A stretch of DNA of 53,017 bases from a virus: IMG/VR virus record IMGVR_UViG_3300020166_001603, positions 1-53,017 of that record. One strand, given 5' to 3'. Numbering within the stretch: the stretch's first letter is position 1; each line of letters begins with the position of its first letter. Both the position numbers and the translations under genes were made by a program. This document shows positions 1 through 53,017 of this stretch, piece after piece. The notes beneath the pieces were generated by a model. That model saw nothing but the letters and a program-made list of their open reading frames with translations. It was not told where the DNA came from and did not search any database.

Positions 1-1
1 C

Positions 2-1057
2 CCCCCAAATAGAATTCTTGAAGCTCTTCAAGAAAAAGTAAAAGCTCACAACGCAAAGTGCGCAAGCAAAATAACTCTATCTCAATTACAAAAGGTTTAT
101 CGGCGCGGAGCAACTGCGTTTGCGCAATTCGGCAAACCTGGAAAAGCTCGAGGTCAATGGGCAATCGCTAGAGTAAATATGTTCTTAAAAATGGTACAAG
201 GCTTTCGAGTTAAAGACTCCTACAGAAAAGCTGACCAAGATATTTCAGACGCTGGAGTTTTAATCGACGATGGAGTTAGGGACGAAAATTTCTTTTCTGA
301 AGAGAACTTGATAGAGGCTAGTATAGAAATAAAACAAAACCAACTGCAAGAAGATCCATCTTTCACCTCAGAAATGTGGGCCACAATCTTTATCGATGTC
401 GACGAACTAGGTTTTGAAGAGTACATAAACGAAGAAGCGTGGGCTGCGGAAAAAAACAAAGGAAAAAAATTAAACAAACCCTTCAGGACATCTAAAGGTC
501 CAAAGAAATTTTCTGTTTACGTTAAAAACGAAAAAGGTAATGTAGTAAAAGTTAACTTTGGAGACCCAAATATGGAAATAAAACGGGATAATCCCGCCCG
601 AAGAAAAAGTTTCAGAGCTAGGCATAACTGCGAGAATCCAGGCCCTAAAACAAAAGCTAGATACTGGAGTTGCAAAATGTGGAGCAAAAAGAGCGTCACA
701 AACATGACCAAAGCAGAAGAGGCAGAAGACCTAGAGGAGTCAGAAGAGGTTGAAGAGCAAATTCTCGAAGAAGAATCCGAAGCAAAAAAAGGCCTTTGGG
801 AAAACATCAGAGACAAGAAAAAAAGAATGGGCAAAAAATATAAAGCCGCAAAGCCTGGAGATAAAGATCGCCCAAGCAAAGAGGCATGGAAAAAAGCTCA
901 ATCTAAAAAAATGAAAAAAGATTACGCAGCGGAAGATGAATTTAAGCCTCATATGATGTATGACCCAAAAACAGGAAAAGCTTATAAAGCTAAAACCATG
1001 GAAGACCATTTAAAAATGAAGAAAATGGGATATACTCACGAGAAACCTAAAGCTTAA
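2..1057 (+). CDS. Phage structural-type protein, 5'-truncated by window edge
   Basis: The reading frame is open from base 2 with no stop, so the gene begins left of the window; the first in-window ATG (179) lies inside it. The in-window part has a segment around GKARGQWAIARVNMFLKM, a block with KFSVYVKNEKGNVVKVNFGD followed by conserved ARHNCENPGPKTKARYWSC, an acidic stretch, and a lysine-rich tail with KPHMMYDPKTGKAYKA. From memory, the two blocks resemble conserved domains of unknown function found in large marine myoviruses, often near head genes. The role is not known. It is followed directly by an intrinsic terminator. Certain as a gene; family assignment is from memory only. Confidence 0.85.
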   Translation, partial: PPNRILEALQEKVKAHNAKCASKITLSQLQKVYRRGATAFAQFGKPGKARGQWAIARVNMFLKMVQGFRVKDSYRKADQDISDAGVLIDDGVRDENFFSEENLIEASIEIKQNQLQEDPSFTSEMWATIFIDVDELGFEEYINEEAWAAEKNKGKKLNKPFRTSKGPKKFSVYVKNEKGNVVKVNFGDPNMEIKRDNPARRKSFRARHNCENPGPKTKARYWSCKMWSKKSVTNMTKAEEAEDLEESEEVEEQILEEESEAKKGLWENIRDKKKRMGKKYKAAKPGDKDRPSKEAWKKAQSKKMKKDYAAEDEFKPHMMYDPKTGKAYKAKTMEDHLKMKKMGYTHEKPKA

Positions 1058-1080
1058 AACTCCAACAACTTAAAACCTAA

Positions 1081-1111
1081 AGCCTCGCTAGTTCCTAGCG
1101 GGGCTTTTTTT
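1081..1111 (+). terminator. Intrinsic terminator after the first gene
   Basis: AGCCTCGCTAG and CTAGCGGGGCT form a stem of about 11 pairs with a short loop, followed by seven T. It lies about 25 bases after the stop codon at 1057. Confidence 0.9.
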
Positions 1112-1142
1112 GGCACGATTATAGCAAATATAATATTGTAAA

Positions 1143-1166
1143 CTCAATAACGCAGTCGTTATTGAG
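1143..1166. promoter_or_regulatory. Perfect 10-bp inverted repeat upstream of the heat-shock gene
   Basis: CTCAATAACG, a CAGT spacer, then CGTTATTGAG. It sits 48 bases before the ATG of the Hsp20 gene and is not followed by a T run, so an operator or an mRNA hairpin is more likely than a terminator. It does not match the CIRCE consensus. Confidence 0.6.
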
Positions 1167-1214
1167 ACAAATTTACACATTACATACAAACAACAATCAA
1201 AACAAGGAGACAAT

Positions 1215-1610
1215 ATGTCATACTATATCAAAAACAATAATTCTTTACATTCTTTCTTAGATTCCATATTAGACGATTTATACTATGAAGATTTAAAACC
1301 TCAAAGAAAATCTAACATTATAAAAGAAGAAGGCTTCGTAACTATACAAATCGAAGCGGTAGGATTAAATAAAAAAGATATCGATATACAAACAAAAGAA
1401 AATATACTACATGTATCATACGAGAATAAAATAAAAGATGATACCAAATACTCACAACAACAAATATCCTTCGATTCATTCGAAAATAAATATAAACTGC
1501 AAAGCGATATGGATTCAAAAAATATATCCGCAACAATGAATAATGGATTATTGAATATAAAAATCCCTAATATTAAAAATAAAACAAGCTCAAGAATAAA
1601 AATAACTTGA
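1215..1610 (+). CDS. Small heat-shock protein (Hsp20/alpha-crystallin family)
   Basis: 131 aa, the usual length for phage Hsp20. An alpha-crystallin domain spans about residues 35-125: the beta-strand pattern IQIEAVGLNKKDIDIQTKEN, then a FENKYKL segment, then NGLLNIKIP, which resembles the family's G-x-L motif, and a short C-terminal tail. Such proteins are ATP-independent chaperones that hold unfolding proteins; phage copies may protect virion or replication proteins. The start is fixed by AAGGAG eight bases before ATG, one of the few clear Shine-Dalgarno sites in the window. The upstream inverted repeat may control it. Confidence 0.88.
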   Translation: MSYYIKNNNSLHSFLDSILDDLYYEDLKPQRKSNIIKEEGFVTIQIEAVGLNKKDIDIQTKENILHVSYENKIKDDTKYSQQQISFDSFENKYKLQSDMDSKNISATMNNGLLNIKIPNIKNKTSSRIKIT

Positions 1611-1635
1611 CATTTGCATAAAAATGCTTTACTAT
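1607..1635 (+). promoter_or_regulatory. Promoter for the outer-membrane protein gene
   Basis: TTGACA, 17 bases, TACTAT. The -35 box overlaps the hsp20 stop codon. Predicted transcription start is around 1642, about ten bases before ATG 1652. Confidence 0.7.
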
Positions 1636-1651
1636 AGTGCTCTTTAATATT

Positions 1652-2305
1652 ATGAAGAAAACAAAATTAATTATTACCGCCCTTTTAGGGTTTTTTATTA
1701 ACGCCGCATCAGCAGAAACTTATTCTCTAGGCACAAAATACGCTTCCGATTATTTCTTTCGAGGTTCGCTAATGACCCAAGAGTCTATTCAGGCAGATCT
1801 GGGAGTAAGTGGAAAAGTTTTTGGCTTGGATTATTCCGCGAATGCATTTACAAATCAATCGGTAGAATCGGGAGTAGATACTTATATTCTTAACGGAGGG
1901 GTATCGAGAAGCTTTTTTGGAGATCTGCTTGGGGCGTATGCAGGAATTGGTCACATAGAAAATGTTTCAGGAGAAGCTTTAATGGAGGTAAACGTTCGAC
2001 TAAGCGTTGACACTCTATTATCTCCAACCGTTTCTTTTTTCAGGAATTTGAACGAGTCCCTGTATACCTCAGAGTTATCGCTATCTCATGACCTTGATCT
2101 AGATTTCGCCTCACTGGGCATTCTAGGTTCTGTTGGAATATCTGACCTAACAAACTCAAACAGCGAAACCTATCATTCATTAGGGGTGAACGCTTCAAAA
2201 TCCATTGGAGAAAAATCTGAAATCTGCCTGGGAATTGAAAGAGCTGACTCGGATTTAATTGAGGCGGAATATATTTTCGCACTAGGTGTTTCAACACAAT
2301 TCTAA
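1652..2305 (+). CDS. Secreted outer-membrane beta-barrel-like protein
   Basis: 217 aa. ATG 1652 is chosen over an upstream in-frame GTG (1637) because it gives a clean signal peptide, MKKTKLIITALLGFFINAASA, with cleavage after ASA. The mature part is made of alternating polar/apolar strands with a YASDYFFRG start (like the Y-x-W/F-R-G motif of TIGR02001-type outer-membrane proteins) and ends in ...VSTQF. A C-terminal Phe is the usual BAM recognition signal of outer-membrane barrels. There is no Shine-Dalgarno site. In a phage it could alter the infected cell surface, for example in superinfection exclusion or nutrient uptake; this is inference. The exact family is uncertain. Confidence 0.7.
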   Translation: MKKTKLIITALLGFFINAASAETYSLGTKYASDYFFRGSLMTQESIQADLGVSGKVFGLDYSANAFTNQSVESGVDTYILNGGVSRSFFGDLLGAYAGIGHIENVSGEALMEVNVRLSVDTLLSPTVSFFRNLNESLYTSELSLSHDLDLDFASLGILGSVGISDLTNSNSETYHSLGVNASKSIGEKSEICLGIERADSDLIEAEYIFALGVSTQF

Positions 2306-2313
2306 AATAAATT

Positions 2314-2553
2314 ATGAAAAATACAATCGATACGATTAAATCATATGCAGGAGGCGTTACAAGCGTTCTTTTGTCAATAATCGGCCTCTTGGTCGTAGCT
2401 CAAGTCGTCTTTGGCGAAGGAGCTCCTATTAACGTAATCGGCAACCTTCAGGACGTCGTAACTGGATTTGTCGGGCAAGGCGCCTCCTTAGCGGGAATCA
2501 TTACCTTGTTGCTATTGGTCGCTTTATTGAGGCCAAGCCCAGATAAAGGCTAG
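2314..2553 (+). CDS. Small two-helix membrane protein
   Basis: 79 aa with two hydrophobic segments (about residues 15-33 and 55-72) separated by a glycine-rich linker, and a short charged C-terminus RPSPDKG. It follows the outer-membrane protein by 8 bases and ends before a terminator, so the two form one operon. Size and topology would fit a holin or an envelope modifier, but nothing specific shows function. Confidence 0.7.
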   Translation: MKNTIDTIKSYAGGVTSVLLSIIGLLVVAQVVFGEGAPINVIGNLQDVVTGFVGQGASLAGIITLLLLVALLRPSPDKG

Positions 2554-2580
2554 TAGATAATCTACCCCAAACACAATCAA

Positions 2581-2602
2581 GCCGCCTTCGGGCGGCTTTT
2601 TT
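2581..2602 (+). terminator. Intrinsic terminator (GCCGCC-TTCG-GGCGGC)
   Basis: Six GC pairs closing a UUCG tetraloop followed by six T. It ends the two-gene membrane operon. Confidence 0.95.
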
Positions 2603-2686
2603 GTGCTCTGACAACTTCCGCTGAATTTATTGTGTATTTAGTATTCCATAGTTGCAAAAAAGTTATTTACACAGGCTAGTTTTAAA

Positions 2687-2715
2687 TTGACATATGCCCA
2701 TTTAAATGGTATCAT
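2687..2715 (+). promoter_or_regulatory. Promoter for nrdA
   Basis: TTGACA, 17 bases, TATCAT. The ATG at 2729 is 13 bases after the -10 box, giving a very short leader. Confidence 0.75.
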
Positions 2716-2728
2716 TATAAAATAAAAT

Positions 2729-4360
2729 ATGAACATAAACGTAAAAAAACGAAACGGTAGACTTCAGCCTTTTTTGGTAGAAAAAATTAACGCAAATGTA
2801 GAAAGAGCATGTAAAGAAATCGAGGACACTTCCGTCAGTGAAGTTCTTCTTGATGCTCAATTGCAATTGTTCGACAAAATAACAACGAGTCAAATAGATA
2901 CAGCTCTAATTCTTTCTGCTAGAGAGAAAATAGAAAAAGAACCAAATTACAGCTTTGTTGCTGCGAGATTATTGCTAAACACTGTATATAAAGAAGTTTT
3001 CAAAGAGGGAGTTGATTCGGACACTTTTAAACTTCAATACAGAAAAAGCTTTATACAAAATATAAAAAAGCTAGTAAAACTAGAAAAGCTCAACCCAAAA
3101 ATGCTTGAATTCGATCTCGCAAAATTATCCGAAGCTTTAAGAATAAGGAGGGACGAGTCTTTTAAATACTTAGGTATTCAAATTCTAACCGATAGGTATT
3201 TCATTAGGCACGACGATAAAATCATGGAGGCTCCTCAATGTTTCTGGATGAGGGTTGCCATGGGGTTATCTCTAAACGAAGAAAACAAAGAAGAAAGTGC
3301 GATCAAAATATATGACATGTTTAGTCAGTTTTTGTATACTTCTTCTACCCCGACTCTTTTTAATAGCGGGACTACTCATTCTCAATTAAGCTCTTGCTAT
3401 CTCAACACTTTTGACGACAGTATCGACGGCATTTTTGATGGAGCGTGGCAAGAAGCTAGAAAATCTAAGTTTGCAGGCGGCTTGGGGTTTGATGTAACTC
3501 CGTTCAGGTCTTCAGGTTCTCACATTAAAGGTACAAACGGAATATCTGGAGGCCTAATACCTTGGCTTAAAATCTACAACGACCTTCTCGTTGCAGTAAA
3601 TCAAGGAGGAAAAAGGCCTGGAGCAGGGTGCGCCTATCTTGAACCTTGGCACTTAGATTACGAGGATTTCCTTAACTTAAGAAGGAACACTGGAGACGAT
3701 CGGCTGCGCTGCCACGACATGAACACTGCGTCTTGGATTCCTGATGAATTTATGAGAAGAGTAAAAAACGAAGATGTTTGGTACTTTTTTGATCCGTCCG
3801 AGGCCGATTTGCACGACTGCTTCGGAGCTGAATTTGACAAAAAGTACAACCAGCTATGTAATCAAGCAGAAGAAGGTTTAATAAAAAATTATAGAATAAC
3901 TACTGCAAAAGAACTTTGGAAAAAAATGCTTAAAGTCTTATTTGAAACCTCTCACCCATGGAACACATTTAAAGACCCCTGTAATATACGCTACACAAAT
4001 CAACACGAAGGAGTCGTTCACAGTAGCAACCTCTGTACGGAAATAACGCTCCACACAAAGGCCTCGAAGTACGACAAAGGCGAAAAGACAGAAATAGGAG
4101 AAACAGCGGTCTGCAATCTTGGATCAATCAATATCCTTAATCATATGAAAGAAGATGATACGATTGACTATGACAAGCTAAAGAATACAATTCACACTGC
4201 GATTAGAGCTTTAGACAACGTGATAGACTTAAACTTCTACCCAACAAAAGAAGCGAGCAATTCCAACTTGAAAAACAGGCCTATTGGGCTGGGAATGATG
4301 GCCTTGCACGATGTACTGCATAGAATGAATATAAACATTGATAGCGATGAAGCTGCTTAA
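2729..4360 (+). CDS. nrdA: Ribonucleotide reductase large subunit, N-terminal part up to an in-frame TAA
   Basis: 543 aa of a class I ribonucleoside-diphosphate reductase alpha chain (NDP to dNDP). An N-terminal ATP-cone (about 1-95, starting KKRNGRLQPF) predicts dATP feedback control. Catalytic parts seen: first redox cysteine in LSSCYLN, the radical site SSNLCTEI (Asn, Cys, Glu) and the partner cysteine in AVCNLGSINI. The frame then stops at TAA 4358-4360, after ...DSDEAA, and the rest of the enzyme continues in the same frame (see next entry). A CAA-to-TAA change at a likely glutamine would explain it. Alone this part lacks PTATIGY, the tyrosine pair and the C-terminal cysteines. Confidence 0.92.
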   Translation: MNINVKKRNGRLQPFLVEKINANVERACKEIEDTSVSEVLLDAQLQLFDKITTSQIDTALILSAREKIEKEPNYSFVAARLLLNTVYKEVFKEGVDSDTFKLQYRKSFIQNIKKLVKLEKLNPKMLEFDLAKLSEALRIRRDESFKYLGIQILTDRYFIRHDDKIMEAPQCFWMRVAMGLSLNEENKEESAIKIYDMFSQFLYTSSTPTLFNSGTTHSQLSSCYLNTFDDSIDGIFDGAWQEARKSKFAGGLGFDVTPFRSSGSHIKGTNGISGGLIPWLKIYNDLLVAVNQGGKRPGAGCAYLEPWHLDYEDFLNLRRNTGDDRLRCHDMNTASWIPDEFMRRVKNEDVWYFFDPSEADLHDCFGAEFDKKYNQLCNQAEEGLIKNYRITTAKELWKKMLKVLFETSHPWNTFKDPCNIRYTNQHEGVVHSSNLCTEITLHTKASKYDKGEKTEIGETAVCNLGSINILNHMKEDDTIDYDKLKNTIHTAIRALDNVIDLNFYPTKEASNSNLKNRPIGLGMMALHDVLHRMNINIDSDEAA

Positions 4361-4372
4361 TTCAATGACGAA

Positions 4373-5146
4373 TTGTTTGAATTCTATTCTTACCATTCTA
4401 TTTTTGCCAGCTCCCAACTCGCTAAAGAAAAAGGTTCCTACAAAACTTACAAAGGGTCACTGTGGAGCCAGAATAAACTGCCAATCGATTCTTATGCAGA
4501 TTTAATGAAATACAAGGGCAAGAAACCAAACCTCGAATCCTCTCTGGATTGGAGCGAGGTCAGGAACCACATCAGCGAGCACGGCATGAGAAATTCAAAT
4601 GTGATGGCTATTGCCCCTACGGCAACAATCGGCTATATAAACGGAGTCGAACAAAGCGTTGAGCCAAATTTCTCTGTATTATTTGTTTATGAAAATAAAA
4701 GCGGAAACTTTTACATCACTAATCAGCATTTTATAAATGATATGAAAAAAGAAGGGTTATGGAATTCTAATACCGCAAAACTAATTAAAGATGCCGACGG
4801 AGATCTTTCTGTATTAAATGGAGACATCCCTTCATGGATAAAGTTAAAATATAAAACGGCATTTGATAGAGATATGTTCAAACTGATAGACTGCAATGCA
4901 GTCAGGCAAAAATGGATCGATCAGGCCATAAGCTTTAATTTGTACAATAAAGAAACATCCTTGAAATATTTAAATGACGTATATATGTCTTGCTGGGAAG
5001 CTGGATTAAAAACGACATACTACCTAAGAAATAGGGCTGCATCCAAAGTTGAAAAATCAACATCAGAAGCAGATAAAGGGGAAGAAGCCTCGGCTTGCAG
5101 TATTGAAGCCGTGAAAAACGGAGGGTCTTGCGAGAGTTGTCAATAA
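4373..5146 (+). CDS. nrdA: Ribonucleotide reductase large subunit, C-terminal part
   Basis: This is the same frame as the preceding part, separated only by one TAA. It holds the phosphate-binding APTATIGYINGVEQ segment, the radical-transfer tyrosine pair in TTYYLRNR and the C-terminal redox tail CESCQ. Sequence homologous to the enzyme resumes immediately after the stop (FNDELFEF), so nothing is inserted or missing. TTG 4373 is the first listed start, but it has no Shine-Dalgarno and may not be used. Readthrough of TAA, reinitiation, a genuine two-piece enzyme or a sequencing or assembly error are all possible. Confidence 0.85.
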   Translation: MFEFYSYHSIFASSQLAKEKGSYKTYKGSLWSQNKLPIDSYADLMKYKGKKPNLESSLDWSEVRNHISEHGMRNSNVMAIAPTATIGYINGVEQSVEPNFSVLFVYENKSGNFYITNQHFINDMKKEGLWNSNTAKLIKDADGDLSVLNGDIPSWIKLKYKTAFDRDMFKLIDCNAVRQKWIDQAISFNLYNKETSLKYLNDVYMSCWEAGLKTTYYLRNRAASKVEKSTSEADKGEEASACSIEAVKNGGSCESCQ

Positions 5147-5162
5147 TTGATCCCTTTTGGGG

Positions 5163-5191
5163 TTGACTTCGTTATCAATGTATGATATATT
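5163..5191 (+). promoter_or_regulatory. Promoter for nrdB, leaderless geometry
   Basis: TTGACT, 17 bases, TATATT, then 6 bases to ATG 5198. The predicted first transcribed base is the A of the start codon. Confidence 0.7.
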
Positions 5192-5197
5192 ATAATT

Positions 5198-6211
5198 ATG
5201 GAAGATAAAACAGGAAAACTATTAACTGAAGATGTAGCAGGCGTAAACAGAATATTACCCCACAAGCATAAATACGCATGGGATTTATTTCTAAAAAGCT
5301 GCGCAAATAATTGGATGCCAACAGAAATCTCAATGCAAAACGACATTAAACAATGGAAGAATAATGAAATTACAGAAGATGAAAAATTACTTGTTAAACG
5401 CTGCCTTGGGTTTTTTGCTGGATCTGAGTCTCTGGTCGGTAATAATCTTTTGTTATCTGCCTTTCGCTATGTTACGGACGCTGAGTGCCGTCAGTACATC
5501 CTTCGTCAAGCGTTTGAAGAAAGCCTTCACAACCTAACGGTAGTTTATATTTGTGATAGCCTTGACCTAGATATAGAGGAAGTGTTCAACGCTTACGAAA
5601 CGATTCCCAGCATAAAAGCCAAGGATGATTTCCTGATGCAAATAACCAATGATATTAGTGCTCAAGATTTTGACGCAAACTCAACAAAGGGCAAACAAGA
5701 AATATTAAGAAACTTCTTAACGTATTGGATAGTGTGCGAAGGAACATTCTTTTTTAGCGGCTTCGCAATGCTTCTTGCTCTAGGAAGGCAAAATAAACTT
5801 CAAGGCATCTCCGATCAAATTAAATACACCCTCAGGGACGAGAGCTCTCACATTGCATTTGGAACTTACTTAATAAATACAATTATAGAGCAAGAGCCTG
5901 AAGTTTGGACCAAGGAAATGCAGGATGAATTTGTCGAACACATGAAAAAAGCTGTGGAGCTCGAGATAGCTTATGCCCACGACGTGCTTCCCACTGGAAT
6001 TCTAGGTTTAAATGCGGATATGTTTGTGGATTATATGCACTATATTGGCAATCGCAGGCTAGAGGCTATAGGGTTAGACTATAGATTTCCAAGTGACAAA
6101 AACCCATTCCCCTGGTTGGGAGAAGTGGTCGATGTTCAGGCAATGGGAAACTTCTTTGAGAGAAGAGTAAGGGAATATCAACAAAGCGGATCCCTTGAGG
6201 ACGACTTCTAA
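5198..6211 (+). CDS. nrdB: Ribonucleotide reductase small subunit lacking the radical tyrosine (class Ic-like)
   Basis: 337 aa ferritin-like R2 protein. The metal ligands are visible: Glu77 (AGSESLVGNN), Glu108 and His111 (FEESLH), a Glu in CEGTFFF, and Glu/His in RDESSHIAFG. The residue that normally carries the stable tyrosyl radical, four after His111, is Val115 (HNLTV). The motif context (ESLVGNN, RQYILRQAFEES, YICDSL) matches the Chlamydia-type R2c group, which uses a Mn/Fe centre in place of a tyrosyl radical. It makes the radical for NrdA. It has its own promoter, separate from nrdA. Confidence 0.93.
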   Translation: MEDKTGKLLTEDVAGVNRILPHKHKYAWDLFLKSCANNWMPTEISMQNDIKQWKNNEITEDEKLLVKRCLGFFAGSESLVGNNLLLSAFRYVTDAECRQYILRQAFEESLHNLTVVYICDSLDLDIEEVFNAYETIPSIKAKDDFLMQITNDISAQDFDANSTKGKQEILRNFLTYWIVCEGTFFFSGFAMLLALGRQNKLQGISDQIKYTLRDESSHIAFGTYLINTIIEQEPEVWTKEMQDEFVEHMKKAVELEIAYAHDVLPTGILGLNADMFVDYMHYIGNRRLEAIGLDYRFPSDKNPFPWLGEVVDVQAMGNFFERRVREYQQSGSLEDDF

Positions 6212-6229
6212 TGTAAAGGCTTTAATTTG

Positions 6230-6240
6230 GTGTAAATAGT
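6230..6240 (+). promoter_or_regulatory. Possible late-type promoter box TGTAAATA
   Basis: GTGTAAATAGT sits 3 bases before ATG 6244 and is nearly the same as GTGTAAATAAGT upstream of the gene at 16722. There is no -35 box. It resembles the T4 late promoter TATAAATA. Weak on its own. Confidence 0.35.
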
Positions 6241-6243
6241 ATT

Positions 6244-8388
6244 ATGAATAAGTTAATAATTATTACACTTTTATCAATACTGTCATCAATATCATCCTTC
6301 TCTTCAATTAATAGAGATTTTTACTCAAAGAATAAGCAAAAAATAAATGGATCAATAGTAAAATACTTCGACAATGGAGATGTCTTATTAGAAAGATCAA
6401 ATGACAAACAATTGTTCAGAATAAAACTAGATATATTCACAGAAGATGATCAAGCTTTCGTAAAAAACAATTTTCCACCCAATCATGAATCTCTACCCAC
6501 ATTCAAAAAACCTCTTTCAGATAAAGATTTAAAAATTAATTCAGAATTTATAGATAAAATTATCGAATCGAAACTCAGGTCTTATGGAGAAAGGCCTAAT
6601 AAAGAAATCTCTAACGAGACTTTTCTTCGAAGAGCCTACCTGAAGATTATTGGAAGGATACCCACCTTAAAAGAAGCTCAGGGTTTTCTTGGAAACAGGG
6701 ATAAAAAATCCAGAACTCAACTAATTGATAAACTTTTAAACTCGGAAGGGTACAATAAAAATTGGTATATCTATTGGGCCGATATACTCCGAGCGAAAAC
6801 TCGAGTAGGAAATCAAGGTTCAGATGGGTACCCGTTTATAAAATACATAAAAGATTCCATTTCCTCGAATAAGCCTTACGATATTTGGGTTAAGGAAATG
6901 CTTTCTTCTACAGGTCCTATGTGGGAAATGAATAACGGGGCTGTTGGCTATTTTTACCGCGACCAAGGCATGGGACTAGACAACATGTCGAATACGGTTC
7001 GTGTGTTTCTCGGTACAAGCTTGGAGTGCGCTCAATGCCACGATCACCCCTTCGACCGCTGGACACAAAAACAGTTCTACGAAATGGCTGCATTTACCAA
7101 TGGAGCAGAAAGAATGAAAAGAAAAGATGAAGAGCTTAATAAACTTTCAAAACTCATAAGAGCCTTACAGAAAGAAAACCCAGAAGACAGAAATAAAATT
7201 CGAAGAGCCTTTCTTCCAGTGCAAAACTTACTATCTCCAGGCTTAGACGACTTAGGAAAAGGTTCGATTTCTTTACCCAAGGATTACCAATACGACAATG
7301 CAAAACCTGGGCAAAAATTAAAAGCTAAAACTATTTTTGGTTTAGCGGTAGAATTAGATGAAAACCTCGAACAAAAAGGTTCCCGCACTTCTTATGCTAG
7401 TTGGTTAGCGTCTGCTACTAACCCTAGGTTTTCAACTGTAATAGCGAATCGGCTGTGGAAATCTGCTTTTGGATATGGTTTAATAGAGCCTGTGGATAAT
7501 ATATACGATGACACGCTACCGGTTCATCCAGAAATGATGCTTCATTTAGAAAAGTTGATGGTTGCCTTAGACTTTGACACAAAAGAATTTTTAAGAATTA
7601 TTTATAATACAAAAGCCTTCCAAAGAGAGGTTCCAATAGGAGATATAATCCCTAGAGACTCAAAAGATGACTCGCTACCCCCAGAGGTGAAGTGGGTAAT
7701 ATCTAAAACTCAAGGAAATAAACCTTACTTCTATCAAGGTCCCGTAATGCAAAGAATGAGCGCTGAGCAAATTTGGGATTCATTAGTGACTCTAAATTTT
7801 TACGATTTAGATAATAGAATTAATTCTCGAGCTCCCGAAGAAGGTTTTGAGGAATACCTTAGATACAAAGAGATGACGGCTGAAGAAATATTTCAAGAAA
7901 TCGCACCCAAACTTAAACAGCAAGAAGCTGTCTCTATGACCCCAATAAAAAAACAGGAGTCAAGCAGCAAGACGAGCCCTAAACGAAAAGGGTTTTTAAC
8001 TCGCGATATAAACTCCCTAAGAGCTTCTGAGGTTGGGGATCCTGCGCCCAGAGGGCATATGATTTTACAGTTCGGAGGGTCTCCTCGTGACCAAATCCAA
8101 GTATCTCATAAGGAAGCGGCAGTCAATCAAGTACTGGCTTTAATCAATGGCTATGTCGAAAAGAATATTATTAATAATAAAAAGTCCGCCACCCTCAGTG
8201 AAATCCTCGAAGCTTCAAGCATGGAGGAAAGGATTAATTTATCATTTCTTGCCATTTTACAAAGAAAACCTAACTCTAAAGAACTAAAAGATTTTAAAGA
8301 AACAATTAAAAAACTAAACACCAAGGATTACCATAAGGACATAGTTTGGGCTCTAATAAATAGTCACGAATTTATGTTTGTTAAATAA
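6244..8388 (+). CDS. DUF1549/DUF1553 (planctomycete PSD1-type) protein
   Basis: 714 aa. An N-terminal hydrophobic segment (1-20) looks like a signal or anchor. Residues about 30-75 resemble an SHD1-like domain (GDVLLERSNDKQ ... IFTEDDQAFV). DUF1549 follows (about 95-280; FLRRAYLKIIGRIPT, then CAQCHDHPFDRW, a CxxCH haem-type motif at about 261-265). DUF1553 fills the C-terminal half (YASWLASATNPRFSTVIANR, LRIIYNTKAFQRE, FLAILQRKPNSKEL). The usual separate N-terminal cytochrome domain of PSD1 proteins is absent. These families are abundant in Planctomycetota and Verrucomicrobiota and their biochemical role is unsettled. It is followed after one base by the DUF1501 gene, the normal partner. The product is probably exported. 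Confidence 0.9.
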   Translation: MNKLIIITLLSILSSISSFSSINRDFYSKNKQKINGSIVKYFDNGDVLLERSNDKQLFRIKLDIFTEDDQAFVKNNFPPNHESLPTFKKPLSDKDLKINSEFIDKIIESKLRSYGERPNKEISNETFLRRAYLKIIGRIPTLKEAQGFLGNRDKKSRTQLIDKLLNSEGYNKNWYIYWADILRAKTRVGNQGSDGYPFIKYIKDSISSNKPYDIWVKEMLSSTGPMWEMNNGAVGYFYRDQGMGLDNMSNTVRVFLGTSLECAQCHDHPFDRWTQKQFYEMAAFTNGAERMKRKDEELNKLSKLIRALQKENPEDRNKIRRAFLPVQNLLSPGLDDLGKGSISLPKDYQYDNAKPGQKLKAKTIFGLAVELDENLEQKGSRTSYASWLASATNPRFSTVIANRLWKSAFGYGLIEPVDNIYDDTLPVHPEMMLHLEKLMVALDFDTKEFLRIIYNTKAFQREVPIGDIIPRDSKDDSLPPEVKWVISKTQGNKPYFYQGPVMQRMSAEQIWDSLVTLNFYDLDNRINSRAPEEGFEEYLRYKEMTAEEIFQEIAPKLKQQEAVSMTPIKKQESSSKTSPKRKGFLTRDINSLRASEVGDPAPRGHMILQFGGSPRDQIQVSHKEAAVNQVLALINGYVEKNIINNKKSATLSEILEASSMEERINLSFLAILQRKPNSKELKDFKETIKKLNTKDYHKDIVWALINSHEFMFVK

Positions 8389-8389
8389 A

Positions 8390-9688
8390 ATGAAAACAAA
8401 TATCGAAAAATTAGACGAATTAAAAAGAAGAGAGTTTATTACAAGCGCGGCAAAGGCGTGCCTCGGAGTTGGGCTCCTACCAATGGCTGGTTCTTATATT
8501 CATAATAGCGCTGAAGCTTTTACTACTGGCCCTAGGCCCGCTACCGCCCGTTATGTTATTTACTTAAATATGAGCGGAGCGATGTCTCATCTCGATACAT
8601 TTGGAACAAACCCAGATGTGCCAGAGATACAAGGCCCAACAAAATCTATTCCGACTTCTGCTGACGGGGTTATTCTTTCTGAGAACCTTCCGTTAACCGC
8701 AAAACACATGCATAATGCTGCAATCATTCGAACAATGTCAACAAGTCAAGGGGCTCACGAACAAGCAAGTTATCTTATGCATACAAGCTATTTAAAGCGA
8801 GGTACCATTGCCCACCCTACATTCGGAAGCTGGGTATCAAAACTTTCGGGAGCAATCAATAGCACTATTCCATCCAATGTGCAAATCGGATCTAATCCAG
8901 CAGGAGCTGGATTTCTTGAGTCTAAATTTGGACCCCTCCCAATAGGCAACCCAAGCAGTGGCTTAGCAAACAGTAAGCTTGCAGACTATATTGATCAAAA
9001 TCGATTTGGAGGCCGTTTATCTATGGCTCAAAAAATGAACTCCTCTTACCTTAACCAATATGATCAGAAGCAGGTTCGAGCTTACTCTGATCTTTATAAA
9101 GACGCGGTCAAACTTATGCGAAGCGAGGACTTGAAAGCTTTTGATATAACTCTAGAGCCAGAGTCAATGCATGAACTTTACGGAAAAACCAATTTCGGGC
9201 AGGGCTGCTTGCTTGCTCGCCGCTTAATAGAAAATCAAGTTCGTTATGTGGAGGTTAGTCGAGGAGGGTGGGACACCCACGATAATAACTTTGAATCCGT
9301 TGCGGACAATTGCGCAGACATTGATAAAGCGTTAAGCGCTCTTTTGATTGATCTTGAAATGCGGGGACTGCTTAAGGAAACTATGGTTGTTTTGACTTCA
9401 GAATTTGGCAGAACCCCCAAGATAAACGAGCGTGACGGAAGAGATCATTGGCCGTATGGATTTACGGCTTTTCTTGCTGGCGGGGGAATTAAAGGGGGGA
9501 CAGTCTACGGAAAAATGGATGAGCTAGGCAGAAACCCAGCCGAGGGTAAATTTGTTGACCCGGCATCGTTAAATGCAACTATAGCATATGCCATGGGGCT
9601 ACCCTTAAATAAAATACAAACATCTCCCTCCGGCAGGCCATTTAAAGTAGCCCACGACGGAAAGCCCTTGTTTGATATACTTAATTAA
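8390..9688 (+). CDS. DUF1501 protein with twin-arginine-type signal
   Basis: 432 aa. ATG 8390 lies one base after the upstream stop. The N-terminus has KRREFITSAAKACLGVG, a twin-arginine plus hydrophobic stretch typical of Tat-exported DUF1501 proteins. Family landmarks: YVIYLNMSGAMSHLDTFG near the start, SRGGWDTHDNN and VLTSEFGRTPKINERDGRDH in the second half. DUF1501 proteins have an alkaline-phosphatase/sulfatase-like fold by family knowledge; substrate unknown. The pair with DUF1549/1553 is a standard bacterial operon, here inside a phage replication block and closed by a terminator. Confidence 0.92.
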   Translation: MKTNIEKLDELKRREFITSAAKACLGVGLLPMAGSYIHNSAEAFTTGPRPATARYVIYLNMSGAMSHLDTFGTNPDVPEIQGPTKSIPTSADGVILSENLPLTAKHMHNAAIIRTMSTSQGAHEQASYLMHTSYLKRGTIAHPTFGSWVSKLSGAINSTIPSNVQIGSNPAGAGFLESKFGPLPIGNPSSGLANSKLADYIDQNRFGGRLSMAQKMNSSYLNQYDQKQVRAYSDLYKDAVKLMRSEDLKAFDITLEPESMHELYGKTNFGQGCLLARRLIENQVRYVEVSRGGWDTHDNNFESVADNCADIDKALSALLIDLEMRGLLKETMVVLTSEFGRTPKINERDGRDHWPYGFTAFLAGGGIKGGTVYGKMDELGRNPAEGKFVDPASLNATIAYAMGLPLNKIQTSPSGRPFKVAHDGKPLFDILN

Positions 9689-9706
9689 TAATTAAAACAA
9701 CCCACT

Positions 9707-9730
9707 AAAACCGCTATTAGCGGTTTTTTT
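9707..9730 (+). terminator. Intrinsic terminator after DUF1501
   Basis: AAAACCGCTA paired with TAGCGGTTTT, followed by a T run. Confidence 0.9.
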
Positions 9731-9746
9731 GTTTACAAGTTTAGTG

Positions 9747-9775
9747 TTGACAACTTAATGAAATTCTGGTAAAAT
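9747..9775 (+). promoter_or_regulatory. Promoter for the DNA polymerase III operon, near-leaderless
   Basis: TTGACA, 17 bases, TAAAAT, then 7 bases to ATG 9783. Confidence 0.8.
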
Positions 9776-9782
9776 ACTCTAC

Positions 9783-10541
9783 ATGATACCATTATTTAAA
9801 AGCCACTTCTCAATTGGGAAAAGTATACTTACTCTAGCAAACCCAAGAGATCAAAAAGAAGGAAAAGCAGACAGTGTTTTCTCAATAGCTAAAAGCTGTA
9901 AATTAAAAGAGGTTGTGTTAGTGGAGGATTCGCTAACAGGATTTCTTCAGGCCAAAAAAAACGCAGACGACTTGAAGATTAAATTAATATTTGGGTTAAG
10001 GATCGACATGAGAACCGATGCAAAAATAAACCCAAAAGAAGAGCTCTTAACTTCTTCGCATAAAATAATTATTTTCGCAAAAAACTCAAAAGGGTGCGAG
10101 CGGTTAAATAAAATCTACAGTGAGGCTTTTTCGGATAATTATAACGCGGTAGACGAGAAATTACTAAAGAAATACTGGAGCAAGAAAGATCTAGCCTTAG
10201 CTATACCTTTTTACGACTCATTTATATATAACAACTTAATGAAATTCTCTAACTGCACTCCAAACTTTTCTCCTTATAGTCCGATCTTCTTTACTGAAGA
10301 TAACTCGCTACCGTTTGATAACTTTCTAAAGAGAAAGGTAGAAGATTACGCATTAAAAAATAAACTAGAAACACAAGAGACAAAAAGTATTTATTATAAA
10401 AATAAAAAAGATGCCACCGCATTACAAACCTACAAATGTATAACCGGAAGAACTTTCGGAAACAAAACCTTATCAAAACCAAACTTAGATCACTTCGGTA
10501 GCAATGAATTTTGCGTCGAAAGCTGGGAGGAAAAAAAATGA
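9783..10541 (+). CDS. DNA polymerase III alpha, PHP-domain part as a separate protein
   Basis: 252 aa matching in layout the N-terminal PHP domain of DnaE: FKSHFSIGKSILT (in place of LxxHS.YS), VVLVEDSLTGFLQAKKNADD (like the 'tDh.nl.g...f...a' segment), LIFGLRIDM (like 'pI.G.e') and a KIIIFAKNSKGCERLNKIYS segment. Several metal-binding His of active PHP domains appear to be missing, so it is probably structural rather than a nuclease. It overlaps the next gene by ATGA with GGGAGG upstream, which implies translational coupling. Together with the next two genes it makes up one split polymerase. Confidence 0.75.
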   Translation: MIPLFKSHFSIGKSILTLANPRDQKEGKADSVFSIAKSCKLKEVVLVEDSLTGFLQAKKNADDLKIKLIFGLRIDMRTDAKINPKEELLTSSHKIIIFAKNSKGCERLNKIYSEAFSDNYNAVDEKLLKKYWSKKDLALAIPFYDSFIYNNLMKFSNCTPNFSPYSPIFFTEDNSLPFDNFLKRKVEDYALKNKLETQETKSIYYKNKKDATALQTYKCITGRTFGNKTLSKPNLDHFGSNEFCVESWEEKK

Positions 10542-11182
10542 AAGAATCACTACTAAGGTTTAAGAAAAACCAAAAATACCTACTGTTTGATTACGAAACA
10601 TGCAACCTAAACTTAACCGCAAATAACAAACCCTGGCAACTAGCGTTCTTAGTGATTGAAGGCGGAGAAGTAAAAGAAAAGAAAGATTATTGGCTAAAAT
10701 GGAAAGAGCTTAATGTATCTCCGGAAGCTGCAAAAATCACAGGTTTTACTGAAGCTAAATACAAAAAGAAAGCTACCTGCCCAAAAGAAGCCTTAGATGA
10801 CTTTGAGCAATACCTATACGACGATTCTTATATCAAGGTTGGCCATAATTTACTAGGGTTCGATGTATATATGCACAACCTGCACAGAAAACTAATCAAC
10901 CCAAAAGCCGAATCAGACTATAGTTATACAGAAAATTTAGTAGACACCCTCTGCCTCGCGAAAGCTTTAAAGAAAAGGATAAAGCTAGATAAAGATGATG
11001 ATTTTTTAGCTTGGCAATACAGACTCAACAACTTAATAGAAAGAGGTCTTCGCTGCAACCTCAAACAATGCTGCAAGGATTTTGATGTCGAATTCAACGA
11101 ATCAAATCTACACGATGCCCTTTATGACATCAATATTAATTTCGAAGTTTTTAAAAAAATGATATGGGAAATAGAAATATGA
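10538..11182 (+). CDS. DnaQ-like DEDDh 3'-5' exonuclease (proofreading)
   Basis: 214 aa. Exo I: FDYETCNL (Asp, Glu). Exo II: VGHNLLGFDVYM (Asp). Exo III: LHDALYDI (His and Asp of the DEDDh type). It lies between the PHP and polymerase genes with 4-base ATGA overlaps on both sides, so the three are probably made in fixed proportion. This is the position of the exonuclease inserted in PolC, but here it is a separate chain. It likely proofreads the phage polymerase. GGGAGG precedes the ATG. Confidence 0.9.
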   Translation: MKESLLRFKKNQKYLLFDYETCNLNLTANNKPWQLAFLVIEGGEVKEKKDYWLKWKELNVSPEAAKITGFTEAKYKKKATCPKEALDDFEQYLYDDSYIKVGHNLLGFDVYMHNLHRKLINPKAESDYSYTENLVDTLCLAKALKKRIKLDKDDDFLAWQYRLNNLIERGLRCNLKQCCKDFDVEFNESNLHDALYDININFEVFKKMIWEIEI

Positions 11183-13737
11183 GCTTTACAGAACAGTTTA
11201 CAGATTATAAAGATTGCTGCCCACCGGGGGTGCGTTTGCCTGAGATTAAAATCGAGCAAAAATATTACGATATACTTAAATCAGATAACACAATATCTAA
11301 TTTTGAGTTCCTTAAAAAGCTTTGCCACAAAGGAGTTTATGACAAGGGGATAGATAAATTCAATAATAAGAAAGATTACTTCGATAGAGCGAAAGAAGAA
11401 TTAAAAATATTAAAAGAGTTAGGTTTTATTGATTATATATTATTAAATTGGGACATAATTAACTTTTGCCACGAAAAGGATATTCCTACTGGCCCAGGAA
11501 GAGGGTCTGCAGCAGGCTCTCTGGTATTGTATTTGATTGGGGTAACGAACGTCGACCCCGTTAAGTATAATTTATTTTTTGAAAGATTCGTATCTAAGAG
11601 TCGAGCAAAGAAGACAATTCAAGACGGAGTCACTTTTTTAGACGGAAGCCTTCTTGCTGATGTTGATAACGACATAGCCTACGAAAGAAGAATTGAAGTT
11701 ATAGAGTATATCGAAAAGAAGCACCCTGGGAGGACAGCTAAAATATTAACATTAAATACTTTAAGCGGAAAGCTATGCATTAAGGAGTGCGGCAAAATCG
11801 TAGGAGAGCTTTCTGAGCAGGAAGTTAATGAAGTCAGCCTCACAATACCAAAGAAATTTGGAGTAGTGCTTCCTATATCCGAAGCCTTACAAGAAAGCGA
11901 AAAATTCGGAGAATGGTCTGGAGAGAATTCAGAGGTATTCGAAATAGCTCTTAAGCTAGAAGGCTTAAATAAAAACACGGGAGTTCATCCTAGTGGGATT
12001 GCGATATCATTTGACGAAATAACCAAGACTTGCCCTACTCAGCGAACTAACGATGGCGCACTGGTAACGGGATACGATATGAATTGGGTGTCTGAGTTGA
12101 TGGTCAAGTTCGACATATTAGGACTTAGAACCTTGAGTGTTATATCTGATGTTTGTAAAGACTTAGGGATATCGAGTGAAGAAATCGACTTAAATGATTC
12201 GAACTTATTCGCTCCCCTCCAATCCTTAAAAACTCCACATGGTTTATTTCAATTAGAGTCTGATACTAATTTTAGGGTCTGCAAAAAGATCAAACCAGTA
12301 GACTTAGAGCAATTAAGTGCGGTTATAGCAATTGGAAGGCCGGGAGCTTTAGACTTTTTAGATAGTTATGTGACATATTCAGAAAGCGGAGAATCTCAAG
12401 TGATACACGACTTTTTTACTGATATTCTAGATTACACAGGAGGAATACCCTTGTACCAAGAACAGCTAATGCAGATGGCCGTAAAAATAGGTTTTACTCT
12501 CGACGAGGCGGAGCAATTGAGAAGGATAGTCGGCAAAAAAAAGGTAGACCAAATGCCTGCGTGGAAAGCTAAGATAGAAGAAAAAGTTGAAGAAAATGAC
12601 TTGCCTAGAGAAATTAGTCAGATACTATGGGGAGTTGCAGAGGACAGCGCGAACTACTCATTCAATAAGAGTCATAGTATATCTTACTCAGTGCTTTCGG
12701 CCTGGACTACTTACTTAAAATTCAAATACCCACAACAATTCTTCTTATCTTTATTAAAGATGACCAAGTATGAAACTTCCCCTCAAGAAGAAATATCCAA
12801 AATATCCAAAGAGCTGTCTCACTTTGGAATTCGATTACTATGTCCAGACTTAGCTAAATCTAAAATGGATTTTTCCATTGAAGGGAAAGATATAAGGTTT
12901 GGCTTAAATAGCATAAAGGGAGTTAGCGAGAAATCCCTAGAGTCACTTAGGGACTTTAGGTCAACAGACACTCCGACTAAGTACGATATTTTCTTAGCGG
13001 CAAAACAAGCCGGGCTAAACATAGGAATATTAAGCGCCCTAGCTCAAGCTGGAGCCATGCAAAGTAAAGGCGAAAACCGCTCACTAATGGCACTAGAAGC
13101 TCAAGCCTTCAATATATTAACTGATAGGGAGAAAAGAAACTTTATACTTCTTGGAGAAAAATACAACTACAAGCTTCTGAACTGCATAGCGGATGCAAAA
13201 AAGGGCCTACTAATCGCAGATGACGGCAAGCCATTAATGAAGGAGTCGAGATTCAACACCTTTAAGAAAAAGTACGATAGATATAAATCTATTTATGATA
13301 AAAACAAAAAGTACGAACAATTCGCAAATTGGTATTTTGAAACAGAGCTTTTGGGCTACAGTCACAGCTCAAATTTAAAGACTTGCTTTATGGATAGCTA
13401 CAACTCACTAAATGATTCTAGAGACTTGATGATGCTTGAGGCGGATGGAAAAGGTAAATTTATAGGAGTCGTAGAAGATTGTATAAAAAGAACGTCTAGA
13501 AACGGAAATAAGTATATGAAATTATCGATATCGGATGAATATGGAAGGTACGATGCGATGCTACTAAATTCAAGAAGGGGTAATTTTTACGACAAATACT
13601 TCAGCTCCGAGCAAAAAACTCCGCTAAAGAAAAATATCGTAGTCGCATACGGAAGGAAGGGAGAAGACATTGTTTTTCTTGACTCTTTATCCATAATGGA
13701 CGAGAAGATATATATGAAAATGTCTGAAATTAAGTAA
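11179..13737 (+). CDS. dnaE: DNA polymerase III alpha, polymerase part
   Basis: 852 aa. ATG 11179 overlaps the previous stop (ATGA); an earlier in-frame codon at 11164 would overlap more and is less likely. Palm motifs: TGPGRGSAAGSLVLYLIGVT, then LLADVDNDIAYERR with the catalytic DxD, and HPSGIAISFDE with the third acidic residue nearby. Thumb/fingers segments are VDLEQLSAVIAIGRPGALDF, LYQEQLMQMAVKIGF and NYSFNKSHSISYSVLSAWTT. An OB-fold is near the C-terminus (GVVEDCIKRTSRNGNKYMKL). It is the replicative polymerase. The N-terminal PHP and proofreading parts are encoded by the two preceding genes. Confidence 0.95.
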   Translation: MSFTEQFTDYKDCCPPGVRLPEIKIEQKYYDILKSDNTISNFEFLKKLCHKGVYDKGIDKFNNKKDYFDRAKEELKILKELGFIDYILLNWDIINFCHEKDIPTGPGRGSAAGSLVLYLIGVTNVDPVKYNLFFERFVSKSRAKKTIQDGVTFLDGSLLADVDNDIAYERRIEVIEYIEKKHPGRTAKILTLNTLSGKLCIKECGKIVGELSEQEVNEVSLTIPKKFGVVLPISEALQESEKFGEWSGENSEVFEIALKLEGLNKNTGVHPSGIAISFDEITKTCPTQRTNDGALVTGYDMNWVSELMVKFDILGLRTLSVISDVCKDLGISSEEIDLNDSNLFAPLQSLKTPHGLFQLESDTNFRVCKKIKPVDLEQLSAVIAIGRPGALDFLDSYVTYSESGESQVIHDFFTDILDYTGGIPLYQEQLMQMAVKIGFTLDEAEQLRRIVGKKKVDQMPAWKAKIEEKVEENDLPREISQILWGVAEDSANYSFNKSHSISYSVLSAWTTYLKFKYPQQFFLSLLKMTKYETSPQEEISKISKELSHFGIRLLCPDLAKSKMDFSIEGKDIRFGLNSIKGVSEKSLESLRDFRSTDTPTKYDIFLAAKQAGLNIGILSALAQAGAMQSKGENRSLMALEAQAFNILTDREKRNFILLGEKYNYKLLNCIADAKKGLLIADDGKPLMKESRFNTFKKKYDRYKSIYDKNKKYEQFANWYFETELLGYSHSSNLKTCFMDSYNSLNDSRDLMMLEADGKGKFIGVVEDCIKRTSRNGNKYMKLSISDEYGRYDAMLLNSRRGNFYDKYFSSEQKTPLKKNIVVAYGRKGEDIVFLDSLSIMDEKIYMKMSEIK

Positions 13738-13754
13738 TTGAGGTGTAATCAGAA

Positions 13755-16232
13755 ATGAAAATGACTCCAAAACCTAATTTTACGCCGAGAGCTCAGCAAG
13801 CAATTAACGAATCTAAAAAAATCGCATTAAAATATGGAAACGAACTAATAACCTTAGACCACTTATTCCTTGGAATGGTAAATCTAAGCGCGGGAATACT
13901 AAGTGAAGTTTTATATTTATTACAAATAGATCAAGAAGCGTTAAGGATACAGATAGAAAACTCGCTGTTCGACTTCAACCAAGAGGGGAATAATATATTC
14001 ATACCTGAAGACCTAGAACCTGTTTATGATGAACATTTCCACTTAGTATTAAAAGTGTCCGCCGCGATCAGCGATAAGCTTGGTCATGAGTATGTTGGAT
14101 TAGAACACATTCTACTGGCTTTACTAAAATACGAGGATTCTAATATTCCTCATTACTTTGAATCGTTTCACGCCTCAGGGGATGACATTATTGCAGAGGT
14201 AAGGGAATACTTACATTTATCCAAGGATTACGTACAACCCAAGCAGGATCGATTAAAATTCTTCACTCAACAGGCAGCCCCAAAAGAGGCAAAGTTAACT
14301 AATCTCGAAAAGTTCGCAACGAACTTAAACCTAAAGGCTCAGCAGGGAAAATTCGACAACATAATAGGAAAAGAAAAAGAAATAGATGATGTGTGTGAGA
14401 TTTTATGCAGAAGGACAAAGAATAATCCAGTACTGCTTGGAGAGCCTGGCGTCGGCAAAACAGCGATAGTGGAAGGCCTAGCACAGAACATAGCGAGAGG
14501 CACTAGTTGCGACTTTCTAATAAGTAAGGTTATATATTCGCTAGACCTAGGCTCTTTAATAGCCGGAACAAAATACAGAGGCCAGTTTGAGGAAAGATTG
14601 AAGGCTATTATAGACGAAGCGAGAAAGAATACAGATATAATACTATTTATAGACGAAATACATACGCTAGTAGGAGCTGGAAGCGCAGAAGGAAGCATGG
14701 ACGCTGCAAATTTATTGAAACCTCTATTGGCTAGAGGCGAATTAAAATGTATAGGAGCTACAACGCAAGCCGAATATAAAAAATCAATACTAAAAGACGG
14801 AGCCCTAGATAGAAGATTTCAATCCGTTAAGGTTATCGAGCCAAGTAAAGACCAAACTCGCCAAATCATAGATGGAATAAAATCTAATTATGAAAAATTT
14901 CACACGATTATATATCCAGAAGACGTACTAGATTTAATTGTTGATCTATCCTCAAAATACATACTTGACAAGCAATTTCCTGATAAGGCTATTGACATAA
15001 TGGATCAAGCGGGGTCAAAGGTTAAAATAAAAAATATCGAACGGCCACAAAAAGCCAAAGACATAGAAAATCAGTTAGAGCAATTAGCGCTAGAGGAGTC
15101 AAAAATTCAATCAAGCGGCGCATTACTTTCTAAAATTGAAGATGAACAAATAAATCTATTAGAGCAATACGACCAAGTCATAACTCAGTGGGCAGCCAAA
15201 ACCATGAAAGCTAAAATATGCGTTACCAAAAAAGATATATATGAAGTCCTATCGTCTAGAACTGGGGTTCCTATTTCAGATATATCCAAAAAAGATTCCG
15301 AAAGAATGCTAGGCTTATTTAGAAACCTAAACAAAAAAATTGTTGGACAAACAGAGGCTTTGTCTGAAATCTCGGAATCAATATTAAGATCTAAGTCCGG
15401 GCTTCAAGACGCAAACAAGCCTGTCGGAAGTTTCTTGCTGGTGGGCGCTAGTGGCACAGGTAAAACATATACAGCAAAATGTATTGCTGAATTTATATAT
15501 GGATCAATGAAATCCTTGATACAACTAGATATGAGCGAATACTCAGAGAAAATATCCTCAAGCAGGCTAATTGGAGCCTCGCCGGGATATGTTGGCTATG
15601 AAGAAGGAGGAGAGCTGACGGAAAAAGTAAGAAGAAATCCTTATAGCGTTATACTTTTTGATGAAGTAGAAAAAGCCCACCCAGAGGTATTAAATATACT
15701 GCTACAGATACTTGAAGAAGGTATATTAACTGATAATTCAGGAAGAAAAATTGACTTCTCTAATTGCATAATTATATTAACAGGAAATATAGGAAGCGAG
15801 AAAGCTGCAAAACCTAATATAGGATTCGGAACTTCAGACGGAAAAGAAGAGGCAAAGAATAAACTAAAAGCGGAGCTTAAAACATTCTTTCGCCCAGAGT
15901 TCCTCAACAGACTTAACGATATAATATTATTTAACGATTTCAATCTTAGTATATTAACAGAAATAACCAAGCTAGAACTTAAGAAATTATCTGATAAATT
16001 AGAAGAGAAAAAAATAAAACTATCAACAACTACATCCTTAATTAAATACATAGCCGAAGAGGCTATGAAAGAAAAAATGGGAGCGAGACCTATAAAAAGA
16101 CTAATACAAAAAAATATAGAAAACGAATTAAGTAAATTGATACTCGGCAAATCCCTCACAGAAGGATCCTTAGTTAAGTTTTCCTATACAAAGTCCGAGG
16201 TCAAATACCAAATTAAGGAATTAGAGGCTTAA
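13755..16232 (+). CDS. clpC: ClpC-type AAA+ unfoldase
   Basis: 825 aa, full length for ClpC. A double Clp-N repeat (about 1-150) starts FTPRAQQAINESKKIA. D1 has GEPGVGKTAIVEG (about 229) and the Walker B LFIDEIHTLVGAG. A short middle coiled coil of roughly 60 residues, ClpC-sized rather than ClpB-sized, follows. D2 has GASGTGKT (about 564) and VILFDEVEKAHPEVLN. PNIGFG (about 689) is at the place of the IGF/VGF loop that docks ClpP, so it probably feeds a protease, presumably the host ClpP since none is seen here. GAGGTG lies 9 bases before ATG. It ends tail-to-tail with the leftward block, overlapping it by 20 bases. Confidence 0.92.
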   Translation: MKMTPKPNFTPRAQQAINESKKIALKYGNELITLDHLFLGMVNLSAGILSEVLYLLQIDQEALRIQIENSLFDFNQEGNNIFIPEDLEPVYDEHFHLVLKVSAAISDKLGHEYVGLEHILLALLKYEDSNIPHYFESFHASGDDIIAEVREYLHLSKDYVQPKQDRLKFFTQQAAPKEAKLTNLEKFATNLNLKAQQGKFDNIIGKEKEIDDVCEILCRRTKNNPVLLGEPGVGKTAIVEGLAQNIARGTSCDFLISKVIYSLDLGSLIAGTKYRGQFEERLKAIIDEARKNTDIILFIDEIHTLVGAGSAEGSMDAANLLKPLLARGELKCIGATTQAEYKKSILKDGALDRRFQSVKVIEPSKDQTRQIIDGIKSNYEKFHTIIYPEDVLDLIVDLSSKYILDKQFPDKAIDIMDQAGSKVKIKNIERPQKAKDIENQLEQLALEESKIQSSGALLSKIEDEQINLLEQYDQVITQWAAKTMKAKICVTKKDIYEVLSSRTGVPISDISKKDSERMLGLFRNLNKKIVGQTEALSEISESILRSKSGLQDANKPVGSFLLVGASGTGKTYTAKCIAEFIYGSMKSLIQLDMSEYSEKISSSRLIGASPGYVGYEEGGELTEKVRRNPYSVILFDEVEKAHPEVLNILLQILEEGILTDNSGRKIDFSNCIIILTGNIGSEKAAKPNIGFGTSDGKEEAKNKLKAELKTFFRPEFLNRLNDIILFNDFNLSILTEITKLELKKLSDKLEEKKIKLSTTTSLIKYIAEEAMKEKMGARPIKRLIQKNIENELSKLILGKSLTEGSLVKFSYTKSEVKYQIKELEA

Positions 16233-16722
16233 CAGGAGCAGGAAGCTCGGTATCGTCGCAAACTAAGGGGTCTTCAAATTTTTCCCCTGGGTTTTCGCTG
16301 ACAACTGTTTGTTTTTCGTTGTATATTCCCATGCAAGCTTGAAACCTATCGCTCTGCACGGGATGCTTCTTTTTCATGTTTGCGTCAAGAATGCATCTAG
16401 TTATAAACTCGTCTCCGGTTTCTTGAACGACTGGAGATGGAAATCTTTTATCTTTGTTTGATAAAAAGTTGTTCTCCCCTTCGTCCGTAGACTCTTTCTC
16501 TTTGGGGAATATTTTCTCGTATTCACTATATGTCATGCTTTCATTTAAAAGGTCGTGAGCTTCTCTGATGTTTTTTTTCTGCCAATCCTCGAGAGAATCG
16601 TCGTCCTTGATCATGTCAAACATAACCCTTGCCTTTTTCCAAATATTAAAAAGCTCGGATTTTACTTTTTTATTCATAAAATTCATTGCTGAACTTGATT
16701 CGATGCCTGAGGATTCTTTCAT
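16213..16722 (-). CDS. Hypothetical protein of the virion block with a Cys-containing phage motif
   Basis: 169 aa, mostly helical and charged. About residues 100-130 read GDEFITRCILDANMKKKHPV..DRFQACMGIY, resembling a short conserved 'F..RC....m....p...qR.avC' motif seen in phage head-region proteins (from memory). The tail is Pro-rich. The 3' end overlaps the clpC end in convergent orientation with no visible terminator. Function unknown; first gene of the leftward virion block counted from the left. Confidence 0.75.
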   Translation of the reverse strand: MKESSGIESSSAMNFMNKKVKSELFNIWKKARVMFDMIKDDDSLEDWQKKNIREAHDLLNESMTYSEYEKIFPKEKESTDEGENNFLSNKDKRFPSPVVQETGDEFITRCILDANMKKKHPVQSDRFQACMGIYNEKQTVVSENPGEKFEDPLVCDDTELPAPVKPLIP

Positions 16723-16737
16723 AATACTTATTTACAC
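16723..16737 (-). promoter_or_regulatory. Possible late-type promoter box TAAATAAGTAT
   Basis: On the minus strand GTGTAAATAAGTATT lies immediately before ATG 16722. TAAATAAGT also precedes the gene at 24763. No -35 is seen. It could be read by the phage sigma-like protein (25866-26609). Confidence 0.45.
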
Positions 16738-16741
16738 ATAT

Positions 16742-17263
16742 TTAATTGTAGTAACCATCTAATTCTGAATGCTGTCCGCTTGCAGGGGCATCTGCGCCCG
16801 CAACTTGATTGGGTTTTGCGCCATATAGATTATAAGAATGAACCAAAGTCTTAACTCTTTCTTGGGACGCCAAATAAGCCTCTTGATAATTTTTAGCGGT
16901 AACGTTCTTATTTGATTTTTGAATCATTGAATCTCCTTCTTTTATTACTTGAAAATCTGGAACCCCGCCACTGCCATCAATACCTCTAAGAACTCTTCTA
17001 TGAGCTTTTCTGTTGTATTCAGATAAATACAACTCCCTCATTATAGATTGCTCCTCCAACTTAAATTCTACAGGGTTATCTCCGCTCATGGAAGTATAAA
17101 TTAAGTTATTCAACTCCCCTAAGTGACCTTCAACCCAGCCAGATATTAACGTAATTTCAGTGTCTCTTTCTACTCCATGCCCAAAAAAACCCAACTCTTG
17201 GTCGTAAATTTTCTCTGCAAGCTGGCCAATATTTGTTTGTGGACTAATTCCTGAATGAGGCAT
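16742..17263 (-). CDS. Hypothetical head or neck-region protein
   Basis: 173 aa, acidic N-terminal half (GFFGHGVERDTEITLISGWVE), then a helix-rich middle (MRELYLSEYNRKAHRRVLRG) and a Gly/Ala-rich tail. It starts one base after the stop of the preceding leftward gene (TAGTATG), so the two are coupled. Placement directly beside the capsid genes suggests a head-completion or connector role, but no family is recognised. Confidence 0.7.
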   Translation of the reverse strand: MPHSGISPQTNIGQLAEKIYDQELGFFGHGVERDTEITLISGWVEGHLGELNNLIYTSMSGDNPVEFKLEEQSIMRELYLSEYNRKAHRRVLRGIDGSGGVPDFQVIKEGDSMIQKSNKNVTAKNYQEAYLASQERVKTLVHSYNLYGAKPNQVAGADAPASGQHSELDGYYN

Positions 17264-17264
17264 A

Positions 17265-17672
17265 CTAATTCCTTAAGTAATCTAAGACTTCTTTATGCTT
17301 CGGATTGTTTGGGTCTAACTTTAACGACTCACCAGCTAATTGAATACTTCCTTGACCAACCAAACTTGTTTCAAAAGCTTTTTTTATTTTATTTCTTAAG
17401 ACTGTTTTATTCCCAGAAGGAAACACTCCAACCTTAACAGCTAAAGCCTGCATATCAGTAAGGTTCATATCCGCAATCATGCTTTTAAATACTTCTCTAT
17501 TTTTTGTCCTGAATGGACTAATTTTAGGAATGCCCAAAATCTCTTCTAATTCCCTAGCTTTTGAAACTTGCTCATCATAGCTCTTGCCAGTGGTCTGATT
17601 TAACTCTTCAAGCTTTACGCGCTTTCCCGCGCTAGCTTTGCTCGATTTTTTAATTGTTTTTTTATTTGCCAT
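17265..17672 (-). CDS. Hypothetical basic protein with SAP-like helical segment
   Basis: 135 aa with a lysine-rich start (MANKKTIKKSSKASAGKRVK) and a segment LTDMQALAVKVGVFPSG followed by KTVLRNKIKKAF, which resembles SAP/Rho-N-type helix-extended-helix nucleic-acid binding folds (..l.vkdLk.la...gl..sG.KaeLi.ri...). It lies just downstream of the capsid gene terminator. It could bind DNA in the head or be an internal or head-tail joining protein; inference only. Confidence 0.7.
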   Translation of the reverse strand: MANKKTIKKSSKASAGKRVKLEELNQTTGKSYDEQVSKARELEEILGIPKISPFRTKNREVFKSMIADMNLTDMQALAVKVGVFPSGNKTVLRNKIKKAFETSLVGQGSIQLAGESLKLDPNNPKHKEVLDYLRN

Positions 17673-17726
17673 AATTTATACCTTTTTCCTTTGTGTGTTA
17701 ATACACTTATAATATTGATTTTAAAT

Positions 17727-17757
17727 AAAAAATCCACCCCAGTTGCCTGAGGTGGAC
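17727..17757 (-). terminator. Terminator downstream of the major capsid gene
   Basis: On the minus strand GTCCACC ... GGTGGA forms a stem followed by six T. It lies about 30 bases after the capsid stop and may set high capsid mRNA levels relative to the genes beyond. Confidence 0.85.
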
Positions 17758-17784
17758 TTTTATAAAACGTTAATTTTATTAAAA

Positions 17785-18993
17785 TTAAACGATAAGACCA
17801 AGTAATACCCGATCGTCGATGATCATGCGACCCTCTTCAAGAGAACCGTAATAACCAATCTTGGATTGACGTGTTACGAACTGGTCATCAGCGACAAGAG
17901 AAAACTCTTCTCCTGAATCGGAATCTGTAGCTATCGCACGAATCATGGATTCACGAGATAAATCAACACCAACAATAATTTGTTCGCCTGATGCATCAAC
18001 ATCTCCAGCGTCATCGTAATCTGCATCTGCAGGGATTGAATTATCAATCTGAGCGGCGAAACCAAATTCTGTGCCGCCATTTTGCTGCACAGAGTAATTG
18101 TCCGCGAATGTCTTTCCAGAAGCGGCTGTACCAAAAACAGTATTCCATTTTTGACCAGCGCCCATCTCATTATACTCTTGAATCGATACTCCGTAAAACT
18201 CAGGAATTCCAGCGCTATTAAAAACAGCGTCGCGCATAGAGTCTGTTGCAGCAATTCCGTCTCCAGCAGTTGGTGATCCACCAGCTCCACCAATTGTGTT
18301 GATGGGGTTATAAGCTAAACCGCGAATTTCTTCTACGATTTCAGGAGATACAAGAATATCTGTAATTCCACGTCCACGACGCTCAGCAGGAGTTCCACCA
18401 TTCCAAGCTGTATTGATACGCTTAGCTTTGGTGAATAACTTGTTAAGGTCGGAAAGAAGAAAACGTCCGGCTTGAGCAGAGCGAATAACATGTTTCTCAT
18501 TATTCGTTGTAGCGTTAGCTAAGGCACTCATTATCATAGTTGCAGAAGTCTTTTCTTGTTTAAGAAGGATTTCTTGAGCCATGCGTGTGAATGTTTTGCT
18601 TACAACATCAAGCCTGGAACGAGAAGCGTAACGCTTATCGAAACTCAATGCGCTGTCGAGAGTATAAGTTGTGAACTTAAGCTCGCTCTGCGAAGGAGCA
18701 ACTTGATTTGTAGGAAGTCCACCAGGAACTGATTGACTCCAAACTTGGATGTAATCTTCGTCAGTGATATCGTGATAAAGGTCCAATGGAATACTTGGGC
18801 TTTCATCAGAATTAAACTGAAGAGCTGAGAACATATTGCTTACGGTGGGAGCTGTATTAATAACCTCCGCCAAAACTGGACCGATAAATTCGGCTAATGC
18901 AGTTTGAGCTTCGTATGCAACGTCTCTATTTTTCGAAGCCATAGCTTTAATAAGCTCGACTTGCTCGGGGGTTCTATCTAAAGTAATTTTCAT
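17785..18993 (-). CDS. Major capsid protein
   Basis: 402 aa. Layout matches HK97-fold capsid proteins: an N-terminal helical segment, an E-loop-like region around SQSELKFTTYTLDSALSFDK, then the long spine helix VSKTFTRMAQEILLKQEKTSATMIMSAL, and an A-domain with SPEIVEEIRGLAYNP, GIPEFYGVSIQEYNEMG and a C-terminal FSLVADDQFVTRQSKIGYYG. Neighbours support it: protease/scaffold, decoration-like protein and terminase are all next door in standard head-module order. Its codon use looks more GC-rich than that of the small genes, as expected for a highly expressed gene. Confidence 0.85.
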   Translation of the reverse strand: MKITLDRTPEQVELIKAMASKNRDVAYEAQTALAEFIGPVLAEVINTAPTVSNMFSALQFNSDESPSIPLDLYHDITDEDYIQVWSQSVPGGLPTNQVAPSQSELKFTTYTLDSALSFDKRYASRSRLDVVSKTFTRMAQEILLKQEKTSATMIMSALANATTNNEKHVIRSAQAGRFLLSDLNKLFTKAKRINTAWNGGTPAERRGRGITDILVSPEIVEEIRGLAYNPINTIGGAGGSPTAGDGIAATDSMRDAVFNSAGIPEFYGVSIQEYNEMGAGQKWNTVFGTAASGKTFADNYSVQQNGGTEFGFAAQIDNSIPADADYDDAGDVDASGEQIIVGVDLSRESMIRAIATDSDSGEEFSLVADDQFVTRQSKIGYYGSLEEGRMIIDDRVLLGLIV

Positions 18994-19011
18994 TTTTTTA
19001 TTTTCCCTATG

Positions 19012-19635
19012 TTAGAAACTAATCTTGCAGAGATATTTCTTATTGGACGAATTGTCGCTATCTTCTCCAATAGCGAGTACAGAACCAACAACAGTACCAG
19101 ATGATGCTGTTTCAAGTTTTCCTGCTGTGGAAGAAACCTCAAGGTCATCTCCTAAAGCTGGGGCGCTTGCAAAAGCAGAAGCGCTCAAAAGGATAAGTCC
19201 TTTGGTCAAAACAGGAACTGATTGACCTGGAAGAACGCCTTGAGCTTCGTCTAGTTTTTGTTTGTAAGATATCATCTTCTCTCCGTTTTCATCAAACGCC
19301 AAAGTTTCACGTAAAGTGATTCCTAGCGCTCGTCCGGTGCCATCAGCTGGAGCTACAGTCATACCTGTATTAGCGGGGTATCCGTTGAATCCAATATGAG
19401 CGCCACTAAAACTTGCACCCAAATAATCACGAAGATTATCTGGAGTAGTTGCACGCAATTCGGAGACCTCACCTGGTAGAGCTCCCGCAGTTACAGAAAC
19501 AACAACGCCTGCATCAAAGTCGCCTGTGCCGTTACTTTTGAAATCCGCAAGGGTTTCTCCAGTTACGTCAAGGGCGAACATATTGACAACGTCATGTTCA
19601 CTGTAATCTCGGTATGGTAGTATTCTTTTTGCCAT
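19012..19635 (-). CDS. Probable head decoration protein
   Basis: 207 aa, rich in Gly, Ala, Ser and Thr with short beta strands (GDFDAGVVVSVTAGALPG, GLILLSASAFASAPALGDDL, GTVVGSVLAIGEDSD). It lies between the protease/scaffold and capsid genes, the place of head decoration or stabilisation proteins, and has the low-charge beta character typical of them. No named family recognised. Confidence 0.65.
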   Translation of the reverse strand: MAKRILPYRDYSEHDVVNMFALDVTGETLADFKSNGTGDFDAGVVVSVTAGALPGEVSELRATTPDNLRDYLGASFSGAHIGFNGYPANTGMTVAPADGTGRALGITLRETLAFDENGEKMISYKQKLDEAQGVLPGQSVPVLTKGLILLSASAFASAPALGDDLEVSSTAGKLETASSGTVVGSVLAIGEDSDNSSNKKYLCKISF

Positions 19636-19652
19636 AATTTTTTTCTATTATA

Positions 19653-19660
19653 TATTTATA
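19653..19660 (-). promoter_or_regulatory. TATAAATA late-type box upstream of the head genes
   Basis: On the minus strand TATAAATA, identical to the T4 late promoter consensus, lies 17 bases before ATG 19635. AT-rich surroundings make chance matches possible. Confidence 0.4.
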
Positions 19661-19666
19661 TATTTG

Positions 19667-21286
19667 TTAGTATGAAATTTTAACAGATTCTTTAAAAGTC
19701 TTTGCGAAACGATCGCGAAGAGAATCTGGTTTTGAAGATGAAGACTCATTGTTATTAATTAACGCAGCGCCTTCGGGTTGAACATTCTCAAGAGCTTCGG
19801 ATACTTCGTCAACTTCTTCAGAAGCTTCAGATACTTCAACAACCTCCTGAGGTGTTTCTGTACTCTCGCTAACTTCAGTTGCGCTTGAAGCTTCAAAGTC
19901 TTCGACTCTTTTTTGAACTTCTTGAGCCACTCGATCTTCGAAAGCTTTTTGTTCTGCAGCGATAAAATCTTTATTTTTATGCTTAAAGATCTTTGCTAGT
20001 TTTTCTTGATAGTCGGCAAAACTTTCTTCAGTCCCGTCGAGACCTGAAAGCTCACAAGCTACAATTTTAGAATCATCTTCATCGAGTTGATAAATTTCGT
20101 TCAACATTTCCATGCGAGCGTTAAAACGCACTTCGGATTCGCGAGCGGCATTTTCTAGCTCAAGAGACTCAAGCTTTTCTTTGGTTGAATTAAGCTGTTC
20201 TTCTACTTCAAGAACTTTGTCTTGGAGAGAGCTTTGGGCTTGGACAGCTTCTTCTTTTTCGGCCTTAGCTTTGTCAAGGTCGGCGATATACTGTTCGCCT
20301 TTTTCTCTTATAGCTTCAATAAACACCTTAGAGATGCTTGCGACGCTTTCTTCAGAGAATTCTTGCTTGCCAAGCTTTTCGTCTAAAGCTGCGCGGAGTT
20401 CGTTTATTATTTGATCTTTGTCCATAATTAAATTATTATTAGGTTCTTTGTTTAGTACATCTTTCTGAGATGAATGGGAAGTTTTTTTGCTTTTTATAAT
20501 TATTTTATCTATAGGCTCTCTTTTCTCTGGGCGAGGCGCAGGAGCTTCTCCGTGCTCGGCAATTATGCCTTGCACATCAGCTGCGGGGTTGGAAGTAAAA
20601 CCGATACCTAGAGGATATATATCTCCAACAATCAAGCGATTGACTTTTCTTCCATCCTTCAATTGTCCTTTACCTCCTAAAGATTTTAAATAAGGAGAGT
20701 AAGCCTTCATCTCCTCTTGATCGGAAATAATGCTTGATTCTAAAAGATCATCTCCTCCAACAGAAATTACATATTCATTAAACCCCACTTCCCAACTTGC
20801 GGAAACCGTATTATGATAATCGCTTGATTCATCCGTAGAATTAACAACCAGATCCGCAAACTCTTTGCTTGCGGTTCTATAAATCACAGCAGCGAGTGCG
20901 ATATTGTAAGATCCTTGATCCATCAGCGCTTCTTCGTCACTTATCAATTCAGAAGAGTCTCCGTATTTAGAAAAGCCTGCGGAAACAATATGTCCAACAA
21001 TCCTATCTCGATCATGTTCAATATTCGTAGGTTTATGAATAAAATAATCCTTAACAGCTACAGCTGTCTCGCTATCTATTCCGTCTCCGTTTTTATTAAA
21101 TTTATTCACAACTGCAGCATTAAATGCAACAGCTAATAAATCTATATTTCGGTCTAAATCTATATCTGAAGGAATTAAGGGCCTTAGTGATTCGAGAGAA
21201 GCTTGGCTGATACTTGTGTCATTAAAATCGCTCGAAGCTACAACTAAATTATCGAAGGTTGTCTTGTATTTGTATGGTGTAGTCAT
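19667..21286 (-). CDS. Prohead protease fused to scaffold
   Basis: 539 aa. The N-terminal half (about 1-230) resembles phage head-maturation proteases: TNIEHDRDRIVGHIVSAGF supplies a likely catalytic His and HNTVSASWEVGF a likely catalytic Ser. The C-terminal half (about 290-470) is a long charged coiled coil, as expected of a scaffold core. Neighbours are TerL on one side and the decoration-like and capsid genes on the other. An in-frame ATG at about 20426 (MDKDQIINELRAAL) begins exactly where the coiled coil starts, so a shorter scaffold-only product is possible, as in lambda C/Nu3. Confidence 0.78.
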   Translation of the reverse strand: MTTPYKYKTTFDNLVVASSDFNDTSISQASLESLRPLIPSDIDLDRNIDLLAVAFNAAVVNKFNKNGDGIDSETAVAVKDYFIHKPTNIEHDRDRIVGHIVSAGFSKYGDSSELISDEEALMDQGSYNIALAAVIYRTASKEFADLVVNSTDESSDYHNTVSASWEVGFNEYVISVGGDDLLESSIISDQEEMKAYSPYLKSLGGKGQLKDGRKVNRLIVGDIYPLGIGFTSNPAADVQGIIAEHGEAPAPRPEKREPIDKIIIKSKKTSHSSQKDVLNKEPNNNLIMDKDQIINELRAALDEKLGKQEFSEESVASISKVFIEAIREKGEQYIADLDKAKAEKEEAVQAQSSLQDKVLEVEEQLNSTKEKLESLELENAARESEVRFNARMEMLNEIYQLDEDDSKIVACELSGLDGTEESFADYQEKLAKIFKHKNKDFIAAEQKAFEDRVAQEVQKRVEDFEASSATEVSESTETPQEVVEVSEASEEVDEVSEALENVQPEGAALINNNESSSSKPDSLRDRFAKTFKESVKISY

Positions 21287-21303
21287 TTAAATTAAATATA
21301 CAC

Positions 21304-23175
21304 CTAGTTTATAAACATGGGAGTAAAGGTGTAATTTACATTCTGGGTCCTTACATTCATCATATCATAATAAAGTTTAATCATCCAATTTCCAAGTATC
21401 AAAGCTGAATAGCTGTCCTTCCTAGCCTTTTCTGGTCCGGTCTGGCGCTTCAAACTAGGAGGAAGGTCAAAAGTTTGAGTGCCTCCTGCGGAAGTTGATA
21501 TCTGAATTAAAGAACATTCAGTTTTTGTTAAATTTAACATATCAAACTGGTGTTCAACAAAATCAATCATCTTTGCGGCATTAGTCTGCCTCTCTAAACT
21601 CTGAGAGGTTTTTAGAAAACTTAAATCTTTTATCGGGATTTTCTTGTTCCTCTGTTCGTTATAAGCGTCATCAATAGCTCTTGATGCAAAATATATTCTG
21701 TGGTGATCGAAATTTGCCTGAAGCAATTCGTTGGCGACTCTTATCCACTGACTTGTAGGCTTCCTTAAATAACAAATAGTTTTATCTTCTAGGTTATACT
21801 CTCCCTTTCCCTCTAGCAACTTCTTCTGATAATTTTCTATATCATCAAAGTTTGTATTTATACATTTTATATTTAATTTATTAGTCTTAAATAAGCTACT
21901 CTCATTACATGCATTTATAAACTGAACTCCTCCATTATAATCTCCAATAATAGATACAATATTAAAATGAGTAAGTAAATAATGAAAATAAAATATATGC
22001 TGTCTTAAATTCGCGCCAGACAAAGCGTAACTATGAACAACTGTTCCTATTTTCTTTTCGTCGTTCAATTTTAATACCATCATTGCAAAATCATCACTAC
22101 TTTCACTTTCTGCCCAACTGGGGTCAAACGCAAGGATATACTTAGCGCCAACTTCTCCAGCAACTTCAATAGTCGGAGAGGCTCCCTCTTTTAATGTGCA
22201 GTCTGCCATTTTTGATGTTTTAAAATAACCGCTACTATCGTCTGTAAATATAGATCCAAACTCTCGATCGAACTGGCTTTGACTCATTGTAGATTTTGCT
22301 TGTTCTAGTAGATTTTTATCATAAAGTTGTCGCGGGGCGCAATCATAACTAAACTGCATAATAATCCTATGAGCGTCAGACTCTTTATCTCCCCCGGTTT
22401 TGATCAAATTCTCGAACTGCTCATAAGCTTTGTACATATATTCAAATTTGTAACTGGCAGATGAAAGAGCTATAAGCTTATTGTTTGGCCATATGTGCCT
22501 GTCGCCCTCATTCATTTTACCTGTATCAATCAGCTCTGTTTCTAGATTATAAAGTTCCTCCCTTTGTGTCGGGTTTTCAACCACGCTCAAAAAGGGAATA
22601 ATAACTTCGTTATAAATGCGTTCGGGCATAAGAGCAAACTCATCAATAATAATCCTATGAAAACGGAATCCGCGAAGTTTCTCGCCGTCACCAAGAGGCA
22701 AAGCTCTTATTCTTGAACTGCCAATTTCTAGCAACCACTCATCATTGTTTTTGGATTTATGAGTAATACATTGAGATAAATAGTGAGCGCCAGGCTTTGC
22801 AGCGATATCTTCTATTTTTTTGAAAATCATTTTCGCTTGACGGAAAGACTTGGAGAGGATGCCGATCTCAACCCCTTGATTTAATATTGCTTCAAGGTAT
22901 GCGTATATAGCTGTAGTGAACGACTTACTCATTCCTCGACTCCACACACCCATAAAGTAATCGGTTTCAAACATGGACTTAATTGCCATATGCTGAAAAG
23001 GAAACAGCTTAACCCCACTAATCAAGTCAGCAGTAAAAGTAATGTTTTCTCTTAAGAATTTATAGAGCAAAATTTTAGCTTCCTTTTCCTCGATAAATCC
23101 AGTCAGCTTTAAAAGCTCTTTGTTAAAATCCTCTTTGGACCTTCTTGATATTTGTTTTCCTGTCTCCCAAGCCAT
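21304..23175 (-). CDS. terL: Terminase large subunit
   Basis: 623 aa. The ATPase domain has an atypical Walker A, WSRGMSKSFTT (about 78-88), and Walker B RIIIDEFALMPERIYNE (about 173). The nuclease domain begins KYILAFDPSWAESESSDDFA with the first acidic residue, then IIGDYNGG and a later DDAYNEQR. It cuts and translocates phage DNA into proheads. Its ATG overlaps the stop of the upstream nuclease gene (TAATG), so the two are coupled. Length is normal for the family. Confidence 0.93.
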   Translation of the reverse strand: MAWETGKQISRRSKEDFNKELLKLTGFIEEKEAKILLYKFLRENITFTADLISGVKLFPFQHMAIKSMFETDYFMGVWSRGMSKSFTTAIYAYLEAILNQGVEIGILSKSFRQAKMIFKKIEDIAAKPGAHYLSQCITHKSKNNDEWLLEIGSSRIRALPLGDGEKLRGFRFHRIIIDEFALMPERIYNEVIIPFLSVVENPTQREELYNLETELIDTGKMNEGDRHIWPNNKLIALSSASYKFEYMYKAYEQFENLIKTGGDKESDAHRIIMQFSYDCAPRQLYDKNLLEQAKSTMSQSQFDREFGSIFTDDSSGYFKTSKMADCTLKEGASPTIEVAGEVGAKYILAFDPSWAESESSDDFAMMVLKLNDEKKIGTVVHSYALSGANLRQHIFYFHYLLTHFNIVSIIGDYNGGVQFINACNESSLFKTNKLNIKCINTNFDDIENYQKKLLEGKGEYNLEDKTICYLRKPTSQWIRVANELLQANFDHHRIYFASRAIDDAYNEQRNKKIPIKDLSFLKTSQSLERQTNAAKMIDFVEHQFDMLNLTKTECSLIQISTSAGGTQTFDLPPSLKRQTGPEKARKDSYSALILGNWMIKLYYDMMNVRTQNVNYTFTPMFIN

Positions 23176-24092
23176 TATATTAATTTGTTATCTATGTAAT
23201 ATTGTAAATCAACATCCCATATTTTCTTACCTAATGTTAAAATTTTTGGAATTAACCTTTCACTTTCTTCCCTACTTCCGCTAAAAACGAACTGGCAACT
23301 CCCCGCGAATTCATGAGCGAGGACTCTCATATTGTGATAAATATATTTCATGTTTGATCTGTGAGGGGCCCATTTATTATTCTTCTCTAAATTAAATAAA
23401 TCGCTCTCAGTGAGAATAAACAAATAGCTATCAAAGTCTCTAGCTCTTTGGAGCTCGGACTTGAACCTATCGTAGCTATTTTTACTCAGTGTAGACTTAA
23501 AGTCTTGCTCGCTCTTTCTATCCACATAAGTATAATCATAATCAGACCCGCCAACAGCATAATCGCCAAAATCTAATTTCAATAAATCGGAGTTCTTAAA
23601 CTCCAAAGGTTGCTGCTCTCTGGTATCTATAAAAATCTGCGTATCTGGATTGACCTCATCGTCCCACTCTTTGGGTAACCTCGAGCGAAACATCGGTAAA
23701 GCGTTAATTTCCTTACAAGCGTAGGTATAAGACTTAAAATATTTTTGATACACCTCTACTCCGGGCATATCATTAACGACAAGCTCTAAATGAAACGGGG
23801 CAAACCTCAAGCCTTTTTCTTTTATTCTGCTTTTAAGTATCTGCAGAATATATTTCTTCACAACCTCTTCATCTTCAGCGTCACACCATTGCATTAATTG
23901 TTCTCGAGAAGAAAAGTCTTTCCCAAAATATTGATCTTTATTTTTGAACGGAAGAGGGTCTCCAGTTAATAAATTAAACCTTGGGAAATATTTTGTATAA
24001 TACTCCGCAAGAGTTATCTTGTGAGATCTAAGATGAAAATGAAGCTCTTTGCACTGAGCAAATTCGCTGGAGCATATTTTGCATATATTCAT
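23175..24092 (-). CDS. XPF/ERCC4-type nuclease with N-terminal C2H2 zinc finger
   Basis: 305 aa. Residues about 3-24 are a C2H2 finger (CKICSSEFAQCKELHFHLRSH). The C-terminal half has the ERCC4 nuclease pattern: IFIDTREQQPLEF, LDFGDYAVGG, and YVDRKSEQDF (DRKx3D where ERKx3D is usual). This fold cuts branched or single-strand/double-strand junction DNA. It is translationally coupled to TerL (TAATG), which suggests a role in resolving branched DNA before or during packaging, comparable to T4 gp49 in purpose but unrelated in fold. That role is inference. Confidence 0.85.
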   Translation of the reverse strand: MNICKICSSEFAQCKELHFHLRSHKITLAEYYTKYFPRFNLLTGDPLPFKNKDQYFGKDFSSREQLMQWCDAEDEEVVKKYILQILKSRIKEKGLRFAPFHLELVVNDMPGVEVYQKYFKSYTYACKEINALPMFRSRLPKEWDDEVNPDTQIFIDTREQQPLEFKNSDLLKLDFGDYAVGGSDYDYTYVDRKSEQDFKSTLSKNSYDRFKSELQRARDFDSYLFILTESDLFNLEKNNKWAPHRSNMKYIYHNMRVLAHEFAGSCQFVFSGSREESERLIPKILTLGKKIWDVDLQYYIDNKLI

Positions 24093-24763
24093 AATTCAAA
24101 ATCGTAAACCTTCAACCAGCTTTCGTCAAACCGCCTGCGAGCTCCTAACATCCCCCTTCTCTGCAAGAACCAAAAAGCCCTAACAAATACGCTTGCTATA
24201 TTCAACTTAAGACCACTACTATTTATTACGCTTGGACTATCAGAATAAAGCCTCCTATATAATATTGAAAAACAATTATTAGACATAGTGCAATTTGTTA
24301 TATTTACATTTCTTACCTTTGGTCGGTCTGCATCATCATAGTCAGACCAATTCCCTAAATCTATGCAGGCGCCATTCCACCAGTTTCTAACAGGGTTAAC
24401 AAATTTACAATTTATAAAATTAACATTCCTAACTCCAGATTTACAGGTAATATGTTGAGCTGAGTTTTGCGATATGAACGTGCAATTTTCAAAAAAGATA
24501 TTCTCTCCCCTGACTATATCTACGCAGTCCTCGTAGCCGCCTAGTATACAAGAGTTTTTTACCGAGACGTTTCTACAGAACGAAAGTTTTAATCCTTCAG
24601 ACACTCCCCTTCCGTCTATAGTGCAAGAATCTATTTCTATAGAAAATTCTTCTTGCCCAGGCCTCCACGCAAAACCCAGGGCATTCTTATCATTAAATTT
24701 AGATTGAGAGTCCTCCTTCTGTTGTGGTGAAAAATATTTATCTTTAATAACAACCTTCTTCAT
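24089..24763 (-). CDS. Right-handed beta-helix protein
   Basis: 224 aa. Repeating short beta rungs with Asn/Cys ladders (IDSCTIDGRG, VSVKNSCILGG, IFFENCTFISQN, VNFINCKFVNP, VNITNCTMSNN) are typical of pectate-lyase-like parallel beta-helices. It has no signal peptide and is too short for a classical tailspike. It overlaps the nuclease gene by four bases (ATGA). It could be a virion accessory protein or carbohydrate-binding protein; function not known. Confidence 0.75.
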   Translation of the reverse strand: MKKVVIKDKYFSPQQKEDSQSKFNDKNALGFAWRPGQEEFSIEIDSCTIDGRGVSEGLKLSFCRNVSVKNSCILGGYEDCVDIVRGENIFFENCTFISQNSAQHITCKSGVRNVNFINCKFVNPVRNWWNGACIDLGNWSDYDDADRPKVRNVNITNCTMSNNCFSILYRRLYSDSPSVINSSGLKLNIASVFVRAFWFLQRRGMLGARRRFDESWLKVYDFEL

Positions 24764-24772
24764 ACTTATTTA
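24764..24772 (-). promoter_or_regulatory. Possible late-type box TAAATAAGT
   Basis: On the minus strand TAAATAAGT directly abuts ATG 24763, the same core as before the gene at 16722. Confidence 0.35.
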
Positions 24773-24822
24773 TTGCTGACGAACTGTTTTATTTACTTTG
24801 CAATCGTAAAGCTAAATTTTTA

Positions 24823-25875
24823 CTATACAGCATCATCCTTAGATATTCCCAGCACTCTAGCCTTCCAGTCAGGCATGGACTCCAAATGGTCAGCCTCTTC
24901 TTTTGCCGCCTTTTTCTGAAGCTGGGCGATCTTAATCATCACCTTCCTCTCCTCCTCTTCTTGAAACAATTGCACTAAGGACAGAATGCTAGCGTTTTGC
25001 TTGTGTTGAGAAGATACCCTTTTAGATCTATCGCCCTGAAGCTTTTGAATCAGCGACTCCATCCTTTTCTCGCACTGATTATACTCCTCGCTTTTGGTTT
25101 TTAGTAGCTCTGCGAGCCTGACAGTTAAATCTTGTTGATCTTCTGCGTCATTGAACATTCTATTTAATTTATTCATGGCGCCCTGAATGTTCTTTAAGTG
25201 AATATAATCCATGCACACATTGATATATAAATTAATTTCGTCGTTGCTCAGGTCAGGCTTGTCCCAGGTAGCTCTAACAAATTCTGCCTCAAATAAGTCT
25301 CGATCTTCCTGGCCGTCGTATGTATTTATTACCTGTATAAATCTTGGAGAAGACAAAAAATTGGCAAGAGATTCGATACTTTTTCGTTCAGACATCGTTA
25401 GTTTATCTTCGTTAATTTTTCGCTGGCAACAGTCGTTTATTTTTTTAATTATTTTACTTTCCGCTCTAGGTGGAGAATACCTTCTATGAATAGCGTCCTC
25501 TATTGCGGGAACCTTTATACCTTCGCTACTGTCGACATACTGGAAAACCGCAAGATATTCTTGGCTTAATTTAGTGATCCTTAGATCGGGAAATAAGATC
25601 CCAGCGATCTGCCCACAATTCATTCCGTCCTTAATTGACTGAGTGGTGAATTCTTTCTGCTCGTCAGACAAGCTTATCGCCTCCTTTGACTCAAAGTGCT
25701 TGGTTTCGTATGTTATTTTATTTTCCGATAAAAAAGATCTTACAGCGCGCCCTTCCTTACTCCTGCCATCCACTTTCTCTGCTTCAGGAAACGCTATGCG
25801 GGTTAATTCGGTCAGATCCGAAATTGATTCAGAGCTTTCCTGGACTCTTCGCCTTTGCTCTGCATTTAGCTCCAT
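24823..25875 (-). CDS. Hypothetical helical protein near terminase
   Basis: 350 aa, almost all helical and strongly charged. The N-terminal 80 residues look like two helix-turn-helix-like repeats (ISDLTELTRIAFPEAEKVDG and GQIAGILFPDLRITKLSQE), which would suit DNA recognition. The C-terminal third is coiled coil. Its place in the packaging cluster makes a small-terminase-like function conceivable, but no family is recognised. It overlaps the sigma-like gene by ten bases. Confidence 0.75.
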   Translation of the reverse strand: MELNAEQRRRVQESSESISDLTELTRIAFPEAEKVDGRSKEGRAVRSFLSENKITYETKHFESKEAISLSDEQKEFTTQSIKDGMNCGQIAGILFPDLRITKLSQEYLAVFQYVDSSEGIKVPAIEDAIHRRYSPPRAESKIIKKINDCCQRKINEDKLTMSERKSIESLANFLSSPRFIQVINTYDGQEDRDLFEAEFVRATWDKPDLSNDEINLYINVCMDYIHLKNIQGAMNKLNRMFNDAEDQQDLTVRLAELLKTKSEEYNQCEKRMESLIQKLQGDRSKRVSSQHKQNASILSLVQLFQEEEERKVMIKIAQLQKKAAKEEADHLESMPDWKARVLGISKDDAV

Positions 25876-26609
25876 GGCGTAACAGCTCTAACGGAAATTA
25901 TATCCTCTGTCTTCAATATTTCTTGAGCTTTTTGCTTAAATATCTTTTTGAGGTTTTTTATTTGTTTGTACCCCGCCTTTCGGCCCTTCTCGCTAGTTTT
26001 GTAACCCATTTTTTCAGCGACCACTTCTTCGTCGATATGTTTTATAAAAATCAAATCGTAGACGATATATTGCTTAGCTGAAAGAGCTTTCTTCATGCAT
26101 TTGTTTAGTTTTTCCTGAGCGTCAACGATATTGAAATTATGGTCTTCCATTGAGTGAACTTCGTGACTATGATTCTCAAGAGCTAATGCCATTTTTATTC
26201 CGTATGCAGATTTTTTCGTACGCTCCCACTTCAAATACAAAGGGCACGACGAGTCTTGCAACCCTGTTTTCGTAAAGCCGCACAGCGAAGCCTCTCCTCC
26301 ATCTTTAGTCGCGCAAGATTGATTGAATGGGCAGTTAAGGCACGGCCTAACGAAGTTGCTGTAATTATTTCGCAGGATATTCTTCATCTGATTGGTTATT
26401 ATTTTATTTATCCAAGGCTTCAAGGATCTCTTTTGGTCCCATTGGTGCCATTTTTTATGGATATGAGCTTTAATTATTTGCTCTACATCCTCAAAATCAA
26501 ACCAGGCCAATGAATCCAAGAACCACTTACCTCGCCTTTTTCTAACCTCTAAATCAATTTCGTCAGACTTATCCTCGTATATAAATTGAGAAGACTTAGG
26601 ATTCGTCAC
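25866..26609 (-). CDS. Sigma-70-like factor, candidate late-gene sigma
   Basis: 247 aa. Residues about 38-80 resemble sigma region 2 (FDFEDVEQIIKAHIHKKW ... LKPWINKIITNQMKNILRN). The C-terminal part resembles region 4 with an HTH (AKQYIVYDLIFIKHIDEE then VVAEKMGYKTSEKGRKAGYK, KNLKKIFK). Between them lies a four-plus-cysteine insert (CLNCPFNQSC, later CGF and C), probably a zinc site. Comparable divergent sigma proteins such as T4 gp55 direct late transcription. The TAAATA boxes ahead of several genes in this block are candidate targets. Assignment is by pattern only. Confidence 0.65.
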   Translation of the reverse strand: MTNPKSSQFIYEDKSDEIDLEVRKRRGKWFLDSLAWFDFEDVEQIIKAHIHKKWHQWDQKRSLKPWINKIITNQMKNILRNNYSNFVRPCLNCPFNQSCATKDGGEASLCGFTKTGLQDSSCPLYLKWERTKKSAYGIKMALALENHSHEVHSMEDHNFNIVDAQEKLNKCMKKALSAKQYIVYDLIFIKHIDEEVVAEKMGYKTSEKGRKAGYKQIKNLKKIFKQKAQEILKTEDIISVRAVTPWS

Positions 26610-26946
26610 TTTTTTTGGTATTTTCTTTTATGTGCTCAATCTCGCCTAATGGAATTATATCTTTCAAGCTGAACTTATTGCGATCTTTTTCAATAGAGTA
26701 GGATAATTTGGATATGTTCGGAACTTCATATATATCCAAACCGTCCGGATCGTCATCACTTAAGTCTCGTCTTGATCGGGCGCTTCTAATTTTTTTAGAC
26801 TCACCTCGTGAGGTGGAAGTTTTATTTACTCCCTTTGCTTTAGAATAAGAAAGCCCCAAGGGCGAGGCGCATCCGCCACAAAACTTGGGAGGCTGAATTG
26901 AAAACATGTTTTTAAAACCGCATTGCGGACAGTAAGAGAAGGACAT
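26596..26946 (-). CDS. Zinc-ribbon protein
   Basis: 116 aa. Residues 1-30 are a zinc ribbon (YCPQCGFKN ... KFCGGCASPLG; two CxxC pairs). The rest is a basic, Ser/Lys/Arg-rich linker and an acidic segment DDDPDGLDIYEVPNISK. It overlaps the start of the sigma-like gene by 14 bases. It could assist the sigma factor or RNA polymerase, but that is only suggested by position. Confidence 0.75.
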   Translation of the reverse strand: MSFSYCPQCGFKNMFSIQPPKFCGGCASPLGLSYSKAKGVNKTSTSRGESKKIRSARSRRDLSDDDPDGLDIYEVPNISKLSYSIEKDRNKFSLKDIIPLGEIEHIKENTKKSDES

Positions 26947-26970
26947 GTTATATTATAACCTTAAAAAAAA

Positions 26971-27561
26971 TTATATCAAATAACCACTAATTACCCTGCA
27001 CTGCTTCTTTGTAAACTCCTCAGCTTCCTCGCTCCACTTCCTGTTCTCTTTAACGTATTCAACGCAAATGACGCCGATTATTTTGCCATTTAGGGTCTTA
27101 ATTGGTCTAGCAAACATACTTTTGACTCCTTTATTCATAAGAAAAGCTCTAAAGGAAAAGTCCCCCTTGTAGCTGTCAACATCAATACATTCAAATGTTT
27201 TTTCTTGAGCTATTGGCTCCATCATTCCATGTAAATTGGAAATTCTTAAGTTCTGCAGATTCTGGCATTCAACGCTTATTCCATCTCCTACGATTTCATA
27301 TGTGCAACTAAGCTTTTGCTGACCTCTGCCCGAGAAATACTGATCTCCGTTGTGGAATTCTAATATGTAAGCCCTATCCGCAGAAGTTTCATTAGCTATA
27401 TACTGCAAGGCGGTAATTATATTACTATGGGAAGCGGGGTCATAATTTAATTGTTTATGTTTTTTTTCGTCAAGTTTAAACTTTATCCAGACTCCTAATA
27501 CCGCAGTTGCAGCAGAGATGAGGCCAGTAAGCACGCTAATTATGTCTAATCCATTATTCAT
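26971..27561 (-). CDS. Membrane-anchored GAF-like domain protein
   Basis: 196 aa. One N-terminal transmembrane helix (about 8-28), a short charged linker (KFKLDEKKHKQ), then a GAF-like domain: NIITALQYIANETSADRAYI, LEFHNGDQYFSGRG, a central variable part, and FARPIKTLNGKIIGVICVEY as the closing strands. GAF domains bind small ligands or sense redox state. No catalytic output domain follows. A sensory or scaffold role at the inner membrane of the infected cell is inferred. It overlaps the next upstream gene by four bases. Confidence 0.75.
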   Translation of the reverse strand: MNNGLDIISVLTGLISAATAVLGVWIKFKLDEKKHKQLNYDPASHSNIITALQYIANETSADRAYILEFHNGDQYFSGRGQQKLSCTYEIVGDGISVECQNLQNLRISNLHGMMEPIAQEKTFECIDVDSYKGDFSFRAFLMNKGVKSMFARPIKTLNGKIIGVICVEYVKENRKWSEEAEEFTKKQCRVISGYLI

Positions 27562-27824
27562 TTTCTATTAATGATATACGCCAAAACAGAAGAGAATAGA
27601 AATACAAAAAATAAAATAATAAAAAACCACATAACAGGGCCTTCGTAATCGTAAGGTTCAGGTTTTAAACCTTGATATTCACTGATAGAAATCATTAAAT
27701 CATTGTTCTTGTCTATATCATTAAACTCAGAAGAAGCAGCTGGCTCGGGTGCTGGATTTGATCTAAAGTTCTTGCTAGGGCTGCAAGAGCATAGCAAAAA
27801 CGTTACAAAAAACAAACACCTCAT
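27558..27824 (-). CDS. Lipoprotein with C-terminal membrane helix and EF-hand-like loop
   Basis: 88 aa from ATG 27824; an upstream-extended frame to 27944 would overlap the neighbouring gene. The N-terminus MRCLFFVTFLLCSCSPS has a lipobox-like site (LLCSC). A middle loop DKNNDLMISISE fits the EF-hand spacing D1, N3, D5, I8, E12. The C-terminus is a transmembrane helix (about 62-84) ending NRK. N-terminal lipid plus C-terminal helix is the topology of one-piece spanins (T1 gp11 type), and a multi-helix membrane protein lies just upstream. Its periplasmic part is short for that task, so spanin is a hypothesis. Confidence 0.65.
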   Translation of the reverse strand: MRCLFFVTFLLCSCSPSKNFRSNPAPEPAASSEFNDIDKNNDLMISISEYQGLKPEPYDYEGPVMWFFIILFFVFLFSSVLAYIINRK

Positions 27825-28255
27825 CTTCTTTTGCTTGGAATAGCATAAAAGCCCACAACCATGAAGCATAGATCCATAAAGGAGGCGAGCATCAATCCCC
27901 CTGTCATTTGAACCATCTCCCAATCCTTGCCTCCGAATATCCAACTAAAGAATCCCCACTTTGCTCCGTCGCCTTTTGGGACAACAACATTATATACTAT
28001 GTGAGGATTCATTGCATAATATATCATTAAAAAACACATCGTAAAAGTGATACTCATAAACAAAATTCTCCTTGTCACCTTCACAAAAGGATCGCTCGAG
28101 TTTTTATTTTGACCTTCAATTAATGCTTGCAGCATTTTATCGTCCCTAGCCGCCAAAGCTAATTGATCCTGTCTTTTTTGATCCAACCAAGAATTAATTA
28201 GGTTGCAGGCGAGTTTTATACCCGCTCCAATAATTGTATTAATGATTGGGCCCAT
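27821..28255 (-). CDS. Multi-helix membrane protein, holin candidate
   Basis: 144 aa. A weakly hydrophobic N-terminal helix (MGPIINTIIGAGIKLACNLI) precedes a charged coil, then two clear transmembrane helices (about 65-85 and 115-135) and a basic end PSKRR. It overlaps the lipoprotein gene by four bases (ATGA), so they are made together. Together they could be lysis proteins (holin and spanin), but no endolysin gene was recognised in the window. Confidence 0.7.
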   Translation of the reverse strand: MGPIINTIIGAGIKLACNLINSWLDQKRQDQLALAARDDKMLQALIEGQNKNSSDPFVKVTRRILFMSITFTMCFLMIYYAMNPHIVYNVVVPKGDGAKWGFFSWIFGGKDWEMVQMTGGLMLASFMDLCFMVVGFYAIPSKRR

Positions 28256-28311
28256 GCATATATATACACTTGTTAAATTTTAAAAATATTTATTTCAGTG
28301 TAATATACTGC

Positions 28312-28506
28312 ATGTCACAAAAGTCAATACTCAAATTGTTAAGCGAAAATTTAAACTCATATCAATCTACATGCTGGCTAAAAGCAGAAAATGCGCACCT
28401 AAATGGGTCGAGCCCTGCCGAAATGATGATGGAAAACCAGACGGACAAGGTTATTAAGATTCTTCCTGGAGAAATAAAAAGAATCAAAGGCAAAAAGAAA
28501 AAGTAG
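28312..28506 (+). CDS. Xre/MbcA/ParS toxin-binding-domain-like protein
   Basis: 64 aa. CWLKAENAHLNGSSPAEMMM followed by DKVIKIL matches the spacing of the antitoxin Xre/MbcA/ParS toxin-binding C-terminal domain (..WL..pn..L.g.sP.e.l..g....V...L). The DNA-binding half usually found N-terminal is absent and there is no toxin gene beside it. A lone domain could neutralise a host toxin. Divergent from the leftward block; start chosen at ATG 28312. Similarity is by eye. Confidence 0.6.
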   Translation: MSQKSILKLLSENLNSYQSTCWLKAENAHLNGSSPAEMMMENQTDKVIKILPGEIKRIKGKKKK

Positions 28507-28668
28507 CTAGCTCAGACTTAAGGGCAAAGGGATCCATTTAATCTATTAAAGTTATTAAAAGATGATTGCAGAAATTCTGCACAATATATTTTATTCTTAT
28601 ATTTTATTCTTACATGAAATTAATTTTCATTTAACTTGATTTTATTTTTATATATATTATAATCATTA

Positions 28669-28893
28669 ATGAGCAGCCAATTAACAAAAATAAGCGTCTT
28701 ACTGTTATTGTTTTATATGGGGTGGTTCATGTGGGAGCAGAATAAAGTAGTTAAAAAGCAGAAGCAACAAATCGAAACAATGAGTAAGCAATTGTTTTAT
28801 GATGCTTTAATAATAAACACATACCAAAACTATAACAACCAATACAACAGATACGACAATCCTATTAAAAATAAAAATTTAAAAACCCAGTAA
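28669..28893 (+). CDS. Small single-span membrane protein
   Basis: 74 aa, one N-terminal transmembrane helix (about 6-23, rich in Leu and Trp), then a short coiled coil (NKVVKKQKQQIETMSKQL) and an Asn/Tyr-rich tail. It lies 18 bases before the next rightward gene. Function unknown. Confidence 0.6.
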   Translation: MSSQLTKISVLLLLFYMGWFMWEQNKVVKKQKQQIETMSKQLFYDALIINTYQNYNNQYNRYDNPIKNKNLKTQ

Positions 28894-28911
28894 ATATTAT
28901 AATATATAAAT

Positions 28912-29223
28912 ATGACAGATCAAAACAATCAAAATACAGAGTCCCAAACTGAAGAAGTGTCGGCTGAGCGCCAAAATGCTACAGTCATTATCGCGAATGA
29001 GTTCTTGTCGAGAGCTACTCTTGGAGAAGCTTTATCTCAAGTATCATTAAACGCGCTGATTCAATTATCACAAAATAAAGCCTTTGACCAAGCAAAACAG
29101 CAAGTCGCGGAATTGAAAGATGAGCAAGTTGAAGAATTACTCGCCGAAGCCACCAAGAAGGCCGAAGAAGTTGCAGAACAAGCAGTAAATGAAGTTACCC
29201 CTTCAACCGAAGTAACGAGCTAA
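28912..29223 (+). CDS. Hypothetical acidic helical protein
   Basis: 103 aa, Gln/Glu/Asn-rich start, a hydrophobic middle (VIIANEFLSRATLGEALSQV) and a charged coiled-coil tail with many Glu. No Cys or membrane segment. Its 3' end overlaps the convergent gene at 29195 by 29 bases. No family recognised. Confidence 0.7.
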   Translation: MTDQNNQNTESQTEEVSAERQNATVIIANEFLSRATLGEALSQVSLNALIQLSQNKAFDQAKQQVAELKDEQVEELLAEATKKAEEVAEQAVNEVTPSTEVTS

Positions 29224-29509
29224 GAATTTGATTTAAATTGTTGCAGGCAATACGATCTGTAATAATATTGAAGCCCGGTGCAGTTCCAATGCTGTATCCG
29301 GGCTCTTTTTCGTTTGGGGTAATCAGTTGAGAAACAAAATCGTGAGCTCCGTAATTTTTTATCCAAGTCCAGTATTGACTACGAGTACCTTCTGGGCATA
29401 ACAATAAAATATCATCAAAAATATAAGTTTTTGCGTACAATGTAACATCGCGAAAGCACGAAATTTCACTAGGCGGTTCTGTTAAGCAAGACTCTATAAT
29501 TAATTGCAT
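29195..29509 (-). CDS. Hypothetical protein after the large virion-type protein
   Basis: 104 aa from ATG 29509, three bases after the stop of the 972-aa gene upstream, so probably cotranscribed. Contains DVTLYAKTYIFDDILLLCPE, SQYWTWIKNYGAHDFVSQLI and a Gly/Pro segment PGYSIGTAPGFN. Compact mixed alpha/beta character; it might be a partner or chaperone of the upstream virion protein. Not recognised. Confidence 0.65.
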   Translation of the reverse strand: MQLIIESCLTEPPSEISCFRDVTLYAKTYIFDDILLLCPEGTRSQYWTWIKNYGAHDFVSQLITPNEKEPGYSIGTAPGFNIITDRIACNNLNQILSSLLRLKG

Positions 29510-29511
29510 TC

Positions 29512-32430
29512 TTAATGAAGTGCACCGCAACAACAGCGCCTAGTTTTTACTTTTAAATCTGGAGAGGCGTTTAATTGCCCTCCGGAAGAGAACGTTTGTG
29601 CAGAAATGAAAGCTTGAAGGCTTGCGTATTGACTTCGCTGGGCGGAAGTTAATTTATTGTAGTAATAATGTGTCCAAAACTCTGCACTCGAATATCCCGT
29701 TAAAAGTGGAGTTGGCTGAGCGTAAACATAGTTGACACTATAACCTAAATCTTGTAATGCCGCGAGAGTTAGTTTTGAAATTGGGGCATTATCGTAGTCG
29801 TAAAAGGGGCTCATTATTTCTCTTCCAAAAGTTGGATTAATTTTATTACCAGATCTTTTTGCATATTCAGCAAAATGCCCTCCATAATCTATGGAAAATA
29901 AGGTATTTTCTGTACCAGTTTCCTGGACAGGTACTCCGTCTGTATATAAATCGTTCCGGTGTTGACCAATATCATTGATCTGAAAACTGTAAGTTAATGG
30001 ATTATAAACTTCAATTTGAGTGGCAGCATCTACTGCTGCTTTATATTCTCTTAAAACATTAGCTCCAGTATATTGAGCTCCATATTGATCTGTTTTTATG
30101 AATTGATATCTATCGCCGTAATTACCTACTGTATTCCCAGATCCATAACTGCCACTCCAATTCCACATCGTTCCAAGCCCTAAACCATGCGCAATTTCAT
30201 GAAGTACGACATAAAATAATCCGGTAGCTCCGCTTACGACTGGATTGTTTATAAGAGTATTCCCCTGGGCACCCACCCCATACAGATCTTCGGTATCAAG
30301 AAAGACAGCCATTTTAGTTATTCTAGCATATTGATAATTTAAGCCATACGGCTCTGAGAATTCGTTCAAGGGGCCAGCGGAAGCGAGAACGCCTCCCACA
30401 CCAATACTTCTCGATTGTGGTAAAACATGAACATCAATATCCATACGTGTTGTGATAATTTTCTCCCAATATCTTGCAGCCATTTCTATTTGAACTTTTT
30501 CTTCAACCGCTAAATCTATCATGTAATCAACATTAAGCCTAAGCCCTTGTGAAGCTTGTCCATGAGCGGGAAGGAATTTATGTTCAGGCGTGAGATCGGC
30601 ACTTCTGATCCAGTAATTATTTTCTTCTTTAATAGATCCGTCTTGATTCTTTTCATTAGGCCAATCGACAGGGGGATTTCCCGCAGGAGTGATGATTTTG
30701 CTTTTCCAAATTCCTGAATTAAATCTAACATATTGATTCGGCTGATAACTAGCCTGTCCATCGTAGTTACTCCAGTCTGTCCAAAAACGAGTGTTTCTCC
30801 AACCGTAATGAAGCATAGAGCGCCGATAGTGAGAATGATTACTTTGACCTTCCACGAATAGACTACCATAGCCATTCCAAGGTATTGCATTATAATCATT
30901 TCCATCATCTCTCCATTTAAAATTCTGGCAGGCAGTCCAACTTTTTTTATGTGCGACTCTTCCCTTTAAATAAAAACCCATATCAAAACCATCTGGGAAG
31001 CCGTAGTTAGCATTATTCATATAGTAATCGTGCTTTGTGTAGTGTTTTTCCTCCCAAAATTCAATCGCGTCGGCTTTCCTACTTGCAATGCCGGAAGTTG
31101 TATTCGAGCTTCCTGATGCAAATTCCACGCCTCCGTCTTCATTCACTACTTGGTAGCTGACGATTCCCATATTACCTTCATGGCGTTCGATATGATATTT
31201 CAGCGCATTACCTGCGCACACTTCAAAATAACCCTGGCCATGATTAACTGCATCTGAATACCAAGTTATAATATCAGTCGAGATACCATTAGACTCGCTC
31301 GTCTTTATCATCCAGGTTTGTTCGTACATTCCATCCCAACTTCCATGAGTATCTGCAGCAAATTTAATATCCTTATTACTTACTAAAATTCTTTCAGCTG
31401 AATCTGTAATGTCTATTCCGGGATCAACTAATTTTAATTTATGATTTTCTTCATCAGAAAGGTTCATGTTAAGATCCAAATGAGCATCATCAAACAGCTC
31501 TCCTTGGCCTATGGCAAAACGATTCGTTCTGTTGTAAAAGTCATACGGCTGAGAAAAGGCCCCAAATCCATAGGGGTATTTATGGAAAACAATTTTTTCA
31601 AGATTATATAAATACGCCTCCTTGAATATTTTTGTCCTCGCTTCGCTGGGAATAGGATCAACAAACATCCAAGAATTATCCCTATACCAGGCGCTATTCG
31701 TTTGAGCAGTATCCCAAACCCAATACGTTGCTGACGTAGTTCCGACTTGATCCTCAGCGCCTAGTTCTGTGCTAAATCCGCTAGGGCTTTGGCCAAGCGG
31801 TGTATTAAAAAATCTCCATGGGCCATCTCTTTGTGGAGAAATAGATACGGAAATACCTCCCCAAATGCCCCCACTCGCCGAGCCCATAGATGGTTTGATA
31901 AACCACGACAAATCAATCCACGCATTTACACTAAAAGTATAGACAGGAAGACTAACAGCTTCTACTTCTGGCAATTGTGGTATATAAAATACATCTCTTG
32001 TTGGATTACCTCTTGATGCAAAAGATGTTGTGCTTGAATCCTGATAATAAGAACGAACGGTATAAGTCACCCAACGTCCGTTGCCGTTATAAATAGCGCC
32101 GGTATTTTCATGATGCTGAGGCGCGGAGAAAACTTCTGTAGTGTGATTTTGTCTAGGCTCGTTTAAGGTCGACCAAGGTAGGCCGGAAAAAATAGGTATT
32201 TGATCATGCTCCCAAGCTTCATAACCTGCTTTAGCTTCATAAAGCTCGCTCATCGAGTGAGGCTTAATAAAATCCCCTTGCCCAAGAGTCGCTCCATTAT
32301 TCTCGCAAACCTCAAATAAAGAACTTACGGTATATTTTGGGCTAAAATTCCCCTGAAATCTGTCGTTCAACCATAGGGTAAACTCCCCGATTCCAATTGA
32401 ACCATCATTTGGACCTTTGAATTTAGCCAT
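29512..32430 (-). CDS. Large virion-type protein with HExxH (leishmanolysin-like) metallopeptidase domain
   Basis: 972 aa. The first about 650 residues are aromatic, Gly- and Asn-rich beta sequence of the kind seen in phage fibres and baseplate proteins, beginning GIGEFTLWLNDRFQGNF. About residue 740 has VVLHEIAHGLGLGTMW, the HExxHxxGxG(T)xW zinc site of leishmanolysin-like metzincins, and about 870 has EIMSPFYDYDNAPISKLTLA, a plausible Met-turn region followed by LTLAALQDLGY. The C-terminus ends RRCCCGALH. It may cleave a host surface protein or process virion proteins. It lies one base after the subtilase gene. Confidence 0.8.
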   Translation of the reverse strand: MAKFKGPNDGSIGIGEFTLWLNDRFQGNFSPKYTVSSLFEVCENNGATLGQGDFIKPHSMSELYEAKAGYEAWEHDQIPIFSGLPWSTLNEPRQNHTTEVFSAPQHHENTGAIYNGNGRWVTYTVRSYYQDSSTTSFASRGNPTRDVFYIPQLPEVEAVSLPVYTFSVNAWIDLSWFIKPSMGSASGGIWGGISVSISPQRDGPWRFFNTPLGQSPSGFSTELGAEDQVGTTSATYWVWDTAQTNSAWYRDNSWMFVDPIPSEARTKIFKEAYLYNLEKIVFHKYPYGFGAFSQPYDFYNRTNRFAIGQGELFDDAHLDLNMNLSDEENHKLKLVDPGIDITDSAERILVSNKDIKFAADTHGSWDGMYEQTWMIKTSESNGISTDIITWYSDAVNHGQGYFEVCAGNALKYHIERHEGNMGIVSYQVVNEDGGVEFASGSSNTTSGIASRKADAIEFWEEKHYTKHDYYMNNANYGFPDGFDMGFYLKGRVAHKKSWTACQNFKWRDDGNDYNAIPWNGYGSLFVEGQSNHSHYRRSMLHYGWRNTRFWTDWSNYDGQASYQPNQYVRFNSGIWKSKIITPAGNPPVDWPNEKNQDGSIKEENNYWIRSADLTPEHKFLPAHGQASQGLRLNVDYMIDLAVEEKVQIEMAARYWEKIITTRMDIDVHVLPQSRSIGVGGVLASAGPLNEFSEPYGLNYQYARITKMAVFLDTEDLYGVGAQGNTLINNPVVSGATGLFYVVLHEIAHGLGLGTMWNWSGSYGSGNTVGNYGDRYQFIKTDQYGAQYTGANVLREYKAAVDAATQIEVYNPLTYSFQINDIGQHRNDLYTDGVPVQETGTENTLFSIDYGGHFAEYAKRSGNKINPTFGREIMSPFYDYDNAPISKLTLAALQDLGYSVNYVYAQPTPLLTGYSSAEFWTHYYYNKLTSAQRSQYASLQAFISAQTFSSGGQLNASPDLKVKTRRCCCGALH

Positions 32431-32431
32431 T

Positions 32432-33595
32432 TTATTTTTTTATTTCGTTTTCGTATTTTTTATCAAAATCGAATTCTGGCTCTTTGGAGTTGTATGCAGT
32501 GATCGCAGCTATAATAGCAGCAATTATAGCAAATCCAATTAAAATCACTGAAGACTTCTTTTTTGGGGCCTTAGGCTCTGGCTCGGGTTTCGGCTCGGGT
32601 TTCGGCTCGGGTTTCGGCTCGGGTTTCGGCTCTGGCTTAGGCTCGGGTTTCGGCTCTGGCTTAGGCTCGGGTTTCGGCTCGGGATGCTCTCCTTTGATTA
32701 GTTTTTCAACATCAATTATGCCATAACCCCAGTTATTATCTTTGCCAATTTCGCCTTTATCTTTTGTATATTTTAATAAATGTTCTCTTATTTGAGCTAC
32801 AGTTTTGCAGTCGTTTTTATTTTCTGTTTTTTCTTGTTTTTTATGTTTTGATAACATAAGAGCAATTACTCCTACTAAAAATGGACATGCCATTGATGTT
32901 CCGTTTAAGCTTGCGTATGAATTGTTTAAAAATGTACTATATATACTTACTCCTGGTGCCGCCCACTCTACTTTTTCGCCGCGAGAAGAGAAATTAGCAA
33001 CGTTGCCGAATTTGTCATGCGCCGCGACTGCGATTGTTTCGTCAAATGCGGCAGGCCAATTGACTCCGCCTTCGCCAGTGTTTCCCGCAGCGCAAACAAC
33101 AGGAATATTCATTTCATATAATTTTTTTATTTTATTATGTAAAAAAGAAGATGGAGAGCTTCCTCCTAAGCTCATAGATACAATGTCAGGCTTTATTTCA
33201 ATAGCATAATCAAGAGCATCACCAAGGCCCTTGTAACTTCCTCCGCCAGCTTTACTTAATGCTTTAACACAAATAACTTTTGTTTTTGGCGCGACGCCGA
33301 CCATGCCGACTCCGTTGTTTTTTGCGCAGATAATTCCAACGCAATGGCTTTGATGTCCGTTTTCGTCCTCGAGAGGTTCGTTTGGAATAAAGTTTTTGCC
33401 GCGAATTGCATTATCCCCGATGTCGATGTGGTCAGGGAATCCAGTATCAATCACCAGTACGGTAATTCCTTCGCCCTGAGTAATCTTCCAAGTTTCTGGA
33501 ACATTTGACTGAAGTAATCCCCAATCTACAACTTGACTTAATGAATTTAATTGTTCATTAACTTCTATTTTTGGCAGATATGTTTCTTCGTTCAT
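32432..33595 (-). CDS. Subtilisin-family protease with Pro-Glu-Pro-Lys linker and C-terminal membrane helix
   Basis: 387 aa. The S8 catalytic triad is complete: [11 protein letters not shown] (Asp), [10 protein letters not shown] (His) and LNGTSMACP (Ser), with the oxyanion Asn in CAAGNTGE. No signal peptide or long propeptide precedes it. After the catalytic domain (to about 300) comes a PEPKPEPK repeat (about 303-340), then a transmembrane helix ([20 protein letters not shown]) and a charged end. This predicts a protease held at the inner membrane by its tail on a stiff linker. It overlaps PhoH by ATGA and precedes the metallopeptidase protein by one base. Confidence 0.9.
32575..32685 (-). 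repeat. 12-bp tandem repeat encoding PEPK
   Basis: About nine units of 12 bases (plus-strand form GGCTCGGGTTTC, with GGCTCTGGCTTA variants) encode the protease linker. The near-identity of the units suggests recent slippage, and unit number may vary between relatives. GC content is well above that of the surroundings. Confidence 0.9.
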
Positions 33596-34323
33596 TTTTT
33601 ATTTTGGATTTTTGTTATTACATATTTTAATATTTCACTTCTCATTATATCTTCTGCTCCAAAATGAAATGTATGAATTCCTCGTTCTTTACTTTCTTCG
33701 TCATTGAATATAGAGTACATATCTGCAAAGCCACTTTTTCCATTGATATCGCTTTGCATAGGATCGCCGCAAATGATCAATTTACTGCCGCGACCAAGTC
33801 GGGTCATGAGTGTGGTAAGCTCTTTGAATGTGAAATTCTGCGATTCATCCGCGATTACGATTTCGTCCATCCAACTGGCGCCGCGAAGATAATTTACAGG
33901 CATTCCTTTGATGATGTTTGCTTCGACCAAATTACTAGCCTGACCAGGAACCAAAAGCTCGTCAAGCTTTTCGTTCATTGGCATCATATATGGATTAATC
34001 TTTTCAGCCATTTCTCCAGGAAGCGAGCCAAGGCTCTTTTCTCCGCTTTCTGCGATTGTGCGAACATATGTGATGCCGCGTTCATTATTCATATTATATA
34101 ATTGTAATGCTCCATATATTGCTATATAAGTTTTACTTGTGCCCGCAGGGCCACTGATGAATACGATACTTGTTTCTTTATCAAATATTATTTTTAATAA
34201 AGCTAGTTGTTTGTCAGTTAGGCTTAGTTTTTTCAGCTTGACGTTTCTTTTATGCAGAGAGGATGCGATCTTCTTGATCTCGTCCTCATCTGTTATCTCG
34301 GGTTTTTTACGTTTTCGAGCCAT
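33592..34323 (-). CDS. phoH: PhoH-like ATPase
   Basis: 243 aa from ATG 34323 (MARKRKKPE); a longer upstream frame to 34470 lacks family similarity. P-loop: [14 protein letters not shown]. Walker [20 protein letters not shown]. Further PhoH landmarks: [29 protein letters not shown] and [13 protein letters not shown] common phage accessory ATPase of uncertain role, probably RNA-related. It leads the operon PhoH, subtilase, metallopeptidase protein, each linked by overlap or a gap of 1-2 bases. Confidence 0.93.
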
Positions 34324-34684
34324 TTGATTATATAAAAATACACTATTTTTTAATAGTGGCCGGATTTTTTTTGGATCGACGAATATGTTATAATTTATTA
34401 GACTCATTTTCATATTGAAAAAAGGCACCCCCCGCACTTTGTGCACAATACAATTAAAAAATGAATTCATTTAATGGGTAGGGTCACAGGGGGGGGAGGG
34501 GGTACAGAATACCTAATAAATAAAACTTTTTTCACTTTTTTTTTCTATGTTTTCGTAAGTATATAATAATCAATAGTTTACAACACAAAGTTTTTTTGCT
34601 TCAGGCTTGACTTTTGGTCAGAATATGTTAGATTGTATATATAAGATTAATTAAAACACTTTAACAAATAACAAAATAAATAAT
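34324..34684. other. Divergent control region with G8-A-G5 tract
   Basis: 361 bases between the leftward PhoH operon and the rightward small-gene cluster, with no ORF. It contains a hairpin CACTATT / AATAGTG next to PhoH, a C6 tract (about 34428-34433), a G8AG5 tract (34489-34502) that could form a quadruplex, then a T-rich stretch and the promoter for 34685. A replication origin or control switch is possible but not shown. Confidence 0.6.
34607..34634 (+). promoter_or_regulatory. Promoter for the small-gene cluster
   Basis: TTGACT, 16 bases, TAGATT, followed by GTATATATAAG and an A-rich leader of about 45 bases without Shine-Dalgarno. Confidence 0.65.
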
Positions 34685-34933
34685 ATGAAATTATCACAAA
34701 ATAAAATAAACTCTCTCTTTTCAATACTTGCTGACGCTGACGAAGGTTGCAATGATCGTGCTTGCGACAACTTGGCAGAAGCTTTTGGTGGCAAACTTGG
34801 GCTTGGCGAAGTCGTCTCGGTTCCTTCTGAGTTGTCGTCCGAAAAAGTTGTATCTGAAATACAAGATCCCGAATTGTTTTGGGAGTCAGGTTGCGTCGAC
34901 GCTTGCCAAGAAATCCTCGAGCTTGTAAAATAA
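34685..34933 (+). CDS. Small acidic protein
   Basis: 82 aa, acidic, with three Cys (NDRACDNLAEAFGG and SGCVDACQEIL). No family recognised. The leader is A/T-only near the start codon with no Shine-Dalgarno, like those of 35167, 36299 and 37892. Confidence 0.65.
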   Translation: MKLSQNKINSLFSILADADEGCNDRACDNLAEAFGGKLGLGEVVSVPSELSSEKVVSEIQDPELFWESGCVDACQEILELVK

Positions 34934-34961
34934 TTAAAAATAAACATAATAAAATAATAAT

Positions 34962-35087
34962 ATGAATTACGATATACTTCTTTTAATCCTTCCTTGGCTG
35001 TTTCCTTTCTTCCTTATGTTTCGGTCTATCACTGACAAGCAAACAGATCTTTTTAAAAATAATAATAACGAAAATAAAGTAAAATAA
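34962..35087 (+). CDS. 41-aa small membrane protein
   Basis: MNYDILLLILPWLFPFFLMF begins a single hydrophobic span, followed by a polar tail (ITDKQTDLFKNNNN). It sits 28 bases after the previous gene and directly before the next promoter. Confidence 0.5.
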   Translation: MNYDILLLILPWLFPFFLMFRSITDKQTDLFKNNNNENKVK

Positions 35088-35090
35088 AGT

Positions 35091-35119
35091 TTGCGTTTCC
35101 TTGGTTTATGTGTTACATT
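35091..35119 (+). promoter_or_regulatory. Promoter for 35167
   Basis: TTGCGT, 17 bases, TACATT, then GTATGTATAAG. Confidence 0.6.
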
Positions 35120-35166
35120 GTATGTATAAGATAAATTAAATAATAACAATAAAATAATAAAATAAT

Positions 35167-35337
35167 ATGTATAAGAAAAATGATATCGTACTCGCAAAAG
35201 ATAATAACACTTACCAAGTGATCGAAGAATTCACTAATGACCGATTAGGCAAGCAAGTTCTTTGCCGTCTTTATCGATCACAAAAGCGTGTTGCGTTCAT
35301 GCCTTGGCAAATTAAAATCCATCCTTTATTCGCTTAA
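35167..35337 (+). CDS. 56-aa hypothetical basic protein
   Basis: MYKKNDIVLAKDNNTYQVIE then LGKQVLCRLYRSQKRVAFMP: compact beta-type sequence resembling a small KOW/SH3-like barrel (K.GD.V.....g.y.V). The stop lies three bases before the next -35 box. No specific function. Confidence 0.55.
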   Translation: MYKKNDIVLAKDNNTYQVIEEFTNDRLGKQVLCRLYRSQKRVAFMPWQIKIHPLFA

Positions 35338-35340
35338 TGC

Positions 35341-35368
35341 TTGACACAATCATTTTATCTGCCATAAT
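35341..35368 (+). promoter_or_regulatory. Promoter for 35396
   Basis: TTGACA, 16 bases, CATAAT, followed by a 27-base A/T-rich leader. Confidence 0.7.
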
Positions 35369-35395
35369 AGGATTAATAATAACAATAATAGAATC

Positions 35396-35704
35396 ATGCG
35401 AAAAGTAACACAACAAATCAAACAAGCCTTTAATAACGGCACATCTTTAAAGGTAGGCAATACACGCACAGACGGGCAAACCGTTTGGCTACATGGCAAC
35501 GCGATTGTCAAGCGTGACCCTGACGGGTTGGTGCGTTGGTCGCTTGCAGGATGGAACACGCCCACCACACGCGAACGCGTCAATGGTATAGCGAATGCAG
35601 ATGTTTGCCAATTCAAATTCGAGCCTGTACTAAATGGTCAAGTGATTGACTCATCCGATTGGTTCGCATCGCCTAATAAGTTGCCCGATCCTCTAGTATT
35701 CTAA
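35396..35704 (+). CDS. Hypothetical basic protein ending in LPDPLVF
   Basis: 102 aa. Basic N-terminus (RKVTQQIKQAFNNGTSLKVG), then beta-type sequence with DGQTVWLHGNAIVKRDPDG and LVRWSLAGWNTPTTRERVNG. It resembles short phage/plasmid proteins of unknown function. Its last codons share TGCCCGATCCTCT with the end of the unrelated gene at 37235, and both genes sit just upstream of a copy of the long repeat. Confidence 0.75.
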   Translation: MRKVTQQIKQAFNNGTSLKVGNTRTDGQTVWLHGNAIVKRDPDGLVRWSLAGWNTPTTRERVNGIANADVCQFKFEPVLNGQVIDSSDWFASPNKLPDPLVF

Positions 35705-35730
35705 GCTCTCACATAGTTGACCTATACAAC

Positions 35731-35752
35731 AGCCCACTATGTGGGCTTTTTT
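35731..35752 (+). terminator. Terminator GCCCAC-TAT-GTGGGC
   Basis: Six pairs plus T6. An upstream CACATAG can instead pair with CTATGTG, so two competing hairpins are possible. The same unit is found at 38532. Confidence 0.85.
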
Positions 35753-35760
35753 GTGTCCTA

Positions 35761-35985
35761 TCCTGCCATAGCATTGTGCAGTCGGTCTTGTCGTAAGTTC
35801 TTGAATGCCAACAACTTAGGGAAAAAATCCCTGGGCGGTTTTCCGTAACTCGTTGAACGGCAACGACTTACAACAGAATCGATACAGATTCCGTGCCAAC
35901 TTCGCAACAAAATCGCAACAGGATTGTGCAAAAACATAGTTGAAAGGTAAGTGAGAAAAAGCTTGTGTTTTGCCGTTTTGTCTGA
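35761..35985 (+). repeat. Long intergenic repeat, copy R1
   Basis: Shares long near-identical stretches with 37427-37605 and 38561-38770. Order: palindromic arm around CTTGAATGCCAACAACTTA, core GGGAAAAAATCCCTGGGC with GGTTTTCC, second arm GTAACTCGTTG-AACGG-CAACGACTTAC, then a unique-looking 100-base tail ending AGTGAGAAAAAG, then a promoter. Confidence 0.9.
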
Positions 35986-35991
35986 TACATT
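35963..35991 (+). promoter_or_regulatory. Leaderless promoter for 35998
   Basis: TTGTGT, 17 bases, TACATT, GTATAT, ATG: six bases between -10 and start codon. Confidence 0.7.
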
Positions 35992-35997
35992 GTATAT

Positions 35998-36228
35998 ATG
36001 ATTAAGAATAATAAAGTTGAAGAAATAAAACAAGAATTGAATTTGGATCTCGACCTTGGCTTGGCATTGGCTGAAGCTGAAGGCAACTTGAACCACTTGG
36101 CTCGTGAGTCAAATTTATCCGATTGGAAAGGTACAATCACGCAAGGCATAACAATTCTTGACGCGTTGAACGCAGTACAAAAGGCAAGAAAAGCTTTCCA
36201 AGAAATAAAGCAAAATAAATCAAAATAA
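35998..36228 (+). CDS. Small helical protein, family A (paralog of 39326)
   Basis: 76 aa. DLDLGLALAEAEGNLNHLAR and ITILDALNAVQKARKAFQEI align with IDFGTALAQLEGSIDFL and ERIKEIRKLFKEI of the gene at 39326. All-helical. Unknown function. Confidence 0.75.
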   Translation: MIKNNKVEEIKQELNLDLDLGLALAEAEGNLNHLARESNLSDWKGTITQGITILDALNAVQKARKAFQEIKQNKSK

Positions 36229-36231
36229 AGT

Positions 36232-36260
36232 TTGCAATTACGCCCGAACTATGTTACCTT
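36232..36260 (+). promoter_or_regulatory. Weak promoter for 36299
   Basis: TTGCAA, 17 bases, TACCTT, then the shared A-rich leader ATAAATTAAATAATAACAAT. Confidence 0.45.
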
Positions 36261-36298
36261 TAGGTATAGAATAAATTAAATAATAACAATAAAATAAT

Positions 36299-36484
36299 AT
36301 GAATTCATCATCAATAAAATTCCGTATCAGAGAAACTGAAACAGACATCCGTAACGCTACCGATTCCTTAGAAATCGCCCGACTTGAGAAAGATCTCAAA
36401 GAGTGGAAGCTCCATTTACACAACGCTCAAATGATCGAGCTTGAGGAAAGAGTTGGTTTTAGATCAATGGAGCGAAACGCTTAA
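36299..36484 (+). CDS. 61-aa helical protein
   Basis: Charged heptad-like sequence (IRETETDIRNATDSLEIARL, KDLKEWKLHLHNAQMIELEE), probably one coiled coil. Preceded by an A/T-only leader without Shine-Dalgarno. Not recognised. Confidence 0.6.
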   Translation: MNSSSIKFRIRETETDIRNATDSLEIARLEKDLKEWKLHLHNAQMIELEERVGFRSMERNA

Positions 36485-36504
36485 TCTTTAATAAATTAAA
36501 TAAT

Positions 36505-36693
36505 ATGAATAAAATACAAGTTAGAATAAAAGAATGGTCAACCCATACTTCAGTAAAAATCTTCGATCAAGGCATCGACTCAAACGGCAACGATCGCCCA
36601 AGGGTTCGGACTGCATCAAGTCAATCGCATCTTGATAAGATCATGCGAGACGAAGGTCTCAATCAATTCCGTTTTAATGTTGTCTTTCAATAA
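36505..36693 (+). CDS. 62-aa hypothetical protein
   Basis: MNKIQVRIKEWSTHTSVKIF then RPRVRTASSQSHLDKIMRDE; mixed alpha/beta. Cotranscribed with 36299 (20-base gap, leader AATAAATTAAATAAT). Confidence 0.6.
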   Translation: MNKIQVRIKEWSTHTSVKIFDQGIDSNGNDRPRVRTASSQSHLDKIMRDEGLNQFRFNVVFQ

Positions 36694-36718
36694 TAAGAAA
36701 AAAAAAGTAAAATAAAGT

Positions 36719-36747
36719 TTGACTTTCAACCAAAACTAGATTAAATT
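36719..36747 (+). promoter_or_regulatory. Leaderless promoter for 36754
   Basis: TTGACT, 17 bases, TAAATT, GTATAT, ATG. Confidence 0.75.
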
Positions 36748-36753
36748 GTATAT

Positions 36754-37026
36754 ATGATAAAGAATAAAACATTCGTAGCAAGCGTTCATGTCTCTTCCCT
36801 CGATGGCGAAGCAATTTCCTTATGGAATAGCAATACCAAGTCATACATCGACATAGACAAGACACATCACGCAATCACTATAGAAGCTGAAGACAAGCAC
36901 GAAGTAAGGCGAAAAGTTGCTCGCATGATTCGCACGCTTCAACCAAAGTTGCAATTTCAAACAAGCATCCAACGCAAAGATGGCGATAATGCTCAATACT
37001 ACATCCAACAAATTTGGGAAAAATAA
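36754..37026 (+). CDS. 90-aa hypothetical protein
   Basis: Alternating strand and helix pattern (TFVASVHVSSLDGEAISLWN, SYIDIDKTHHAITIEAEDKH, then EVRRKVARMIRTLQPKLQFQ). It ends YYIQQIWEK. No family recognised. Confidence 0.65.
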   Translation: MIKNKTFVASVHVSSLDGEAISLWNSNTKSYIDIDKTHHAITIEAEDKHEVRRKVARMIRTLQPKLQFQTSIQRKDGDNAQYYIQQIWEK

Positions 37027-37074
37027 ATTATCTTTTTTCTTGCGTAAAACTTAAAAAACTGCTTTAATAATAAA

Positions 37075-37230
37075 ATGATAAATGTACATCCTAACCCTAA
37101 CTTTGCTAATTGGTTCAATGTTGTCTTTAATGGCAAATTAATTGATGGAGCGAAATCTCACGCTAAAGCCTTGCGAATCGCAAAAAGATTAAGTGCTAAA
37201 ACAAAAGCCCCGATTCTCTCAAGTAAATAA
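37075..37230 (+). CDS. 51-aa basic protein
   Basis: MINVHPNPNFANWFNVVFNG, then KLIDGAKSHAKALRIAKRLS. The pattern resembles small phage DUF2188-like or strand-helix proteins with an AKALRIAKRL helix. The stop is four bases before the next ATG. Confidence 0.6.
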   Translation: MINVHPNPNFANWFNVVFNGKLIDGAKSHAKALRIAKRLSAKTKAPILSSK

Positions 37231-37234
37231 AATT

Positions 37235-37420
37235 ATGAACGAAAAACAAAAATTGCAAAAAATAATTGACGATCACGCCGAGCCTGCGAAAAATGGGTCT
37301 ATTCTATCAAGAATGTATGTTATGAACGCACAAATAGAACTTGATAAGATAGCTCAAAATGAGCTTGCCGACTATGTAGCTCATACCCCACTGCCCGATC
37401 CTCTCATCTTAGTTGACTAA
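37235..37420 (+). CDS. Small helical protein, family B (paralog of 39568)
   Basis: 61 aa. YVMNAQIELDKI matches IVMNAQMQLDEI in the gene at 39568, with a similar N-terminal helix (KLQKIIDDHAEPA versus KELTDLIANHQPQA). Its LPDPL tail is shared with 35396. Confidence 0.7.
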   Translation: MNEKQKLQKIIDDHAEPAKNGSILSRMYVMNAQIELDKIAQNELADYVAHTPLPDPLILVD

Positions 37421-37426
37421 TAAGTT

Positions 37427-37605
37427 TTCGTAAGTAACTGAATACCAACGACTTAGGGAAAAAATCCCTGGGCGGTTTTCCGTAACTCGTTGAACGGCAA
37501 CGACTTACAACAGAATCGATACAGATTCCGTGCCAACTTCGTAACAAAATCGCAGTCGAATCGTGCAAAAAGATAGTTGAAAGGTAAGTGAGAAAAAGCT
37601 TGTGT
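37427..37605 (+). repeat. Long intergenic repeat, copy R2
   Basis: Same order as R1 but without the upstream GCCCAC terminator. Differs from R1 mainly in the segment after AACAAAATCGCA. Confidence 0.9.
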
Positions 37606-37628
37606 CTTGCCGGCTTTTCCTTTATGTT
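37600..37628 (+). promoter_or_regulatory. Leaderless promoter for 37635
   Basis: TTGTGT, 17 bases, TATGTT, GTATAT, ATG. Confidence 0.7.
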
Positions 37629-37634
37629 GTATAT

Positions 37635-37814
37635 ATGGACAAAGGAATTACACTTCTCAAAAAAGTTAAAGCCGATATCTTCTTTCATCAAGAAGTTATC
37701 AGAAACGAGAGCGATCCGGCAATTGTTGCAATCTCCAAAGACTTACTACGACAAAATCAAGATTGGCTTGCAGAATGGGATTTACAGGATAAAGTTGCAA
37801 TGCAAAATAACTAA
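37635..37814 (+). CDS. 59-aa hypothetical protein
   Basis: The start at 37635 is set by the promoter geometry; an earlier in-frame start at 37602 would lie inside the promoter. Sequence MDKGITLLKKVKADIFFHQE ... QDWLAEWDLQDK, helical. Unknown. Confidence 0.65.
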   Translation: MDKGITLLKKVKADIFFHQEVIRNESDPAIVAISKDLLRQNQDWLAEWDLQDKVAMQNN

Positions 37815-37891
37815 AAATAAAGCTTGACCTTTATAAAAAATACTATACTCTCTTACTTATAACATTAATAATAAATAACAAAATAAATAAA

Positions 37892-38500
37892 ATGAAAATT
37901 GCTAAAACTCAAATGAATCGAATCTCTCAATTTGCAACAAACTCAAGCCCTCGCAGTAAAACAGGACATGGTAAAAGTTTGGAGATGTTCCTCGCTGATC
38001 ACTTCGACTTTCCCGAATATGATCAATACAAGTCCAAGGTTGACTTTCCAAAAGAGATCGTTGCACAGGGAAATGTTCCATCTGATTGGGTTGCAGATTG
38101 GGAAGTAAAATACTACAACATTAAATCTTCTGTTATAATGCTTGGCGACCTTGAAAGAAAAATGCAATGCCTTAAAGATGGCTTGGTTATAGTGATTGGG
38201 CTTTACGATGGAACGCCCGACAATCTTGTAGATATTAAATTTATCAAAATCAAAGCTGATAATTCTTTACTAAAACATTTTAACACTTGGAAGAAAGCCT
38301 CTGAATTCGTTAAAGACAGAGATAACACAATAGAAGAAACTCGCCAATTCGTCAAAAATATAAATGCAAAGATCAAAAGCAAATTCTTTGTGAGTAATAC
38401 CTCCATGCAAAACAGATGGAGCACTTCAAAAGGAATAATGAGAGGCGAAGCTCGTCAAGTCTCTTTGTCTATCTCATCCAAGAACTTAATGAAAATATAA
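37892..38500 (+). CDS. Hypothetical protein with possible PD-(D/E)xK nuclease core
   Basis: 202 aa. SDWVADWEVKYYNIKSS followed by VIMLGDLERKM has the shape of a PD-(D/E)xK core (hydrophobic strand with D, then ExK). The N-terminus is basic with GHGKSLEMFLADHFDFPEYD. This might be a nuclease or a restriction-endonuclease-like protein; the strands beyond the core are unclear. A TTGACC about 65 bases upstream has only a poorly spaced -10 (TATACT at 14 bases). A terminator follows at 38532. Confidence 0.7.
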   Translation: MKIAKTQMNRISQFATNSSPRSKTGHGKSLEMFLADHFDFPEYDQYKSKVDFPKEIVAQGNVPSDWVADWEVKYYNIKSSVIMLGDLERKMQCLKDGLVIVIGLYDGTPDNLVDIKFIKIKADNSLLKHFNTWKKASEFVKDRDNTIEETRQFVKNINAKIKSKFFVSNTSMQNRWSTSKGIMRGEARQVSLSISSKNLMKI

Positions 38501-38531
38501 CTTAAACTCCCACATAGTTAACCTATGCAAT

Positions 38532-38553
38532 AGCCCACTATGTGGGCTTTTTT
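38532..38553 (+). terminator. Terminator with competing upstream arm
   Basis: GCCCAC-TAT-GTGGGC plus T6, as at 35731. CCCACATAG starting at about 38509 can alternatively pair with CTATGTGGG (9 pairs). Confidence 0.85.
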
Positions 38554-38560
38554 GTGCCCT

Positions 38561-38770
38561 ATCCTGCCGTAGGATTGTGCAGTCAGTTATCTCGTAAGGT
38601 CTTGAACATCAACGACTTAGGGAAAAAATCCCTGGGCGGTTTTCCGCAACTCGTTGAATAGCAACGACTTACAACAGAATTGATACAGATTCCGTGCCAA
38701 CTTCGCAACAAAATCGCAACAGGATTGTGCAAAAAGATAGTTGAAAGGTAAGTGAGAAAAAGTTTGCGTT
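38561..38770 (+). repeat. Long intergenic repeat, copy R3
   Basis: Third copy of the R1/R2 repeat with the same terminator ahead and a promoter behind. Confidence 0.9.
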
Positions 38771-38792
38771 TTGCTTGGTTATGCCTTATGTT
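38764..38792 (+). promoter_or_regulatory. Leaderless promoter for 38798
   Basis: TTGCGT, 17 bases, TATGTT, five bases, ATG. Confidence 0.7.
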
Positions 38793-38797
38793 TAAGT

Positions 38798-39295
38798 ATG
38801 ATTAAAAATAAAACAAAAGCTTTTGTCTTCGACTTTGATGATACTTTAGCATTCACAGATGCAAAGGTTCATGTCATGAGTGAACAAAATGAATGCGTTG
38901 CAAGCTTAACTCCTCAAGGGTTTAATGACGCAAAGCTAAAAGATGGTCAATGGTTCGACTTCTCAGACTTTGACAAATCAAGTTTTATTCTTAACGGAAC
39001 ACCAACAAAATTAATAGACTTGGCGAAAGATGTTTTCAACGAAGGTCATTCTGTTTTCATCTTAACGGCAAGAACAAGCTCTGCATCTTCTGCAATAGCT
39101 GAATTCTTGGGTCATAACTTCATCACTGCAAAAGAAATTCATTGCGTTGGATCTCAAGGCTCAGACATCGCAAAGTCAAAAAGAAAAGTTTTACTATCAA
39201 TAATTGAAAACTTCGATAAAATTTGGTTCTTCGATGATGACGAAAGAAATATTCAATTAGCAAAAGATTTACCACTTACTGCAAAAAAAGTTTGA
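38798..39295 (+). CDS. HAD-superfamily phosphatase
   Basis: 165 aa from ATG 38798. Motif I FVFDFDDTLAFTDAK (DxDxT), motif II VFILTARTSSASSAIAEF, and motif IV WFFDDDERNIQLAKDL. Compact cap-less layout, as in phage nucleotide or polynucleotide phosphatases of the HAD class; a role in nucleotide metabolism or end repair fits, but the substrate cannot be told. Its stop codon overlaps the next -35 region. Confidence 0.85.
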   Translation: MIKNKTKAFVFDFDDTLAFTDAKVHVMSEQNECVASLTPQGFNDAKLKDGQWFDFSDFDKSSFILNGTPTKLIDLAKDVFNEGHSVFILTARTSSASSAIAEFLGHNFITAKEIHCVGSQGSDIAKSKRKVLLSIIENFDKIWFFDDDERNIQLAKDLPLTAKKV

Positions 39296-39320
39296 CACAA
39301 TCCATTAAATACATTAGATT
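39292..39320 (+). promoter_or_regulatory. Leaderless promoter for 39326
   Basis: TTGACA, 17 bases, TAGATT, five bases, ATG. Confidence 0.75.
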
Positions 39321-39325
39321 AAGAT

Positions 39326-39529
39326 ATGATTAAAACAAAAGAACAACTCTGTAACGAAATCGATTTCGGTACTGCTCTAGCACAACTTGAAGGATCGATT
39401 GATTTTCTCAACTACATGGCACAAGAAAAATCAGATGCTCCTCGGACTCTAACTGAAAAAATGACTATCGAGGGAATGCTCGAACGCATCAAAGAAATCC
39501 GTAAACTTTTTAAAGAAATTAAAAAATAA
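39326..39529 (+). CDS. Small helical protein, family A (paralog of 35998)
   Basis: 67 aa, see 35998. Ends in KEIRKLFKEIKK. Confidence 0.75.
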   Translation: MIKTKEQLCNEIDFGTALAQLEGSIDFLNYMAQEKSDAPRTLTEKMTIEGMLERIKEIRKLFKEIKK

Positions 39530-39531
39530 GT

Positions 39532-39558
39532 TTGACACAACAACCTAAGACCTATAAT
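39532..39558 (+). promoter_or_regulatory. Promoter for 39568
   Basis: TTGACA then TATAAT at 15 bases (or TAATAT at 17). It lies directly behind the previous stop codon. Confidence 0.6.
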
Positions 39559-39567
39559 ATCAATACT

Positions 39568-39735
39568 ATGAATAAAATAAAAGAACTCACCGATTTAATC
39601 GCAAACCACCAACCACAAGCAGACGCAGGGCATACAGGCTCTAAGCAAATAGTCATGAATGCTCAAATGCAACTTGACGAGATCGAATCGAATGCAAAAG
39701 CCCAAATGCTTTTAATCTCACTTTTTGCTTGTTAA
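39568..39735 (+). CDS. Small helical protein, family B (paralog of 37235)
   Basis: 55 aa from ATG 39568, chosen because the upstream in-frame TTG is itself the -35 box. See 37235 for the shared VMNAQ motif. Confidence 0.65.
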   Translation: MNKIKELTDLIANHQPQADAGHTGSKQIVMNAQMQLDEIESNAKAQMLLISLFAC

Positions 39736-39738
39736 GGC

Positions 39739-39767
39739 TTGACTCAATCAATTAAAACAACTAGAAT
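39739..39767 (+). promoter_or_regulatory. Leaderless promoter for 39774
   Basis: TTGACT, 17 bases, TAGAAT, six bases, ATG. Confidence 0.75.
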
Positions 39768-39773
39768 ACAATT

Positions 39774-40082
39774 ATGACAGAACTCGAAAGAATCGAATCA
39801 ATACGCAACGCAGTTGCAAATAATAACGCACAAGTCTCGGCTTCTCTTGCTCTTCAAATTGAAGACTTGAAAGCTGAAAAGTTAGCTGAAGACTTAATCC
39901 TTGAACATGGTTTACTTGATGTATCAAAGCGAGAAATCACAGACGAGGTTTCAGAATTGGCATCTAGTCACGACAAGGCAGACGATGAAGACGACTTCGA
40001 CAATGATGAAAACTTGCGAGATATGCAAGTAGTTAGCCCATTAATGAGGGAAATCTTTGAAGACAATAAGTCAATCGCATAA
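39774..40082 (+). CDS. Acidic helical protein
   Basis: 102 aa, strongly acidic C-terminal half (DKADDEDDFDNDENLRDMQV), which could mimic DNA or bind a basic partner. Last clear rightward gene. An 18-codon ORF follows (40101-40157, MVVGGLIGLFRALTDNTD) and may or may not be translated. Confidence 0.65.
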   Translation: MTELERIESIRNAVANNNAQVSASLALQIEDLKAEKLAEDLILEHGLLDVSKREITDEVSELASSHDKADDEDDFDNDENLRDMQVVSPLMREIFEDNKSIA

Positions 40083-40220
40083 GTGGATATACTAACAATT
40101 ATGGTCGTAGGAGGATTAATAGGTTTATTCAGAGCGTTGACTGATAACACAGATTAAGCACATGATGTTTTAGTGTTTTAGGGGAATAGGTCAATCGCTG
40201 AGTATCGGAGCTTGACTTTT

Positions 40221-40352
40221 CCCCTAACTCATTAATACTCAAAGACTTAGGGCAAAAAGCCCAGGGAGTTTTTTCATAACTCGTTGATACTCAATCACTT
40301 AGGGAAAACTGCCTAGGGCTTTTTATAAAATGTTAATAATCAACGACTTATG
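40221..40352. repeat. Boundary repeat, copy A (convergence point)
   Basis: Two cores in a row (AAAAAGCCCAGGGAGTTTTTT and GGAAAACTGCCTAGGGCTTT) with three palindromic arms of the TAACTCGTTGA / CAACGACTTA type. It lies between the rightward and leftward gene clusters. The rest of 40158-40458 is AT-rich and holds nothing else visible. Confidence 0.85.
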
Positions 40353-40458
40353 TAATTATTGTACTATTCTATTATTTACTGTATTTATATTTGGCTTTTT
40401 TGTATTTGGGGCCCGGAAAACTGTATTTGTATTTAACCTATTTAACTTTTAAGTTTGG

Positions 40459-40614
40459 CTATTCCATTATCAAGCCAATAGTAAAAGGCGAGTGAGTTAT
40501 TGCCTTGCCAAGGTTTGATTCTAGACTTCGGATTACATTGATGATGTAATCGAGGTTGCCAATGATTCCCATTGCTTTTCCGCTCTTTAATACTTGGTAA
40601 GTTCTTTTTTTCAT
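40459..40614 (-). CDS. 51-aa hypothetical protein
   Basis: MKKRTYQVLKSGKAMGIIGN then LDYIINVIRSLESNLGKAIT. The ATG overlaps the stop of the upstream gene (ATGA). Last gene of the 41403-40459 operon. Confidence 0.65.
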   Translation of the reverse strand: MKKRTYQVLKSGKAMGIIGNLDYIINVIRSLESNLGKAITHSPFTIGLIME

Positions 40615-40841
40615 AGTTCGTTGATTACTTCGGTGTTTATCTCTTCAATATTTACAAGTGCATCGTCCCATCTGACTCCGTCAAGAGTTTCCTCATCTGA
40701 CACGACCCTCTTAAAGGTTTCATAGTCTCCGCACTTCTTTGCGGTTACATAATAATATTCATTGTTTTGGATCCATAATGCTATGTTCCAAGTTTCTCGG
40801 TTACTCCATCCGTTATAGCTCATGTCTTTATTGTCTTGCAT
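40611..40841 (-). CDS. Conserved phage protein with YNGWSNRETWN motif
   Basis: 76 aa, or 70 aa from a second ATG at 40823. YNGWSNRETWNIALWIQNNE is a hallmark of a small phage/plasmid family (DUF7249-like, from memory). Function unknown. Confidence 0.8.
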   Translation of the reverse strand: MQDNKDMSYNGWSNRETWNIALWIQNNEYYYVTAKKCGDYETFKRVVSDEETLDGVRWDDALVNIEEINTEVINEL

Positions 40842-40844
40842 AGT

Positions 40845-41045
40845 TTAAAGGTCTTCGTGGTAAATGTAGATTGGGTTGTCGTTATAGGTTAAATGTGCGT
40901 GCTTAACAAATGTATTACTTTCAATGTTCTTTTTAAATGTTGAGTTGGAAATGAACACATCTGTTTGCTCGGTCTTCTTCTTGGCTTTAATAATTATTAC
41001 GCAACCATCGTTGCTTTTGGTAATTAGATGTTTTTTTTCGTTCAT
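40845..41045 (-). CDS. 66-aa hypothetical protein
   Basis: Beta-type sequence (DGCVIIIKAKKKTEQTDVFI, FVKHAHLTYNDNPIYIYHED). Starts right at the previous stop. No family recognised. Confidence 0.65.
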   Translation of the reverse strand: MNEKKHLITKSNDGCVIIIKAKKKTEQTDVFISNSTFKKNIESNTFVKHAHLTYNDNPIYIYHEDL

Positions 41046-41288
41046 TTAGTTGCGATAATGAGATGAGTCTTGCGATTCGGTTAGAGTTTCATAAGCGTGT
41101 GCTTTTTGTGCAATAGCTTTTAATGCTCCACCAATAACATTCAACATTGAAAGCTGATCGTTGTCAAGCATATTCTTGTCGGTCATTGGTTCGATCATGT
41201 TGTCGTGAATGAATGCCATAACTAATTCGTTTGCTTCTAGCGAGTCAACATCCTGAACTTGCAAGTGGTTTGGGTCATTAAGATACAT
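41046..41288 (-). CDS. 80-aa hypothetical helical protein
   Basis: Contains LEANELVMAFIHDNMIEPMT and LSMLNVIGGALKAIAQKAHA. Its start overlaps the 41-aa gene by 11 bases. No family recognised. Confidence 0.65.
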   Translation of the reverse strand: MYLNDPNHLQVQDVDSLEANELVMAFIHDNMIEPMTDKNMLDNDQLSMLNVIGGALKAIAQKAHAYETLTESQDSSHYRN

Positions 41289-41403
41289 AGTTTAATTTTG
41301 TTTTGTGTTTTAGTTTCCTATCAAGAATTTTGTTTTTCATCTTGAAAGGTCGAGCCTTAGTGAAAAGGATTTGATGTCTGAGTTTTATCTTTTTCGCCTT
41401 CAT
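41278..41403 (-). CDS. 41-aa very basic protein, operon leader
   Basis: MKAKKIKLRHQILFTKARPF then KMKNKILDRKLKHKTKLNYV. About a third of residues are Lys/Arg. Support comes from the promoter: ATG lies exactly seven bases after a -10 box as in six other operons. It might bind nucleic acid. Confidence 0.6.
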   Translation of the reverse strand: MKAKKIKLRHQILFTKARPFKMKNKILDRKLKHKTKLNYVS

Positions 41404-41410
41404 AAGTATT

Positions 41411-41438
41411 AGTATGACAGATTTTTTTGTGGTGTCAA
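41411..41438 (-). promoter_or_regulatory. Right-arm leaderless promoter
   Basis: Minus strand: TTGACA, 16 bases, CATACT preceded by CTGT (extended -10), 7 bases to ATG 41403. Confidence 0.8.
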
Positions 41439-41531
41439 GTCTTTTTATGTACCTCTTTTTCTCTCCCCGAAGGGTTGTAGGCGTGTGCTGACGCCTCGTT
41501 GTTCAATGCTTTCGCATCTACAAAAAGAGCA

Positions 41532-41646
41532 GTCCCCTGTGGGCTTTGAACCCACATCTTCAATCGTTACCAATGATCAATTGGTTGCAGACTTAACTAG
41601 TATACTGCGGAATGATTGATGCTCTACCAACTTGAGCTAAGAGGAC
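41532..41646 (-). tRNA. tRNA-like gene with a 43-base insertion in the anticodon loop
   Basis: Acceptor GTCCTCT / AGGGGAC (seven pairs, one G-T), D arm GCTC-AAGTTGGTA-GAGC, T arm GTGGG-TTCAAAG-CCCAC and anticodon stem TCAAT / ATTGA are all present, with a 4-base variable loop AGAT. Between the anticodon stem halves are 50 bases (41565-41614) instead of seven. The extra part can form ACCAAT-TGATC-ATTGGT and GCAG...CTGC hairpins. CCA is not encoded and the base after the acceptor is U. The anticodon cannot be fixed. It has its own promoter 36 bases upstream. Confidence 0.6.
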
Positions 41647-41681
41647 ATAATGATCTGAACTATTAAAGAACTATAAATATA

Positions 41682-41709
41682 AGTATGTCAGAATCTCGAA
41701 CTAAGTCAA
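41682..41709 (-). promoter_or_regulatory. Right-arm promoter for the tRNA-like gene
   Basis: Minus strand: TTGACT, 16 bases, CATACT, preceded by CTGA. Predicted start about 41675; no ATG follows at seven bases, in keeping with an RNA product. Confidence 0.75.
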
Positions 41710-41734
41710 CCCCTAAATGAAAAAAAATAAAAAT

Positions 41735-41820
41735 AGTTGTAAGCTCTTGATGCTCAATGACTTGCGCGAAACCGCCCAGGGCTTTTTGCCCTAACTAGTT
41801 CATAACCAACAGTTTATGAC
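41735..41820. repeat. Boundary repeat, copy B
   Basis: Core GAAACCGCCCAGGGCTTTTT flanked by TTGTAAGCTCTTGATGCTC... and CTAACTAGTTCATAACCAAC arms. It lies between the end of one operon (41897) and the tRNA-like promoter. Confidence 0.8.
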
Positions 41821-41896
41821 ATCTGCATAAATACATAATAAAATATATGCACTAAAGGTTAATAAAATTGATGTAAATAATAATACTTTAATCATA

Positions 41897-42064
41897 TCAG
41901 TACCCTAACCATTCTAACACTTTTTGTGCATTATACTCTTCTTTGTCACCCATGTCTAAAATGAATTGGTGAATATCTTGGCAACCATGCTTTGAGAGTT
42001 CTTCAAACGCTCTTGCTTGGCTAATCATTAAATCTTCGGCTGATTCGTAATATGCTTCACTCAT
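41897..42064 (-). CDS. 55-aa hypothetical acidic protein
   Basis: MSEAYYESAEDLMISQARAF then ELSKHGCQDIHQFILDMGDK, helical. ATGA overlap with the Gp88-like gene shows coupling. Not recognised. Confidence 0.65.
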   Translation of the reverse strand: MSEAYYESAEDLMISQARAFEELSKHGCQDIHQFILDMGDKEEYNAQKVLEWLGY

Positions 42065-42804
42065 GAGTCTATCCCTTCTACTACAAATCCTGTTGCGTCT
42101 TTCTTTGCCATACCTTTCTCGATCAAGCCAACGACCACACCTTTCTTGTCAAGAAAACGCAAGTCAGTTTCATCACCATTGACGACCTCAAAACCTTTCC
42201 ATGTTTTGGGTAATTGATTGCGAAATACAACGGCTACATTACCACCCATTAAAAGAACCATTTCGCATTTCTTGTCGTTATTCTCTGAACGACTAAAAGT
42301 CAAATGATAATTGGAAGGAAATTTTTCTTCATTCTTTAGGAAAGGCTTGCCGAGAAAGCTTGACATCCTTTTAAATGATTTGGTATAATCATAGAATTGA
42401 GTTTCGGGAAACTTGTCAAAAATTGTTTTTGGCTCGCCTTCGTTGAAGAAAACAGATTCCCACATGATGTCGCTTGTAAGATTAGGGCGAAATACAGCCT
42501 TCATACTTTTCTTTTGAGCCGACTTGATTGAAGAGCTAATTTCCTTGGATAGTTTAGCAAGGAAATCAAATTGCTTCTCAAAGAACAATTTTGTTTTGTT
42601 GATGCGTGAATCTTGAACAGATCCCATTTGACCACGACCTGCCGTATTCAAACAAGACATTGTGCAACCTTTAGAACGCCATTGGCAAGTTTCGTAGCCT
42701 GAAAGATTTGCTGGGGCAAGGTGAATGCCTTTTGTGATGTAACCTAATTTCTCGCCTTTGAGAATCTTTTGGTTACCTGATGTGAGAAGTGTTGTTTTAA
42801 TCAT
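42061..42804 (-). CDS. Gp88-like conserved phage protein
   Basis: 247 aa. LAPANLSGYETCQWRSKGCT followed by MSCLNTAGRG matches the cysteine motif of the mycobacteriophage Gp88-like family (...G.p.C...s.gC...CL...GrG), which may bind a metal or Fe-S centre. The rest has FRPNLTSDIMWESVFFNEGE and LTFSRSENN. Function unknown. Second gene of the 42984 operon. Confidence 0.8.
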   Translation of the reverse strand: MIKTTLLTSGNQKILKGEKLGYITKGIHLAPANLSGYETCQWRSKGCTMSCLNTAGRGQMGSVQDSRINKTKLFFEKQFDFLAKLSKEISSSIKSAQKKSMKAVFRPNLTSDIMWESVFFNEGEPKTIFDKFPETQFYDYTKSFKRMSSFLGKPFLKNEEKFPSNYHLTFSRSENNDKKCEMVLLMGGNVAVVFRNQLPKTWKGFEVVNGDETDLRFLDKKGVVVGLIEKGMAKKDATGFVVEGIDS

Positions 42805-42822
42805 GTCTTAATTATGGTTGAA

Positions 42823-42984
42823 TTAGTTGCTTCTGTCAAGCTTTTTAATAATGTTTTTTGCTTTTTCGATTCCTTTTTCTGTACCGAATTGTCCGAGCAA
42901 TCTCTTGAAAGTTTCCCATGAAATAGTATTAGAGGGAAGTTCTTGAAATTGTTTCATTCTTTGCTTTGCTTGTTCGTCTTTCAT
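42823..42984 (-). CDS. 53-aa helical protein, operon leader
   Basis: MKDEQAKQRMKQFQELPSNT then FKRLLGQFGTEKGIEKAKNI. Start set by the promoter geometry. Not recognised. Confidence 0.65.
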   Translation of the reverse strand: MKDEQAKQRMKQFQELPSNTISWETFKRLLGQFGTEKGIEKAKNIIKKLDRSN

Positions 42985-42991
42985 GAGTATA

Positions 42992-43019
42992 ATTATGACA
43001 TCATATAGAGGTAAGTCAA
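42992..43019 (-). promoter_or_regulatory. Right-arm leaderless promoter
   Basis: Minus strand: TTGACT, 16 bases, CATAAT preceded by TGT, 7 bases to ATG 42984. Confidence 0.8.
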
Positions 43020-43051
43020 CCCTAAAATTAATAAAATTAAAAAAACTTTAT

Positions 43052-43137
43052 GACGTTACTCGTTGACTATCAACGACTTACGCAAAAAAGCCTAGGCCGG
43101 TTTTCCCTAACCTCTTGAACCTCAACGACTTATGCAA
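43052..43137. repeat. Boundary repeat, copy C
   Basis: Arms CGTTACTCGTTGACTATCAACGACTTACG and its partner around GAACCTCAACGACTTATG flank the core AAAAAAGCCTAGGCCGGTTT. It ends 33 bases before the next -35 box. Confidence 0.85.
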
Positions 43138-43153
43138 TAATAAATGTGGGCAC

Positions 43154-43177
43154 AAAAAAGCCCCCCAATCGGGGGGC
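43154..43177 (-). terminator. Strong terminator of the DUF932 operon
   Basis: Minus strand: GCCCCCC-GATT-GGGGGGC followed by six T. Confidence 0.95.
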
Positions 43178-43211
43178 AATCATTAATCTTTCCGCTACGC
43201 AGATTGACTAA

Positions 43212-43448
43212 TTAACCTAGGCTCACTGACCTTTTAAAGGATTTATCTGCACAAGTCGCTCGAAGAACATGGCGACGATTGACTCGACGATTCGCTCCAT
43301 TCATGTCCGAAAACATTACATGGCGAGCAGTAACACTCTTGACTTTTGCCGAGAAGACCTTGCGTTGCTCCCCTTGTTTAACTAGAAGAGAAACGAATCG
43401 TCCTCTGAGATTTTCAACTACATTTTTGAGTTTTGCTTGATTTTTCAT
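43212..43448 (-). CDS. Small basic protein, probably nucleic-acid binding
   Basis: 78 aa from ATG 43448; a much longer in-frame extension overlaps DUF932 and is not believed. KQGEQRKVFSAKVKSVTARHVMF and NRRVNRRHVLRATC: beta-barrel-like and strongly basic. The arrangement resembles small phage SH3/KOW-like proteins. Terminated at 43154. Confidence 0.7.
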   Translation of the reverse strand: MKNQAKLKNVVENLRGRFVSLLVKQGEQRKVFSAKVKSVTARHVMFSDMNGANRRVNRRHVLRATCADKSFKRSVSLG

Positions 43449-43488
43449 AATTTTAATTTTTGTTAGGTTTTTGTTTAGGTTAGATTGA

Positions 43489-44226
43489 TTACTTAGAGAA
43501 GCCGACTTCTGAATCGAGAACTCCATGAAGAGCGAGAGAGCGATTCGGTAAAGCATGAACTCCACCTTTAAGAACATGAGTAAAGCCATTGTACAATGAA
43601 TGCAGATTCCGAGGGGAAAAGTCGTCATGTTCGGGCTTATCCCATTGCTCGACAACATCAGCGATTTTACCCTTGCTGATCGCTCCATTCTTGTAAGCAC
43701 GAATGACGAGGTCATGGGCTTGTGTATTGTTGAGCTTATACTTCTTGTATGCCTTGATCCGTTGCTCATCGCTTTTCCATGTCTCAGTCATCTTGCCGAG
43801 AGTCTTTGCGATCACTTGAGAAAGGTCATTAAGAATGTTTTTTGTGTGTCGTCTTGCGAGAACTACTTCGTTGGTGAAAATAAGGTTGGAGCAAACAAAT
43901 GGAGCGTTGCCCATGCACAAACCTGCAGGAAAGCATTTATCATGCGAGTTGCGAAGTCCAAGAATTGTGCCACGATCCTTGGAGTCGGAACCTGTGTTCT
44001 TGATGTGGAAGAGTCCAAAGTAACGCTGACCAAAGCGATGAAGTGAATGATAAGTGTCTACAACTTCCCAACCATTTTCTTGGATTTGATTCTGAACACG
44101 ATCTGCAAGGAACGCATGACCGATTGGTTGCCAAGACTCAGTTTTTTCGGGAGTCTGTACGGACTTTACTTCGCTAAAGTCGATTCGTTTTGTGCCACAT
44201 ACGGAGAGATCAATTTTTTTATTCAT
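43489..44226 (-). CDS. DUF932-type phage/plasmid protein
   Basis: 245 aa. SWQPIGHAFLADRVQNQIQE, YFGLFHIKN, ILGLRNSHDKCFPAGLCMGN, then FTNEVVLARRHTKNILNDLS match the DUF932 (TIGR03299) layout. It is common in phages and plasmids; function unknown. First gene after a perfect consensus promoter. Confidence 0.85.
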   Translation of the reverse strand: MNKKIDLSVCGTKRIDFSEVKSVQTPEKTESWQPIGHAFLADRVQNQIQENGWEVVDTYHSLHRFGQRYFGLFHIKNTGSDSKDRGTILGLRNSHDKCFPAGLCMGNAPFVCSNLIFTNEVVLARRHTKNILNDLSQVIAKTLGKMTETWKSDEQRIKAYKKYKLNNTQAHDLVIRAYKNGAISKGKIADVVEQWDKPEHDDFSPRNLHSLYNGFTHVLKGGVHALPNRSLALHGVLDSEVGFSK

Positions 44227-44264
44227 AGTTTTTTTAGTTTTGGTTTATCGCTTTGTAAGATTTA

Positions 44265-44293
44265 ATTATACGAAAGTTTTTAGTTTTTGTCAA
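44265..44293 (-). promoter_or_regulatory. Consensus promoter for DUF932
   Basis: Minus strand: TTGACA, 17 bases, TATAAT, a full consensus. The leader to ATG 44226 is about 32 bases. Confidence 0.9.
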
Positions 44294-44369
44294 GCTTTTT
44301 TTTCTTCGATTAAGTTTTTTTTGTTTCGACTAATTTTTTTTAAGTTCAGTTATCGTCTTGATGTATACT

Positions 44370-44397
44370 AGTATGACAGAAAATGATGTCATGTCAA
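44370..44397 (-). promoter_or_regulatory. Second, upstream right-arm promoter
   Basis: Minus strand: TTGACA, 16 bases, CATACT preceded by CTGT. No start codon follows at seven bases, so it gives a long leader for DUF932 or reads a small RNA. Confidence 0.7.
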
Positions 44398-44422
44398 CCC
44401 TTTTTTTTCATAAAATTAAAAT

Positions 44423-44509
44423 AGTTGTAAGTATATGAATATCAATGACTTAGGAAAAACCGCCCAGGACTTTTTTGCGTAAGTCCTTGGTGGCAAGTGA
44501 TTTAGGTAA
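44423..44509. repeat. Boundary repeat, copy D
   Basis: AGTTGTAAGTATATGAATATCAATGACTTAGG arm, core AAAAACCGCCCAGGACTTTTTT, then TGCGTAAGTCCTTGGTGGCAAG. It lies between the tRNA 3' end and the promoter at 44370-44397. Confidence 0.8.
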
Positions 44510-44512
44510 GCT

Positions 44513-44589
44513 TGGTGGACCCGCTCGGGCTTGAACCGAGGACCCTCCGATTATGAGTCGGACGCTCTAACCAACTGAGCTACGGGTCC
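44513..44589 (-). tRNA. tRNA with CAU anticodon (elongator Met or Ile2)
   Basis: 77 bases including encoded CCA. Acceptor GGACCCG / CGGGTCC, D arm GCTC...GAGC, anticodon arm CCGAC-TCATAAT-CGG with CAT, T arm CTCGG-TTCAAGC-CCGAG. CAU may read AUG or, if modified to lysidine, AUA; the sequence alone does not decide. It is the last element of the operon starting at 45173. Confidence 0.95.
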
Positions 44590-44597
44590 CAAGTTAA

Positions 44598-44762
44598 CTA
44601 AACTCTTTTTTCGAGCAAATAAAGCTCACTAAGGAGCAAATTATGTGCAAGTTTTTGAGAGAATAAACCTTTGCCTCCAAGCCCACGCATTTCTGCTTGA
44701 GCAAGAGCGTAACCCATGTTACGAATTTTAGTGCGAAGAGTTGCGATTCTTGTTGTATTCAT
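44598..44762 (-). CDS. 54-aa basic protein
   Basis: Start at ATG 44762, with AAGGAT upstream and four bases after the previous stop. MNTTRIATLRTKIRNMGYAL then AEMRGLGGKGLFSQKLAHNL. The tRNA begins nine bases after its stop. Function unknown. Confidence 0.65.
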   Translation of the reverse strand: MNTTRIATLRTKIRNMGYALAQAEMRGLGGKGLFSQKLAHNLLLSELYLLEKRV

Positions 44763-44766
44763 TTTC

Positions 44767-44967
44767 TTATCCTTGGTTGTAGTGGTTGTATGCGTTGCAC
44801 GCTTGATCTGCTGAGTCAAAACTAACTGCTATTAAATCTCTTTGACTATATGGATGCCACGATGTTGGCGACTCCTCGAAATACAATTCCCATTGCTCGG
44901 AGTCTTCGTTAAAACTTGGAAGGTCAAGAGGTTTGCCTTCGCATACTGCTTCGATGTAGTTATTCAT
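44767..44967 (-). CDS. 66-aa hypothetical acidic protein
   Basis: Contains PLDLPSFNEDSEQWELYFEE and SFDSADQACNAYNHYNQG. Two bases from the previous gene. Not recognised. Confidence 0.65.
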   Translation of the reverse strand: MNNYIEAVCEGKPLDLPSFNEDSEQWELYFEESPTSWHPYSQRDLIAVSFDSADQACNAYNHYNQG

Positions 44968-44969
44968 AA

Positions 44970-45173
44970 TTATTTTAACCCCTCCATTTTGTTGAGAAGT
45001 TGATCGAGAACGGACTGCCGATTGCCTTTAAAACCAAATTCTGATTTCGCAATCGAATAGCAAGATTTGCCTCTCGACATCTTTAGTCCTCTCATTTCTA
45101 GCTTTATTCCTCTTGCGATAGTTCTTAATCGGAATGCGTTAATTTGTTGTGGTGTGTCTAGTATCATATTCAT
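44970..45173 (-). CDS. 67-aa hypothetical protein, operon leader
   Basis: ATG 45173 set by promoter geometry. MILDTPQQINAFRLRTIARG, LEMRGLKMSRGKSCYSIAKS, then EFGFKGNRQSVLDQLLNKME: common small phage protein type ('I.. fRl..l..gl.lE..Gmk.srg.sa...ik...g.kg'), unknown function. Confidence 0.75.
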   Translation of the reverse strand: MNMILDTPQQINAFRLRTIARGIKLEMRGLKMSRGKSCYSIAKSEFGFKGNRQSVLDQLLNKMEGLK

Positions 45174-45180
45174 AATGTTA

Positions 45181-45208
45181 AGTATGGCAGGTTTTTGGTG
45201 GAAGTCAA
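45181..45208 (-). promoter_or_regulatory. Right-arm leaderless promoter
   Basis: Minus strand: TTGACT, 16 bases, CATACT preceded by CTGC, 7 bases to ATG 45173. Confidence 0.8.
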
Positions 45209-45211
45209 GCA

Positions 45212-45646
45212 TTAATACCAACAAGAGTAAAAAATTCTGTGTTTCTTTTTTAGTGCCTTGCGAGCATCCTTGACAAATTGCAAATCGCTTTCTTTGTACC
45301 AATAATCGTTATCGGAATGAGGTTCATCGTTTTCGTCAGTCCAAAAATAAGAATCAGAACCCCAAAAGAATCCATTTGATTCGGGAAGCTCGAAATTAAG
45401 AATCGCATCTTCAAGAGAATTAATATCTTCTTCCGTTAATTGCAAGGGAACGCAATTAAAAAGAACTTCGGCATCGTCATCGTCATCGTCACCATACTTG
45501 TCTTCGTTTGGGCAACCCTTACTTTCCCAAAGGTCTTGCATCCATCCTTGCAAGCGATTATGCTTTCGCCATTCTGCAATTTGAATGTCATTATCTGAGT
45601 TGCGTTTGCGTGGTGGTCGTGAGTATGCGTATTGATCTAATCCCAT
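45212..45646 (-). CDS. Conserved phage protein MGLDQYAY family
   Basis: 144 aa. Starts MGLDQYAYSR and contains IAEWRKHNRLQGWMQDLW, both characteristic of a widespread phage family of unknown function. Acidic run of six Asp in the middle and many aromatics near SNGFFWGSDSYFWTDEND. Last gene of the operon starting at 46444. Confidence 0.8.
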   Translation of the reverse strand: MGLDQYAYSRPPRKRNSDNDIQIAEWRKHNRLQGWMQDLWESKGCPNEDKYGDDDDDDAEVLFNCVPLQLTEEDINSLEDAILNFELPESNGFFWGSDSYFWTDENDEPHSDNDYWYKESDLQFVKDARKALKKKHRIFYSCWY

Positions 45647-45663
45647 GATTTTTTTCCTTGTTG

Positions 45664-45897
45664 TTAGAGTTGTGCTGATTGAAAAGAAGACTCTATTCTA
45701 AGCTCATTTTGCAATGATGTCAAGTCAGAAATGATATCCTCCAAAACTTCTTCGGCTGATTGAAATGTACTTCCAAGTGGAAACTTTTCGGGATGACGCT
45801 CGTTCTGCTCCAAGCATACCTTGGACATTGGATCTGCGTATGCCATTTCTCCCCGGACGATGTCCATGATGGTTTGTCTTATCTTTGCTTGTGTCAT
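45664..45897 (-). CDS. 77-aa hypothetical protein
   Basis: Helical; KIRQTIMDIVRGEMAYADPM and VLEDIISDLTSLQNELRIES. Starts two bases after the previous stop. Not recognised. Confidence 0.65.
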   Translation of the reverse strand: MTQAKIRQTIMDIVRGEMAYADPMSKVCLEQNERHPEKFPLGSTFQSAEEVLEDIISDLTSLQNELRIESSFQSAQL

Positions 45898-45899
45898 AA

Positions 45900-46049
45900 T
45901 TACTTACTCCAATCTACTTCGTTAAGCTCAACTTGCCCACTTCCGAAAATCATCTCGAAAATTTTAATTAAATCCGTTGGAGATAAGTAGTTGAACTCAT
46001 CTAAGATTTCTTTCTTTAACTGCGTTTTTGTCATTTGGTCTTCATTCAT
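45900..46049 (-). CDS. 49-aa hypothetical acidic protein
   Basis: MNEDQMTKTQLKKEILDEFN then YLSPTDLIKIFEMIFGSGQV. ATGA overlap with the upstream gene. Not recognised. Confidence 0.65.
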   Translation of the reverse strand: MNEDQMTKTQLKKEILDEFNYLSPTDLIKIFEMIFGSGQVELNEVDWSK

Positions 46050-46444
46050 AATACTGCTAATACTTGTTTGGGTTCTAGTCTTACGGCAATAGCATAGTCT
46101 ACCATTTGTTCCGTGTCCTTGTCAACAAAATTCTCATACTTATATGGATTATAGGAAACAGGTCTTGCAGTGGGATGAGAATCTCTCCAATCGCCCATTT
46201 GCCAATTCTCTACATAGCCCTCGATTCCTGCGTGAACATTTTTACGCTGTTCTTTTAAAACTCTTTCTCGCCCACTTTTGCTAACCTTGAAAGTGCAACT
46301 ATGCATTGCTAGTAATTTGGTATGAGCTTTAACTAATCCGTCTTGCTTGATGCTCCAACATTTCTTGTGAAGATTCTTGTAAACAAAAACAGGACTACCA
46401 AAGTCAATCTTATATCTTTTTTCGTTAGGCTTTGTCTTGATCAT
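46046..46444 (-). CDS. Conserved phage protein (FVYKNLHKKCWSIKQDG family)
   Basis: 132 aa. SPVFVYKNLHKKCWSIKQDG and FKVSKSGRERVLKEQRKNVH are typical of a small phage family found in many tailed phages, function unknown. Basic. First gene of the operon with promoter 46452-46479. Confidence 0.8.
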   Translation of the reverse strand: MIKTKPNEKRYKIDFGSPVFVYKNLHKKCWSIKQDGLVKAHTKLLAMHSCTFKVSKSGRERVLKEQRKNVHAGIEGYVENWQMGDWRDSHPTARPVSYNPYKYENFVDKDTEQMVDYAIAVRLEPKQVLAVL

Positions 46445-46451
46445 AAATACA

Positions 46452-46479
46452 AGTATGACAGGTTTTTACCTCAAGTCAA
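46452..46479 (-). promoter_or_regulatory. Right-arm leaderless promoter
   Basis: Minus strand: TTGACT, 16 bases, CATACT preceded by CTGT, 7 bases to ATG 46444. Confidence 0.8.
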
Positions 46480-46509
46480 CCCTTTTCTTCATTTTTTTCT
46501 CCAATTTAT

Positions 46510-46566
46510 GTCGACGGCATCGACAGGTCAAGCCGTATATGTCGATAGAATTAGATTTTATCGACA
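46510..46566. promoter_or_regulatory. TCGAC-rich palindrome cluster
   Basis: GTCGA-CGGCA-TCGAC (46510-46524) and TGTCGATA, 11 bases, TATCGACA (46540-46566). TCGAC or its complement occurs repeatedly within 60 bases, unlike the surrounding AT-rich DNA. Suggests protein-binding sites upstream of the 46444 operon. Confidence 0.55.
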
Positions 46567-46599
46567 CATCGAAGTTGGGGCATTTTTTTTCTAAAACAT

Positions 46600-46682
46600 T
46601 GCAAGTCGTTAGTAGCCAATTAGTTATAAAAAAACGCCTAGGCGGATTTTACGCAACTCGTTGTTATTCAATAACTTATGTA
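46600..46682. repeat. Boundary repeat, copy E
   Basis: Core AAAAAAACGCCTAGGCGGAT with T-tract, then arm CGCAACTCGTTGTTATTCAATAACTTATG. The remainder of 46683-46787 is AT-rich without visible signals. Confidence 0.8.
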
Positions 46683-46787
46683 ATTTATGTCATTTTAATT
46701 TGATTATGTTTATTATTTTTCTTCTTATATTTGGCTCTTATATTTGTGTTATTTACTATTGATATTTGAACAAGATAAGTTTGTTAT

Positions 46788-46862
46788 TTAGAAGTCGTCC
46801 CTTTCTTCTCTAATGAATTGTATAAGGCCTGCGATTGCGCTCAAGATAATTATTGTCAACAC
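46788..46862 (-). CDS. Possible 24-aa membrane peptide
   Basis: GTG-started frame: a hydrophobic helix (TIIILSAIAGLIQFI) followed by REERDDF, one base after the glycosylase stop. It could be a small membrane toxin-like peptide or chance. Confidence 0.3.
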   Translation of the reverse strand: MLTIIILSAIAGLIQFIREERDDF

Positions 46863-46863
46863 T

Positions 46864-47439
46864 CTATGCCGTCTTGGAGTACTTCTTCCAAATCTCTAGA
46901 TCAAGGTCAGTCACTGACTTTCCTAAGATTCGAGCATGCATCTTGAATGCATTAGCGTAATAGTTGTAGATGCCGACATTCGAAGGCGTGCTCTTTGGGG
47001 CGTCCTTATGCCCTTGGTCACGAAGGAACCTTAAGATATGTGTGTCGAGCATCGGCTCGTCAAAGTCTTCGCGACTATGAGAAAGAAAGAACCTTGCCGT
47101 TTTAAGCCCGATACCAGCAACCTCTAAAAGTTTGTTCAGGGTGACGGTTTGAAGGTCTTGTATCTTGGACACAGCAACATAAGAATTGTATCTTTGCTTG
47201 TATGGACTAAGCTTTGCCCAATGCATGATCTCTTGCAGCCGGCCCAATTCAATCAATTTTCTTATACAATTAAATGGTAATGTTTCTTTTGTTATGTTTT
47301 TTGCTCTCTCGATAAACACTTCCAATTTAGGTGCTTCGATTGAACTTTTCTTTCCTGCTACATTGATACCAAATAAAATAAATTCTTCTAATTGATATTG
47401 TGTTCTATTATAGTTTGTTACTTCTGCTGGATTAATCAT
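46864..47439 (-). CDS. HhH-GPD DNA glycosylase-like protein
   Basis: 191 aa. The helix-hairpin-helix LLEVAGIGLKTARFFLSHS is followed by MLDTHILRFLRDQG, where Asp corresponds to the catalytic Asp of the endonuclease III / HhH-GPD family (VDTHV.R). No C-terminal Fe-S cysteine cluster. Probably acts on damaged or modified bases in phage or host DNA; substrate unknown. In the same leftward operon as the 84-aa gene upstream. Confidence 0.78.
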   Translation of the reverse strand: MINPAEVTNYNRTQYQLEEFILFGINVAGKKSSIEAPKLEVFIERAKNITKETLPFNCIRKLIELGRLQEIMHWAKLSPYKQRYNSYVAVSKIQDLQTVTLNKLLEVAGIGLKTARFFLSHSREDFDEPMLDTHILRFLRDQGHKDAPKSTPSNVGIYNYYANAFKMHARILGKSVTDLDLEIWKKYSKTA

Positions 47440-47457
47440 ATGTTTTTTTATGTTAGG

Positions 47458-47712
47458 TTATTGTGCAATGTGAAATACTTCTCTAAGCTTACTCATTTCA
47501 TCTGATGCGAAGAATACTTCTCTGCAATAGTCAATGTTTTTTGATTCAATATTATTAATGAGTTTCACTGCTTGATGAACAGGAACTCGATCACGAGGCA
47601 TGCCTCCCCATTTGATTACGACTTTCATATGAGGAAAGTTGTCGTTGATTTCGGCAAGTTGAGCTGAGTTGATGTAACCGTAGTTTGTGAGAATTTGTTT
47701 AATCGTTTCCAT
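47458..47712 (-). CDS. 84-aa hypothetical protein, operon leader
   Basis: ATG 47712 fixed by the promoter; a longer upstream frame runs into the terminator. METIKQILTNYGYINSAQLA reads like a winged-helix start, then FPHMKVVIKWGGMPRDRVPV. Not recognised. Confidence 0.65.
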   Translation of the reverse strand: METIKQILTNYGYINSAQLAEINDNFPHMKVVIKWGGMPRDRVPVHQAVKLINNIESKNIDYCREVFFASDEMSKLREVFHIAQ

Positions 47713-47719
47713 AATATCT

Positions 47720-47747
47720 AGTATGACAGATCTGTGGGCATTGTCAA
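47720..47747 (-). promoter_or_regulatory. Right-arm leaderless promoter
   Basis: Minus strand: TTGACA, 16 bases, CATACT preceded by CTGT, 7 bases to ATG 47712. Its -35 box abuts the terminator of the upstream RNA gene. Confidence 0.8.
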
Positions 47748-47749
47748 AC

Positions 47750-47785
47750 AAAAAACCCGACCAAAGTAATTTACCTTGATCGGGC
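47750..47785 (-). terminator. Terminator of the structured RNA gene
   Basis: Minus strand: CCCGATCAAGG...CTTTGGTCGGG stem (nine or more pairs) followed by six T. Confidence 0.9.
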
Positions 47786-48079
47786 TTAACATGAATAATA
47801 ATAAATAAAATGGTGTGGGGAAGGATTACTGTATACCTTCGACTTTTCGGCGTGAACATCAGTTCATAGAGTACCTACTTCGCACCACAAACGAGACTTG
47901 GAATTGTCTCTAGCTCATCCGATTGGACTCTGCTAATCTACCACAGAAAGTTTGCGTACCTTAGCTCGCTCACGACAAGCTTGCTCAGTCACCCACAGGA
48001 GAAGTATATCTACCTCTCCAAAGTTTTTAAAATGTTAAAGATCGATTATTTATTTTGATTAAGTTTGTTTCTTAATTAT
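47750..48079 (-). ncRNA. Candidate structured non-coding RNA, about 330 bases
   Basis: It has a full-consensus promoter (48086-48114) and a strong terminator but no ORF. The RNA is GC-richer than its surroundings and full of hairpins: GGAGA...TCTCC near the 5' end, GCTTG-TCGTGAG-CGAGC, TAGC-aga-GTCC-AATC-GGAT-ga-GCTA, GAGAC-AATTCCAA-GTCTC, TGAAC-TGAT-GTTCA and GAAGG...CCTTC. TGTGGG near 47994-47999 pairs with CCCACA near 47814-47819, closing a domain of about 185 bases that ends CCCAC-ACCA, like the acceptor end of a tRNA or tmRNA. It does not look like RNase P RNA or a normal tRNA. No known RNA family recognised. Confidence 0.65.
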
Positions 48080-48085
48080 GTATCT

Positions 48086-48114
48086 ATTATACTCTATTAT
48101 TTGTTATTTGTCAA
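48086..48114 (-). promoter_or_regulatory. Consensus promoter of the structured RNA
   Basis: Minus strand: TTGACA, 17 bases, TATAAT. The -35 box lies in the last codons of the upstream gene. Confidence 0.9.
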
Positions 48115-48361
48115 GAACTTTTTTATTATTTGATGTTCTATTTATTCTTAATAAGTCTTGTTGTATTTGATTGATATAATTGTATGTATTATTTGCATCA
48201 ATTATTTTATTGTTTGGATATTTTGTGCAATGATAAAGATCAGCAATAAATTCATTTAGTTTGGCGAGCTTAACATATACATATTCTTTTTCAGTTAACT
48301 CTTCTCGAAGTTCTTGTTCTGTAGCGAACATCGAGGCTTTTGGGGATAGTGACTTAATCAT
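48104..48361 (-). CDS. 85-aa hypothetical helical protein
   Basis: Charged helical sequence with EYVYVKLAKLNEFIADLYHC and YNYINQIQQDLLRINR. Its start overlaps the upstream stop by one base. Not recognised. Confidence 0.65.
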   Translation of the reverse strand: MIKSLSPKASMFATEQELREELTEKEYVYVKLAKLNEFIADLYHCTKYPNNKIIDANNTYNYINQIQQDLLRINRTSNNKKVLDK

Positions 48362-48582
48362 TAAATAAAAATTCCTTTCAATCTTAATCTTGCTCGGCTT
48401 GCTTCGACTCTTGCGATGCGAACTGCATCTGCTTTTTGAGATAGTTTTGTTGAATAGTATATACTATCCTCGTCAACTGATCCATAATTCGCAAACTTAC
48501 CTTGCTTATTCGCAGGTGTGTGTTTACCACTTTTAATATCTGCCATTACTTGGCTCGCTCTCGCATTTTTCGCAATACTCAT
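48361..48582 (-). CDS. 73-aa basic hypothetical protein
   Basis: MSIAKNARASQVMADIKSGK, then KADAVRIARVEASRARLRLK. Rich in Arg/Lys with a basic helix at the end; may bind nucleic acid. Not recognised. Confidence 0.6.
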   Translation of the reverse strand: MSIAKNARASQVMADIKSGKHTPANKQGKFANYGSVDEDSIYYSTKLSQKADAVRIARVEASRARLRLKGIFI

Positions 48583-48596
48583 AATTTTATCTTTTT

Positions 48597-48776
48597 TTAG
48601 TTGTGGTTAAGTTGGACACGAACAACTTCAGTTCCATCTTCTTCTTTGTCAATGTCAGCAATATCGCATCCATCAAACTTGCCGAATGCGTTTATCGTAT
48701 TCTCTTCGTCAAATGGATTGACAAGAAAGGAGCATACATCATTACCATAGTAGTCTTCAATTTTTATTTTAATCAT
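48597..48776 (-). CDS. 59-aa acidic protein
   Basis: Start chosen at ATG 48776; an in-frame TTG at 48794 is also possible and nearer the promoter start. IKIEDYYGNDVCSFLVNPFD, DGCDIADIDKEEDGTEVVRV. Beta-type. Not recognised. Confidence 0.6.
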   Translation of the reverse strand: MIKIKIEDYYGNDVCSFLVNPFDEENTINAFGKFDGCDIADIDKEEDGTEVVRVQLNHN

Positions 48777-48813
48777 ATTTTTTTTGTTTCGCAATTATTG
48801 GTTTATGTATTCT

Positions 48814-48841
48814 AGTATATCAGAATGTAATATATTGTCAA
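48814..48841 (-). promoter_or_regulatory. Right-arm promoter
   Basis: Minus strand: TTGACA, 16 bases, TATACT preceded by CTGA. Transcripts would start about 48807, ahead of 48776. Confidence 0.75.
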
Positions 48842-48850
48842 GTCTTTTTT

Positions 48851-49039
48851 TTAAGAAACGAATCCGTATGTTGGTAAATCAAATTCATGATCGAATATTC
48901 CTACTTCGTCCCATCCATAGAGAATCAATGCTTGATCGAGATCATCTTTCATTAAATCTTTTCTGTCAATAACTGCGAGTTCGCTACCATTTGGTATCAT
49001 GTAGTCAACATTTTTTATGTCAATCTCTTGAAATGTCAT
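48851..49039 (-). CDS. 62-aa hypothetical acidic protein
   Basis: IPNGSELAVIDRKDLMKDDL then DEVGIFDHEFDLPTYGF. ATGA overlap with the gene above. Not recognised. Confidence 0.65.
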   Translation of the reverse strand: MTFQEIDIKNVDYMIPNGSELAVIDRKDLMKDDLDQALILYGWDEVGIFDHEFDLPTYGFVS

Positions 49040-49287
49040 AGTACTTTTCCTCCGACTCTATATACTGACCATTGCTCTTCTCCTTGATAAGAAATGTATT
49101 GATCGTCATTCTCTGCCCAATCAACTGCTCCTTTAAGTGAACGAAAATAAAGAGGCGATTCGCTCGGACTCGCATCATCTACTAACATATATACTCCTTC
49201 TGCGACATCGCATGGGTTGTCATTCTTTTCTTTTTCTGCTTGAGCTTGCCACTCAAGATATTCAATTTGTTCTTCGCAATAATTCAT
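49036..49287 (-). CDS. 83-aa acidic protein, operon leader
   Basis: EYLEWQAQAEKEKNDNPCDV, SESPLYFRSLKGAVDWAEND and EEQWSVYRVGGKVL. Start set by promoter geometry. Not recognised. Confidence 0.7.
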   Translation of the reverse strand: MNYCEEQIEYLEWQAQAEKEKNDNPCDVAEGVYMLVDDASPSESPLYFRSLKGAVDWAENDDQYISYQGEEQWSVYRVGGKVL

Positions 49288-49294
49288 AACCCTA

Positions 49295-49322
49295 AGTATA
49301 TCAGATTAGGATTTCTTGTCAA
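49295..49322 (-). promoter_or_regulatory. Right-arm leaderless promoter
   Basis: Minus strand: TTGACA, 16 bases, TATACT preceded by CTGA, 7 bases to ATG 49287. The -35 box and spacer lie inside the end of the upstream 46-aa gene. Confidence 0.8.
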
Positions 49323-49446
49323 GCCTCTTTTTATTAAACTTGCTTTTTCCTCCGAATGCTCCTGTTGGAGTGGCGAGTCCTCCTTTGTGACCAACCATTC
49401 CTTTTCCGCTTTTCTTTTTTCCAACTAAGTATTTATTTTGATTCAT
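49306..49446 (-). CDS. 46-aa Lys/Gly-rich basic protein
   Basis: MNQNKYLVGKKKSGKGMVGH, KGGLATPTGAFGGKSKFNKK. About 15 basic residues and almost no acidic ones, histone-tail-like. Probably binds nucleic acid or ribosomal RNA. Preceded by an AT-rich leader without Shine-Dalgarno. Confidence 0.55.
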   Translation of the reverse strand: MNQNKYLVGKKKSGKGMVGHKGGLATPTGAFGGKSKFNKKRLDKKS

Positions 49447-49452
49447 ATTTTA

Positions 49453-49566
49453 TTAAATTTTGTTTGCGATTAACCTGTATGCTTTATCTACTGCAAGAGA
49501 CATTAATGTTAAAATTGTTACTGCTCCTACGCAACTTACTATTGAATGTATTATTTCGTATATCAT
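49453..49566 (-). CDS. 37-aa membrane peptide
   Basis: MIYEIIHSIVSCVGAVTILT followed by LMSLAVDKAYRLIANKI: one transmembrane helix with a basic end. Seven bases before the 46-aa gene, so probably cotranscribed. Confidence 0.5.
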   Translation of the reverse strand: MIYEIIHSIVSCVGAVTILTLMSLAVDKAYRLIANKI

Positions 49567-49715
49567 ATTGTATAATTTATTTTGTATAATTAAGTGTTTA
49601 TTTGAGTTGTATTGTTTTGCCTTTTATATCATGCAATTTTATTGTTTATTTAGTATATTGTATTGTATAAGAGTATATACTATATTTGTGCATCTTATAT
49701 CATGCAAAAATTTGT

Positions 49716-49925
49716 TTATTTATTTCTTAATATTTGGGCAATCAACATTAGTGTTTTATTTAAATCAGATAATTCTTTTCTTATATCATCTGAATAACCA
49801 TTTGATATTGATATTTGGTCAGTTAGTTTTTCTACAGTAGAACTTACCTTTGCTACTTGATCTGCATTCGCACTACCCATATCATAAATCGCATCTTCTA
49901 TTCTATTCAAATCATTTTTCTTCAT
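49716..49925 (-). CDS. 69-aa coiled-coil protein
   Basis: RIEDAIYDMGSANADQVAKV, DIRKELSDLNKTLMLIAQIL with heptad spacing. Start set by promoter geometry. Unknown function. Confidence 0.7.
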   Translation of the reverse strand: MKKNDLNRIEDAIYDMGSANADQVAKVSSTVEKLTDQISISNGYSDDIRKELSDLNKTLMLIAQILRNK

Positions 49926-49932
49926 AATTACA

Positions 49933-49961
49933 AGTATGGCAGATTATTTGGCGGTTGTCAA
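49933..49961 (-). promoter_or_regulatory. Right-arm leaderless promoter
   Basis: Minus strand: TTGACA, 17 bases, CATACT preceded by CTGC, 7 bases to ATG 49925. Confidence 0.8.
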
Positions 49962-50005
49962 GAACTAATTTTGATCACCGCGACTTTATTTAAAAATTTA
50001 TACTA

Positions 50006-50167
50006 TTAACTATTATTATTTGATGTAAAAACTTTTCCTATAAGGAATCCTAAGACTAATGATATTGATAGCCAAGTTAATAGATTTAATGAGTGAATTG
50101 AATGCTCGCATAATCCTGTAGCACATTCTAAATATTTCGGATCAACTTTATCTAAAATTGTTTTCAT
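50006..50167 (-). CDS. 53-aa single-span membrane protein
   Basis: A polar start with two Cys (YLECATGLCEHSIHS), then one membrane helix (LLTWLSISLVLGFLIGKVF) and an Asn-rich end. Confidence 0.55.
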   Translation of the reverse strand: MKTILDKVDPKYLECATGLCEHSIHSLNLLTWLSISLVLGFLIGKVFTSNNNS

Positions 50168-50201
50168 TATTTAATAAATTATTTTGTATAATTAAGTGTG
50201 T

Positions 50202-50402
50202 TTATTGATTGTACAAAAATTCGGGCGAGTCAGTCCACATTCCTTTGGCATATTTGCCGTTGTTTGTTTTGAGATTGATTGTTTCGTATAAATGTTTTAA
50301 CATTGCCTTCTCATCTTCGCCTTCTTTATTTGATGTTTTATTTTTTGCAATTATTTTATTAATATCATCTAATATGTGATCGATTTCTCTTCTTATGTGC
50401 AT
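50202..50402 (-). CDS. 66-aa hypothetical protein
   Basis: HIRREIDHILDDINKIIAKN then AMLKHLYETINLKTNNGKYA. Helical. Not recognised. Confidence 0.6.
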   Translation of the reverse strand: MHIRREIDHILDDINKIIAKNKTSNKEGEDEKAMLKHLYETINLKTNNGKYAKGMWTDSPEFLYNQ

Positions 50403-50406
50403 GGTT

Positions 50407-50637
50407 TTATTTATTTTTTTTTAAATCTATTAAATATTCTTTTAAGTTAAGTGCTTCTATATATGCTCTATCGGGATTATCATTCTCTAAGTGAAAAGAT
50501 ATACTTTCATTACTCATTAATACTTCTTCTGTCTCTTCATCATTAAACAACATAATATTTTGTTCAATTAATTGTATAATTTCATAAGATAATATTAATG
50601 TATTTTCATATTTGTCTTCTTCTTCTTTATCTTTCAC
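50407..50637 (-). CDS. 76-aa acidic helical protein
   Basis: ENTLILSYEIIQLIEQNIML and DRAYIEALNLKEYLIDLKK. Overlaps the upstream gene by 11 bases and has a similar helical repeat character (DxAxxEAxxxL), TPR-like. Possibly a distant paralog of 50627. Confidence 0.6.
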   Translation of the reverse strand: MKDKEEEDKYENTLILSYEIIQLIEQNIMLFNDEETEEVLMSNESISFHLENDNPDRAYIEALNLKEYLIDLKKNK

Positions 50638-50836
50638 GCTCGTCTAATATGTTATGTAGTATATTTAATGTATATCGGGCTTCCCATATCGCTTTGTCTC
50701 GCTCGCCTAATTTCATGTATAAGTCCATACTACTATTACATAGATATATGGTTTCTGCTTGCTTTGTGGTGCAACCTCCAAGCTGATTATTAAAGATGTC
50801 TGCTATTTCGGCACTTATTGTTTCTAGTTCATCCAT
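50627..50836 (-). CDS. 69-aa acidic helical protein
   Basis: Start at ATG 50836. ISAEIADIFNNQLGGCTTKQ, then LYMKLGERDKAIWEARYTLN, a TPR-like helix pair, comparable to PDRAYIEALNLKEYL in the next gene. Confidence 0.6.
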   Translation of the reverse strand: MDELETISAEIADIFNNQLGGCTTKQAETIYLCNSSMDLYMKLGERDKAIWEARYTLNILHNILDERER

Positions 50837-50852
50837 TTTTTTGTGCAATTAG

Positions 50853-51074
50853 TTATTTAAATTTTCCTTTTTTTCTTTCTTCAATTTCTAGTTTGTGCGA
50901 GGGAGCTTTGATAGACATTGTGTTCTTGTCGATTTCAATGCTTGGTGATTTAGTAATTATTTGTTCAGTAATATCTTCTATTGAGGAGTCTGAATCTCTA
51001 ACACTAATTGCAGTTATAGTAGAATTCGACTTATTGACCCTCGCCATTTGTTTTGAAATATCTTCTTCTGTCAT
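50853..51074 (-). CDS. 73-aa hypothetical protein, operon leader
   Basis: Start at ATG 51074 (MTEEDISKQMARVNKSNSTI), 12 bases after the -10 box. Basic end KLEIEERKKGKFK. Not recognised. Confidence 0.6.
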   Translation of the reverse strand: MTEEDISKQMARVNKSNSTITAISVRDSDSSIEDITEQIITKSPSIEIDKNTMSIKAPSHKLEIEERKKGKFK

Positions 51075-51086
51075 AATATACAATAC

Positions 51087-51115
51087 ACTATACAATACAA
51101 TACAAGCGATGTCAA
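51087..51115 (-). promoter_or_regulatory. Promoter for 51074
   Basis: Minus strand: TTGACA, 17 bases, TATAGT within a GTATT-repeat stretch. Confidence 0.75.
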
Positions 51116-51208
51116 GAATAAATGAGAATAATTAGTAATAAATCAAAAATATTATTAACTATTGAAAATTATTATTTATCTTTAGTAATGATTGGAAATC
51201 CGTGAGAA

Positions 51209-51625
51209 TTACGAACAATTGATTGCTTCTTCGGCAATTCGCTCGACATCAACCTCTTGATCCGCAGAACTTGATAAAATATTTTGTTCAATAAGCCTCT
51301 CGTTATCAGCACTAATTTTATTAATTTTTTCATGTAATTGAGTTATTTTGTTTTGAATTTCTTGTATTGTATTAATATCTTCTATATTTGTAAGGCAATG
51401 ATCTACTAATTTTCTTAAACAATAATCTAATGTAGATGAATAACAAACTAAATGCCACTTATATTCTACTTTATTTGATGTAATATTTTGTGCGATTCCG
51501 CCATCAACAGGCTTTCCGTTTCTTCCAAATGGATTTTTTGCTTGTTGTTTTATCTTTCTTTCTTCCACACATAGATTTAATGAATCATATTTTCTTATTC
51601 TGTAATTGTCTATTTGAATTTGCAT
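51209..51625 (-). CDS. Conserved phage protein with C-terminal coiled coil
   Basis: 138 aa. YRIRKYDSLNLCVEE, then KWHLVCYSSTLDYCLRKLVD matches a small phage family ('I..yri..d..Nl.v.....k......w...gYy..l..al..l'); role unknown. The last 60 residues are a helical coil (EIQNKITQLHEKINKISADN). Confidence 0.75.
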   Translation of the reverse strand: MQIQIDNYRIRKYDSLNLCVEERKIKQQAKNPFGRNGKPVDGGIAQNITSNKVEYKWHLVCYSSTLDYCLRKLVDHCLTNIEDINTIQEIQNKITQLHEKINKISADNERLIEQNILSSSADQEVDVERIAEEAINCS

Positions 51626-51944
51626 AATTTTTTTATTTGTTGTTAAGTTATAATCGAATGTTTTATTTTATACATTTAAGTCGGGCTACCCACTATCAGC
51701 TTTTTTTAATTTATTTTCAGTTATTTAATGTATTTAAAATTGTTATTATTAATTGTATATTATGTATAGTAATATTTGTATTGTATTGTATTATATTCCT
51801 TATATAGAATGGTATATTGTTGTATATAGTATCTAATGATATAAGAGAATAAGAAACAGGGGTTCTACAAGGCATTCCTTGGTATGCTTGTTTTAAGTTG
51901 TTTGATATGTTGTATTATATGTAGCAATATATGTTTTAATATGT
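51626..51944. other. AT-rich intergenic region before the ligase
   Basis: 319 bases with TATTGTATTGTATTATATT-like runs. The only structured piece is CAAGG-(AATG)-CCTTG near 51869-51884. No convincing promoter, terminator or ORF was seen. Confidence 0.5.
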
Positions 51945-53017
51945 TTATTCGTAGTTTCTGAATGCTATTGCATACGGAAAGCGTGGAATTCCATCGGGAG
52001 TAAGTTGGAAATACTTAATGGTTGCTAACTGACCAATATAATCTTTGCGATTATCGTATATCTCTTTAAGGTAGTCGAATGAACCTTTGATATTACTATT
52101 GAATGTGGTTTTCGTTGTCGGACAATAACACACTAAATGTTTTGCAGTTCCACTACGATTGCCATTACCAACATCAATATCTACAATCTTATATTCTGAA
52201 TCAATAAATTCTTTTCTTTTTAATAATGATGTGCTTCTCTTGTTATCATATTTACTTGAGTTCTTGCGAACCATTTGTCCTTCGTAACCTTGTTCAAGAT
52301 ATTGACCATACAAACTATTTAGATTGCCGAGAGAATAAACTTCTGATGTTTCGACTAATACAATATGTTTGTTTGTCATTAATTTTTCTTTCAACTCTTC
52401 CATTCTAAAGTCAAACGATTGTGATTCATTCACTACATCATTTAGTTTTGGGCAATCATATACATGATATTGAATTGTATCTTCTGCCTCAATAACTCTA
52501 GATTGATATTCAATTTGTTTTTTCGCAAATGCTTTATCAGTCATTTTGTCTGACTTGATTGGTCTTTGCTTGCGAACAAGAGAAGTGATCTTGTTAAAGT
52601 TTTCACGCAAATCATGGTTGTATAGTTCACCATCGAGAATAGCTTTAGGATGAGCGAGAAAGAACCCATTTAGGCTTTTCAAGATGTGAGGAATACATTC
52701 TATCTCTTTGCCATTACGAGTCCTTCCAATGAGCGTATCGCCTTCTTTGCGTACTATACAACGAATTCCATCTAATTTTGGTTGCGAGTAAACAGGGTAA
52801 TTTCCAACCAATTCGTCTTGACGATCCTTGAAGTTGTGTGCGAGCATCGGCTCATAAAACTTTTTTTTCTGTGCATCTATCTCGTTAAGAGCATATCCAC
52901 TATCCAATTTCTTTTGAAATTTAGCTTGAGCTTGCAACTCTGCTTGACCTTCGGGAGTTGTTTCGTTACTTCGCCCAACATTCTTGGCGATTGTGGTTGT
53001 GGCTTTATCTTGAGTCT
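51945..53017 (-). CDS. ATP-dependent DNA ligase, N-terminus cut by window edge
   Basis: The frame is open to base 53017, so the start lies outside; 357 aa are visible. The adenylation site is VYSQPKLDGIRCIV (KxDG, Lys receives AMP), followed by RTRNGKEIE, ILDGELYNHD, YEGQMVRKN and LLKRKEF, the remaining nucleotidyltransferase motifs, and an OB-fold (EYKIVDIDVGNGNRSGTAKH, CYCPTTKTTF). The upstream portion reads NVGRSNETTPEGQAELQAQ as in other phage ligases. It seals nicks in phage DNA. It belongs to the leftward arm, far from the polymerase operon. Confidence 0.93.
   Translation of the reverse strand, partial: TQDKATTTIAKNVGRSNETTPEGQAELQAQAKFQKKLDSGYALNEIDAQKKKFYEPMLAHNFKDRQDELVGNYPVYSQPKLDGIRCIVRKEGDTLIGRTRNGKEIECIPHILKSLNGFFLAHPKAILDGELYNHDLRENFNKITSLVRKQRPIKSDKMTDKAFAKKQIEYQSRVIEAEDTIQYHVYDCPKLNDVVNESQSFDFRMEELKEKLMTNKHIVLVETSEVYSLGNLNSLYGQYLEQGYEGQMVRKNSSKYDNKRSTSLLKRKEFIDSEYKIVDIDVGNGNRSGTAKHLVCYCPTTKTTFNSNIKGSFDYLKEIYDNRKDYIGQLATIKYFQLTPDGIPRFPYAIAFRNYE

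Follow-up and report, generated by a model that had tools for sequence, protein, structure and literature searches.

Genomic setting and transcription of the RNA

The window analysed here covers positions 1 to 53,017 of IMG/VR virus record IMGVR_UViG_3300020166_001603, and all coordinates are positions in it. Genes for ribonucleotide reductase, DNA polymerase, terminase and PhoH identified the virus as a tailed phage. A tRNA-like RNA is encoded inside a long intergenic region (41289-42060), between a GP88-family gene and a further gene on the same strand. The features surrounding the RNA are as follows.

42061-42804, minus strand: GP88-family gene (phrog_1617, Pfam GP88), the upstream neighbour, which was used as synteny anchor
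41682-41709, minus strand: putative sigma-70-like promoter of the RNA (TTGACT, 16 nt, CATACT, with TG before the −10 element)
41411-41438, minus strand: second promoter-like site (TTGACA, 16 nt, CATACT)
41046-41288, same strand as the RNA: next gene downstream

A preliminary description, drawn up from the letters of the window alone, had credited the tRNA-like gene with a promoter of its own, and a sigma-70-like consensus match was indeed found at 41709-41682 (−), from which transcription of the RNA is expected to start near 41675. Seven such consensus matches occur in the region versus 2.8 expected by shuffling, and an element of similar kind, TTGAC..TGTCATAAT, precedes the RNA in several relatives. 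No terminator-like site was found at the RNA locus. Because the second promoter-like site starts just past the RNA, the RNA and the next gene are apparently transcribed as separate units. This arrangement bears on the possibility that the tRNA-like element and the 3′ junction form a cis-acting leader that controls how the next gene (41046-41288 or further) is expressed or processed, which would agree with the placement of the RNA ahead of a same-strand gene, within a long intergenic region. However, that gene has its own promoter-like site past the RNA, and the RNA is present in phages both with and without tRNA arrays nearby; we regard the leader reading as improbable.

Some other features of the window were recorded. 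A manA RNA motif (RF01745, 71 bits) lies at 47810-48019 (−), and an Rfam scan of the window returned nothing besides this motif and a tRNA-Met. Adjacent DUF1549/DUF1553 and DUF1501 genes are located at 6244-9688 (+); such a pair is characteristic of Planctomycetes, and its presence in a phage was not expected. The ribonucleotide reductase large subunit and the DNA polymerase are each apparently split across separate reading frames (2729-5146 (+) and 9783-13737 (+)), possibly through an insertion, an intein or a frameshift.

The tRNA-like domain and its relatives

The tRNA-like domain (41532-41646, minus strand) has the acceptor, D and T arms of a decoding tRNA, as indicated by ARAGORN and by the pairing in 14 relatives, together with a decorated anticodon arm. 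Its parts, all on the minus strand, are as follows.

41640-41646: 5′ strand of the acceptor stem (7 bp including one G-U; pairs with 41532-41538; both-sided changes in five of seven pairs)
41621-41637: D arm (4 bp, loop with GG; both-sided changes in three of four pairs)
41560-41619: helix at the anticodon-stem position, enclosing the insert (41614-41619 with 41560-41565, 6 bp; both-sided changes in five of six pairs)
41587-41608: hairpin A (GCAG..CTGC), with a covarying stem and the palindrome ACUAGU in its loop (41596-41601)
41569-41585: hairpin B (ACCAAT-TGATC-ATTGGT), with a covarying stem, a 7-nt loop UUGAUCA and the palindrome UGAUCA (41574-41579)
41539-41555: T arm (5 bp, GTGGG TTCAAAG CCCAC; both-sided changes in four of five pairs)
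41532-41538: 3′ strand of the acceptor stem, with CCA not encoded

The intact stems around a 50-base "anticodon loop" folding into two hairpins, and the U (41531) standing after the acceptor where a discriminator base is expected, were thus present as described beforehand. The assigned extent of 41532-41646 held for the tRNA-like part and failed as an end of the feature, since a second structured domain adjoins it (41453-41529). When introns were allowed, which was among the checks proposed in the preliminary description, ARAGORN gave 41532-41646 a score of 108.9 as a tRNA containing an insert of 41 nt, whereas its default mode made no call there and the Rfam tRNA model did not report the segment at its gathering score. 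The results of running the intron mode on 40 second-order Markov-simulated windows (2.1 Mb) revealed no comparable match.

The GP88-family gene served as anchor for retrieving 50 related viral loci. In L141, L144, L149 and L158, the same RNA follows the GP88 gene at a distance of approximately 330-500 nt, and a motif scan added members L177, L178, L181 and L184, while a scan by the sequence of hairpin B returned nothing new. The carriers are many uncultured, mostly marine, phages. In a 14-member alignment, 94.2% of the cells form standard pairs (78.3% when shuffled), compensatory changes on both sides occur in 21 of 32 pairs, and double-change cells number 77, as against 22.9 in shuffled alignments and 4-10 with the partners slid. 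The same insertion, for which a search in relatives had been suggested, consequently recurs in synteny with covarying stems rather than as random unfolded insertions. Hairpin loops A and B (0.89 identical) are conserved like the T loop (0.90), and the helix at the anticodon position is identical at only 0.52; the insert, whose loops exceed most of the tRNA stems in conservation, is therefore a constrained part of the molecule. A decayed tRNA or a chance fold might explain the missing anticodon, the unusual discriminator and the failure of the default tRNA search. However, the compensatory changes and syntenic conservation, the motifs common to many distinct phages and the lack of any chance match in 2.1 Mb ruled out this option, which can practically be dismissed.

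A tRNA with a novel small intron in its anticodon loop, removed by self-splicing or by protein, would fit the location of the insert and the ARAGORN model. On the other side, the anticodons inferred by ARAGORN upon removal of the insert differ between close relatives (tcc, tgc, tat, tac and ttt, corresponding to Gly, Ala, Ile, Val and Lys) and mostly lack U33, the members differ in having U, G or A after the acceptor, and CCA is encoded only in L221 and L253. The variation of the anticodon and of the post-acceptor base among close relatives argues against a spliced decoding tRNA. Furthermore, the insert loops are conserved without a conserved product, a 3′ domain is attached, and the insert (41-43 nt) is far below the size of group I introns (P/Q/R/S core, about 200 nt or more) and has no Rfam intron match. 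The small-intron option of the preliminary description was thus abandoned as very improbable. A mini-tmRNA reading from an AGUC-UGCAA string in the insert was also rejected, as the motif is not kept in relatives and no tmRNA model matched.

Two further groups of tRNA-like RNAs were observed during this comparison. In L121, L122, L148, L133, L162, L140, L146, L150, L168 and L169, which are close relatives of the phage studied here, the RNA is replaced at this locus by another tRNA-like RNA, lying approximately 370-680 nt past the GP88 gene on its downstream side. The replacement has a hairpin with the loop CUGCAA at the D-loop position and an anticodon-like hairpin with UUGCAG, and these two kissing loops are perfectly complementary. 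In addition, phage tRNA bodies with 29-57-nt inserts and no 3′ domain were found in L005, L010, L019, L023, L036, L045, L054, L055, L064, L089, L105 and L114. In many of them, a hairpin and then a UUAC(U/A)GCAA-like string stand ahead of an anticodon arm of normal appearance, and they may represent genuine small introns or a further class of RNA.

Palindromic hairpin loops and the 3′ domain

The loops of the two hairpins change in a coordinated way among the relatives. In the recognisable clades, the loop of hairpin A follows the motif AU-NCNNGN-U with ACUAGU, UCUAGA, ACAUGU or CCUAGG as its six central bases, and these are self-complementary wherever the motif is recognisable, the single exception being a chance match in L209. 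L194 and L231, otherwise nearly alike, are separated by a compensatory UCUAGA/ACUAGU swap. In hairpin B, positions 3-6 of the loop form a palindromic tetramer (GAUC, AGCU, GUAC, GGCC or CGCG, and CUAG in L192), and GAUC alone is kept in L178/L181. Such a tetramer at positions 3-6 was found in 10 of 40 distinct 7-nt loops versus 6.6% expected (P = 2e-4), as compared with 2-4 of the 40 at other offsets, and six-base palindromes are enriched overall (47 versus 28.4 ± 5.2 in shuffles); in these tests, related sequences count as independent beyond the clustering applied. L201 and L203 have other loops (UUCGCUA), and the loops of L200 and L242 show no clear palindrome.

Since a palindrome in one hairpin loop cannot pair with itself intramolecularly, symmetric kissing between copies of the RNA best accounts for the palindromic loops, and would lead to dimers or larger assemblies. 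This interpretation follows the precedent of OLE and GOLLD, in which adjacent covarying palindromes were taken as intermolecular pairing and cryo-EM confirmed it (PMC12286853). Alternatively, the palindromic loops could bind a symmetric protein.

The second, 3′ domain begins 2 nt after the acceptor stem. Its elements, all on the minus strand, are as follows.

41453-41529: 3′ domain, in which the outer helix and the first hairpin covary
41522-41529 with 41453-41460: outer helix
41505-41518: GNRA hairpin, after GUA
41496-41504: GAACAACGA
41480-41495: hairpin GGCGU..ACGCC
41474-41479: UACAAC, followed by a CC-UUCG-GG hairpin and GGAGAG

The members share a general plan, in which the outer helix encloses GUA, a hairpin with a GNRA-type loop, GAACAACGA, a GGCG-hairpin-CGCC element, UACAAC, a short hairpin and GGAGAG. 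Scans for the exact core returned 71 stretches of viral contigs, including L233 and L237, which look like coding sequence, and seven stretches of MAG contigs, including L249 and L251, which are coding sequence by context; as the core served as the search key, its invariance is partly ascertained. When the position following GAACAACGA and another preceding TACAAC were each relaxed by a single base in the core pattern, only unrelated coding sequence was obtained besides the exact-core members, and the core-bearing members returned by the relaxed scans include L305, L354, L356, L358 and L359. In 33 distinct members, chosen for a continuous outer helix, the pairs of this helix occur as T-A, A-T, C-G and G-C. 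The first hairpin is much enlarged in L158, L184 and L196, so insertions are tolerated there. The 208-nt stretch 41439-41646, which spans both domains, has a folding energy of −61.5 kcal/mol (z = −3.18 versus shuffled sequence).

A tRNA body precedes the 3′ domain in approximately 46 of 52 distinct cases. Its inserts range from 48 to more than 100 nt and belong to families that differ widely between phages, and L217/L246 and L252 have a plain tRNA-like body without insert, indicating that kissing is not universal in the family. That very different phages have kept the 3′ core suggests either a partner shared among many hosts or an RNA fold that makes high demands.

Proposed assembly and comparison with known RNAs

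On balance, we consider it moderately probable that the locus encodes a new class of phage non-coding RNA, namely an independently transcribed, self-associating tRNA mimic. The transcript would comprise approximately 195 nt plus a short leader and would be neither spliced nor used for decoding. Its 5′ domain would imitate a tRNA through the acceptor stem, D arm and T arm, presumably forming the L-shaped elbow, with the anticodon arm rebuilt as an extra helix bearing the two hairpins, and the 3′ domain would form a near-invariant multi-helix junction right after the acceptor stem. Through symmetric kissing of their palindromic loops, copies would associate into dimers or larger assemblies. With less assurance, the assembly might display its tRNA elbows, along with the fixed 3′ domain, to a shared partner, such as the ribosome or tRNA-handling enzymes, or might act as a scaffold of RNA, as has been suggested for GOLLD and ROOL. 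We tentatively put forward, as a possibility that remains in some doubt, a more specific version in which the tRNA-shaped block assembles by kissing of the anticodon-like 7-nt loop and the second loop into an RNA-only multimer, and the junction domain docks onto a widely conserved host component, for example the ribosome.

The main rival to the self-associating mimic is a monomeric decoy, an option already raised in the preliminary description, in which the tRNA imitation would occupy host tRNA-cutting defence nucleases, RNase P/Z, tRNA-modifying enzymes or the ribosome, with the hairpins as bait loops. The intact acceptor/D/T architecture without CCA or a fixed anticodon suits such a role, and so do the wide differences of the insert families between phages, as in an arms race, the grouping of two such RNAs with a message-less tmRNA in L201, and the different tRNA-like RNA at the same spot in other relatives. 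However, the loops are highly conserved within the clade, unlike variable bait, and a decoy alone leaves the palindrome switching and the near-invariant 3′ domain unexplained. We judge the decoy reading rather unlikely.

The tmRNA of the L201 cluster is one of two message-less "micro-tmRNAs" with encoded CCA, at L201:5423-5486 (−), 64 nt, and L156:10640-10712 (−), 73 nt. They pass the Rfam tmRNA threshold (59.1 and 56.5 bits, respectively), although the mRNA-like and pseudoknot region is wholly missing, and are possible trans-translation decoys in marine phages. The L201 cluster fits the theme of mimicry.

As to novelty, Rfam 15 contained no family matching the RNA (41200-42200, E ≤ 10), nor was the 3′ domain matched by Rfam in 20 other loci. 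Blastn against 50,697 phage records gave no match for the tRNA-like part and none for L198, a match confined to the normal-looking tRNA part for L217, and short chance pieces only for the 3′ domain at E ≤ 10. A full-text literature search, with most subscription journals outside its scope and an unseen description thus possible, returned no description of the RNA. In the absence of an Rfam family, a blastn match or a paper, we rate the RNA as categorically new as a class; its nearest kind is the GOLLD/ROOL group, none of whose defining sequence features it shows. Ornate phage RNAs of unexplained function are few, and this one brings in a further class that is small, well defined and widespread. 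From the coordinated palindrome changes, self-assembly between RNA copies follows as a specific prediction open to testing, and the mimicry of tRNA suggests contact with the machinery of translation or of tRNA surveillance in the course of infection.

Several known systems share single traits with the RNA. The insertion in the anticodon loop recalls tRNA introns, both the archaeal kind with a bulge-helix-bulge (BHB) at its splice sites and the bacterial and phage group I kind, the host here being assumed to be bacterial, but a conserved spliced anticodon and an intron-model match are lacking here, and conserved insert loops and a 3′ domain are present. Like tmRNA (RF00023 and RF04321), of which phage copies exist, the RNA combines an acceptor/T module with a large insert in place of the anticodon arm; unlike tmRNA, it has a canonical D arm and neither a tag reading frame nor pseudoknots. 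The two tmRNA models gave no match in 41200-42200 (cmscan), and matched elsewhere in L202, L201 and L156. In L202, a permuted tmRNA (4747-4901 (−), RF04321, 60.2 bits) was observed within a 25-tRNA array, approximately 250 bases from a family member. The YrlA group of bacterial Y RNAs, partners of Ro60 in bacteria and phages, likewise contains a tRNA-like module within a non-coding RNA. In YrlA, this module is joined through the Y stem for Ro60, whereas the phage RNA has an open acceptor end, an insert in the anticodon arm and an adjoining 3′ junction. No Ro60/TROVE gene was found among the window proteins scanned with Pfam, which cover the small ORFs in part, in a window that may be a fragment.

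The closest resemblance is to GOLLD and ROOL, ornate phage and prophage RNAs that form cages by cryo-EM (PMC12286853). Their covariance models were not matched, a cmscan of 41200-42200 at E ≤ 10 giving a spurious snoRNA match only. All are phage-encoded structured RNAs of open function, sometimes with or near tRNAs, and GOLLD also joins a variable part to a strongly conserved 3′ part. The switching palindromic loops, read in GOLLD and ROOL as symmetric intermolecular kissing, are suggestive of the same here. In contrast to those RNAs, for which the oligomer was demonstrated, self-association is deduced here from the loops, and the tRNA fold is built into the RNA itself as a structural element. 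With approximately 195 nt, as against 800 or more for many GOLLD RNAs, the RNA lends itself far better than GOLLD or ROOL to synthesis, probing and structure determination.
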